Shown here one piece after another: positions 1 to 41,764 of a DNA stretch of 41,764 bases. The notes below the pieces were generated by a model. That model did no database searches, was not told the origin of the DNA, and was given only the letters and a program-made list of their open reading frames with translations. The DNA lies in assembly GCF_024345795.1 (NCBI RefSeq), contig NZ_JAGQBU010000025.1, positions 1 to 41,764 of the forward strand, in the 5' to 3' direction. Numbering within the stretch: position 1 is the first letter of the stretch; each line of letters starts with the position of its first letter. The position numbers and the translations under genes are program-made. Source of the stretch: Synechococcus sp. J7-Johnson (lineage in GTDB: Bacteria; Cyanobacteriota; Cyanobacteriia; PCC-6307; Cyanobiaceae).

Positions 1-123
1 ATTCAGAAGGAAAGCTGAGATTCGGGCCGACGTATCTACCGTAAGCCACTGGTCAATAGCGAAAAGGGCTAGTCCAACCACCGGATAAGATCGTGGCTGC
101 GCACGATCTATCCTTGTTCGTTA
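1..123. repeat. Terminal inverted repeat, left copy
   Basis: These 123 bases are an exact reverse complement of 41638-41760; base i pairs with base 41761-i. Identity breaks at base 124, inside the box GTTAGGC (the right copy has the complement of GCATAAC). The two copies are inverted, so this is not the simple end overlap of a circular molecule. The repeat must occur at least twice in the source genome or be a contig-end effect. It contains the attC-like site described separately, plus about 70 further shared bases on its outer side. Confidence 0.97.
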
Positions 124-126
124 GGC
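72..126 (+). other. attC-like recombination site (left)
   Basis: The 55-base site is bounded by GTCCAAC (72-78, fits RYYYAAC) and GTTAGGC (120-126, fits GTTRRRY). Between them lies a hairpin with arms GGATA(A)GATCGTG and CACGATCTATCC around a six-base loop. The stem is 12 bp with one unpaired base, which is the attC style of extrahelical base. The same sequence is inverted at the right end, and both strands satisfy the box consensus, so orientation is ambiguous from the boxes alone. The cupin gene starts 29 bases after the GTTAGGC box, as a cassette gene would. No integrase gene is present to confirm function. Confidence 0.5.
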
Positions 127-154
127 CTCATACTTGCCTCACCTAGGAGAAGCA

Positions 155-523
155 ATGCCAATCCACCACAACATGCTGGGTCATACGCCCTCTGCTACAG
201 AGCGCATTCTCTTTCCCATCTCAGATCAAGCCTTGGGAGCCCAGGCGTCCCTGCTGTATGAGCACGTGCTGAATCCAGGGGTCGAGGTGCCGTTTCACCA
301 GCACCCATACGAGGAAGTCATCGTTTGCATTTCCGGAGCCGCCGAGTGCTCACTGAACAGTGGCCCCTGGCAGAGGTATGAGCAAGGCAGCGTGCTAATC
401 ATTCCGCCCAACACACCGCACTCCCTGAGAAACATCGGTTCCGGCCTTCTGCGGCAGCTGGCCTTCATGCCATCGAGCGTCAATAAAACTAAATGGCTGG
501 CTCCCAAAGGCAGCGTTGAGTGA
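155..523 (+). CDS. Small cupin-domain protein
   Basis: This is a 122-residue single-domain cupin. The first conserved motif is seen as FHQHPYEE (H-x-H-x3-E, metal-ligand pattern) followed by a Gly-containing turn, and the second as PPNTPHSLRNIG with its histidine. Cupins of this size bind a metal and act as small enzymes, isomerases or sensors; the substrate cannot be told. I start at ATG 155 because an AGGAGA ribosome-binding site lies four bases upstream; an in-frame TTG at 134 has none. It follows the attC-like site at 72-126 directly, and its base composition is visibly less GC-rich than the genes from 5 kb on, which suggests transfer, possibly as a cassette gene. Confidence 0.8.
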   Translation: MPIHHNMLGHTPSATERILFPISDQALGAQASLLYEHVLNPGVEVPFHQHPYEEVIVCISGAAECSLNSGPWQRYEQGSVLIIPPNTPHSLRNIGSGLLRQLAFMPSSVNKTKWLAPKGSVE

Positions 524-765
524 GATTTGCATCGGATGATGCCTATCCAGGCGCTGAGCACGGGTGCCCACCGGGGGACATTCGGCTCGTCGGTAGGCGC
601 CACCTATCCAGCGACACCTTCATAGATCTGGGGGTCGCGGAGCCTGTCAGGCGCCAAGGCGTCGCAACGGAACTCATCGAGACCATCAAGCTCGTAGCCC
701 AGCATCACGGTATCCGAGAAGATGTCATGCAATTCGACATTCTTCCCGGCCGGCAGTCGAAATGA
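520..765 (+). pseudogene. GNAT acetyltransferase fragment
   Basis: The open frame (GTG at 520, overlapping the cupin stop) encodes a recognisable GNAT motif A in its second half: LGVAEPVRRQGVATELIE, the Q/R-x-x-G-x-A acetyl-CoA loop and following helix. Only about 81 residues are present against 140-180 for a full GNAT domain, and the strands that should follow motif A (the N-x-x-A...Y-x-x-x-GF region) are absent. The frame runs into the 3' end of the leftward DUF1349 gene, so the gene appears cut off near base 720-740. The first 25 residues do not look like a GNAT start. I read it as a relic; a different short functional protein is unlikely but not excluded. Confidence 0.55.
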
Positions 766-1316
766 TCGAATTCCGCCATGAAGCCCGCCGCCGTTGGGCT
801 GCAGGCATAGAGACCGATCTGCAGCGGTCCCGTCTCGCCCAGCTCCTGTAGCCGTGCCATCCGCAGCTGCTCCCAATGCTCCCCATCCAGGCTGGAGTCG
901 GCGATCACATCCCGGCCTTCGCGGCGCAGCCGGAACCACACCGTCGTGATCTCCCGGGCCAGGGGCTGGGTCGACCAGTCGGAGGCCTGGGCGTTGGTCA
1001 CCACCGCGCCGAGCCTGTTGGGACCGTCCGGTTCAAATTCCACCGAGGTCTTGATCCAGCAGGCCGGCGACAGCCGCAGCAGCAGCCCGGCATGGTCATA
1101 GCGGTGCCGCGGATGGGCCGTCACCCGGCTGGTCAGCACGACATCACCGTCCAGCTCCGCCAGCAGGGCATGGCCGTTGTCTGCCTCAAAGCCGTAGTGG
1201 GTGCGCTGCCAGAAGTCAGTGCGGCCGGCTGGCCAGAGCCGCAGGCGGCCCGCGGCGGCATCGCGCTCCCATCGCGGCGGCTCGTTCAGCCAGAGCAGGT
1301 CTGTGTCGTGGTTCAT
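705..1316 (-). CDS. DUF1349 family protein
   Basis: This 203-residue protein matches the DUF1349 / YesU-like concanavalin-fold family. Visible features are an early W-x-N-E-P-P-x-W segment, FWQRTHYGF, the core H-A-G-L-L-L-R-L, WIKTSVEFEPDGPNRLGAVVTN, a V-W-F-R-L-R-R-E-G strand and the closing GLYACSPTAAGFMAEFDHF. Family members are small beta-jelly-roll proteins of unknown or carbohydrate-related function. ATG 1316 overlaps the stop of the upstream VOC gene by four bases (ATGA), which fixes the start and indicates coupled translation. The last ten or so residues (after FDCRPGR) lie antisense to the GNAT relic and look non-native, so the original C-terminus may have been replaced at a junction. 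It is the last gene of the MarR-linked operon. Confidence 0.75.
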   Translation of the reverse strand: MNHDTDLLWLNEPPRWERDAAAGRLRLWPAGRTDFWQRTHYGFEADNGHALLAELDGDVVLTSRVTAHPRHRYDHAGLLLRLSPACWIKTSVEFEPDGPNRLGAVVTNAQASDWSTQPLAREITTVWFRLRREGRDVIADSSLDGEHWEQLRMARLQELGETGPLQIGLYACSPTAAGFMAEFDHFDCRPGRMSNCMTSSRIP

Positions 1317-1729
1317 GGCGTCATCGGGGTGCAGACCAGGCCGATCTCCTGGCCGTAGGAGAGCTCCAGGGTGTGGCCGTCGGGATCGCGCAGGAAGGCC
1401 CAGATCCCCACGGGCGGGCCATCGTCCCGGGGGTCTGCTAGCAGCACCCCCTCGGCGCGGGCCAATGCGCAGAGCTCCAGCAGCCGCTCTGGCGTGGCGC
1501 ACCCCACCCCGAGATGGCCCATGGGCCGCAGGGGCGCGTCGACCACCGCGGTCTCGATCAGCACCACGACGAAGGCTCGGGTGCCGTCGCCGATCCAGGC
1601 GACGTGCGGCCCCGTCTCGCTGTCCCGCCGGTGGACCAGTCGCAGGTCGGTGTAGGTGGCATAGAAGGCCAGGCTCCGCTCCAGATCCGTGACGGGCAGG
1701 GCCACATGGGTCAGTCCGATGTCAACCAT
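1313..1729 (-). CDS. VOC / glyoxalase-fold protein
   Basis: A 138-residue vicinal-oxygen-chelate protein. It begins IGLTHVALPVTDLERSLAFYATY, the first beta-alpha-beta module with a metal-type His, and closes with GIWAFLRDPDGHTLELSYGQ, the second module with the DPDGHxLEL signature and its Glu. Members include glyoxalase I, dioxygenases and fosfomycin/bleomycin resistance proteins; which one cannot be decided here. ATG 1729 overlaps the end of the MFS gene by eight bases, and its stop overlaps the DUF1349 start by four. Its position behind transporters under a MarR regulator suggests a detoxification or small-molecule role, which is inference. Confidence 0.82.
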   Translation of the reverse strand: MVDIGLTHVALPVTDLERSLAFYATYTDLRLVHRRDSETGPHVAWIGDGTRAFVVVLIETAVVDAPLRPMGHLGVGCATPERLLELCALARAEGVLLADPRDDGPPVGIWAFLRDPDGHTLELSYGQEIGLVCTPMTP

Positions 1730-2909
1730 GACGAGGCAGGAGCAGGCCATAAAGGCCAGCCAGGCCCAGTACCACGGGCACCAGCAGGGCGGGCACGCCG
1801 GCCAACCCCATCTCAGCGGCGATCCAGCCCAGCGACGTGGGCACAACAACCGCACCGGCACTGGCGGCACTGGTGGCGAAGCCGACGGCGGCCGGCACCA
1901 AATGGACGGGCAGGCGCCGCGGGATCAGCAGGATCGTGGCGGGAAAGATCCCGGCCAGGCCGAATCCCGCCAGTGGCAGGGCAACCCATGGCTCGGTCCC
2001 ATGGGACCAGCCGATCTGGGCCGCCAGCAGCAGGGCGAGCGAGCAGCTGATCCACCGGATCACGCCCAGCCGCCCCACCAGCCCACCGAAACAGAATCGG
2101 CCCGCCGTGAGCCCAAGCCAGTAGAGGCTGATTCCGATGCCGGCAGCCACCGCCGATTGGGAGCGGCCGAGGTGCTGAACACTGAAGCCCCAGGTGCCGA
2201 TCGAGGCCTCGATGCCCACCGCACTCAGCAGCACCAGCCCGCTCAGCCCCACGGCAGGCCGCCGCAGGGCCTGCCCCAGGACTCGCCAGTCGCCGCCTTC
2301 AGCCGCTGGGGGACGCTGCCACGGGCAGGTCCGGCGTTGCCGCCAGACCACCAGCAGCACCAAGCCGCTCAGGCCGGCCAGCACCGCGTAGACCAGGCGC
2401 CAACCGCTCCCCAGGGCCAGCAGCGTGGTGGCGATCGCCGGCCCCGTGAAGGCGCCGACGCCGTAGAAGCCATGCAGCGGGCCGATCAGCCTGGCGCCGG
2501 CCTCGTGCTGCGCCACGGCCGTGTTGAGGCCGGCGTCGATCAGACCGATGCCCAGGCCCACCGCCACACCCGTTGCCACCATCACGTCCCAGCGGGGGGT
2601 CAGGGCGTAGAGCAGCAGGGCCGACGCCAGCAAGGTGAAGGCCACCATCAGCATCCGGTCAAGCCCCAGCCGGCTGTTCACCACGCCGTTCAGCAAGGCC
2701 GCGAGGGCATAGCCACCGATCTGGCTGGCCAGCAACAGCGTCACCGACCCCGTGCTCAGCACGAAGGTGTCCAGCAGCGAGGGAACCAGCACGCCGAGGG
2801 CCGCTTCCACCGCCCCGATGACCACAAAGGCGGAGCAGGCCACCCCCATCCGCAGTTCGCCCGGTGCGTCAGCCATCGGAGTGGGAGCGGTGGGACGGGG
2901 TGGCATCAC
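1722..2909 (-). CDS. MFS transporter
   Basis: A 395-residue major facilitator with about twelve hydrophobic segments. The sequence resembles the fucose-permease/YbjJ-type branch: a first helix with GAVEAALGVLVPSLL, a cytoplasmic loop with NSRLGLDRM, a helix rich in Gly (VGLGIGLIDAGLNTAV), then GPLHGFYGVGAFTGPAIA. It probably exports or imports a small polar metabolite across the inner membrane; the substrate is unknown. ATG 2909 overlaps the stop of the preceding DMT gene (ATGA), supporting this start over the in-frame ATG at 2876; neither has an obvious ribosome-binding site. It is the third gene of the leftward operon. Confidence 0.85.
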   Translation of the reverse strand: MMPPRPTAPTPMADAPGELRMGVACSAFVVIGAVEAALGVLVPSLLDTFVLSTGSVTLLLASQIGGYALAALLNGVVNSRLGLDRMLMVAFTLLASALLLYALTPRWDVMVATGVAVGLGIGLIDAGLNTAVAQHEAGARLIGPLHGFYGVGAFTGPAIATTLLALGSGWRLVYAVLAGLSGLVLLVVWRQRRTCPWQRPPAAEGGDWRVLGQALRRPAVGLSGLVLLSAVGIEASIGTWGFSVQHLGRSQSAVAAGIGISLYWLGLTAGRFCFGGLVGRLGVIRWISCSLALLLAAQIGWSHGTEPWVALPLAGFGLAGIFPATILLIPRRLPVHLVPAAVGFATSAASAGAVVVPTSLGWIAAEMGLAGVPALLVPVVLGLAGLYGLLLPRHG

Positions 2910-3349
2910 TGCGGCGTAACGCCACGGCGAACATCAACAGCAGCACCGCCAGCCAGCGGCCGGGCCCGTTCTGGCGCTGGGGGACCCCCCAGCCAGCCCC
3001 AGTGATCGATCAGCAGCGAGCCGATCAACTGGCTGAAGACCACCGTCATGGTGGTGGCGGTGAGTCCGAGTCTGGGAATCACCAGGGTGGACAGGGTCAC
3101 GTAGAGGGCGCCGAGCATGCCGCCGCAGAGGGCCCAGGGCGGGACCTCGGCGAGACGCTCCAAGCGGCCAGCACGGAAACCTCCCAGGGCCAGCAGCAGG
3201 CTGAGGGCGGCGGCACCCACCAGGAAATTGATCGTGGCGGCGGCCACCGCGGAGCGCAGGCTGCCGCCCAGACGCGCATTGGCGGCCCCACCCAACGAGA
3301 GAAGACTGCCTGCCGAAAAGGCTCAGAGCACGGCCGAAAAGGGGTTCAT
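2906..3349 (-). pseudogene. Second DMT (YdcZ/DUF606-type) transporter, in-frame TGA at codon 9
   Basis: The expected start ATG 3349 overlaps the stop of the upstream paralogue (ATGA) as in every other junction of this operon. Codons 1-8 read MNPFSAVL, codon 9 is TGA (3323-3325), and the frame then continues open for about 138 codons: AFSAGSLLSLGGAANARLG, then hydrophobic helices with TINFLVGA, PPWALCGGMLGALYV and QLIGSLLIDHWGWLGG. These are the landmarks of the YdcZ/DUF606 DMT family, including the D-H-x-G-W-L-G motif shared with its neighbour. Either the gene is inactivated by a nonsense change, a shortened product starts downstream (first ATG at 3295, lacking most of helix 1), or the base is a sequencing error. 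Confidence 0.75.
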
Positions 3350-3849
3350 CGCCCACCCCCCGGCTGGGTGAGCAGGGCCATGGCTGCCAGGAACAGCGCC
3401 ATGGCCGCGTAGCCCCGGGCGCCGAGACGCTGGCGGCGCACCCCCAGCCAGCCGTGGTGATCCATGACGAGGCCGGCGACCGCCTGGCCCGCCACCACCA
3501 GACCAAGCGTCAGAGTGGCGCCGAGACTCGAGATCACCAGGGTGCTGGAGCTGACATACCAGGCGCCAAGCACCCCGGCCAGCAGGCTCCAGCGCGGCGC
3601 CGTCCGGATCGCCCGCCAGTCGGGTGCCGGCATGAGGCCACTGAGCAGCAGCCCGACCAGGGTGACCGAACCCAGCAGATAGGAGTGGAGGGCGGCGAGA
3701 GGAACGGACTGGAGCGACTGGGCCAGCTGGGCGTTCATGGCCGCCTGCACCGGCAGCAGGGCGCCGGCCAGCAGGGCCATCGCCACCGGCATGGCCGAGG
3801 ACACGGGGACGACAGGCAGCGTCGAGCGGGGCAGAGGCAGGCAAGACAT
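3346..3849 (-). CDS. DMT transporter, YdcZ/DUF606-type
   Basis: A 167-residue integral membrane protein with five hydrophobic helices. Landmarks are LLAGALLPVQAAMNAQLAQSL in helix 1, WSLLAGVLGAWYVSSSTLVI, then GLVVAGQAVAGLVMDHHGWL. These mark the small, half-size YdcZ/DUF606 branch of the drug/metabolite transporter superfamily, in which two such units often work as a pair. Here the partner (2906-3349) follows with an ATGA overlap but carries an early stop. It is the first gene of the operon; ATG 3849 lies only a few bases from the palindrome at 3856-3870. A start at the internal ATG after residue 19 is possible, since the first residues look non-conserved. Confidence 0.82.
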   Translation of the reverse strand: MSCLPLPRSTLPVVPVSSAMPVAMALLAGALLPVQAAMNAQLAQSLQSVPLAALHSYLLGSVTLVGLLLSGLMPAPDWRAIRTAPRWSLLAGVLGAWYVSSSTLVISSLGATLTLGLVVAGQAVAGLVMDHHGWLGVRRQRLGARGYAAMALFLAAMALLTQPGGGR

Positions 3850-3855
3850 CTCGAT

Positions 3856-3870
3856 ATCAAGAGACTTGAT
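3856..3870. promoter_or_regulatory. Inverted repeat, candidate MarR operator O2
   Basis: ATCAAG-AGA-CTTGAT is a perfect six-base inverted repeat with a three-base centre, the usual size of a MarR-family site. It lies between the predicted -10 box and ATG 3849 of the leftward operon. Its TCAAG half sites match those of the palindrome at 3892-3903, 33-36 bases away, roughly three helical turns. Confidence 0.65.
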
Positions 3871-3873
3871 TCG

Positions 3874-3902
3874 AAGCTAGGGGCCGGTTGTCTTGACGTC
3901 AA
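3874..3902 (-). promoter_or_regulatory. Promoter of the DMT-MFS-VOC-DUF1349 operon
   Basis: On the minus strand TTGACG (3902-3897), a 17-base spacer and TAGCTT (3879-3874) form a near-consensus sigma-70-type promoter. The predicted start would fall within or beside the palindrome at 3856-3870, about 15-25 bases before ATG 3849. This is pattern-based only. Confidence 0.5.
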
Positions 3903-3903
3903 G
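3892..3903. promoter_or_regulatory. Perfect 12-bp palindrome, candidate MarR operator O1
   Basis: CTTGACGTCAAG is a perfect palindrome 14 bases upstream of the MarR start. Its half site TCAAG is shared with the second palindrome at 3856-3870. Read leftward, its TTGACG serves as the -35 element of the operon promoter, so occupancy should block polymerase. Confidence 0.65.
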
Positions 3904-3916
3904 CTATTCTCGAGCC

Positions 3917-4417
3917 ATGGCCTCCGACCGCATCGACCAGATCCTGAGCCAGTGGCAGCAGGCGTCCCCGGCGCTGGATGTCTCCGCTCTCGCCGTGGTG
4001 GGGCGGATCCTGCGCATCGCCCGGCTGCTGGAGCGCCAGCGCGAAGCGTTGCTGGTCCCCCATGGGCTGAGCGTCTGGTCCTTTGATGTGCTGGCCACAC
4101 TGAGGCGGCAGCCTCCGCCGCACCAGCTCACCCCCACTGAGCTATACGGCGCGTTGATGCTGTCCTCGGGAGCGATGACCAACCGGATCGATCGCCTGGA
4201 GGGCGACGGCCTGGTCGAGAGACACCGCGAAACAACGGATCGACGCAGCGTCCTGGTGCGGCTCACGGCCAGGGGCGTTGAGGTGGTGGAGACGGTGCTG
4301 CCTCAGATCCTTGGCAGCGAGCGGGAACGGCTGGAACAGTTCACGACGTCGGAGGAGCGTGATCTGCTGGCAGGACTGCTGCGCCGCCAGCTCCTGGCCC
4401 TGGACGCCTGCGATTGA
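3917..4417 (+). CDS. MarR-family transcriptional regulator
   Basis: A 166-residue winged-helix regulator. After an N-terminal dimerisation helix it shows VWSFDVLATLRR, LTPTELYGALMLSSGAMTNRIDRLEGDGLVER (helix-turn-helix recognition helix), then the wing RHRETTDRRSVLVRLTARG. This is the typical MarR arrangement. It is transcribed divergently from the transporter operon with 67 bases between the start codons, and two palindromes occupy that space, so it probably represses both itself and the operon until an unknown ligand binds. I start at ATG 3917 (MASDRIDQIL); an upstream in-frame TTG at 3893 would lie inside the palindrome. Confidence 0.92.
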   Translation: MASDRIDQILSQWQQASPALDVSALAVVGRILRIARLLERQREALLVPHGLSVWSFDVLATLRRQPPPHQLTPTELYGALMLSSGAMTNRIDRLEGDGLVERHRETTDRRSVLVRLTARGVEVVETVLPQILGSERERLEQFTTSEERDLLAGLLRRQLLALDACD

Positions 4418-4785
4418 ACCCCTCCCCAGCACCCCAAGGGGGCCCACCGCCACGCCATGCCTTCAGCTCTTTCCTTCAGGCCACTGACAGGGGCCGACCG
4501 CTTCTCCTTCGTCCCGATGTGCGAGGTGCCGGAGCAGGAACAAGCATCTGGGAGAACCTGCGACAACAGATGACGGAGGAGGGGGCCACCACAGTGCGAC
4601 TCATCGTTCAGAAACAGAATCCCCGGGCACGACGATTCTGGGAGCGGCAGGGATTCGCTGTGGAAAGGGAGATGGTGGCCAAAGCCGGAAAGCTGGAGAG
4701 CCCAGTCTGGCTGTTGCAACGTTCTCTGGGAGCGGAGGCCGCCCATGCGGTGGCAACACGGAGCAGGCGGGACCTTGCCGCTTAG
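4414..4785 (+). pseudogene. GNAT acetyltransferase, C-terminal remnant
   Basis: The frame carries a GNAT motif A (LRPDVRGAGAGTSIWENL, with R-G-x-G-x-G/A) and then motif B, NPRARRFWERQGFAVERE (N-x-x-A-x-x-F/Y...GF). The part before motif A, which should hold the first three or four strands (about 60-80 residues), is replaced by unrelated-looking proline-rich sequence. No good start codon exists: the frame opens at a TTG overlapping the MarR stop. It therefore looks N-terminally truncated. It is not the missing half of the relic at 520-765, because both contain their own motif A. Confidence 0.5.
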
Positions 4786-5032
4786 GCGCATGCGTCAGAC
4801 ACGACGATGAAGATGAGACTCGAACCCTGCAATCCTGCCCGCTTCTGGTCTGAGGCGTTGGACAGACCACAAAGCCACGAATCAAGCCTGAGCGAGTTGG
4901 CCAGCCGACTTTCTGCGAATTCATTGATCATGTACTCAGAGCTCTCTCTGTAGATCCTGGTGGGCTGGCAGAACGGCATATTCAAACTTTCTCGCAGGCG
5001 TATTCGGGGTGAGTGCCCGCGTTACATCCGCC
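4786..5032. other. Spacer between accessory and core blocks
   Basis: I see no convincing gene here. There is a short tRNA-like T-arm look-alike on the minus strand around 4820-4850 (GGTTCGAGT), but the stem does not pair well and no acceptor stem can be drawn. Composition changes from accessory-like to core-like across this stretch, so the junction of the accessory left end with the chromosome backbone is probably here. Confidence 0.4.
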
Positions 5033-6223
<1,191 letters not shown>

Positions 6224-6237
6224 GGCACGATGGTGCC

Positions 6238-7632
6238 ATGGCCCCCTGGCCCTCCCCCGCATCCGCTGGTTTGAAGATCATCGTCCTGGATGACGACCCC
6301 ACCGGATCCCAGTCGGTGCATGGCTGTCCGCTGCTTCTGCGCTGGGATCCGACCACCCTCAAGCGGGCCCTGCCCGACCCTTCCCCCCTGCTGTTTCTGC
6401 TCAGCGACACCCGGGCGCTGGAGCCCGATCAGGCGGCGGAGCGGGTGAACTCCATCTGCCGGTCGCTGCGAGAAGTCCTGGGTGATCCCACTGGCGAATC
6501 CGGCCCCGGCTCCTGGCTGCTGGTGAGCCGAGGGGATTCCACCCTGCGGGGCCATTTCCCCCTGGAGATCGATCGGATCGAGGCGGAACTCGGCCCCTTC
6601 GATGCCACCTTGCTGGTGCCCGCCTTTCTGGAGGGAGGTCGCACCACTGTGGATGGGGTGCACCTGCTCCACGGCGAGCCGGTGCATCGCTCGGCCTTTG
6701 CTGACGATGCCCGATTCGGCTATCCCACCAGCGATCTGCCCGCCTGGGTGGAGCACAAGAGCGGTGGCGAGCGCCTGGCCGAGTCGGTGCAGCAGATATC
6801 CCTGGCGGAGCTCGAGCCCCACGGCCACCAGGCGCTGGTGGAGCGCCTGCTCGCCTTGAGTGGCAACCCGCTGGTGGTGGTGAATGCGCAGCGGCCCGAG
6901 CAGCTCGAGGTCCTGGCGCGGGCCGTGCGGGCGGTGCTGCCCGCCAGGCGGCTGCTCGTCCAGTCGGCGGCGAGCTTTCTACAGGCGCTGGCCGCTCTGC
7001 CGCCCCAGCCGCTGCCGCCCGCCTCCCTGGCCCGCTTACGCCGCGGTGCGGCCCCGGGCGCGGTGCTGGTGGGATCCCATGTGCCCCTGAGCAATCAGCA
7101 GCTGCAGCTGCTGCTGGTTGAACCCGCCTGCGCCGGGGTGGAGCTGCCGGTGGAGCGGGTGCTTGAGACCATCCGGCGCCTGGGTCCTGAGTCGGCCGAT
7201 CTGGCTGATCAGGCCCTCGAACCGCTCCAGCAGGAGCTGCTGGAGCGCCTGGCGAGCGCCTGGCTGTCAGGTCGCACGCCGGTGCTGTTCAGCAGCCGGG
7301 GTGAGCGGCCCTGCCACAACGCCGGCGAGCGGCAGCGGTTGTCGCGCACCCTGGCGGGGCTGATGGCCCGACTCGCTGCCGGGCTGCCGCCGGAGCTCAG
7401 CTACCTGATCAGCAAGGGCGGCACCACCAGCCAGACCCTGCTGCGCGATGGCCTGGCCCTGACTGCGGTGCGGCTGGAGGGGCAACTGCTGCCGGGCCTC
7501 TCGCTGCTGCGCCTGCCCGCCGACCACGCCCTCTTCCCGCAGCTGCCCCTGCTCACCATGCCGGGCAACCTCGGCGTCGCTGAAACCCTCCGCCAAGCCT
7601 GGTGGCTGATGGAAGGCGTCAGCCGCCGGTGA
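6238..7632 (+). CDS. Four-carbon acid sugar kinase-like protein (DUF1537)
   Basis: A 464-residue protein of the OtnK/DtnK-type kinase family. The N-terminal domain has IIVLDDDPTGSQSV (the DDxTG substrate motif), FLLSDTRAL and the conserved SRGDSTLRGHFPLE. The C-terminal nucleotide-binding domain has LSYLISKGGTTSQTLL and, near the end, LLTMPGNLG. Known members phosphorylate threonate, erythronate or related acids; the cyanobacterial substrate is not known to me. It sits between glcE and glcF on the opposite strand: its start is 14 bases from the glcE start and its 3' end overlaps that of glcF by 14 bases. That position hints at a role linked to photorespiratory or Calvin-cycle side products, which is inference. 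Confidence 0.88.
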   Translation: MAPWPSPASAGLKIIVLDDDPTGSQSVHGCPLLLRWDPTTLKRALPDPSPLLFLLSDTRALEPDQAAERVNSICRSLREVLGDPTGESGPGSWLLVSRGDSTLRGHFPLEIDRIEAELGPFDATLLVPAFLEGGRTTVDGVHLLHGEPVHRSAFADDARFGYPTSDLPAWVEHKSGGERLAESVQQISLAELEPHGHQALVERLLALSGNPLVVVNAQRPEQLEVLARAVRAVLPARRLLVQSAASFLQALAALPPQPLPPASLARLRRGAAPGAVLVGSHVPLSNQQLQLLLVEPACAGVELPVERVLETIRRLGPESADLADQALEPLQQELLERLASAWLSGRTPVLFSSRGERPCHNAGERQRLSRTLAGLMARLAAGLPPELSYLISKGGTTSQTLLRDGLALTAVRLEGQLLPGLSLLRLPADHALFPQLPLLTMPGNLGVAETLRQAWWLMEGVSRR

Positions 7633-8995
7633 TGCTGCGCATCAGCAGCTCCACCGGATGGGCCACGGGGATCGCGCGGGCCGTGGTCTCCATGTGCTGG
7701 CGGATCTGCAGGGTGCAGCCGATGTTTGCGCTCACGGCAAGATCGGCGCCGCTGCCGCCGAGATCGGCGGCCTTGATCCGGCCCAGTTCAGCGGCTTCCT
7801 CGGGCTGCACCAGGTTGTAGATGCCGGCGCTGCCGCAGCACACGCCCGCCTCCACCGCCTCGACGATCCGCACGTGGGGGATCTGGCGCAGCAGCTGCCT
7901 CGGCTGCTGGCTCAACCCCTGGCCGTGCAGCATGTGGCAGGCATCGTGGTAGGCCAGGCGCAGGGGTCGATCGGCGCTGGCGGGGGTGCCATCGCTATGG
8001 CGCAGGGGCTGGAGCCGAGCCACGAACTCGGGGCTCAGCCCCACCCGGTGCAGGAACTCCTGAATGTCGGCTACATGGGCGGCGAAGGCGCTGCCCCGCG
8101 CGGCCCACTCCGGTTCTTCCGCCAGGATCGTGTCGAGCTGCTTGAGGGTGTGCCCGCAGCCGGAGGCCGCCACCAGCACCGCATCCAGGGGTTCTGGACC
8201 CGCTGGCCGGCCCTCACCGATCACGGACTCGAAGCGGTCCAGCAGGTCCTTGCTCAGGGCCCGGGTCTGCTCCAGTTCGCCTTGGTGGTGGGTCATGGCA
8301 CCGCAGCAGTTCTGCTCGGGGGGGATCACCACCTCGATGCCGTTGGCGCTGAGCAGCTCGATCGCGGCACGGTTCACCGCCGGGTCGAACAGCCGCTGCA
8401 CGCAGCCGGTGACCAGGCCCACCCGGTAGCGACGATCGCCTTGGGCCGGGATCAGCACCGGAGCTGATGGCTGGAAGGCATCAGGTTGCAGCGCCGGCAG
8501 CAGCCGCTCCATCGCCTCCAGCTGGGGCCCCAGCAGCCGGGTGAGACCGCTGCGGCGGGCGAAGGTCTGCAGGGGGGTGCCCGCGTAGAGCCGCAGGGGT
8601 TGAAGCAGCGCCCGCAGGCGTGCGGGGTAGGGCAGGAGCTGGAACAGCAAAGACCGGAAGCTGCGTTGCCAGGGGGAACGCAGCTCCGGAGCATTCAGCC
8701 GGGGCCGGGTGGCGGCGATCAGCTCGTCGTAGCGCACCCCCGAAGGGCAGGCCGAGACGCAGGCCAGGCAGCCCAGGCAACTGTCGAAATGGCTGGCCAC
8801 GGTGGCATCCAGCGCCAGCTCGCCACGCTCGATTGCCTTGAGCATGTGGATCCGACCCCGGGGCGAATCCATCTCACTGCCCAGCACCCGGTAGCTGGCA
8901 CAGCTCGGCAGGCAGAAGCCGCAGTGGATGCACGGATCAGTGGCGAGCGTGCTGGCTGTGCGCAGGAAGGGATGGTCGGGTTGAGTGACTGTCAT
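7619..8995 (-). CDS. glcF: Glycolate dehydrogenase iron-sulfur subunit GlcF
   Basis: A 458-residue iron-sulfur protein. Two 4Fe-4S motifs lie near the N-terminus, CIHCGFCLPSC and CLGCLACVSACPSG. Two cysteine-rich CCG-type domains follow, the first with NCCGAMTHHQGE and the second with DACHMLHGQGLSQQPR and CCGSAGIYN. This architecture passes electrons from GlcD/GlcE flavin to the quinone pool. The start ATG 8995 gives a short N-terminus before the first cluster. It faces the DUF1537 gene tail to tail with a 14-base overlap, and icd lies just upstream on the same strand with a 30-base gap. Confidence 0.93.
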   Translation of the reverse strand: MTVTQPDHPFLRTASTLATDPCIHCGFCLPSCASYRVLGSEMDSPRGRIHMLKAIERGELALDATVASHFDSCLGCLACVSACPSGVRYDELIAATRPRLNAPELRSPWQRSFRSLLFQLLPYPARLRALLQPLRLYAGTPLQTFARRSGLTRLLGPQLEAMERLLPALQPDAFQPSAPVLIPAQGDRRYRVGLVTGCVQRLFDPAVNRAAIELLSANGIEVVIPPEQNCCGAMTHHQGELEQTRALSKDLLDRFESVIGEGRPAGPEPLDAVLVAASGCGHTLKQLDTILAEEPEWAARGSAFAAHVADIQEFLHRVGLSPEFVARLQPLRHSDGTPASADRPLRLAYHDACHMLHGQGLSQQPRQLLRQIPHVRIVEAVEAGVCCGSAGIYNLVQPEEAAELGRIKAADLGGSGADLAVSANIGCTLQIRQHMETTARAIPVAHPVELLMRSITGG

Positions 8996-9025
8996 CGCTG
9001 GGGGCCGGGGCGCTGGAGCCGGTGC

Positions 9026-10471
<1,446 letters not shown>

Positions 10472-10627
10472 CGGCGGCAGGTCATGCGAGGTGAATCCGG
10501 ATGAGGAGGGGTGGCCCGTGGTCATCCGCCGACCATGTCTCGCAGCGGCCGGCGGCACACTGCAGCATGGGTTCAGTGGGGCGAGCCTAAGTTCACCCCA
10601 TCCGCACGTCTGCTCAGGGGAAACGCC

Positions 10628-11080
10628 ATGAATGCGGCAGACCTGGCCCGCAGTCCGGAGATGGCCCAGGCCATCGCCTCCGCGGCCGGCCTGTTCAGGC
10701 GCCATTTCCCCGATGCCAAAGCCAACCTCACCCCCTGGCGCGACGACCCCGACACCCGGCGTTTCGCCGAGGAGGAGTCGGTGGATCTGGCCTTTCATTT
10801 CCCGGGCTGGAGCCCGCGCCTGCAGTGCCGCAGCCTGCTGATGCAGCTGCGCCTGGCCGCAGCACCTGCACCGGCTCAGGGACCGCCCCGTTTGCTGGGA
10901 GTGGTGCTCAGCGGTATGACCTTTCAGGGTGAGCAGTGGCGGCTGGCCACGGTGGGCGACTGGCGTCCCAGCGGGCCCAATCTGCCCCAGGCCGAGGTGG
11001 TGGAGAAGCTGCAGCAGGTCTGCCGGGAGCTGTTCACCCTGCTGGCCCGCGACCCGGATCAGCAGGACCAGGCCGCTTAA
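10628..11080 (+). CDS. Conserved-looking small protein upstream of heme oxygenase
   Basis: A 150-residue soluble protein of unknown function. It has an amphipathic N-terminus ([24 protein letters not shown]), a central [16 protein letters not shown] strand-like segment, [24 protein letters not shown] and a C-terminal helix rich in Leu and Glu. No catalytic pattern stands out and there is no signal peptide. ATG 10628 is supported by AGGGGA eight bases upstream. It lies 78 bases before the heme oxygenase start on the same strand, so the two may be cotranscribed. Confidence 0.75.
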
Positions 11081-11158
11081 ACCTTCGCAACCAACGCGGG
11101 ACTCTCACAGCCCATCAGCCCTACGTTGACTGTTCCGTACAAACAGCACCCCGCTGAG

Positions 11159-11872
11159 ATGGCTGTCGATCTGGCGTCCCAACTGCGCGAAGGCACCAAG
11201 AAAGCGCACACGATGGCCGAGAACACCGGCTTCGTGACCTGCTTCCTCAAGGGAGTGGTCGACAAGATCAGCTACCGCAAGCTGGTGGCCGACCTCTATT
11301 TCGTCTACAGCGCGATGGAGGAGGAGATCGGCAAGCTCAAGGGCCACCCTGTCGTGGGGCCGATCGCCAGCGATGCCCTCAACCGGCGTGCCGCCCTCGA
11401 GGCCGACCTGGCCTTCTACTTCGGCTCCGACTGGCGTCAGCAGGTGAGCCCCACCCCCGGCGCCGAGGCCTACGTGGCCCGCTTGCATCAGGTGGCGGCC
11501 GACTCACCCGAGCTGCTGGTGGGCCACCACTACACCCGCTACATCGGTGATCTCTCAGGCGGGCAGATTCTCAAGAACATCGCCCAGAAGGCGATGAGTC
11601 TGGGTGACCACGATGGTCTGCGTTTCTATGAGTTCGATGCCATTCCCGATGAGAAGGCATTCAAGGCGAACTACCGGATCAGCCTTGATCAGCTGCCGAT
11701 CGATCAGGCCATGGCAGATCGCATCGTGGCGGAGGCCAACCATGCCTTCCACCTCAACATGGTGATGTTCCAGGAACTGGAGGGGAATCTGGTGGCGGCC
11801 ATCGGCAAGGTGCTGTTCGGCTTCCTCACACGCCGTCAGCGCACTGGCAGCACCGAGGTGGTCGCCGCCTGA
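11159..11872 (+). CDS. ho1: Heme oxygenase, biliverdin-producing
   Basis: A 237-residue heme oxygenase that opens heme to biliverdin IX-alpha, iron and CO, the first step towards phycobilin pigments. It begins VDLASQLREGTKKAHTMAEN with the proximal heme ligand at His17, continues with GFVTCFLKGVVDKISYRKLVADLYFVYSAME, and contains the distal-helix motif YTRYIGDLSGGQILKNIAQ. Length and sequence match cyanobacterial HO1. I chose ATG 11159, which aligns with the usual N-terminus; the frame is open 33 bases further up but those residues are not family-like. The reaction needs ferredoxin as reductant. Confidence 0.96.
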   Translation: MAVDLASQLREGTKKAHTMAENTGFVTCFLKGVVDKISYRKLVADLYFVYSAMEEEIGKLKGHPVVGPIASDALNRRAALEADLAFYFGSDWRQQVSPTPGAEAYVARLHQVAADSPELLVGHHYTRYIGDLSGGQILKNIAQKAMSLGDHDGLRFYEFDAIPDEKAFKANYRISLDQLPIDQAMADRIVAEANHAFHLNMVMFQELEGNLVAAIGKVLFGFLTRRQRTGSTEVVAA

Positions 11873-11926
11873 GCTCCGCCCCGGTCATGGCCTGAGCCAG
11901 AGTCGTCGGCGATCGAGCCGGTTCCC

Positions 11927-12958
11927 TTGCGTCCACTCCGATTTCTGGTGCCCGGCACCACTGGCCGCTTCCGCTGCGGCGGCCTGCAGGTGGAACTGCA
12001 GACGGCCCGCCTGACGGCCGCGCTGGTGCCCACCGAGGTGGTCACCTATCGCCAGCGGCAGCCGGCCCACCCTTTCCTGGGCGATCTGCTGCGCCACGAG
12101 CCGGCGCCGGGCTCGGCCCTCTGGATCGTGAGCTGGGGCTTCGACGTGCCGAAGCTGCTGGGCCAGCTGAAGGGTCGGCCGGTGGCTTACCACGCCCACA
12201 GCAGCGGCTACGGCTTCGATCTGCCACCCGGGGTGCCAGTGCTGGCCGTGAGCCGCAACACCCTGGGCTACTGGGGCGACCGGGCTCCACGCAACCCACT
12301 GTTCCTGGTGCCCAATGCCCTTGAACCCCATTGGATCGACCGCGGCCTTGAGCGCGACATCGACGTGCTGGTGCAGGCTCGCAAGACCAGTGCCTACGTG
12401 CTTGAGACCCTGGTGCCGGCCCTGCGGCGACGGGGATTGCGGGTGTACGTACAGCAAGGTTGGGTGGACGACCTCGTGGAGCTGTTCAACCGCAGCCGTG
12501 TGGTCTTGTACGACTCCGCTGATTACTGGCGCGGCCGCGGGGTGAGCGAGGGCTTCGGGCTGCCGCCGCTGGAGGCGATGGCCTGCCGTTGCGTGGTGTT
12601 CAGCAGCCTCAACCATGCCCTGGCAGATTTCCTCGATCCGGGGCGGCTGGGCCATCAGATCGGTTGCGGCACCCTGGAGTCCGACCTGGAGCGGATCAGT
12701 GCGGCGGCGCTGGATCCCCAGGCCTGGCGGGCCGAGCCGCAGCGATTGGCGTCGTTGCTGGAGGCCTGCGGGGAACCTGAACTGTTGCGGCGCTGGTCCG
12801 AGGCGCTGGAGCTGATCGATCAGCACTGGGATCGTCTCCTGGGCCGGGATCAGGGGGGCTCCTCAGGCTCGGGCGAGCCGCCCCTGAGCTCGCTTCCTGC
12901 CTGGCGCCTGCGCTGGCAGCAGCGCGTGGGGCGCTTGCAGGGCTGGCTGTCCCGTTGA
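11927..12958 (+). CDS. Glycosyltransferase, GT-B (GT4-like)
   Basis: A 343-residue GT-B-fold transferase. The N-terminal half opens LRFLVPGTTGRFRCGGLQVELQTARL, and the C-terminal donor domain carries VSEGFGLPPLEAMACRCVVFSSLNHALADFL, the E-x-F-G-x-x-x-x-E type motif of GT4 and related families. It probably adds a sugar to a surface glycan at the cytoplasmic face of the membrane; donor and acceptor are unknown. The start is TTG 11927, directly followed by the conserved first strand; no ATG or GTG fits better. It is the first gene of the surface-glycan region and precedes an ABC exporter by 36 bases. Confidence 0.83.
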   Translation: MRPLRFLVPGTTGRFRCGGLQVELQTARLTAALVPTEVVTYRQRQPAHPFLGDLLRHEPAPGSALWIVSWGFDVPKLLGQLKGRPVAYHAHSSGYGFDLPPGVPVLAVSRNTLGYWGDRAPRNPLFLVPNALEPHWIDRGLERDIDVLVQARKTSAYVLETLVPALRRRGLRVYVQQGWVDDLVELFNRSRVVLYDSADYWRGRGVSEGFGLPPLEAMACRCVVFSSLNHALADFLDPGRLGHQIGCGTLESDLERISAAALDPQAWRAEPQRLASLLEACGEPELLRRWSEALELIDQHWDRLLGRDQGGSSGSGEPPLSSLPAWRLRWQQRVGRLQGWLSR

Positions 12959-12994
12959 CCCCGGTCGGATTCAGTCACATACCGTCAATGCTGA

Positions 12995-14860
12995 ATGGGC
13001 TCGGCTGCGCTGGGATCTCCGCTTCGATCGATGCCGCGTATGCGCAGCAGAACGGTGTCCCAGCTGCGCAGCCTGCTGGCTTACCTGCCGCCGGAGCGCC
13101 TGCGTGCACTGACGGTGCTGCTGCCCCTCTCGATCATTCCAGGCCTGATCGACCTGGCCACCGTGGCGATGGTGGGCCGGTTGATGGGGGCGTTGGTGGG
13201 CAGCAAGCTGCCGAACACCCTTCCGGGGGTAAAGGTCTTCGGGGGCAATCCGGTTGATCAGAGCCTCTGGCTGATCCTGCTGCTGATTCTCCTCTCCTGG
13301 GTGGGCTCCTTCTCCAAGGTGGGTCTGCAGTTCTTCCAGCAGCGCCTAACCGCCAAGATCTGGATCGATCTGTGCAACCTGATTCATTCCAGGGTGTTGG
13401 CCCAGAGTTATGAATTCCATCTCTCCAAGAGCACGGCCAAGCTCTCCACCCTGTTGCTGAGTCATATCAAGAAGACCTCCAATTCGGTGGTCAATCCCTT
13501 GCTGCGCATGGTGGGCAGCATCTTCTCGATCCTTCTGCTGTCCTTCGGGATGCTGGTGGTGGGCCGCGGGCTGGCTGTGATCCTGATCAGTTCCCTGGTG
13601 GGGGCCTATCTCACCCTGTCGCTGGTGATCACCCCCTACCTGCGCCATGCCTCCAAGCAGAAACTTCGACTGGAGTCGCGTAGCGCCCACATCCTGATGG
13701 AGTCGCTGGGCTCCATCCGCGACATCCGTCTCACCGGTGCCGAGGGCTATTTCCGCGACTCCTTCGTCTCGACCGGCGAGAAGGCCAAGCAATACTCCTG
13801 GGCTTCAGAGCTGCTGCCCACCCTGCCGAGGATGCTGATAGAGCCGTTCGGTATCACTCTGATCTTTGCGGTGGGGGCCGTGCCGGCCCTGCTCAGCGGC
13901 GATAGCGACCGCATCATCCAGATCATTCCCTTCCTCTCCACCCTTGCGGTCGTGGCCCTGAGGCTCACCCCGCCCCTGCAGGATTTCTTCTCGGCCCTCA
14001 CCCAGCTGCGCGGTGGTCTGCCGGTGATGGAGAAGACCCTCGAATACCTGAACCTGCCCCCGGACCGGCCAACCCTGCAGACCCCAGGTGTGCCCAGCCC
14101 TGAGGGCATCTTCCCCACCCGCACGATCCGCCTGCGCGACGCCTGGTACAGCTACCCGGGCAGCCATGAGCCTGTGCTGCGCGGAGTGAGCCTCTCGATC
14201 CCGGTTGGCTCCCGCATCGCCCTGGTGGGCTCCACCGGCAGCGGCAAGACCACGACCGCCCACCTGCTCCTGGGTCTGCTCAACCCTGAGCCGGGCTGCC
14301 TGGAACTCGATGGCATCCCCGTCAGCGATCTGGATGTGCCTGCCTGGCAGGCCTGCTGTGCCCAGGTGCCGCAGTTCATCAACCTGCTCGACGCCAGCAT
14401 TCTCGAGAATGTTGCCTTCGGTCTGCCCGAGATGACCGTCGACACGGACGAGGTCTGGGATGCCCTGCATGCCGCCCAGCTGGCGGAATTCGTCAGTGAG
14501 ATGCCCTACGGGCTGCACACGCCTGTGGGGGAGAACGGTCTCCAGCTCTCCGGCGGCCAGCGACAGCGTCTGGCCCTGGCGAGGGCCTTCTTCCGCCGGG
14601 CCCGCTTCCTGCTGCTGGATGAGGCCACCAGTGCCCTCGACAACCGCACCGAGAACGAGGTGATCGAGGCCCTGGAGGTGGTGGGCCGCCGCTGCACCAC
14701 CGTGGTGATCGCCCACCGGCTCAGCACCGTGATGCGTTGTGATCGCATCTACGAGTTCGAGGCTGGGCGGATCAAGGCCTCCGGTACCTTCGAGGAGCTG
14801 CAGCAGCGGTCGGAGACCTTCAGGGATCTCGCCTCTCTGGAACGCAAGCTGGTCAGCTGA
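12995..14860 (+). CDS. ABC exporter (MsbA/PglK-like, fused membrane and ATPase domains)
   Basis: This protein of up to 621 residues has an N-terminal six-helix membrane domain (first helix near residues 40-65, others to about 330) and a C-terminal ATPase. Walker A is GSTGSGKTT near residue 412, the signature is [15 protein letters not shown] near 518, Walker B is [12 protein letters not shown] near 540, and the switch His is IAHRLSTV. Such half-transporters dimerise and flip lipid A or lipid-linked oligosaccharides. The genes around it (glycosyltransferases, kdsA, kdsC) suggest a glycolipid substrate. The start could also be ATG 13031 or 13040; the first 12-15 residues look weakly conserved. 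It ends 20 bases before kdsA. Confidence 0.9.
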
Positions 14861-14880
14861 CGCCCTTCTCCTTCCCCCCC

Positions 14881-15693
14881 ATGAGCTTCACCCTGATCGC
14901 CGGCCCCTGCGTGATCGAGAGCCCCGAGCTGGTGTTTCAGGTGGCCGAGCGGATGCAGACAATCGCCGAGCGGTTGGGCATCAACTACATCTTCAAGGCC
15001 AGCTTCGACAAGGCCAACCGCAGCTCCGGGGGCTCCTTCCGCGGCCCTGGAGTCAGTGGGGGACTGGAGGTGCTCAAGGAGGTGAAGCAGCGTTTCGGCT
15101 TGCGGGTTCTCACCGACATACACGAAAGCCAGCAGGCGGCCCCCGTGGCCGAGGTGGTGGATGTGCTGCAGATTCCTGCCTTCCTCTGCCGCCAGACCGA
15201 TCTGCTGCTGGCGGCTGCCGAGGCTGTGCGCGGCACCGACAAGATCATCAACGTCAAGAAGGGCCAGTTCCTCGCTCCCTGGGATATGGCCCAGGTGGTG
15301 ACCAAGATGCGGGAGGCCGGAGTGGAGAACCTCTGGCTCACCGAGCGGGGCTCCAGCTTCGGGTACAACACCCTCGTCGTTGATTTCCGCAGCCTGCCCC
15401 AGCTGCGCGCCCTGGGTTGCCCGGTGATCTTCGATGCCACCCATTCGGTGCAGCAGCCGGGAGGCCGGGGCAGCAGCAGCGGTGGCCAGCGCGAATTCGT
15501 GGCGCCCCTGGCGCGGGCAGCGGCTGCGGTCGGCATCGATGGCCTGTTCATGGAAGTGCATCCCGATCCCGACCAGGGCCTCAGCGATGGGCCGAACATG
15601 GTGCCGTTGCATCGGGTCGAGCCGCTGCTGGAGCAGTTGCTGGCGATCCGCGCCCCCCTGCAGGAGCAGGGGGAGGCCGTCACGGTGCTGTGA
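14881..15693 (+). CDS. kdsA: KDO-8-phosphate synthase KdsA
   Basis: A 270-residue TIM-barrel enzyme that condenses phosphoenolpyruvate with arabinose 5-phosphate to Kdo 8-phosphate. Motifs are [86 protein letters not shown] and MEVHPDPD. Cys10 in the first motif, where the E. coli enzyme has Asn, marks the metal-dependent class of KdsA. The stop overlaps the GTG start of kdsC by four bases (GTGA), so the two are translated together. Kdo normally links lipid A to core sugar or sits in capsules. Confidence 0.96.
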
Positions 15694-16271
15694 GTGGTCC
15701 CCTGGCCTTGCCCTGGCGCCAGCCGGCCCTGCTGGCCTGGCGCTGGCGTGAGCGGCTGCGGGCCCTGCGGCTGCTGGTACTGGATGTGGATGGGGTGCTC
15801 ACCGACGGGGGTCTCTGGACCACGGAGTCTGGGGAGGTGATCAAGCGCTTCGATGTGCGCGATGGTCTCGGGATCCGGCTGCTGCAGCAAGCGGGCCTCG
15901 AGGTGGCGCTGCTCAGCGGCGGCAAGAGCGGTGCCACTGAGCAGCGGGCCCGCTATCTGGGCATCAGCCAGTGCCTGACAGGAGTCAAGGACAAGCCCGA
16001 GGCTTTGGCGCAGCTGCAGAGCAGCCTGGGCATGACCATCGCCCAGACCGCTTTTGTGGGTGACGACCTCAATGATCTGGCAGTGCGGCCGGGGGTTGGC
16101 CTGCTGCTCTGTCCGGCGGATGCGGTGAGTCCACTGCGCCGCCAGGCCGATGCGGTACTCGCTGCCGGCGGCGGCCAAGGCGCCGTGCGCTCCCTGGCCG
16201 AGGCGATCCTGCGGGCACGGGACGAGTGGCGGGTGCTGAGCCGAGCCGGCTGGCGTGACCGCAATGGCTGA
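15690..16271 (+). CDS. kdsC: KDO-8-phosphate phosphatase KdsC (HAD)
   Basis: A 193-residue HAD-superfamily phosphatase of the small capless type that releases Kdo from Kdo 8-phosphate. It has [16 protein letters not shown] (nucleophile and acid Asp), [30 protein letters not shown] (motif II Ser and the Asp-Gly tetramer loop), [10 protein letters not shown] (motif III Lys) and [10 protein letters not shown] (motif IV). The start GTG 15690 overlaps the kdsA stop; about 25 residues precede the first strand. It overlaps the next gene by eight bases. Confidence 0.93.
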
Positions 16272-17388
16272 GCGCCGCGCAGGTCTGCGGGAGCGGTTGC
16301 GCGCCGGGCTGCGCCAGGCCGTCAGGGCCGGGCGGCTCGGTCCGATCGGACGGCTGGAGCGGCTCGACCGGGATGAGTGGCAGGCCCTGGCCGCCTACCG
16401 GGGGCTTGTGCATCAGGCCTTTGGTCAGCGGCCCTTCGCCCCGCGGGTGAGCGCCGACCTCTGGGATCGTCATGCCTTCCGCTCAGCCGTGTCCACCAAG
16501 CCGTTCTTCAGCCCGGCCCGGCGCGAGCTCGAGAACTCCTCCCACCACTACGGCCACGACATCCAGCTCAAGCGCCATGCGGGTCTGCCGTTGATCGGGG
16601 CGCCGCTCCCCCACCTGCTGGAGCATGGCCTCAAGGTGAGCCGGGAGGCCACCTTCGAGAGTCCGCGCCCCTGGACCCGCGGCTATCTCTGCATGGGACC
16701 GCTGCGGGCCCGCTGGCTGCGCGAGCGTTTCGGGCTGCCGGCCCATGCCATCGGCCCCTGGATCGCCTATGCCCGGCCCCTGCTCACGGTCGAGGCGATC
16801 AGCCAGTTGCGCGCCGAGCTCGGCCCCACCCTGCTGGTGGTGCTGGCCCACAGCTGGGATCAGGTGGAGCGGCGCATGGACTTAGAGCGCTGCGTGGCGG
16901 AGGTCCGCGGGCTGATGGAGGCCGGCGGTTACCGCTCGCTGATCTGGCTGCGCCACTGGAAGGACCCCGAACTGCTGCCGCTGCCGCCGGAATGGATCGT
17001 GGCCTGCAATGGGTATCGCTCCAACCCCTGGTTCCTCGACGCGATGCGCACGCTGCTTGCGCTCAGTGATGGTCTGGCCAGCAACGCCTTCGGTACCCAC
17101 CTTGGCTATGGAGTGGCCCTGGGGGCACGACTGCACTGGATCGAGGCTGAAGCCGAGCAGGATCTCTCGGCCCTGGCCGGCGCCAAGGCTGAGGAGGAGG
17201 CCGGTGAGTGGGCCGAGCGGCAGCGCCTGAGCGCTCTCCTGCGGGAGGCGCTCTGGTCGGCGGAGCCTGGTTCCCAGGACAGCGTGCGACGCCTGCTCGA
17301 TCCCTACTGGGGATTCGATGCGCTGCAGCCGGCACCGGCCCTGCGTGATCTGTTGCTGGACCGGCGCCGGTCCGCTCCCGCCGCCTGA
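16264..17388 (+). CDS. Unknown protein in the Kdo/surface-glycan cluster
   Basis: A 374-residue protein that I do not recognise. It starts with a basic, Arg-rich amphipathic stretch (about 40 residues) that could contact membrane or RNA, has no signal peptide and no clear membrane helix. Visible landmarks are TKPFFSPARRELENSSHHYGHDIQL, a W-T-R-G-Y-L-C-M-G-P segment, LLVVLAHSWDQVERRMDLER and, near the C-terminus, LSDGLASNAFGTHLGYGVALGA. The last segment resembles the donor-side glycine-rich loop of some GT-B enzymes that act on surface polymers, a weak hint only. ATG 16264 overlaps kdsC; a GTG at 16255 is also possible. It is clamped between kdsC and the polymerase-like genes, so a role in adding or handling Kdo is a reasonable guess. 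Confidence 0.75.
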   Translation: MAERRAGLRERLRAGLRQAVRAGRLGPIGRLERLDRDEWQALAAYRGLVHQAFGQRPFAPRVSADLWDRHAFRSAVSTKPFFSPARRELENSSHHYGHDIQLKRHAGLPLIGAPLPHLLEHGLKVSREATFESPRPWTRGYLCMGPLRARWLRERFGLPAHAIGPWIAYARPLLTVEAISQLRAELGPTLLVVLAHSWDQVERRMDLERCVAEVRGLMEAGGYRSLIWLRHWKDPELLPLPPEWIVACNGYRSNPWFLDAMRTLLALSDGLASNAFGTHLGYGVALGARLHWIEAEAEQDLSALAGAKAEEEAGEWAERQRLSALLREALWSAEPGSQDSVRRLLDPYWGFDALQPAPALRDLLLDRRRSAPAA

Positions 17389-17393
17389 GCGCC

Positions 17394-18632
17394 GTGCTGG
17401 CCTTCCCGTCGGTCGCTCCGTTTCGCCTCGATCAGGTCACTGCAGCGCCGCTGCTGATGGCTGGTCTCTTTGCCGCCCAGTTGGTGCTGGCGGCCGCCAT
17501 GGCCTGGGCGGGGGTGCGCCAGCGGGCTGCCTTCTGGTGGATTGCTGCACTGGCCTTGGTGGCCCTGGTGGGGCTGTTCTTCACCCTCGCCAGCTGGGGC
17601 AACAGTGACACCACCAAGCTGAGCTACTACTTCAGCTTCGATCTCTCCCGCGTCAGGGGGGAGGCCTTCTGGGTGCTGGTGGCCCCCTGGGTGGTGCGGC
17701 TGCCCTACCGCATGTCGGCGGTGCATGGGTTGGTGGTGGCCGGCTATGCACTGGCGCCACTGTTGTTGGCATGGCGCTGGCGGGCCATGGCCTGGGCAGG
17801 CTGGTGGAGCCTGTTGATCTGCTGCAGCCCGCTGCTGCGCAACTTTCTCCAGAACGGCGTCAGCCGTCAGGCCCTGGCCACGCTGCTGCTGGTGCCTCTG
17901 CTGCTCTGGGCTGGCCAGCTGGCCGCGGTGCGCAGGCGCTGGGCAGCCATCGCCGCCCTGCTCTCACTCACGATGCACACGGCCTTCGCCGGCTCCCTCA
18001 CGCTGGCGCTTCTGCCGGGGCTTCTGGCGGGGCGAACCACGACTCTTGCCCTGCTGCGACGGCGTCTGCACCGGCCTGCCGGAGCGATCGCCCTGGTTGC
18101 CGTCGCCGCCCTGGTCGCCGGCCTGGCGCTGTTGGTGGCCTTGGCCCTGCCAACGGCGGTGGAGAAACTGGCGGTCTACGTGCAACAGGAGAGCTACTTC
18201 AACAAGTACCCCCTGGATCCGGCGGTGGGGAGGCTCCAGGCGGCGATGCTGCTGGGGGTGCTGCTCACCTGCTGGTGGCGGAGGCTGAGCTGGCAAGCCT
18301 TGTTGAGCTGTGGTGTCACCCGTCAGCTCATCCTGTTCGGCCTTCTCTATCACCTGATGCAATGGTCGGTGCAGGCCGTATGGTTTCCGCAGATCACCAG
18401 TCGCCTCGCCGATGTGGTGGGCCTGTTTCTTTTGGTTGTGTATCTGGCCTGGTTGAACCGTTACCAATGCCATTGGGCGGTGCTGCCAGCGTTGTTCGTC
18501 ACGGTTGATTACTGGCTGATCGAGCGCCTGCTGCCCTCGCGCCTGCTGACCTGCGGCCTTGACGACAACTTTCTCTGCATTCCTGATCGCTGGCCCTGGC
18601 AGATCCGCTACTGGGATCTCCCTTCACGCTGA
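17394..18632 (+). CDS. EpsG/Wzy-like polysaccharide membrane protein, copy 1
   Basis: A 412-residue polytopic membrane protein with about ten to eleven hydrophobic segments. Landmarks are LFFTLASWGNSDTTKLSYYFSFD in a loop after helix 2, LPYRMSAVHGLVVAGYALAPLLLAW, SLLICCSPLLRNFLQNGVSRQALATLL (the N-x-x-R-Q-x-L-A type motif of EpsG-family polymerases), and a C-terminal cysteine pair in CGLDDNFLCIPDRWPWQ. EpsG/Wzy proteins polymerise or assemble exopolysaccharide repeat units. The gene starts at GTG 17394, five bases after the previous stop, and its TGA overlaps the ATG of a close paralogue by one base, so translation is probably coupled. Confidence 0.78.
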   Translation: MLAFPSVAPFRLDQVTAAPLLMAGLFAAQLVLAAAMAWAGVRQRAAFWWIAALALVALVGLFFTLASWGNSDTTKLSYYFSFDLSRVRGEAFWVLVAPWVVRLPYRMSAVHGLVVAGYALAPLLLAWRWRAMAWAGWWSLLICCSPLLRNFLQNGVSRQALATLLLVPLLLWAGQLAAVRRRWAAIAALLSLTMHTAFAGSLTLALLPGLLAGRTTTLALLRRRLHRPAGAIALVAVAALVAGLALLVALALPTAVEKLAVYVQQESYFNKYPLDPAVGRLQAAMLLGVLLTCWWRRLSWQALLSCGVTRQLILFGLLYHLMQWSVQAVWFPQITSRLADVVGLFLLVVYLAWLNRYQCHWAVLPALFVTVDYWLIERLLPSRLLTCGLDDNFLCIPDRWPWQIRYWDLPSR

Positions 18633-19858
18633 TGCTGTCTGCGGCCTTTCCGCTAGAGGCTCCCTTCCGGATCGACCAGGTCACCCAGGCCCCTGGTCTG
18701 ATGGCAGGCCTGTTCCTGGCGCAGGTGCTGATGGCTCTGCTGATCCACCTGGCCGGCGCCTACCGCCGGCCACGGCTGTGGTGGGCCGCCGCCGTGGTGC
18801 TGCTGCTGCTGGTGCTGGTGTTCTTCACCCTGGGCAGCTGGGGCAACAGCGACACCACCCGCTTTTCCCACTACATGGCGGTGGATCCGGAGAGGGGACC
18901 GCCGGAGCCTCTCTGGCGCCTGCTGCGGCCGCTGGTGCTGCTGCTGCCCTACCGCATGGCCACCGTGCATGGGCTGGTGGTCGCTGGTTATGCGGCAGCG
19001 CCGCTGCTGATGGCTCGGGCCTGGGGTGTGCCCGCCTGGGGTGGCTGGTGGAGTCTGCTGATCTGCTGCAGCCCGATGCTGCGGGGTTTCATGCAGAACG
19101 CCCACAGCCGTCAGGCCCTGGCGGTGCTGCTGCTCCTGCCGCTGATGCTCTGGGCGGCCCGCCAGTTCCGCCCCCAACGTCTTTGGCTGGGGCTGGGGGT
19201 GATCCTCTCGGCGCTCACCCACAGCACCATCGTCTGGAATCTGCTGATCAGCCTCAGTCCCCTGGCCATGCGCCTGCCGGAGTCGCTGGCCATGGCGGCC
19301 GGGCGCTGCCGAGATATCTGGTCGCTCCCTGGCTGGCGGCGCTGGCTGGTTCTGCTGTCGGTGCTCGCTGGTGGGGCCCTGATCACCCTGGTGGGGATCA
19401 CGGCCCTCCAGCGCCTGCAGGACTACTCATTCGATGCTTATTTCAGTGATTATTCGATCCGCAGGATCGTGGGCCGTCTGCAGCGCGCACTGACCCTGGG
19501 TGTCCTGCTGGCCTGCGCCCAGAAGCGGCTCTCGCCCTTGCGGTTGCTGCGCTGTGAACATACCCGGCTGCTGATGGTCTTCGGAGTGGCCTACCTGCTG
19601 ATCCAGGCCTCGGTCAGCCACCAGTGGCTGCCCCAGGTCACCAGCCGCCTGGCAGACAGCGTCGCCTTCCTGCTGCTGATCAGCTTCCTGATCTGGCTCA
19701 ACCACTACGACGCGCACTGGTGTGTAATCCCAGCGGTCTACGTCACGTTCCAGTACTGGTTCGAGGGCCGCATCCTTCCCTCCGCCGGCTTGGATTGCGG
19801 CCAGAACGACGACTTCCTCTGCGTGCCAGATCGCTGGCCATGGCAGGTGCGCTGGTGA
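18632..19858 (+). CDS. EpsG/Wzy-like polysaccharide membrane protein, copy 2
   Basis: A 408-residue tandem paralogue of the preceding gene with the same helix pattern. Shared landmarks are FFTLGSWGNSDTTRFSHY, LPYRMATVHGLVVAGYAAAPLL, SLLICCSPMLRGFMQNAHSRQALAVLLLLP, WLPQVTSRLAD and the C-terminal CGQNDDFLCVPDRWPWQVR. The strongest conservation is in the S-W-G-N-S-D-T-T loop, the H-G-L-V-V-A-G-Y segment and the C-terminal D-D-x-F-L-C-x-P-D-R-W-P-W-Q tail, which are likely functional sites. The ATG at 18632 shares a base with the upstream TGA. The next gene is convergent, 25 bases away. Confidence 0.78.
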   Translation: MLSAAFPLEAPFRIDQVTQAPGLMAGLFLAQVLMALLIHLAGAYRRPRLWWAAAVVLLLLVLVFFTLGSWGNSDTTRFSHYMAVDPERGPPEPLWRLLRPLVLLLPYRMATVHGLVVAGYAAAPLLMARAWGVPAWGGWWSLLICCSPMLRGFMQNAHSRQALAVLLLLPLMLWAARQFRPQRLWLGLGVILSALTHSTIVWNLLISLSPLAMRLPESLAMAAGRCRDIWSLPGWRRWLVLLSVLAGGALITLVGITALQRLQDYSFDAYFSDYSIRRIVGRLQRALTLGVLLACAQKRLSPLRLLRCEHTRLLMVFGVAYLLIQASVSHQWLPQVTSRLADSVAFLLLISFLIWLNHYDAHWCVIPAVYVTFQYWFEGRILPSAGLDCGQNDDFLCVPDRWPWQVRW

Positions 19859-19883
19859 TCAGGCAGGTGATCCAGTCCAGGCC

Positions 19884-21206
19884 TCACCAGCGCTCCTGAT
19901 CGAGCCGCTCACCGCGCAACTGGCGCAGCTTTTCCCCCAGGGCCGGTCCTGCGGCGTACCCAGCTTCCAGCAGCTCCCGGGCGCTGGTGGGAGAGGCCAG
20001 GCAGCGCCAGCGCAGCAACCAGCGCAGCAGCCCCCGTCGCCAGACACCAGGCGGCCCGCTCACCAGCGCCAGGATCACCGCTTCCGGCGTCAGCCCCCCC
20101 CGCTCCAGGGCCAGGCTCAGCTGCGCCGGGCTGACGCCTGGCTCAAGGCCGGGTTTCGACAGCCAGTCGCGCAGCCGCACCAGGCCGCGCAGGCTCAGCT
20201 GGCTGCGGTGGGGCAGCTGCAGCTGGTCGGCCAGAGCCAGGGGATCCGCCAGGGGGGCCAGCAGGGCCACCATCAACCACTGCTCCTGGGGCCAGGGGGG
20301 TAATTGAGTCAGGGCCAGCAGCCGCTGGGCCCAGTGCAGCCGTCGCCGCCAGTTCCGGTCTTGCTGGAGGACGGGATCCAGCAGTTCGAGGGCCTGCCAG
20401 TGCTGCAGCAGCTCCAGGGCCCGCGGCCAGGGTTCACGTCCGAGCAGCAGCTCCAGCTCCTTGCGCAGGCGGCTGCCCAGGGAAGGGGGCACCCCCGGGC
20501 TGGCGCTGGGTTTGGCCTCACCTCGGCGCCAGGGCCAGGCCGCGAGGGTGTGCTGCCACTGCGCCAGGGCCTCAGGCGCCAGCTCCAGGCCCAGCCGGGC
20601 GCTGTAGCGGGCCGCCCGCACGATCCGGGTGGGATCGTCCTGAAGGCTGTGCCCGTGCAGGAAGCGCAGGCGCCGGGCCGCCAGATCCTCCCGCCCGCCG
20701 AAGGGGTCCAGCAGCTGACTTTCGAGGGCATCGGCGTGGGCTGCCTCGGCCCGCTCCAGCTGCTCGACATCCAGCAGCAGGGCGATGGCGTTGATGCTCA
20801 GATCGCGGCGCGCCAGGTCATCCGCCAGGGAGCCGTAGCAGACGCTGGGATTGGCGCCGGGTTCCTCGTACCACTCGCGCCGGGCGGTGGCCAGATCCAG
20901 CAGCACCCCGTCGATGTCCAGTTCGGCGGTGCCGAACTCCTCATGCAGCTGGCAGCGACGCAGGCTGTGCCCCAGCAGCTCGGCCAGCTGGCGGGCGATG
21001 CGGTGGGCGGCCGGCGTCCCGGGTTCAGACCCGGATTGCTCGACCACCAGGTCGAGGTCGGGCAGGCCACGCCAGGGATCCCTGTGCACCCTGTGCAGCA
21101 GCAGATCCCGCACTGCCCCGCCCACCAGGGCCACCCGCAGGGGAGCGGCGGCTTCGACCACGAGCTGCAGGGCCCGCCGCAGGGGGGGCTCGAGCTGGAT
21201 CAGCAC
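19884..21206 (-). CDS. cca: CCA-adding / poly(A) polymerase-family tRNA nucleotidyltransferase
   Basis: A 440-residue class II nucleotidyltransferase. The head domain has LRVALVGGAVRDLLL, the metal-binding DLDLVVE (D-x-D) and DIDGVLLDLATARREWY; the nucleotide-selection motif RRDLSINAIAL follows, then DDPTRIVRAARYSARLGLEL of the neck. The C-terminal half is Leu-rich and helical, as in bacterial enzymes. It adds or repairs the 3' CCA end of tRNAs. The start is taken as GTG 21206 (VLIQLEPPLRRALQ), overlapping the upstream stop by seven bases; the frame is open much further but there it lies antisense to another gene and is not family-like. Confidence 0.9.
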   Translation of the reverse strand: MLIQLEPPLRRALQLVVEAAAPLRVALVGGAVRDLLLHRVHRDPWRGLPDLDLVVEQSGSEPGTPAAHRIARQLAELLGHSLRRCQLHEEFGTAELDIDGVLLDLATARREWYEEPGANPSVCYGSLADDLARRDLSINAIALLLDVEQLERAEAAHADALESQLLDPFGGREDLAARRLRFLHGHSLQDDPTRIVRAARYSARLGLELAPEALAQWQHTLAAWPWRRGEAKPSASPGVPPSLGSRLRKELELLLGREPWPRALELLQHWQALELLDPVLQQDRNWRRRLHWAQRLLALTQLPPWPQEQWLMVALLAPLADPLALADQLQLPHRSQLSLRGLVRLRDWLSKPGLEPGVSPAQLSLALERGGLTPEAVILALVSGPPGVWRRGLLRWLLRWRCLASPTSARELLEAGYAAGPALGEKLRQLRGERLDQERW

Positions 21207-22282
21207 GGGGTCACCAGACGTTGGGTGAGCAAGGCCATGCGCCGCACCCGCACCAGACGATGCAGGAACTCCAGTGGATGACGCCGGTAGCGGGGGTTGT
21301 GGGTCCACAGGGGCCGAAGGCTGAGCCAGACCACCTCGGCGCCGCTCAGGCTGTGCACCCCATAGAGCGCCGAGGTGAGGCCGGCCACCACCAGGCGCCG
21401 GCCGGGCGCCGCCTGCTGAAGAGTCCGCACCAGCACCTCCACAGGCACTGCGCTGCGCAACACGGCGGCCACTCCGGCTGGCGGTTCGGGACCGAAGCTG
21501 CCGCTGGTCGGTGCCTTCGGATGCTCGATCAGCAGCAGGCGATCCAGTGACGGATCGAAGCCCGGCAGCTGGGCGATCCAGGCCTCGAGCAGTTCCGCTG
21601 GCAGGCGCTCCCCTGGGAACTGATGGGCCAGGTTGGGGAGGGAGCAGAGCCAGAGCGCCCGCTCCGGCCGGGTGGCCGCGAGGCAGGCCTCCACGAACGG
21701 CTGGCAGGCCGCATCGAAGCTGGCCACCAGGGCTTCGAACAGTCGCGCGCGGGTGCCCAGCGGCACGGGATCCACCGGCCCATGGGGGCGGTGCCAGTGC
21801 GGTTGGGCGCCTTCGAGCACAGCGTGCACCCGTCGGCCCGGCTCCGGGATCGGCCGGTTGAGCAGGCTGGGCAGGATCGCCTTCAGCTCGCGGGCGCAGC
21901 GGTAGTAGAGGCCCAGGCCATCGCCGCAGATCAGCCAGGTGGGAATCCCCAGCCGCTCGCAGGGGTCCCGCTGCACCTGCTGCCATTGGTTGTTGAGGCA
22001 GGCCAGGTCGTAGGTGCCTGGCTCGAGGGCCTCCGGCTCCCGTACGAGGTGCACCGGAGCCATGGCTTCAGGATCCAGCTGGCGCAGTTGCTCCAGCCAG
22101 CGCTCGATTGCCCCGTGCTGCTCGGCCAGACGCAGGGGATCCCAGGTGATGGCACCGGTGAGCAGCAGAGCGATCTCCGCGGCACCCCCACCCAGCTCCG
22201 GCCGCTTCAGAACCACCGCCAGCTGGTTGACGAGATGGATCAGCCCTCCGCTGAGCACCAGCACCCTGGGAGCTGTGCTCAC
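21200..22282 (-). CDS. Putative glycosyltransferase with DG and HP motifs (polysialyltransferase-like)
   Basis: A 360-residue protein of uncertain family. It opens with a Rossmann-like strand PRVLVLSGGLIHLVNQLAVV, then has LICGDGLGLYYRCARELK, LLLIEHPKAP and GLTSALYGVHSLSGAEV. In bacterial sialyl- and polysialyltransferases (GT38, GT52, GT80) a D/E-D/E-G motif, an HP motif and a Ser/Thr motif occur in the same order with similar spacing, and the segments here fit that pattern, though the first is only GDG. It could transfer sialic acid, Kdo or another nonulosonic acid to a surface glycan. It overlaps uvrD upstream (ATGA) and the CCA enzyme gene downstream. No signal peptide or membrane helix is visible. 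Confidence 0.65.
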   Translation of the reverse strand: MSTAPRVLVLSGGLIHLVNQLAVVLKRPELGGGAAEIALLLTGAITWDPLRLAEQHGAIERWLEQLRQLDPEAMAPVHLVREPEALEPGTYDLACLNNQWQQVQRDPCERLGIPTWLICGDGLGLYYRCARELKAILPSLLNRPIPEPGRRVHAVLEGAQPHWHRPHGPVDPVPLGTRARLFEALVASFDAACQPFVEACLAATRPERALWLCSLPNLAHQFPGERLPAELLEAWIAQLPGFDPSLDRLLLIEHPKAPTSGSFGPEPPAGVAAVLRSAVPVEVLVRTLQQAAPGRRLVVAGLTSALYGVHSLSGAEVVWLSLRPLWTHNPRYRRHPLEFLHRLVRVRRMALLTQRLVTPC

Positions 22283-24681
22283 AGGGGCTCGATCGGTGCC
22301 AGGCGCGGATCGAGGATCTTCGGGCCCATACCCTCGAACTTCACCGCGATCGAGATCTTCTCGCCGCTGCCGAACAGGTGGGTGATCGTGCCGTCACCGA
22401 AGCTGGCGTGGCGCAACTGATCGCCAATGGCCCAGGCCCTTGGCGGGGCCCGGCGGCGCACCGCATTGGTCGGGGCCGCGGCGCTGCCGCCGGCGGCCAC
22501 CCGCTGGCTTTCCTCTCGATCGATTCTGGTGAGGCGATCCAGCCGCTGCTCCCGCCGGATGGCGGCACCACCGCTGTGGGGAATGTCGCCCTGCACCAGC
22601 TCCGGCGGCAGCTCCGAGAGGAACACCGACGGCACCGCCGGCTCGCGCATGCCGCCCCACAGGCGCCGCTCGCTGGCGTGGGAGAGGAACAGGCGCTCCT
22701 TGGCGCGGGTGATGCCCACGTAGCAGAGGCGCCGCTCCTCCTCGAGGGCGGCGGGATCCTCCAGCGAGCGGTAGCTCGGGAAGAGGCCCTGCTCCAGGCC
22801 CACCATGCACACCACGGGAAACTCCAGGCCCTTGCTGGCGTGCAGGGTCATCAAGGTGACCCGGTCCTGCTCGGTGTCCTTGCTGTCGGCGTCGCTGGCC
22901 AGGGCGGCGGAAGCCAGGAAGCCCTCCAGCGAGCCCTCCTCGTTTTCCTCCTGGTATTGCAGGGCCGCGTTCACCAGCTCCTGCAGGTTGCGGCGGCGTT
23001 CCTCGGCCTCGTCGGTGCCCTCGGTGATCAGCTCGGCCAGGTAGCCGCTCTGCTCCATCACCCGCTGCACCAGTTCCGATGGGGGTGCGTCCTGGATGCG
23101 GCGGTTCAGATCGGTAATCAATTCGCTGAACTGAAGCAGACCCTTGGCTGAACGGCCCGCCAGAGAGCGCACCGCCTCCGCATCGTTCACCACTTCCCAG
23201 AGCGGCAGACCCAGCTGGGCCGCGGCGTCGGTGAGCCGCTGCACGGTGGTCTTGCCGATGCCGCGGCGCGGCACGTTCAGCACCCGCAGCAGGCTGACGC
23301 TGTCGGCCGGGTTGACCAGCAGACGCAGGTAGGCGAGCACGTCCTTGATCTCGCGCCGGTCGTAGAAGCGCAGGCCCCCGACCACGATGTAAGGGATGCC
23401 CCAACGCACCAGCGATTCCTCCATCGCCCGGCTCTGGGCGTTGGTGCGATAAAGAATCGCCATGTCGCCCCAGCTCAGCTCGGGGTGGGCAGCCTCGAGC
23501 ATGCGCAGCCGGTGCACCACCGCCTCGGCCTCGGCGATCTCGTCGTCGCAGCGGGTGAGGGTGATCGGTTCCCCTTCACCGCGGGTGGGGCGCAGCACCT
23601 TGTCGATGCGTTCGCTGTTGTGGGCGATCAGGGCGTTGGCCGCCTCCAGGATCGTGGCGGTGGAGCGGTAGTTCTCCTCCAGCTTCACCATCGTCCGGGT
23701 GGCCTCGTCACTGGCCCGATCGCCGAAGTCGTCCTGGAAGCCCATCAGGATGGTGAAATCGGCGGCGCGGAAGCTGTAGATGCTCTGGTCGGCGTCGCCC
23801 ACCACGAAGACCGAGCGCTGGCCCCAGTCGTCGAAGTGCTCGGGTTCGCGGCCGCCGGTCACCAGCAGCTTGATCAGGTCGTACTGGGTGCGGTTGGTGT
23901 CCTGGTATTCATCCACCAGCACATGGCGGAAGCGGCCGTGCCAGTAGTGGCGCACCTGCTCGTTGCTCTGCAGCAGCTGCACCGGCAGCAGCAGCAGGTC
24001 GTCGAAGTCGAGGGCGTTGTTGGCCGCCAGGGCACGCCGGTAGAGCCGGTAGGCCTCGGCTTCCTTGCGGCCGCGCATCCCCTCGGCCTTCGCCTCCATC
24101 ACATCGGGCAGCCAGCCCTGATTCTTGGCATTGCTGATGGCCCAGCGCACTTTCTTGGGCTCGAAGCGCTTGGGATCAAGACCCAGCTCCTGGGTGACGA
24201 TTTCCTTGACCAGGGTCTGGGCGTCGGTTTCGTCGTAGATCGAGAACTGGCGGGTCCAGGTGAGGCCTTCGGGGTCCTTGTACTTGTCGATGTCGAAGCG
24301 CAGCAGCCGCGCGAACAGGGCGTGGAAGGTACCGATCCAGAGCTCTTTGGTGACCTCCCGGTAGATGCGGTTACGAAGCTGCCGCTGCTGCTGGGGCTGC
24401 AGGGTGCTGAACGGCTGGCCGAACTGGCTGGTGGCGAGCCTCTGGGCCAGCAGCAGCTCCAGCCGTTCCTTCATCTCCCGCGCCGCCTTGTTTGTGAAGG
24501 TGACGGCCAGCAGCTGGTGCGGATCGACGCCGTGGTGGCCGATCAGGTGGGCGATGCGGTGGGTGAGGGCGCGGGTCTTGCCGCTGCCGGCGCCGGCCAC
24601 CACAAGGAGCGGGCCGGTGTGATGGTCCACCGCCCGGCGCTGGGCGTAATTGAGGCCGGCCAGGAAGCTCATCGGTGTCAT
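22279..24681 (-). CDS. pcrA: UvrD/PcrA-type ATP-dependent DNA helicase
   Basis: An 800-residue superfamily 1A helicase with all motifs: the Q-motif LNYAQRRAV, Walker A VAGAGSGKTRAL, motif Ib/Ic VTFTNKAAREMKER, motif II LVDEYQDTN, motif III GDADQSIYSFRAAD, motif IV LEENYRST, motif V VTLMTLHASKGLEFPVVCMVGLE and motif VI YVGITRAKERLFL. It unwinds DNA 3'-5' in excision repair and in clearing replication obstacles. A start three codons downstream (MSFLAG) is equally possible. The C-terminal 120 residues are basic and variable with a final Tudor-like segment (LRHASFGDGTITHL), as in PcrA. It shares a 98-base divergent spacer with the membrane protein at 24779. Confidence 0.96.
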   Translation of the reverse strand: MTPMSFLAGLNYAQRRAVDHHTGPLLVVAGAGSGKTRALTHRIAHLIGHHGVDPHQLLAVTFTNKAAREMKERLELLLAQRLATSQFGQPFSTLQPQQQRQLRNRIYREVTKELWIGTFHALFARLLRFDIDKYKDPEGLTWTRQFSIYDETDAQTLVKEIVTQELGLDPKRFEPKKVRWAISNAKNQGWLPDVMEAKAEGMRGRKEAEAYRLYRRALAANNALDFDDLLLLPVQLLQSNEQVRHYWHGRFRHVLVDEYQDTNRTQYDLIKLLVTGGREPEHFDDWGQRSVFVVGDADQSIYSFRAADFTILMGFQDDFGDRASDEATRTMVKLEENYRSTATILEAANALIAHNSERIDKVLRPTRGEGEPITLTRCDDEIAEAEAVVHRLRMLEAAHPELSWGDMAILYRTNAQSRAMEESLVRWGIPYIVVGGLRFYDRREIKDVLAYLRLLVNPADSVSLLRVLNVPRRGIGKTTVQRLTDAAAQLGLPLWEVVNDAEAVRSLAGRSAKGLLQFSELITDLNRRIQDAPPSELVQRVMEQSGYLAELITEGTDEAEERRRNLQELVNAALQYQEENEEGSLEGFLASAALASDADSKDTEQDRVTLMTLHASKGLEFPVVCMVGLEQGLFPSYRSLEDPAALEEERRLCYVGITRAKERLFLSHASERRLWGGMREPAVPSVFLSELPPELVQGDIPHSGGAAIRREQRLDRLTRIDREESQRVAAGGSAAAPTNAVRRRAPPRAWAIGDQLRHASFGDGTITHLFGSGEKISIAVKFEGMGPKILDPRLAPIEPL

Positions 24682-24723
24682 TGTATTCAGCGCTTTGCGG
24701 CGCTCAGGGAGGCGATGTCGAAG

Positions 24724-24765
24724 CCTGACCTAGGATTTAGAGGCGGTATGAGCCCCAGGTCAGGC
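24724..24765. promoter_or_regulatory. Inverted repeat upstream of the GT-C-like gene
   Basis: GCCTGACCT (24723-24731) and AGGTCAGGC (24757-24765) form a perfect nine-base inverted repeat separated by 25 bases. It lies 14 bases before ATG 24779, in the divergent spacer with uvrD. It may be an operator with two half sites or an mRNA hairpin in the leader; there is no T-run to make it a terminator. Confidence 0.4.
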
Positions 24766-24778
24766 CAGCCACGCGCTC

Positions 24779-26098
24779 ATGCAGAGGATCACTGCTGATT
24801 GGGCCGCACCACTCCTTGACATTGGCCGCCGCCTGTCGGATCTGCTCCGGCGAACGGCAGTCTCCCGGCGGACTGGCCTGGTGGCGGTGCTGTTGGTGAT
24901 CACGTGGTTCACCGGTGCGCGGCTGCTGAACGAAGGTCTCCACGCCCACATATACGACTTTGGCAACGAAGCTCTTCGGGCCGTGCAGGCCTGGGAGAAC
25001 CACGGCTTCTTTTCAATGGGCGGGATGTATCCATGGGGCCGCGGCTATTTCGATGCGGCCAGCTTTCCGCAAACGATCTACCGATCCAAGACCCCCCTCG
25101 CTCTGCTGCCGCTGTGGCTCGGTTACAGGCTGGTGGGTGAATCCGGCTTTCACCTGTTCAAGCTCTACTGGTCCCTGGCGGTGGTGCTGCTGATGGGGCT
25201 TCTGCTGGCGGCCATCGCCACATCCTGCTTCGCCTCCCGACGTGTCGGCGACAGGCAGCTGGTGTTCGCATCCACCTACGCCATCGCGATCACCAACGAG
25301 GCTCTGCTGCGCTACTGCTTGGTCGATGAACCTCAGTATCTCGGGCTATTCCTGCACCTGCTGGGCGTGTTCCTGCTGCTGAAGTGGCTGCGAGGGCCCA
25401 CCGCCCGTGCTGCGGGGTTGCGTGGGGTGATCGGTGTCTTCTTCCTGGCCTCCTGGACTTACCCGATCCTGGGCGGCATCAACGCGGTGATCGCCATGGG
25501 GCTGAAGCGGTTGCGGCCCGATCGTCGCCTGCGTTGGGCGCTGGGGGCTATCGGGCTCGCTTCCCTGCTGGGACCTGTTCTCTATTTCCTCCAACGCTGG
25601 ACGGTGAGCGCGATGTTCCCCGACCGGTTGGTGGGCCAGCGCCTGCCCACCCGGATGGGATTCACGCCGGACAACAATTTTCACGACGGTGTCTTTGACG
25701 CCCTGAACTTTCTGTTTTGGCAGAAATCAGGAGAGACCCTGGAATCATCGGGAGTGGCCCCCTCCCACGCGATCGAGCATTACGCCGTGTGGATTCTCGG
25801 GATGGTGTTGTTCGTGCTCTGCCTTTCCCGCATCCGCCGGGACCGCCAGCTTCTCCTGATCCTTAGCGCCGGTCAGATGTGGCTGTTCATCCCCCTGTTT
25901 CACCAGACGCTGAGCCAGCACCCTTGGATCTACGGCCTGCTCTTCACCCCCACAGTAGTGCTCGGCTGGGTCGGTGCTCCCACCCTGCTGCTGCCCCACC
26001 GCCCGGGCGACAGCTTCCCGGCTTTCGTGATGGTGGGTGTGGCCGTACTGATCTGGGCCATCCAGCTGCGTTTCTTCCTGGTGAACTACCTGGGCTGA
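24779..26098 (+). CDS. Polytopic membrane protein, GT-C glycosyltransferase-like
   Basis: A 439-residue membrane protein with roughly ten hydrophobic helices. After the first helix (LVAVLLVITWFTGARLL) comes a large periplasmic loop with IYDFGNEALRAVQAWENHGFF, MYPWGRGYFD and YRSKTPLALLPLWLGY. A long loop rich in acidic/aromatic residues after the first helix is typical of GT-C enzymes (GT39/GT83-like) that use polyprenyl-linked sugars on the outer face. I see no exact D-D or E-x-D motif, so the assignment is tentative. It opens a rightward run of glycosyltransferases to 29869, and the gap to the next gene is only about 40 bases. Confidence 0.7.
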   Translation: MQRITADWAAPLLDIGRRLSDLLRRTAVSRRTGLVAVLLVITWFTGARLLNEGLHAHIYDFGNEALRAVQAWENHGFFSMGGMYPWGRGYFDAASFPQTIYRSKTPLALLPLWLGYRLVGESGFHLFKLYWSLAVVLLMGLLLAAIATSCFASRRVGDRQLVFASTYAIAITNEALLRYCLVDEPQYLGLFLHLLGVFLLLKWLRGPTARAAGLRGVIGVFFLASWTYPILGGINAVIAMGLKRLRPDRRLRWALGAIGLASLLGPVLYFLQRWTVSAMFPDRLVGQRLPTRMGFTPDNNFHDGVFDALNFLFWQKSGETLESSGVAPSHAIEHYAVWILGMVLFVLCLSRIRRDRQLLLILSAGQMWLFIPLFHQTLSQHPWIYGLLFTPTVVLGWVGAPTLLLPHRPGDSFPAFVMVGVAVLIWAIQLRFFLVNYLG

Positions 26099-26136
26099 CG
26101 TGGCGGTGAGGTGCGGCCGGGCAACGAGACCTACAT

Positions 26137-26877
26137 TTGACCCTGCTTCGATTGGCCTGCATCCGTTTGTCTGAACCGATCCCGGTCTTCATCGGTTACG
26201 ACCCGCGAGAGCGGGCCGCCACCAACGTGCTGATTGACAGCCTCTACCAGCACAGCAGTGCGCCGCTGGCGATCACACCTCTGGTGACCCCCCAGCTGGA
26301 GCGCCAGGGCCTTTACCACCGGGGGAAGGATCCGAAGCAGAGCACGGCCTTCTCCTTCACCCGCTTCCTGGTGCCCCATCTGATGGGCTATCAGGGCTGG
26401 GCCGTCTTCATGGACTGCGACATGCTCTGCCGCGGCGATATCGCCGAGCTCTGGGCCGAGCGCAGCGACGACTACGCCCTGATGTGCGTGCAGCACGAGC
26501 ACGTGCCGGCGGAAACCGTGAAATTCCTCGGCGAGGTGCAGAGCGCCTACCCGAAGAAGAACTGGAGCTCCCTGATGCTGCTCAACTGCGGCCGCTGCCA
26601 GGCCCTGACCCCCGAATACGTCAATAGCGCCAGCGGCCTGGAGCTGCACCGCTTCCACTGGCTGGCTGGCGATCATGAGATCGGTGCCCTCGACGGTCGC
26701 TGGAACCACCTGGTGGATGTGCAGGCCGCCCCGACGGCCGCAGTGGCAGAAGGAGGCCCAACCCTGCTGCATTGGACCCTGGGGGGCCCCTGGTTCCGGG
26801 AGCAGCGCACCATGGGCGGTCCGCTGGCGGCGGAATGGTTCTCCGCCCGCGACGACGCCCTCAAGCTCTGGGACTGA
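26137..26877 (+). CDS. Glycosyltransferase with DxD motif (GT8-like)
   Basis: A 246-residue GT-A-like enzyme. It has IPVFIGYDPRERAATNVLIDSLYQHS at the N-terminus, TAFSFTRFLVPHL before the strand ending in VFMDCDMLCRGDI (the D-x-D metal/nucleotide-sugar motif), SLMLLNCGRC, and a final H-W-T-L-G-G-P-W-F segment. This pattern resembles GT8 and related bacterial transferases. The start is uncertain: TTG 26137 opens the frame, and TTG 26167, just before SEPIPVFIGYD, fits family N-termini better. It is followed by two GT2-like paralogues within 30 bases. Confidence 0.8.
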   Translation: MTLLRLACIRLSEPIPVFIGYDPRERAATNVLIDSLYQHSSAPLAITPLVTPQLERQGLYHRGKDPKQSTAFSFTRFLVPHLMGYQGWAVFMDCDMLCRGDIAELWAERSDDYALMCVQHEHVPAETVKFLGEVQSAYPKKNWSSLMLLNCGRCQALTPEYVNSASGLELHRFHWLAGDHEIGALDGRWNHLVDVQAAPTAAVAEGGPTLLHWTLGGPWFREQRTMGGPLAAEWFSARDDALKLWD

Positions 26878-26905
26878 CCTGTTGACAGCGCGCGAGACGG
26901 AGCCG

Positions 26906-27940
26906 ATGGTGCCGGCGCTGAGCGTGGTCACGGTCTGCATGAACCGCCGCGACCACCTGCTGCGCTCCGCCGCCGCCCTCAGTCGCTGGCCCCACCACAG
27001 TGAACACCTGATCGTGGACTGGAGCAGCACCGAGCCCCTGCGCCGCGAAGACCTGCCCTCGGATCCCCGCCTGCGGCTGCTGCGGGTGGAGGGGGAAGAC
27101 CGCTGGAACCTCTGCCGCGCCTACAACTTCGCCATCGCCCGTGCCCGCGGTTCCCTGCTGCTGAAGCTGGATGCGGACTGCTGGCCGAGCCAGCGATTCG
27201 ATCCCACAGCCGCCGGGTTAATGGTGGCCCTCGAAGCTCCTGACCCCGTCCTGGGAGCCGACGACCAGACGATGCTCTGTGCTCTCGGTAGTGGGCCCGA
27301 GGGCCGCAAGGGCCAGTTCCTGATGGCCCGCTCCCTGCTGGCGGAGGTGGGCGGCTACAACGAAGTGCTGGTTGGCTACGGCTTCGACGACAAGGACCTG
27401 GCGGCGCGGCTGGTGCAGCGTCTCGGTGTGGAGCCGGCCCGCATCCCCGCCGACTGGCTGGTGGTGATCCCCCACTCCGATGAGGAGCGGGCCGAGCAGG
27501 CACCGTCCGCTGGCCCCCTCGGGTTGCGGCGCTCCCAGGGGTTCGCCGCCATGCGGGCTTCCCGCCTGGCCAACCGGTTGCTGGCTGCCCAGCAGCCCTG
27601 GGGCCGGCGCTCTCGTGCCTCCCGCTACCTGGAGCAGCCCCAGGGGGTGTGGCGGCTGGAGCCGGGCAGCCTCCCCCAGCCCTCCCCGGCGCTGCAGGAG
27701 GAGGTGGAGCACGCCCGGCGCATGTCCTTCTGGGGCACCTTCCTGGCGATTCCGGAGGTGTTTCTCGAGCAGATGCCCTTCCCCCTGCTGCCCCCGGCGC
27801 GGGGTGGGCCCTGGCCGGTGCGCTGGTGGCATCGCCTCTACTGGTACAGCGGCCGCCAGCTGCTCCAGCTGCCTGTGCTGGCCCTGGCCCTGGTGCGCGA
27901 GGCCTTGCAGCTGGCCCGCCGCCGCCGGGAACGCCGCTGA
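26906..27940 (+). CDS. GT2-like glycosyltransferase, tandem copy 1
   Basis: A 344-residue GT-A enzyme. It begins ALSVVTVCMNRRDHLLRSAAALSRWP, has IVDWSS, then NLCRAYNFAIARARGSLLLKLDADCWP with the D-A-D metal motif, GRKGQFLMARSLLAEVGGYNE and YGFDDKDLAARLVQRLG (an E/D-D-x-D-L acceptor motif). The C-terminal half ends in a basic, partly hydrophobic helix that may lie on the membrane. Start chosen at ATG 26906; a TTG at 26882 is possible. The following gene is a clear paralogue over the whole length. Donor and acceptor are unknown; the context is surface-glycan assembly. Confidence 0.83.
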   Translation: MVPALSVVTVCMNRRDHLLRSAAALSRWPHHSEHLIVDWSSTEPLRREDLPSDPRLRLLRVEGEDRWNLCRAYNFAIARARGSLLLKLDADCWPSQRFDPTAAGLMVALEAPDPVLGADDQTMLCALGSGPEGRKGQFLMARSLLAEVGGYNEVLVGYGFDDKDLAARLVQRLGVEPARIPADWLVVIPHSDEERAEQAPSAGPLGLRRSQGFAAMRASRLANRLLAAQQPWGRRSRASRYLEQPQGVWRLEPGSLPQPSPALQEEVEHARRMSFWGTFLAIPEVFLEQMPFPLLPPARGGPWPVRWWHRLYWYSGRQLLQLPVLALALVREALQLARRRRERR

Positions 27941-27960
27941 GTCCCGTTCTTACATTGAGC

Positions 27961-28968
27961 GTGCCATCTCCCGTGGGCGCGATCCCCTCCCTCAGCCTCG
28001 TCACCGTCTGCATGAACCGGCACGAGCACCTGCTGCGCTCTGCCGCCGCGGTGGCGGCCTGGCCCCACCACCAGGAACACCTGGTGGTGGACTGGAGCAG
28101 TGACGAATTCCTGCGCCGCTCCGATCTACCGCCCGATCCGCGCCTGCGTCTGCTGCGCGTCGAGGGGGAGACGCGCTGGAACCCCTCCCGCGCTTACAAC
28201 TTCGCCCTCGCCCAGGCCCAAGGCGATTGGCTGATCCGCATGGACGCCGACTGCTGGCCCACGGCCGACTTCGATCCGGAGGCTCTGTTGGCGGATGGAT
28301 CCCTTTGGGTGGGCACCGGCACAGAGGGCCGCTACGGCCAGTTCCTGATGACCCGCGAGCGCTTCGAGGCGGTGGGAGGCTTCAACGAGTGCATGCGGGG
28401 CTGGGGCTTCGAGGACAAGGACCTGCGCGCCCGGCTGGCCTTCCAGCAGGGTTGGTCCCTCGGGGAGATCCCAGTCGCCGCGATCGGGGTGATCACCCAC
28501 TCCAACGAGGAGCGCATGGGCCAGCCGCGGGCGAATGGCCGCGGCAGCCTGCGCCAGAGCCTTGGCCTGGCCACGATGCGGGCCTCCCGCCTGGGCAACC
28601 GCCTGGTGGCGGCCCACTGCCCCTGGGGCACCGCCAGTCGCCGGTCCCGTTATCAGCAGATCCAGCCCGGCCTCTGGCGCCTGGAGCCCGGCAGCCTGCC
28701 GAAGCTCCCGGCGGACAGTGCCGATGAAATTGATCACGCCCGGCGCATGGCGTTCTGGGGCTGCTTCCTGGCCATCCCTGACATCTTTCTGGAGCGGCTG
28801 CCGATCAAGCTGGTGCCCCTCGATCGCCACGGGGTCTGGCCGGTGCGCTGGTGGCATCGACTGCACTGGCAGACGGGCCGGCGGTTGCTGGAGCTGCCGG
28901 TCTGGCTGCTGTCCCTCGGCCGCGGCCGTCTGCAGGGCATGAAGCGGGTGGCCGGACGGCCGTCGTGA
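27961..28968 (+). CDS. GT2-like glycosyltransferase, tandem copy 2
   Basis: A 335-residue paralogue of the preceding gene with the same motif order: SLVTVCMNRHEHLLRSAAAVAAWP, VVDWSSDEFLRRSDLPPDPRLRLLRVEGE, RAYNFALAQAQGDWLIRMDADCWP, GRYGQFLMTRERFEAVGGFNE and WGFEDKDLRARLAF. The C-terminal MRASRLGNRLVAAHCPWG and RRMAFWGCFLAIPDIFLERLP also match the first copy. It starts at GTG 27961, 20 bases after the first copy. A GTG at 27973 is an alternative. The pair arose by tandem duplication and has diverged, so the two probably add different residues of the same glycan. Confidence 0.83.
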   Translation: MPSPVGAIPSLSLVTVCMNRHEHLLRSAAAVAAWPHHQEHLVVDWSSDEFLRRSDLPPDPRLRLLRVEGETRWNPSRAYNFALAQAQGDWLIRMDADCWPTADFDPEALLADGSLWVGTGTEGRYGQFLMTRERFEAVGGFNECMRGWGFEDKDLRARLAFQQGWSLGEIPVAAIGVITHSNEERMGQPRANGRGSLRQSLGLATMRASRLGNRLVAAHCPWGTASRRSRYQQIQPGLWRLEPGSLPKLPADSADEIDHARRMAFWGCFLAIPDIFLERLPIKLVPLDRHGVWPVRWWHRLHWQTGRRLLELPVWLLSLGRGRLQGMKRVAGRPS

Positions 28969-28996
28969 GCGCAGACCCACCCGCCCCAGCGCTCCT

Positions 28997-29869
28997 GTGA
29001 TCCGCCTCACCTTCGTCTTCAACGGGATCCACCTCGAGGCGGCACGGCGCCTGCGCCGGCGAGCGGCGCCGGATTCGTCGTCGCGTCGACACTGGCCCAT
29101 GCCGGTGCTGCAGGTGCTGGTGCTCGAAGGCAGCCGCCTTTGCCTGGAGCGCGAAGACCGTCAGCTCTGGCCCCTGCGCCTGCGGATCCAGCCGGCGGTG
29201 ATGGCCGTCCTGGCCCTGCTCACCACCCTCGGGCTCGTCGGTGAGGTGCGGCTGCCCCACCTCCGTGGTGCGGGCCGCGCCCTGCGCTGGCTGGTGCGTC
29301 GCTGCCCCTGCCTGCTTCTGCTCGATGACGGCCTCGATCAGTACCGCGGCCAGCCCCGGGCCCTCGACCCCGGGCGCTTCCCGCCGGGAACGCCCCTCGC
29401 CCTGTTCTCCGACCAGCGCGAGAGCCGGGCCCCCTGGTGCGAGCGCTTCCACGTGCTGGAGCTCGGGCCGCTTTATCGGGCCGCGCCCGGGGCCGATGCC
29501 CCCCCACCAGGTGCACAGCCGGGCAGCCTGATCGTGGACTCCCCCGGGGTGGAGCAGCTGATGGCGAGGGTGGAGCAGCTACCCCGGCCGTGGCAGCTCG
29601 TACCTCATCCGGTGCGCTCGAAACGGTCATGGCCGTTGCCGTGTGAGGCCACGCCGGCGGGGAGTGAAGTCCAGATCGCGCTGGAGCAGCGCATCGCCCG
29701 GTTTTCCGGCCTGATCGTGGTGGGGGAGAGCATGGCCCTCTTGGCGGCCCTGGCCCTGCGTCCGGCTGGATCGCCCTTGCTGGTGACCCTGCCGGCCAGC
29801 AGTGATCCCCACCTGCGTGCTTTGGTGACTCGCCTGGCCAGCAGGGATCCGGCGGTGAGCCTGGTCTGA
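28997..29869 (+). CDS. Putative glycosyltransferase with DDG and HP motifs
   Basis: A 290-residue protein that I cannot place with certainty. It shows LLLLDDGLDQYRGQPRALD near residue 110, QLVPHPVRSKRSWPL near 200 and SGLIVVGESMALLAALALRP near 240. The D-D-G, H-P and Ser-containing segments in this order recall bacterial sialyl-, polysialyl- and some Kdo transferases with GT-B fold. The N-terminus (IRLTFVFNGIHLEAARRLRRR) is basic. It starts at GTG 28997, 28 bases after the GT2 pair, and ends convergent to the GT4 gene. A signature this short could arise by chance, so function remains a hypothesis. Confidence 0.65.
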   Translation: MIRLTFVFNGIHLEAARRLRRRAAPDSSSRRHWPMPVLQVLVLEGSRLCLEREDRQLWPLRLRIQPAVMAVLALLTTLGLVGEVRLPHLRGAGRALRWLVRRCPCLLLLDDGLDQYRGQPRALDPGRFPPGTPLALFSDQRESRAPWCERFHVLELGPLYRAAPGADAPPPGAQPGSLIVDSPGVEQLMARVEQLPRPWQLVPHPVRSKRSWPLPCEATPAGSEVQIALEQRIARFSGLIVVGESMALLAALALRPAGSPLLVTLPASSDPHLRALVTRLASRDPAVSLV

Positions 29870-29884
29870 GCCGAGCCGGCTCAG
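29866..29884. terminator. Hairpin spanning both stop codons of a convergent pair
   Basis: CTGAGCC-GAGCC-GGCTCAG is a perfect seven-base stem with a five-base loop. It covers the TGA of the rightward gene (29867-29869) and the stop of the leftward gene (29881-29883). There is no T-run on either side, so it is at best a weak bidirectional terminator or mRNA-end structure. Confidence 0.3.
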
Positions 29885-30957
29885 GCCAGTTGCCGCAGCA
29901 GTTCCTCCACCGCTCGGCCGGTGTCCGCCCAGCGGAAGCGGGTGGCCTGGAGCAGGCCCGCCTCCCCCAGCTGAGCGGCGAGTGCCGGCTGCTGGATCAG
30001 GGCCGCCATGGCCGAGCCGATGGCGCCCACCGAGCGGGGATCCACCCGCAGGGCCGCCTCTCCCACCACTTCCGGCAGGGCCCCGGCCTCGGCGGCGATC
30101 ACGGGGGCGCCGCAGGCCATCCCCTCCAGGGCTGGCAGCCCGAAGCCCTCCCAGAGGCTGGCCATCACCAGTCCACGGCAGCGGTTCAGTAAGTCCAGCC
30201 GTTCCTGGTCGCTGACCCAGTCGCGCCAGTCGCAGCGGCCGGCGATGCCCAGCTCACTGGCCAGACGCCGGAGACGGGGGGTGTAACGGGGATCCTGGGG
30301 GCCCACCAGCGCCAGGCGGTGGTCGCGGTCTTGCAGATCCGCGAATGCGCGCAGTACCCGCTCCAGATTCTTGTGCGGGTCGTGGCGGCCGAGCACCAGA
30401 AAAAAAGGTTGCCGCTCCAGCCCCAGGGGCCGCAGCAGCCCGGGACTGAATCCCAGCCGGATCGGTACCAGCCGCCTCGCGGGCACACCCAGGCGCTGGT
30501 GCACCTCTCGGGCCGTGGCTTCGGAGTTGCAGAGCACGCGCACTGCCCGGTGCAGCACCAGCGGCACGTAGGCCAGGTGGTACGCCAGCAGGGGGGTTAG
30601 CTGCGGGTAGCGGAGAGGCAGCAGGTCGTGGGCGAGCACCACTGAGCGCACCCCCCGCCCCAGAGGGGCTTCCGGCAGGGGCGAGAGCAGCAGCGGTGCC
30701 CCGCTGCGGCGCAGCAGTTTCGGCAGCTCCCGCTGGGTCCAGAGCAGGCGGCGCAAGTGGCCGGCGCGGCCGTGCTCGGGCGAGAGGTTGGCGGGGATCT
30801 TAAGGCTGCCGGGGCGATCGCCGCCGCAGGGATCCAGCAGCGGCACCAGGACCGGATCCAGGGCCGCCGCCAATTCGCGGGCCACCACGCCGATGCCGGT
30901 AGGCCGTTGCCCGAGATAGCTGCCGTTGAAGAGGGCCAGGGGCATCGCCGCACTCAT
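29881..30957 (-). CDS. Glycosyltransferase family 4 protein
   Basis: A 358-residue GT-B enzyme. The N-terminal domain opens PLALFNGSYLGQRPTGIGVVARELAAAL. The C-terminal donor domain has FFLVLGRHDPHKNLERVLRAF, LALVGPQDPRY, the segment VMASLWEGFGLPALEGMACGAPVIAAEAGALPEVVG (E-x-F-G-x-x-x-x-E) and RFRWADTGRAVEELL at the end, which is the mannosyl/rhamnosyl transferase pattern of GT4. ATG 30957 overlaps the stop of the upstream GT2 gene (ATGA). Donor unknown. Confidence 0.88.
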   Translation of the reverse strand: MSAAMPLALFNGSYLGQRPTGIGVVARELAAALDPVLVPLLDPCGGDRPGSLKIPANLSPEHGRAGHLRRLLWTQRELPKLLRRSGAPLLLSPLPEAPLGRGVRSVVLAHDLLPLRYPQLTPLLAYHLAYVPLVLHRAVRVLCNSEATAREVHQRLGVPARRLVPIRLGFSPGLLRPLGLERQPFFLVLGRHDPHKNLERVLRAFADLQDRDHRLALVGPQDPRYTPRLRRLASELGIAGRCDWRDWVSDQERLDLLNRCRGLVMASLWEGFGLPALEGMACGAPVIAAEAGALPEVVGEAALRVDPRSVGAIGSAMAALIQQPALAAQLGEAGLLQATRFRWADTGRAVEELLRQLA

Positions 30958-31895
30958 CGCCTTGGGGGAACCGCCGGCGAAGCGGTGGGGAAGGGACCCA
31001 TGGCCTCCGCCATCGCCACCAGCGTCGCCCAGCTGCGTTTCGGCCGCCCCGGCAGCCGCAGCAGCGTCATGAGCAGCAGCCTCAGGTTGCGTAGGGCCAG
31101 CACCCAGCGGGGTCGGTGGCGGCGCAGAAAGCGCAGATAACTCAGGGTCGAGAGCCGCTGGCGCCGCTCGCTGGGGGTGTGGCTGCCTGCACCCCTCTGG
31201 TGGGTCACCGCCAGCGCCGGCAACCACAGCACCGGGGCGCCCGTCGCCCCCAGCCGCAGGCAGAGGTCCATGTCTTCGTAATAAAGGGGGAAGGCGGGAT
31301 CGAAGCGAGCCGGGGGTAGGTGGGCGCTGGGCCGGATCAACAGGCTGCAGCCGCTCAGCCAGTCGAGCTGCACCGCGCCTCCGCCAGGGATGGCAGTGGC
31401 GGCAGCAGAGGCTGCGGCTGAGCCGACAGCAGAGGCCAGGCTGGCTTCACCCACCCGCCGCCGGCGGAAATCGAGGCCGGGATCGATCCAGCCGCCGCTG
31501 GGCTCGAGCTCACCGCTTGCGCCGCGCACGGCGGTGCCCAGCAGCGCCCGGGGCGGCAGTTGCGCCAGGGCCTCGCTCAGCCGCTCCAGTTCATGGCCGG
31601 CCGGCAGGGCGGTGTCGGGATTGAGCAGCCAGATCCAGCCCTCCCAGCCCCGGCGGGCCAGGTGCTCGAAGCCCTGGTTGCAACCTGCCCCGAAGCCATC
31701 CCCTTCCCGGCCCGCCACCAGCTCCAGCTGCAGCCCACCGCCGGCGTTGAGGTCACTGGCCCGCAGCGGCGCCGACTGCGGGCTGTTGTCCACCACCAAC
31801 CAGCAGATTGGGGGCAGGCTCTGGCGGGCCAGATCACTCCCCAGCTGCTGCAGGGCGTCGAGGCTGTGGTAAGCCACGCTGAGCACCACGGGCAC
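30954..31895 (-). CDS. Glycosyltransferase family 2 protein (rhamnosyltransferase-like)
   Basis: A 313-residue GT2 enzyme. It has VVLSVAYHSLDALQQL, CWLVVDNSPQSAPL, GDGFGAGCNQGFEHLARRGWEGWIWLLNPDTALP (N-P-D metal motif), DWLSGCSLLIRPSAH and PLYYEDMDLCLRLGATG (the E-D-x-D-x-x-x-R acceptor motif). This is the pattern of WbbL-type transferases that extend O-antigen or exopolysaccharide. An Ala/Ser-rich insertion lies near residue 155. The start is GTG 31895, divergent from the HIT gene with about 20 bases between them, so the two share one very short promoter region. Confidence 0.87.
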   Translation of the reverse strand: MPVVLSVAYHSLDALQQLGSDLARQSLPPICWLVVDNSPQSAPLRASDLNAGGGLQLELVAGREGDGFGAGCNQGFEHLARRGWEGWIWLLNPDTALPAGHELERLSEALAQLPPRALLGTAVRGASGELEPSGGWIDPGLDFRRRRVGEASLASAVGSAAASAAATAIPGGGAVQLDWLSGCSLLIRPSAHLPPARFDPAFPLYYEDMDLCLRLGATGAPVLWLPALAVTHQRGAGSHTPSERRQRLSTLSYLRFLRRHRPRWVLALRNLRLLLMTLLRLPGRPKRSWATLVAMAEAMGPFPTASPAVPPRR

Positions 31896-31917
31896 GGAAC
31901 CGGGAGGAACGGCAGTG

Positions 31918-32427
31918 ATGAGCGACCCGCGGCTGAGCGCAGCTTCGCAGGAGGGCCCCGGTCAGCCAAGCGACAAGCCCCCCTGTGGCATCTGCCGCCT
32001 CCATGGCGATGGGGAGGCGGTGGCCCGTGACGAAATCCTTCGCCAGGACCTCTGGCTGCTGCGCCATCACCCCCGGCCGGCCCCCCTGGCGGGTTGGCTG
32101 CTGCTGGATGCCCGCCGCCATCTCGGTGGACCGATCGACTTCCTGCCGGAGGAGGCGGTGGCCTTCGGTCCGATTCTGCAGCGCTGCAGCGAGCTTGTGC
32201 GAACACTCACAGGCTGCGGGCGGGTCTACGCGATCGCCTTCGGTGAAGGTGCCCGGCATCTGCATGTACATCTCATTCCCCGCCACGGGGACGACCCTGG
32301 CAGTGAGGCCTGGAGGGTGGCGGACCTCTACCGGGCGGTGTCTGCTGGCGAGCGGGCCGCGGCGCCGGAGCGGCAGGTGGAGCAGCTGGTGCGCCAAGCC
32401 AGGAAACTCACTGCTGCCTGGCGATAG
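31918..32427 (+). CDS. HIT-family protein
   Basis: A 169-residue histidine-triad protein. The active-site motif HLHVHLIPRHGDD (H-x-H-x-H) is near residue 119, preceded by GRVYAIAFGEGARHLHVH. An N-terminal CGICR and RHHPRPAPLAGWLLLDARRH are usual family features. HIT proteins hydrolyse or transfer nucleotides (Ap4A hydrolases, nucleotide phosphoramidases). ATG 31918 is preferred over the adjacent GTG 31915. It lies just upstream of kdsB on the same strand, a 28-base gap. Confidence 0.88.
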   Translation: MSDPRLSAASQEGPGQPSDKPPCGICRLHGDGEAVARDEILRQDLWLLRHHPRPAPLAGWLLLDARRHLGGPIDFLPEEAVAFGPILQRCSELVRTLTGCGRVYAIAFGEGARHLHVHLIPRHGDDPGSEAWRVADLYRAVSAGERAAAPERQVEQLVRQARKLTAAWR

Positions 32428-32455
32428 GCTCCGCAGCAGCGACCGGGGCCCTGCG

Positions 32456-33298
32456 GTGAACGAGGCAGACCTGCAGCAGGAGGCAGCGGCCCCCTGGCGT
32501 TACCTGGTGGCGGTACCCGCCCGGCTCGAGTCTTCCCGGCTGCCGAACAAGGTGATGGCCGAAATCGGCGGGCAGCCGATGCTGCGGCGGGTGCTGGAGT
32601 GCTGCCGGCAGTCCCGGCGGGCCGCAACGGTGGTGCTCTGCACCGACAGCGACCTGCTGCGGCAGGAGGCCGAGGGCTGGGGTTTTCCTGTCCTGATGAC
32701 AGCGGCCTCCTGCAGCTCCGGCAGCGACCGCCTCGCTTCGGTGGTGGACGAGCTCACGGCCCTGGCCGCGACCGCAGTCGCCGGAGCGGAGGCTGCCCCA
32801 CCTGACCCTGCCCGCACGGTGATCATCAATGTTCAGGGGGATCAACCTTTCATTGATCCGGCGGTGATCGATGCGATGGCCGAGGCCTTTGCCGGCACCA
32901 CGCCAGCCCCCGCCGTGCTCACCCCGGTGTACCGGATGGGTGCGGAGAAGGTGCACAACCCGAATGTGGTCAAGACGCTGCTGGCGGCGGACGGTCGTGC
33001 CCTCTACTTCTCCCGCTCCGCGATCCCTCACGTCCGTGGCGTCGAGTCCGCTGACTGGTCCCGGCACGCTCCCTACTGGGGGCATGTGGGCATCTACGGC
33101 TACCGGGCCGACGTGCTCGCCCGCTGGGCGCATCTGCCCCACTCACCCCTGGAGCACACCGAGAAGCTCGAGCAGCTGCGGCTGATCGAGGCCGGCATCC
33201 CGGTGGGCACCTTTCCCGTCGACGGTGATTTCCTCTCGGTGGACACCGCCGAGCAGCTGGAGCAGGCCCGGGCGATTGCAGCGGCCGCTGCCGGCTGA
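32456..33298 (+). CDS. kdsB: CMP-KDO synthetase KdsB
   Basis: A 280-residue cytidylyltransferase that activates Kdo with CTP to CMP-Kdo. It shows YLVAVPARLESSRLPNKVMAEIGGQPMLRRV (P-A-R-x-x-S-x-R-L-P signature), VVLCTDSDLL, SGSDRLASVV, VIINVQGDQPFIDP (the G-D-x-P-x-I-D metal site), LYFSRSAIPHV and HTEKLEQLRLIEAG. Length is slightly above the usual 250 because of a short insert (about residues 100-120) rich in Ala. The start is GTG 32456. It ends four bases from kdsD, which faces it. Confidence 0.94.
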   Translation: MNEADLQQEAAAPWRYLVAVPARLESSRLPNKVMAEIGGQPMLRRVLECCRQSRRAATVVLCTDSDLLRQEAEGWGFPVLMTAASCSSGSDRLASVVDELTALAATAVAGAEAAPPDPARTVIINVQGDQPFIDPAVIDAMAEAFAGTTPAPAVLTPVYRMGAEKVHNPNVVKTLLAADGRALYFSRSAIPHVRGVESADWSRHAPYWGHVGIYGYRADVLARWAHLPHSPLEHTEKLEQLRLIEAGIPVGTFPVDGDFLSVDTAEQLEQARAIAAAAAG

Positions 33299-33302
33299 GG
33301 GC

Positions 33303-34301
33303 TCAGACTGCTCCCGGCGCCAAGCCCGCCTGAACCAGATCGTGCAGGCGCAGCAACCCCAGCATCGGTCCCCCGTCGGCCAGCACAGGCAGCACACCGA
33401 TCGGCTTGCGTCGATTGCGCTCCATTCGCTCGAGCGCCTGCACCGCCAGCAGATCCGCTCCCACGGTGATCGGGTCGACGGTCATCAGATCGGTGGCCCG
33501 CAGTTCACCCCACGTGGCCGGTGAATGATGCTCCAGTGCCCGGCGCAGGTCGCCATCGGTGATCAGTCCGGCCAGCAGGGAGTCGTTGTCGGCACGGCTG
33601 ACCCAGCAGGCCCCCACCCCATCGCCGGTGAGCCTGGCGATCACTTCGCTGAGGCTGGCGTCCTCCTCAAGGGGATGCAGCTGAGCGGTCGGCACCATCA
33701 GGTCCCCCACCGTGAGGGTGAGTTGCTTGCCCAGGGCACCGGCAGGATGGTTGAGGGCGAAATCGGCTGGTGAGATGCCGCGTCGCTCCATCCACACCGC
33801 CGCCAGGGCATCGCCGATCGCCATCGCCACGGCGGTGCTGGCCGTGGGCGCCAGGTTGAGGGGGCACACTTCCCGGTCGACGGAGCCATCGAGCACCACC
33901 TCGCAGCCCCGGGCCAGACTCGAGGCCACCCGGCCCACCAGGGCGATGCGGCCGGTGCCGCGGCGGCGCAGGTGGGGCAGGATCTCCAGCAGCTCCTGGG
34001 TCTCGCCGCTGTTGGAGAGCAGCAGCACCACGTCCTGGGGGGCCACCACCCCCAGATCGCCGTGCAGGGCGTCGAGAGGGTTGAGGTAGAGGGCCATCAG
34101 CCCTATCGAGGAGAAGGTGGCGGCGATCTTGCGCGCCACGATGCCGCTCTTACCCACCCCGGTGATCACCAGCTTGGCGCGCTCGTCGGCGCAGCGGTCC
34201 AGCAGAACCAGGGCCGCATCCACTTGGTGGCTATCGAGCCGGCCGGCTGTTGCGGCGATGGCTGCGGCCTCTTCCTGCAGGCAGCGCGTCAATGCCGACA
34301 T
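33303..34301 (-). CDS. kdsD: Arabinose-5-phosphate isomerase KdsD (KpsF/GutQ family)
   Basis: A 332-residue isomerase that makes arabinose 5-phosphate from ribulose 5-phosphate, the first committed step to Kdo. The N-terminal SIS domain has VITGVGKSGIVARKIAATFSSIG, LHGDLGVVAPQDVVLLLSNSGETQELL and PTASTAVAMAIGDALA; two CBS domains follow, with VGDLMVPTAQLHPLEEDASL and GLITDGDLRRALEHH. Together with kdsA, kdsB and kdsC it completes the route to CMP-Kdo within this window. It is convergent with kdsB and 65 bases from smpB, which is on the same strand upstream. Confidence 0.95.
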   Translation of the reverse strand: MSALTRCLQEEAAAIAATAGRLDSHQVDAALVLLDRCADERAKLVITGVGKSGIVARKIAATFSSIGLMALYLNPLDALHGDLGVVAPQDVVLLLSNSGETQELLEILPHLRRRGTGRIALVGRVASSLARGCEVVLDGSVDREVCPLNLAPTASTAVAMAIGDALAAVWMERRGISPADFALNHPAGALGKQLTLTVGDLMVPTAQLHPLEEDASLSEVIARLTGDGVGACWVSRADNDSLLAGLITDGDLRRALEHHSPATWGELRATDLMTVDPITVGADLLAVQALERMERNRRKPIGVLPVLADGGPMLGLLRLHDLVQAGLAPGAV

Positions 34302-34366
34302 ATCAGCTGCAGGCGGTGGAGCGATGCGACTGTATGGCGCGCGAGCCGGGCGGATCGGGGTGGGGG

Positions 34367-34864
34367 TCAGATCCGCGCCATGGCCGAGCGCACCTCCCGA
34401 TCGGCGTCCTTACCCCTCTCATCCTGGCGCTTGTCGTGCAGCTTGCGGCCCTTGGCCAGCCCCAGGGTGAGCTTGATCCAGGAGCCCTTGAGGTGCAGAT
34501 TCAGCGGCACCAGGGTGAGGCCTTTCTGGTCGAGTGCCACCCGCAGCTTGTTGATCTCCTTGCGGTGGGCCAGGAGCTTGCGGGTGCGCAGAGGCTCGTG
34601 GTTGAAGTAGGCGCTCGCGTGGCTGTGGGGGGAGATGTGCACGTTGTGCAGCTGCAGTTCGCCGTTGCGGATCAGACCGAAGCCGTCGCGCAGGTTGGCC
34701 TTGCCCGCCCGGATCGACTTCACCTCGGTGCCCACCAGCTCGATGCCCGTTTCCAGGGTTTCGAGGATCTCGTATTGATGTCGTGCGAAGCGGTTGTCGG
34801 CCAGCAGCCGGTTGGCGGCATCCCGTGCCGCCTTGGCCGCTTTCTTGCCCGCGCCTTTGGCCAT
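34367..34864 (-). CDS. smpB: SsrA-binding protein SmpB
   Basis: A 165-residue SmpB that binds tmRNA and rescues stalled ribosomes. The OB-fold core reads [39 protein letters not shown], then [20 protein letters not shown] and [13 protein letters not shown]. The basic C-terminal tail with [20 protein letters not shown] inserts into the ribosomal channel. I take ATG 34864 (MAKGAGKK) instead of the longer frame at 34897, whose leader is not family-like. It is divergent from ruvB with 59 bases between starts. Confidence 0.96.
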
Positions 34865-34923
34865 CGACCTCCCCTCTGCTGAACTGACCCTATCCACGTC
34901 CTGGCCTGCCTACTCTCAGGGCC

Positions 34924-36003
34924 ATGGCGATCGTCTCCTCCGCAGCCGGATCCGGTGCCCAGCCGCCACCGCGTCTGCTGGATCCACGCCAGCAGAAGGC
35001 CAGCCGCAGCCGGGATCCGCTCGAGGCCGAAGAGGAGGCCCCCCTTCCCAACCGGGAGGACGGCCTGCGGCCGCGGCGCCTCAGCGATTACATCGGCCAG
35101 AGCGAGCTCAAGCAGGTGCTGGGCATCGCCGTGGAGGCCACCCGTCAGCGGGCGGAGGCCCTTGATCATGTGCTGCTCTACGGCCCCCCTGGCCTCGGCA
35201 AGACCACCATGGCGCTGGTGCTGGCGGAGGAACTGGGCGTGCGCTGCCGCATCACCAGCGCCCCCGCCCTGGAGCGCCCGCGCGACATCGTCGGTCTGCT
35301 GGTGAACCTGCGCCCGAACGAGCTGCTGTTCATCGATGAGATCCACCGGCTCAACCGCGTGGCCGAGGAACTGCTCTATCCGGCGATGGAGGACTTCCGC
35401 CTCGACCTCACCGTCGGCAAGGGGACCACGGCCCGCACCCGGGCGGTGCCGCTGGCCCCCTTCACCCTGGTGGGTGCCACCACGCGGGCCGGAGCCCTCA
35501 GCTCACCCCTGCGCGATCGCTTCGGGCTGATCCAGCGGCTGGAGTTCTACACCGTCGACGATCTTCAGGCGATCGTCGAGCGGGCAGCCGGGTTGATCGG
35601 TCTGGTGCTGGAGGCGGAGGCGGCTGTGGAGGTGGCCCGTCGCTGCCGCGGCACGCCTCGCATCGCCAACCGGTTGCTGCGGCGGGTGCGGGATGTGGCC
35701 AGCGTTCAGGGGCAAGCGCGCATCGGCCCGGGACTGGTGGCCGAGGCCCTCAGCCTGCACAGGGTGGATGCCCTTGGCCTCGATGCCAGCGATCGCCGCC
35801 TGCTGGAGTTGCTGCTCGGTGGCTACGGCGGCGGCCCGGTGGGCCTCGACACCCTGGCCGCCGGCCTCGGTGAAGACCCGATCACCCTGGAAACAGTGGT
35901 GGAGCCCTTTCTGCTGCAGCTCGGATTCCTGCAACGCACCCCCAGGGGTCGGGTGGCCACCGAGGCGGCACGGCGCCATCTGGCCTGGCCGGAGGCCGCC
36001 TGA
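34924..36003 (+). CDS. ruvB: Holliday junction helicase RuvB
   Basis: A 359-residue AAA+ ATPase that drives branch migration of Holliday junctions as RuvB hexamers with RuvA. It has [22 protein letters not shown], Walker [15 protein letters not shown], Walker [13 protein letters not shown], sensor [23 protein letters not shown], the arginine-finger region and the C-terminal winged helix [22 protein letters not shown]. The N-terminal 45 residues are a cyanobacterial-style extension. Its TGA overlaps the ATG of the TPR gene by one base, starting an overlapped run to 38301. Confidence 0.97.
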
Positions 36004-36818
36004 TGGCTGGCTTGCGGGTTATGGGATGGGGCCTGCTGGCGCTCTGTCTGACCCTGGCTCTGGCGCTGCTGCCCGCCCCACGACCGCTCTGGGCCAGCCC
36101 CGCCACAGCAGCGCCGCTGCCGCAGTTGTTCGAAGCGGCCCTTGCGGCCAGCCGCGAGGGCCGCTTCGGTGATGCCCTGCCCCTCTGGGACCGGGTGCTG
36201 GAGCAGGCTCCGAGCGATGCCGCCGCCTGGAGCAACCGGGGCAACGTGCAGCTCGCCCTGGGGCGGGCTGAGGCCGCGATCGCTGACCAGGAGCAGGCGA
36301 TGGCGCTTGATCCGGTCAACGCCGATCCCCACCTCAACCGCGGCACCGCCGAAGAGGCCCTGGGCCAGTGGGACCTGGCCGCCGCCGATTACCACTGGAT
36401 TCTTGAGCGGGATCCCGAGGAGGCTTCCGCCCTGTACAACCTCGGCAATGTGGAAGGTTCGCTTGGTCACTGGGATCAGGCCAGGGACTGCTTCGAGGCG
36501 GCGGCGGCGGCCCGGCCGGGCTTTGCCATGGCCCGCTCCAGTGCGGCCCTCGCCGCTTTTCAGCTGGGGGAGCCGGCCGAGGCCGAGCGGGAACTGCGCA
36601 AGCTGGTGCGCCGCTATCCCCTCTTCGCCGACGCTCGGGCGGCCCTGACGGCCCTGCTCTGGCAACGGGGCGCCGGCGGTGAAGCGGAAAGTAACTGGGC
36701 GGCGGCCTCGGGTCTGGATCCCCGCTACCGCCAGCCAGAATGGTTGCTGGAGATCCGACGCTGGCCCCCGGGGCCGGTCCAGGCTCTCGAGGATTTTCTC
36801 CAGTTGGTCCAGCGATGA
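36003..36818 (+). CDS. Secreted or membrane-anchored TPR protein
   Basis: A 271-residue protein with an N-terminal signal/anchor helix (GWGLLALCLTLALALLPAP followed by W-A-S-P-A-T-A-A, a likely cleavage region) and about five tetratricopeptide repeats between residues 40 and 240, for example AAAWSNRGNVQLALGRAEAA and ASALYNLGNVEGSLGHWDQA. It probably acts as a scaffold in the periplasm or at the thylakoid lumen side. It overlaps ruvB by one base and the M20 gene by four (ATGA), which argues for one transcript. Confidence 0.88.
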   Translation: MAGLRVMGWGLLALCLTLALALLPAPRPLWASPATAAPLPQLFEAALAASREGRFGDALPLWDRVLEQAPSDAAAWSNRGNVQLALGRAEAAIADQEQAMALDPVNADPHLNRGTAEEALGQWDLAAADYHWILERDPEEASALYNLGNVEGSLGHWDQARDCFEAAAAARPGFAMARSSAALAAFQLGEPAEAERELRKLVRRYPLFADARAALTALLWQRGAGGEAESNWAAASGLDPRYRQPEWLLEIRRWPPGPVQALEDFLQLVQR

Positions 36819-38038
36819 GTTCTGCCGCCCCACCCCGTTCCAGCGGCACCGCGGCGGATATTTGGCGGCGGCTGGATCTGGCCAGGGCTCTGGAGCAGGC
36901 CACGCCCGAGTTGATCGGCCTGCGCCGCCACGTCCATGCCCACCCCGAGCTGAGCGGCGCCGAACACCAGACGGCGGCCCTGGTGGCCGGTGAGTTGCGC
37001 CTGCTCGGTTGGCAGGTGCGCGAAGGGGTCGGCCGCACCGGTGTGGTGGGTGAGCTGGGGCCGGAGGGAGCTCCGCTGCTGGCCGTGCGGGTCGACATGG
37101 ATGCCCTGCCCGTGGAGGAGCGCACCGGCCTCGCTTTCGCCTCCAGTCAGCAGGGGTTGATGCATGCCTGCGGGCACGATCTGCACACCGCTGTGGGGCT
37201 CGGTGTGGCGCGACTGCTCGCTCCCCTGGCCGGCCAGCTGAGTGCCCGGGTGCGGCTGCTGTTCCAACCGGCGGAGGAAACGGCCCAGGGGGCGGCCTGG
37301 ATGCTGGCCGATGGCGCCATGGAGGGCGTGCAGGCCCTGTTCGGGCTGCATGTGTTCCCCAGCCTGACGGTGGGAACGATCGGGGTGCGCAGCGGCAGCC
37401 TCACCGCCGCCGCGGGTGAGCTGGAGGTGGAGGTGCTGGGGGAAGGGGGCCATGGTGCCCGGCCCCACCAGTCGACCGATGCGATCTGGATCGCGGCCCG
37501 GGTGGTGAGCGGCCTGCAGGAGGCGATCAGCCGTCGGCTGGATGCCCTGCACCCGGTGGTGGTGAGCTTCGGGCGGATCGAGGGGGGCAAGGCGTTCAAC
37601 GTGATCGCCGACCACGTGCGTCTGCTGGGCACCGTCCGCTGTCTGGACACCACCGTGCATGCCGAGCTGCCGGGCTGGATCGAGGACACCGTCCACTCCA
37701 TCTGCCGGGGGTATGGCGGCGAGGCCCGGGTTCGCTACCGCTGCATTTCGCCGCCGGTGCACAACGACCCCGCCCTCACCGATCTGGTGGAGGAGGCCGC
37801 CCAGGCCCTGTTGGGCCGCCCGCAGGTGCTGCGCCTGGATCAACCGTCTCTGGGGGCTGAAGATTTCGCCCAACTGCTCTCGGTGGCGCCGGGAACGATG
37901 TTCCGTCTGGGGGTGGCTGGAGCCGATGGTTGTGCCGCTCTCCACAACGGCGGCTTCAACCCCGACGAAGGCTCCCTGGCAGTGGGGGTCGAGGTGCTCA
38001 CCCTCAGCCTGCTGCTCTGGATGGAGCGCCAGGCTTGA
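36815..38038 (+). CDS. M20-family amidohydrolase (IAA-amino acid hydrolase-like)
   Basis: A 407-residue metallopeptidase/amidohydrolase. It has LRRHVHAHPELSGAEHQT, LLAVRVDMDALPVEERTGL, MHACGHDLHTAVGLGVA (C-G-H-D-x-H metal site), LLFQPAEETAQGAAWML (catalytic Glu pair), LHVFPSLTVGTIG, the dimerisation-domain segment GHGARPHQSTDAIWIA and SLGAEDFAQLL. Members remove acyl or amino-acyl groups from amino acids or hormones; substrate unknown. ATG 36815 overlaps the TPR stop. The last stop overlaps the next small gene (TTGA). Confidence 0.93.
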   Translation: MSSAAPPRSSGTAADIWRRLDLARALEQATPELIGLRRHVHAHPELSGAEHQTAALVAGELRLLGWQVREGVGRTGVVGELGPEGAPLLAVRVDMDALPVEERTGLAFASSQQGLMHACGHDLHTAVGLGVARLLAPLAGQLSARVRLLFQPAEETAQGAAWMLADGAMEGVQALFGLHVFPSLTVGTIGVRSGSLTAAAGELEVEVLGEGGHGARPHQSTDAIWIAARVVSGLQEAISRRLDALHPVVVSFGRIEGGKAFNVIADHVRLLGTVRCLDTTVHAELPGWIEDTVHSICRGYGGEARVRYRCISPPVHNDPALTDLVEEAAQALLGRPQVLRLDQPSLGAEDFAQLLSVAPGTMFRLGVAGADGCAALHNGGFNPDEGSLAVGVEVLTLSLLLWMERQA

Positions 38039-38301
38039 GCCGCTTCCGTCCTGCCCTGAGGATGGTGCTGGCCCTTTCGGCCCCTCTACTGATTCTGCTG
38101 GCGCTGGTGAGCCTGGCCTCCCGCCGCGGCACCCAGCGGCTTGAGGCGGTGCCGGCCCTGGTGATCGGCACCGGCCTGCTGGTGAGCAGTGGTCTGCGCC
38201 GGGCCCAGAGGCGGCGGATCTTGCTGGAGGCCCTGCGCCTGGCCGCTCCCCCACCGGCAAGCGGGTCTGGTGATGGCCAGGGCAGCAACGTGGCAGGGTG
38301 A
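38035..38301 (+). CDS. Small membrane protein, possibly DUF3188-type
   Basis: An 88-residue protein with two hydrophobic helices, ALRMVLALSAPLLILLALVSLA and VPALVIGTGLLVSSGLRR, separated by a short basic loop (R-R-G-T-Q-R), and a basic then Gly/Ser-rich tail. Size and placement behind an amidohydrolase gene recall the small cyanobacterial DUF3188 proteins; I am not certain of the family. It starts at TTG 38035 overlapping the M20 stop, or at ATG 38062, which would remove nine residues. Confidence 0.65.
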   Translation: MSRFRPALRMVLALSAPLLILLALVSLASRRGTQRLEAVPALVIGTGLLVSSGLRRAQRRRILLEALRLAAPPPASGSGDGQGSNVAG

Positions 38302-38325
38302 AACTCCTTCGCAAGCCACCCCCCC

Positions 38326-38958
38326 ATGGACGACGCGGAAACGTCATCACCAGCCGACTTTGACCCCGAGGCGATTCGCCAGGCGATTGTCTCGGACGAC
38401 CCTGCCCAGGCTCTGCCGGCCCTGGTGGGACTGCGCAAGCTGGAGGCCGAACAGGCCGTTCCCCTGTTGCTGCTGGGTCTGGAGCAGGAGCCCTTCATCG
38501 TGCGCTCCATCAGCTGTGCGGGTCTGGGGGTCAAGCGCAATGAAGCTGGCTGGTCGGCCCTGGTCGAGGCGCTCCAGGGTGACGAGGATGCCAACGTGCG
38601 GGCCGAAGCCGCCAACGCCCTGGCCAACTACGGGTTGGAGCGGGCCTGGCCCTTGCTGCGGGAGTCGTTCCAGCGGGACGAACAGTGGTTGGTGCGCTGC
38701 AGCATCCTCTCGGCCCTGGCCGAGCAACCACAGATCGACCCCCAGGTATTGCTGGAGCTGGCGCGTATGGCCGTTGCTGTTGCCGACGGCAGCGTCCGGG
38801 TAGGGGGAGCGGAGATCCTCAGCCGGGTGGTGCGTGAGGCTGCTTCCAGCCAGCCCCCCGACCAGGCCGCGGAGGCTGCGCGGGAGCTGCTCCGCGGCCT
38901 GCAGCAGGACGCCGATCACCGGGTGGTGGCGGCCGCCCTGAACGGTCTTCAGGCCTGA
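38326..38958 (+). CDS. HEAT-repeat protein (PBS-lyase-like repeats)
   Basis: A 210-residue all-helical repeat protein. After an acidic N-terminus (DDAETSSPADFDPEAIRQAI) it shows repeats such as ALPALVGLRKLEAEQAVPLLLLGL, VRAEAANALANYGLERAWPLL and VRCSILSALAEQPQIDPQVLL. These are E-Z/HEAT-type units related to those in phycobilin lyases and NblB. It may handle phycobiliproteins or act as a scaffold; the short length (four to five repeats) does not decide. ATG 38326 is 24 bases after the membrane protein gene, and the TPP riboswitch of thiC starts 37 bases after its stop. Confidence 0.85.
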   Translation: MDDAETSSPADFDPEAIRQAIVSDDPAQALPALVGLRKLEAEQAVPLLLLGLEQEPFIVRSISCAGLGVKRNEAGWSALVEALQGDEDANVRAEAANALANYGLERAWPLLRESFQRDEQWLVRCSILSALAEQPQIDPQVLLELARMAVAVADGSVRVGGAEILSRVVREAASSQPPDQAAEAARELLRGLQQDADHRVVAAALNGLQA

Positions 38959-38995
38959 CCACCCATTCCGTCCAGCCTTGCTAGTTTGAGGGAGT

Positions 38996-40553
<1,558 letters not shown>

Positions 40554-40582
40554 ACTGAGGGCAGCTGCGGCTGCAGAATCTG

Positions 40583-40617
40583 AAAGCCCGGGGTGAAGCA
40601 CCCGGGCTTTTTCTTGA
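40583..40617 (+). terminator. Rho-independent terminator of thiC
   Basis: AAAGCCCGGG (40583-40592) and CCCGGGCTTT (40601-40610) form a perfect ten-base stem with an eight-base loop, followed by TTTTTCTT. It lies 29 bases after the thiC stop and marks the end of the core block. Confidence 0.93.
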
Positions 40618-40852
40618 TCCTGATTCCGATGCTGGGTCTAGACAGCCTCTCTGTGCTTGGCCTCCTGCAGGGGTGTGACTGACCATTCGGTTCTCAGACC
40701 CGTTAACCACGGCTAGTCTTGCGATGCATTTGGTCAGATACCATGCGGCGCAACGGTATTGCGCGAACATCGCCGGGTGCGGCGCCGTGGTTCACGGAAA
40801 GAAGAGCCCTGCGGGGAGTGGTTCACGGAAACCACCTAATAACAAGTTATGC
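40618..40852. other. Repeat-rich gene-free spacer before the AT-rich gene pair
   Basis: With the terminator included, 40554-40878 (325 bases) holds no credible gene; one 73-residue frame at 40724 has no family features or ribosome-binding site. The spacer holds a hairpin GCGCAA-CGGTA-TTGCGC (40748-40764), a 14-base direct repeat GTGGTTCACGGAAA at 40787-40800 and 40818-40831, and a hairpin GTGGTT-CACGGA-AACCAC (40818-40835) built on the second repeat. It ends in AACAAGTTATGC, whose GTTATGC (40846-40852) is the candidate left boundary box of the cassette. Confidence 0.6.
40818..40852 (+). other. Candidate recombination site at left edge of the AT-rich cassette
   Basis: The box GTTATGC (40846-40852) is the exact reverse complement of GCATAAC (41635-41641), the first box of the right attC-like site. 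In integron cassettes the first bases after the crossover point complement the first box of that cassette's own attC, which is what is seen. Upstream of the box lies CCTAATAACAAG and a six-base-stem hairpin (40818-40835). The whole fits neither a textbook attC (GTTATGC has T where the consensus asks a purine) nor a proven attI, so only the boundary function is proposed. Confidence 0.4.
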
Positions 40853-40878
40853 GCAGTAGAGTCCGTTAAAAATCCCGT

Positions 40879-41265
40879 ATGCTTGAAGTCCCACTCATTC
40901 AGCGTTATGTCAACAACTTTCGTCGCCACTTGGCTCAGTATTTGAAGCCTGGCATAGCTTTGCGTTGCGACGTCTATCCGGCTCTCTCAGGGGGCGCAGT
41001 CATTGAATTCACGCTTAGTTCCACTGAAGAGAACGACGATACATATCATCCTAACTCAGAGACTGTATCTGAAGCATTGGCTAATGTAAATCAGAAGGCG
41101 TTCGGCGGCAATCTCTCGGGATTTAGATTTCGAGGAACTAATACCATACTTGAAGGAAATCGGCTTATATTTATCAAGGATGACTGTTCTGCTGAGTGGA
41201 GCGACACCGCAGCCAGAGCTGATGTGATGCGAGTAGTTGACGGGCAAGCCGGAGGCGACCGATGA
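40879..41265 (+). CDS. Unknown soluble protein in AT-rich cassette
   Basis: A 128-residue protein that I do not recognise. It starts LEVPLIQRYVNNFRRHLAQYL (amphipathic helix), then appears alpha/beta with CDVYPALSGGAVIEFTLSS, a polar stretch TEENDDTYHPNSETVSEAL, FRFRGTNTILEGNRLIFIKDD and a charged C-terminus. There is no signal peptide or membrane helix. Codons end in A/T far more often than in the neighbouring core genes, a sign of transfer. The ATG of the next gene overlaps its stop (ATGA), so the two form a coupled pair, and the pair fills the space between the candidate cassette boundary boxes. Confidence 0.75.
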   Translation: MLEVPLIQRYVNNFRRHLAQYLKPGIALRCDVYPALSGGAVIEFTLSSTEENDDTYHPNSETVSEALANVNQKAFGGNLSGFRFRGTNTILEGNRLIFIKDDCSAEWSDTAARADVMRVVDGQAGGDR

Positions 41266-41633
41266 AACTCGGAGACCTGGAGGGAACACCCAAAGAAATA
41301 GAAGACTTCTTTGAGAACAATGGTCTTAATCTAAATGACTATTTTCAGCCGCCTGATAAACCCATCCACAGTGCATGGCTTTATGTGCCAGCCATTATTG
41401 TTGTGGCCTCAGTCTTGTGGCCCAACTTCACTGAAGCAACTCCTTCCCAAGCGGCTCCATTTCTTATCGGGTGTCTCGGTATAGTCTGGTTGTCCATATC
41501 GCTACAGATACGTTATAAGCAGCCCGTCGTGTCTGGCATAGCCGGTTTTGGTTGCGTCGCGGTGTTGGTTGTCTCTTATAGGTTTCTCACTCCACTTGAA
41601 GCAATTCAGCAGCTACAGAATTTCCATCAATGA
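41262..41633 (+). CDS. Unknown small membrane protein in AT-rich cassette
   Basis: A 123-residue protein with an acidic soluble N-terminus (KEIEDFFENNGLNLNDYFQPP, about 35 residues) followed by three hydrophobic segments: AWLYVPAIIVVASVLWP, APFLIGCLGIVWLSISLQI and VVSGIAGFGCVAVLVVSYRFL. A ribosome-binding site GGAGG (41251-41255) lies six bases before ATG 41262, inside the end of the upstream gene, and the ATGA overlap indicates coupling. The stop TGA (41631-41633) is one base before the attC-like site, the usual packing of a cassette gene. Function unknown; a soluble partner plus small membrane protein could be an effector/immunity or stress module, which is speculation. Confidence 0.75.
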   Translation: MKLGDLEGTPKEIEDFFENNGLNLNDYFQPPDKPIHSAWLYVPAIIVVASVLWPNFTEATPSQAAPFLIGCLGIVWLSISLQIRYKQPVVSGIAGFGCVAVLVVSYRFLTPLEAIQQLQNFHQ

Positions 41634-41634
41634 C

Positions 41635-41689
41635 GCATAACGAACAAGGATAGATCGTGCGCAGCCACGATCTTATCCGGTGGTTGGAC
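41635..41689 (+). other. attC-like recombination site (right)
   Basis: The 55-base site runs from GCATAAC (41635-41641) to GTTGGAC (41683-41689, fits GTTRRRY). The arms GGATAGATCGTG (41648-41659) and CACGATCTTATCC (41666-41678) form a 12-bp stem with one unpaired T and a six-base loop CGCAGC. Outside the stem only AAC/GTT of the end boxes pair, leaving an unpaired spacer, as in folded attC sites within arrays. The site starts one base after a stop codon. The first box departs from RYYYAAC at one position. The crossover would fall after G41683, giving a cassette of 40847-41683 (837 bases). Confidence 0.55.
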
Positions 41690-41760
41690 TAGCCCTTTTC
41701 GCTATTGACCAGTGGCTTACGGTAGATACGTCGGCCCGAATCTCAGCTTTCCTTCTGAAT
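41638..41760. repeat. Terminal inverted repeat, right copy
   Basis: An exact reverse complement of bases 1-123. The identity starts precisely at TAAC inside the first box of the attC-like site: the preceding bases are GCA here and GCC in the left copy read the same way. Four more bases (TCCG) follow to the window end. From TAAC to the end there are 127 bases, a length typical of a k-mer overlap at an assembly-graph branch. About 70 bases beyond the attC-like part are also shared by both copies, so the true repeat is longer than a minimal attC. Confidence 0.97.
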
Positions 41761-41764
41761 TCCG

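Follow-up and report, generated by a model that had tools for sequence, protein, structure and literature searches.

How the 67 bp gap (positions 3850-3916) between a MarR-family regulator gene (3917-4417, forward strand, 166 amino acids) and a divergently oriented YdcZ-type exporter gene (3346-3849, reverse strand) may be controlled, and by which sites, is the question raised by this locus of Synechococcus sp. J7-Johnson (assembly GCF_024345795.1, contig NZ_JAGQBU010000025.1). The window, i.e. the whole stretch of DNA analysed, comprises 41,764 nt (positions 1-41,764, forward strand). The original prediction placed two palindromes in the gap and both are indeed present, namely ATCAAG-AGA-CTTGAT at 3856-3870, a pattern found at a single place in the 2.99 Mb genome, and CTTGACGTCAAG at 3892-3903. 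When the gap (3850-3916) was subjected to 5000 dinucleotide-preserving shuffles, at least one palindrome with 6-bp arms and a loop of 0-4 nt appeared in 7.6% of the shuffles, at least two such palindromes in 1.5%, and a perfect 12-mer palindrome in 1.8%. An origin of the gap palindromes by chance alone is unlikely, yet the shuffle evidence is not overwhelming when taken by itself.

The two palindromes had been read as sharing a half-site and lying about three helical turns (~34 bp) apart. They are not copies of one site, as the order of the half-sites is reversed (TCAAG...CTTGA versus CTTGA...TCAAG). The match to CTTGACGTCAAG is instead CTCGATATCAAG at 3850-3861, which shows one mismatch to the pattern CTTGANNTCAAG and lies 42 bp, or 4.0 turns, centre to centre from its partner. 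The two 18-bp candidate operators are hereafter called O1 (exporter side, 3847-3864, core 3850-3861), the first three bases of which double as the start codon for the first exporter gene, and O2 (regulator side, 3889-3906, core 3892-3903). To score these sites, a symmetrised matrix (consensus TATCTTGATATCAAGATA) was derived from 34 other cyanobacterial loci, the window clade, the hold-outs, the paralogs and the other phyla all being outside the training set. The training positions in the 34 loci were fixed after a pattern scan, hence the scores of those loci are partly circular. Among all 18-mers in 41.7 kb, O1 (18.5 bits) and O2 (17.6 bits) rank first and second, the third reaching 1.7 bits, and the 99% maximum of random first-order Markov sequences modelled on the upstream regions was 6.9 bits. 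In addition, O1 is the sole place in the genome within three mismatches of the consensus.

The palindrome ATCAAG-AGA-CTTGAT is composed of the right half of O1 and the left half of a weak third site (3862-3879, core 3865-3876 CTTGATTCGAAG) located 15 bp from O1. A TCAAG-NNN-CTTGA junction is to be expected here, since sites 15 bp apart create it automatically. Centred on 3863, the junction is not a site of the operator motif by itself and scores -24.4 bits as one. The weak third site is so poor by score (-0.6 bits) that binding may not occur there.

Phylogenetic footprinting, which had been proposed together with the original prediction, found the sites conserved where the MarR-DMT arrangement is kept. 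The homolog search retained the best 80 of 168 confirmed loci, and the footprinting sample consisted of 42 cyanobacterial orthologs, eight of the window clade (window included) and 34 others. Duplicates were removed (L003, L004, L006, L007 and L008 represent the same genomes as L011, L012, L013, L014 and L015), L010, which matches in part only and has an in-frame stop, was excluded from the upstream scan, and of seven hold-outs from a separate genome search five were used, L095 and L097 being repeats of L025 and L032. L104 was excluded from the paralog group and the distant L105-L121 were left out. With the pattern CTTGANNTCAAG, taken from O2 of the window, and up to two mismatches, sites start exactly at -67 and -25 in 35 of the 42 orthologs, a count in which the start codons of L030 and L044 are still uncorrected; among the remaining seven, L012 deviates by a single base and L025, L033, L039 and L049 are without one of the sites at this stringency. 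The O2-position site (-19.5) is found in all eight window-clade loci. Outside cyanobacteria, at least one site of at least 8 bits precedes the regulator in 34 of 41 loci and two or more in 17; seven of the 41 have no site of at least 8 bits and 24 have no pair. A cyanobacterial relative of 42% identity (L104) has no site in the 110 bp preceding its matched part.

Dyad symmetry, anchored on the start codon, was compared between the two cyanobacterial groups, and the dyads strong in both are those at -61.5 (O1) and -19.5 (O2). Of six base pairs, the 34 other loci (with the start codon of L030 misplaced) keep 5.18 at -61.5, 4.94 at -27, 4.47 at -19.5 and 3.47 at -54, and seven of the eight window-clade loci (L012 being left out) keep 5.43 at -19.5, 4.71 at -61.5 and 4.57 at -54. 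These values bear on the pair as first proposed, that is, ATCAAG-AGA-CTTGAT (centre 3863) and CTTGACGTCAAG (centre 3897.5), ~34 bp apart, acting as the operators. In the window clade, its -54 dyad nearly equals that of O1, and a similar junction dyad is present at -27 in the other cyanobacteria, where it even exceeds the O2 dyad, which counts against the explanation preferred here. However, in the 34 other loci the -54 dyad falls far behind that of O1, the half-site order of the 3863-centred palindrome is opposite to that of O2, and junction dyads arise automatically from sites 15 bp apart. This offset is the most frequent secondary one elsewhere, seen in 14 of 94 offset checks in non-cyanobacterial loci and in 6 of 16 in three paralogous loci. 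We therefore regard the first-proposed pair as highly improbable. What stands of the two-site switch is a conserved MarR-operator-type pair between the regulator and the divergent exporter operon, with the partner of O2 re-registered to 3847-3864.

The distance between the centres of O1 and O2 is hardly variable. When sites of at least 8 bits are counted, 33 of the 34 other cyanobacterial loci, 7 of 8 window-clade loci and 4 of 5 hold-outs share a distance of exactly 42 bp. L033 (58 bp) and L012 of the window clade (43 bp) deviate from it, as does the hold-out L099, which has one weak site only (11.7 bits). The spacings outside cyanobacteria include 33 bp (five loci), 53 bp (two) and 43 bp (two), and tend to fall near whole helical turns (R 0.57 for a period of 10.5 bp, with p ~0.009 for 15 values chosen by hand and p 0.0002 for 17 values, close relatives included). 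This phasing is only suggestive, as the spacings were picked by hand, R is at least 0.47 for all periods of 8.5-12.5 bp, and periods of 10.0 and 11.0 bp fit equally well. In a paralogous cyanobacterial group (L101, L102 and L103), arrays of three or four sites were observed upstream of the regulator, those of L101 being spaced by 15, 26 and 15 bp; the adjoining gene is EamA in L101 and YdcZ in L102 and L103.

The leftward promoter meant by the original prediction is probably made up of TTGACG (3902-3897, reverse strand) and TAGCTT (3879-3874, reverse strand), separated by 17 nt. These boxes are conserved in the window clade (TTGACG in 8/8 loci and TAGCTT, at this position, in 7/8), but the promoter is weak and other cyanobacteria more often keep another, overlapping one. 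A consensus promoter scan of 3800-4000 returned no promoter-like sites, and the promoters considered here were deduced from conservation, with box counts made by hand from the site listing. In the 34 other loci, an upstream leftward promoter is represented by TTGAY at -35 to -30 (32/34) and by TATCTT inside O1 (30/34). A second one, 15 bp nearer the regulator, has its -35 box in O2 (TTGAY, 18/34) and TATCTT as the -10 box (15/34), and both have 17-nt spacers. Of these two, only the second persists in the window clade, the upstream promoter having been lost there (TTGAY 0/8). On the regulator side, a -10-like box TATTCT (3905-3910, forward strand) is replaced at the same position by TATAAT in 20 of the 34 other loci and by near variants in the rest. 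It lies 7-12 bases before the start codon and would give an almost leaderless mRNA. The leftward -35-like box lies wholly within O2, which also shares 2 bp with the -10-like box of the regulator.

Such an arrangement permits a reading in which the constant 42 bp is dictated by promoter geometry, that is, by leftward promoters that overlap and that use operator half-sites for part of their boxes, rather than by contact between dimers. The near-invariant boxes of the upstream promoter, the -10 of which is one half of O1, are in its favour, as are the second promoter with its -35 box in O2 and the 17-nt spacers of both. Yet just over half of the other loci (18/34) have the box by which O2 would be linked to the rest, the window clade retains 42 bp in 7/8 loci without the upstream -35 box, and the spacings elsewhere cluster near whole turns, although at periods of 10.0 and 11.0 bp as well as 10.5 bp. 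We consider promoter geometry a possible explanation of the spacing, with chances appreciably below even.

As for the protein itself, the product of 3917-4417 contains a MarR-type winged helix-turn-helix (Pfam MarR 1.5e-12, MarR_2 4.4e-12). The closest PDB chains by phmmer are 8ylh and 8ylf, which are not named in the literature searched, and these are followed by a group including 7xl9 at 1.2e-15, the best named structure match, which is HucR with urate according to the available part of the source (PMC12893000). In the aligned sequences, window included, W13 is found in 91/91, D57 in 85/91, R90 in 91/91 and R102 in 91/91, the values for W13 and R90 being inflated by the peptide patterns of the homolog search, which contained both residues. 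Residues D57, R90 and R102 align with D73, R106 and R118 of HucR (presumably also the protein of entry 2fbk), and we take these positions to be urate-binding, so that the Asp and Arg residues of a urate-type pocket would be present. W13 lies in an N-terminal extension, and an extension with a conserved tryptophan is given for PecS proteins in the accessible text of PMC6391409. Since HucR is the best named match, the W/D/R/R positions are kept and the operator motif resembles the PecS site of Vibrio vulnificus, the regulator looks like a member of the urate-responsive (UrtR/PecS/HucR) MarR subfamily. Of 300 genomes examined from the family, no more than nine (that of the window included, one match being partial) carry a relative of the regulator, which suggests patchy inheritance.

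The signal could be of another kind, with the regulator sensing quinones or phenolics in the manner of MhqR rather than urate. The Staphylococcus aureus MhqR operator, TATCTCGAA-ATCGAAATA, opens with the same half-site form, and MhqR governs dioxygenases and quinone reductases (both from the part of PMC12893000 at hand); the operon here includes a VOC-fold protein. On the other hand, HucR is the closest named structure and the urate-type W/D/R/R positions are retained, and a quinone or phenolic sensor seems to us rather unlikely.

The original prediction of a five-gene unit of exporters and small modifying proteins was correct as to the five genes, all on the reverse strand, except that the second one is broken. 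The YdcZ-type DMT exporter gene at 3346-3849 (Pfam DMT_YdcZ 7.5e-34) is followed by a second YdcZ-type gene (2906-3349; DMT_YdcZ 5.8e-31 on its open part), an MFS transporter gene (1722-2876; MFS_1 5.8e-30), a gene for a VOC (glyoxalase-fold) protein (1313-1729; Glyoxalase 1.8e-14) and a DUF1349 gene (705-1316; DUF1349 5.4e-57). In the second YdcZ gene there is an in-frame stop shortly after the start and a frameshift shortly before the end. The gene is open in all five relatives compared, and here it is either a pseudogene or the product of a sequencing error. Because the genes overlap or, in the case of one pair, lie 29 bp apart, YdcZ-YdcZ-MFS-VOC-DUF1349 is likely to be carried on a single transcript. 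In Cyanobium sp. Morenito 9A2 (L011, 3873-3971), only 33 MFS residues were matched, and the MFS gene seems to be largely lost there.

The gene adjacent to the regulator varies among the 34 other cyanobacterial loci. As found by tblastn with ten queries within 1500 bp, and by Pfam on examples, the first divergent gene is YdcZ in 17 loci, SDR in seven, VOC in six, and MFS, SnoaL, RidA or nothing in one each. SDR, VOC, both YdcZ, MFS and DUF1349 genes are all present in L026, and SDR, both YdcZ and MFS genes in L017; since these loci hold several of the genes together, loss from a larger shared cluster is a simpler explanation of the varied neighbours than replacement. Outside cyanobacteria, an EamA (PecM-like) gene is divergent to the regulator in 15 of 41 loci by tblastn, and of ten divergent proteins scanned with Pfam, seven contain EamA, six of these belonging to the 15 loci.

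The best explanation of the locus, to which we assign a probability of about 0.78, is that a UrtR/PecS-type dimer acts on O1 and O2, represses both directions and is released by a ligand. The homodimer would bind both 18-bp operators. Its presence on O2 would block the leftward -35-like box and reach into the -10-like box of the promoter for the regulator gene, while O1 is situated shortly after the predicted leftward start, over the start codon of the exporter; with O2 on the boxes of both promoters and O1 past the leftward start, the two directions would be repressed together. With a spacing of 42 bp, four helical turns would separate two dimers that face the same side of the DNA, and the weak third site, located 15 bp inside O1, might become occupied when the protein is abundant. 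A small planar ligand, either of the urate/xanthine type or some other compound of heterocyclic or phenolic nature, would occupy the W13/D57/R90/R102 pocket and release the dimers, thereby turning the exporters on. What sequence comparison shows is the motif with its registration, spacing and conservation, together with the subfamily signature; DNA binding, repression from the proposed promoters, cooperativity and the nature of the ligand are inferred. An autoregulatory double operator of the UrtR/PecS kind is an ordinary and, as far as sequence comparison goes, well-supported prediction. It provides a precise and testable operator map, with two predicted 18-bp sites 42 bp apart and a junction that may be mistaken for an operator. 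Moreover, the regulator could serve as a sensor in a search for the inducer of the predicted efflux/modification set (the YdcZ pair, MFS, VOC, DUF1349 and, in some species, SDR).

A degenerate core, CTYGAYRTCRAG, occurs at nine places in the genome, O1 and O2 among them, versus three for the reversed control. On contig C62, two operator-like cores 13 bp apart were noticed at 1404-1428, inside an ORF that resembles a glycosyltransferase by sight. A regulon beyond this locus is not claimed; the C62 pair, the one stretch inspected out of three, lies inside an ORF. A protein search of a plasmid collection matched 264 records, 262 of them under 60% identity.

Among the titles and abstract beginnings covered by the literature search, a MarR and YdcZ locus of this sort was not found, a cyanobacterial PecS was not found among the matches listed, and the motif letters retrieved nothing on MarR. 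Cyanobacterial members may nevertheless already stand in a published survey of the urate signature. Several characterized systems, known to us from parts of the respective papers, offer themselves for comparison. The single site of HucR in Deinococcus radiodurans lies between its gene and that of uricase (PMC5487221). HucR is the best named structural relative and its D/R/R positions align with those of the regulator described here, the differences being two predicted sites and exporters instead. The likeness considered for S. aureus MhqR is one of operator form, namely a similar half-site start, TATCTCGA; MhqR targets quinone detoxification genes, whereas the genes at this locus are others. 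In Burkholderia thailandensis, the UrtR member MftR is divergent from an MFS efflux operon and represses both directions (PMC6963729). The similarity considered in this case is one of gene arrangement, an UrtR-type regulator facing an efflux unit with an MFS gene, which here is third in the unit, behind two YdcZ genes.

The closest parallel in layout is PecS-pecM of V. vulnificus and Agrobacterium fabrum, in which a MarR gene whose product has an N-terminal Trp is likewise divergent from an exporter gene of the DMT superfamily, with palindromic sites in the gap and the half-site TATCTT. According to the sections of PMC6391409 available, PecS of V. vulnificus protects two pseudo-palindromic sites of the form TATCTTTATATTAAGATA between the divergent pecS and pecM, 57 bp apart and predicted to be on opposite faces of the helix, and the A. 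fabrum gap contains three palindromic sites, two of which overlap. The predicted O1 and O2 are likewise 18-bp palindromic sites in a divergent gap and are similar in form to TATCTTTATATTAAGATA when compared by eye, but their centres are 42 bp apart, on the same face. The divergent gene lacks the two EamA domains of PecM and is DMT_YdcZ, hence the locus is PecS-like but not pecS-pecM. Tentatively, and less probably than not, the cyanobacterial loci might represent a frozen module, in which an UrtR-type regulator and two operators exactly 42 bp apart on the same helix face, with half-sites doubling as boxes of one or two overlapping leftward promoters, have persisted next to changing neighbours (YdcZ pair, SDR, VOC, SnoaL, RidA, MFS), so that it may answer a non-urate cyanobacterial signal by way of two phased dimers, in a complex differing from the one suggested for V. 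vulnificus PecS. The sources consulted describe the urate-type MarR switch in Deinococcus, in Streptomyces and in bacteria associated with plants or animals, and the locus presented here would extend it to free-living cyanobacteria.
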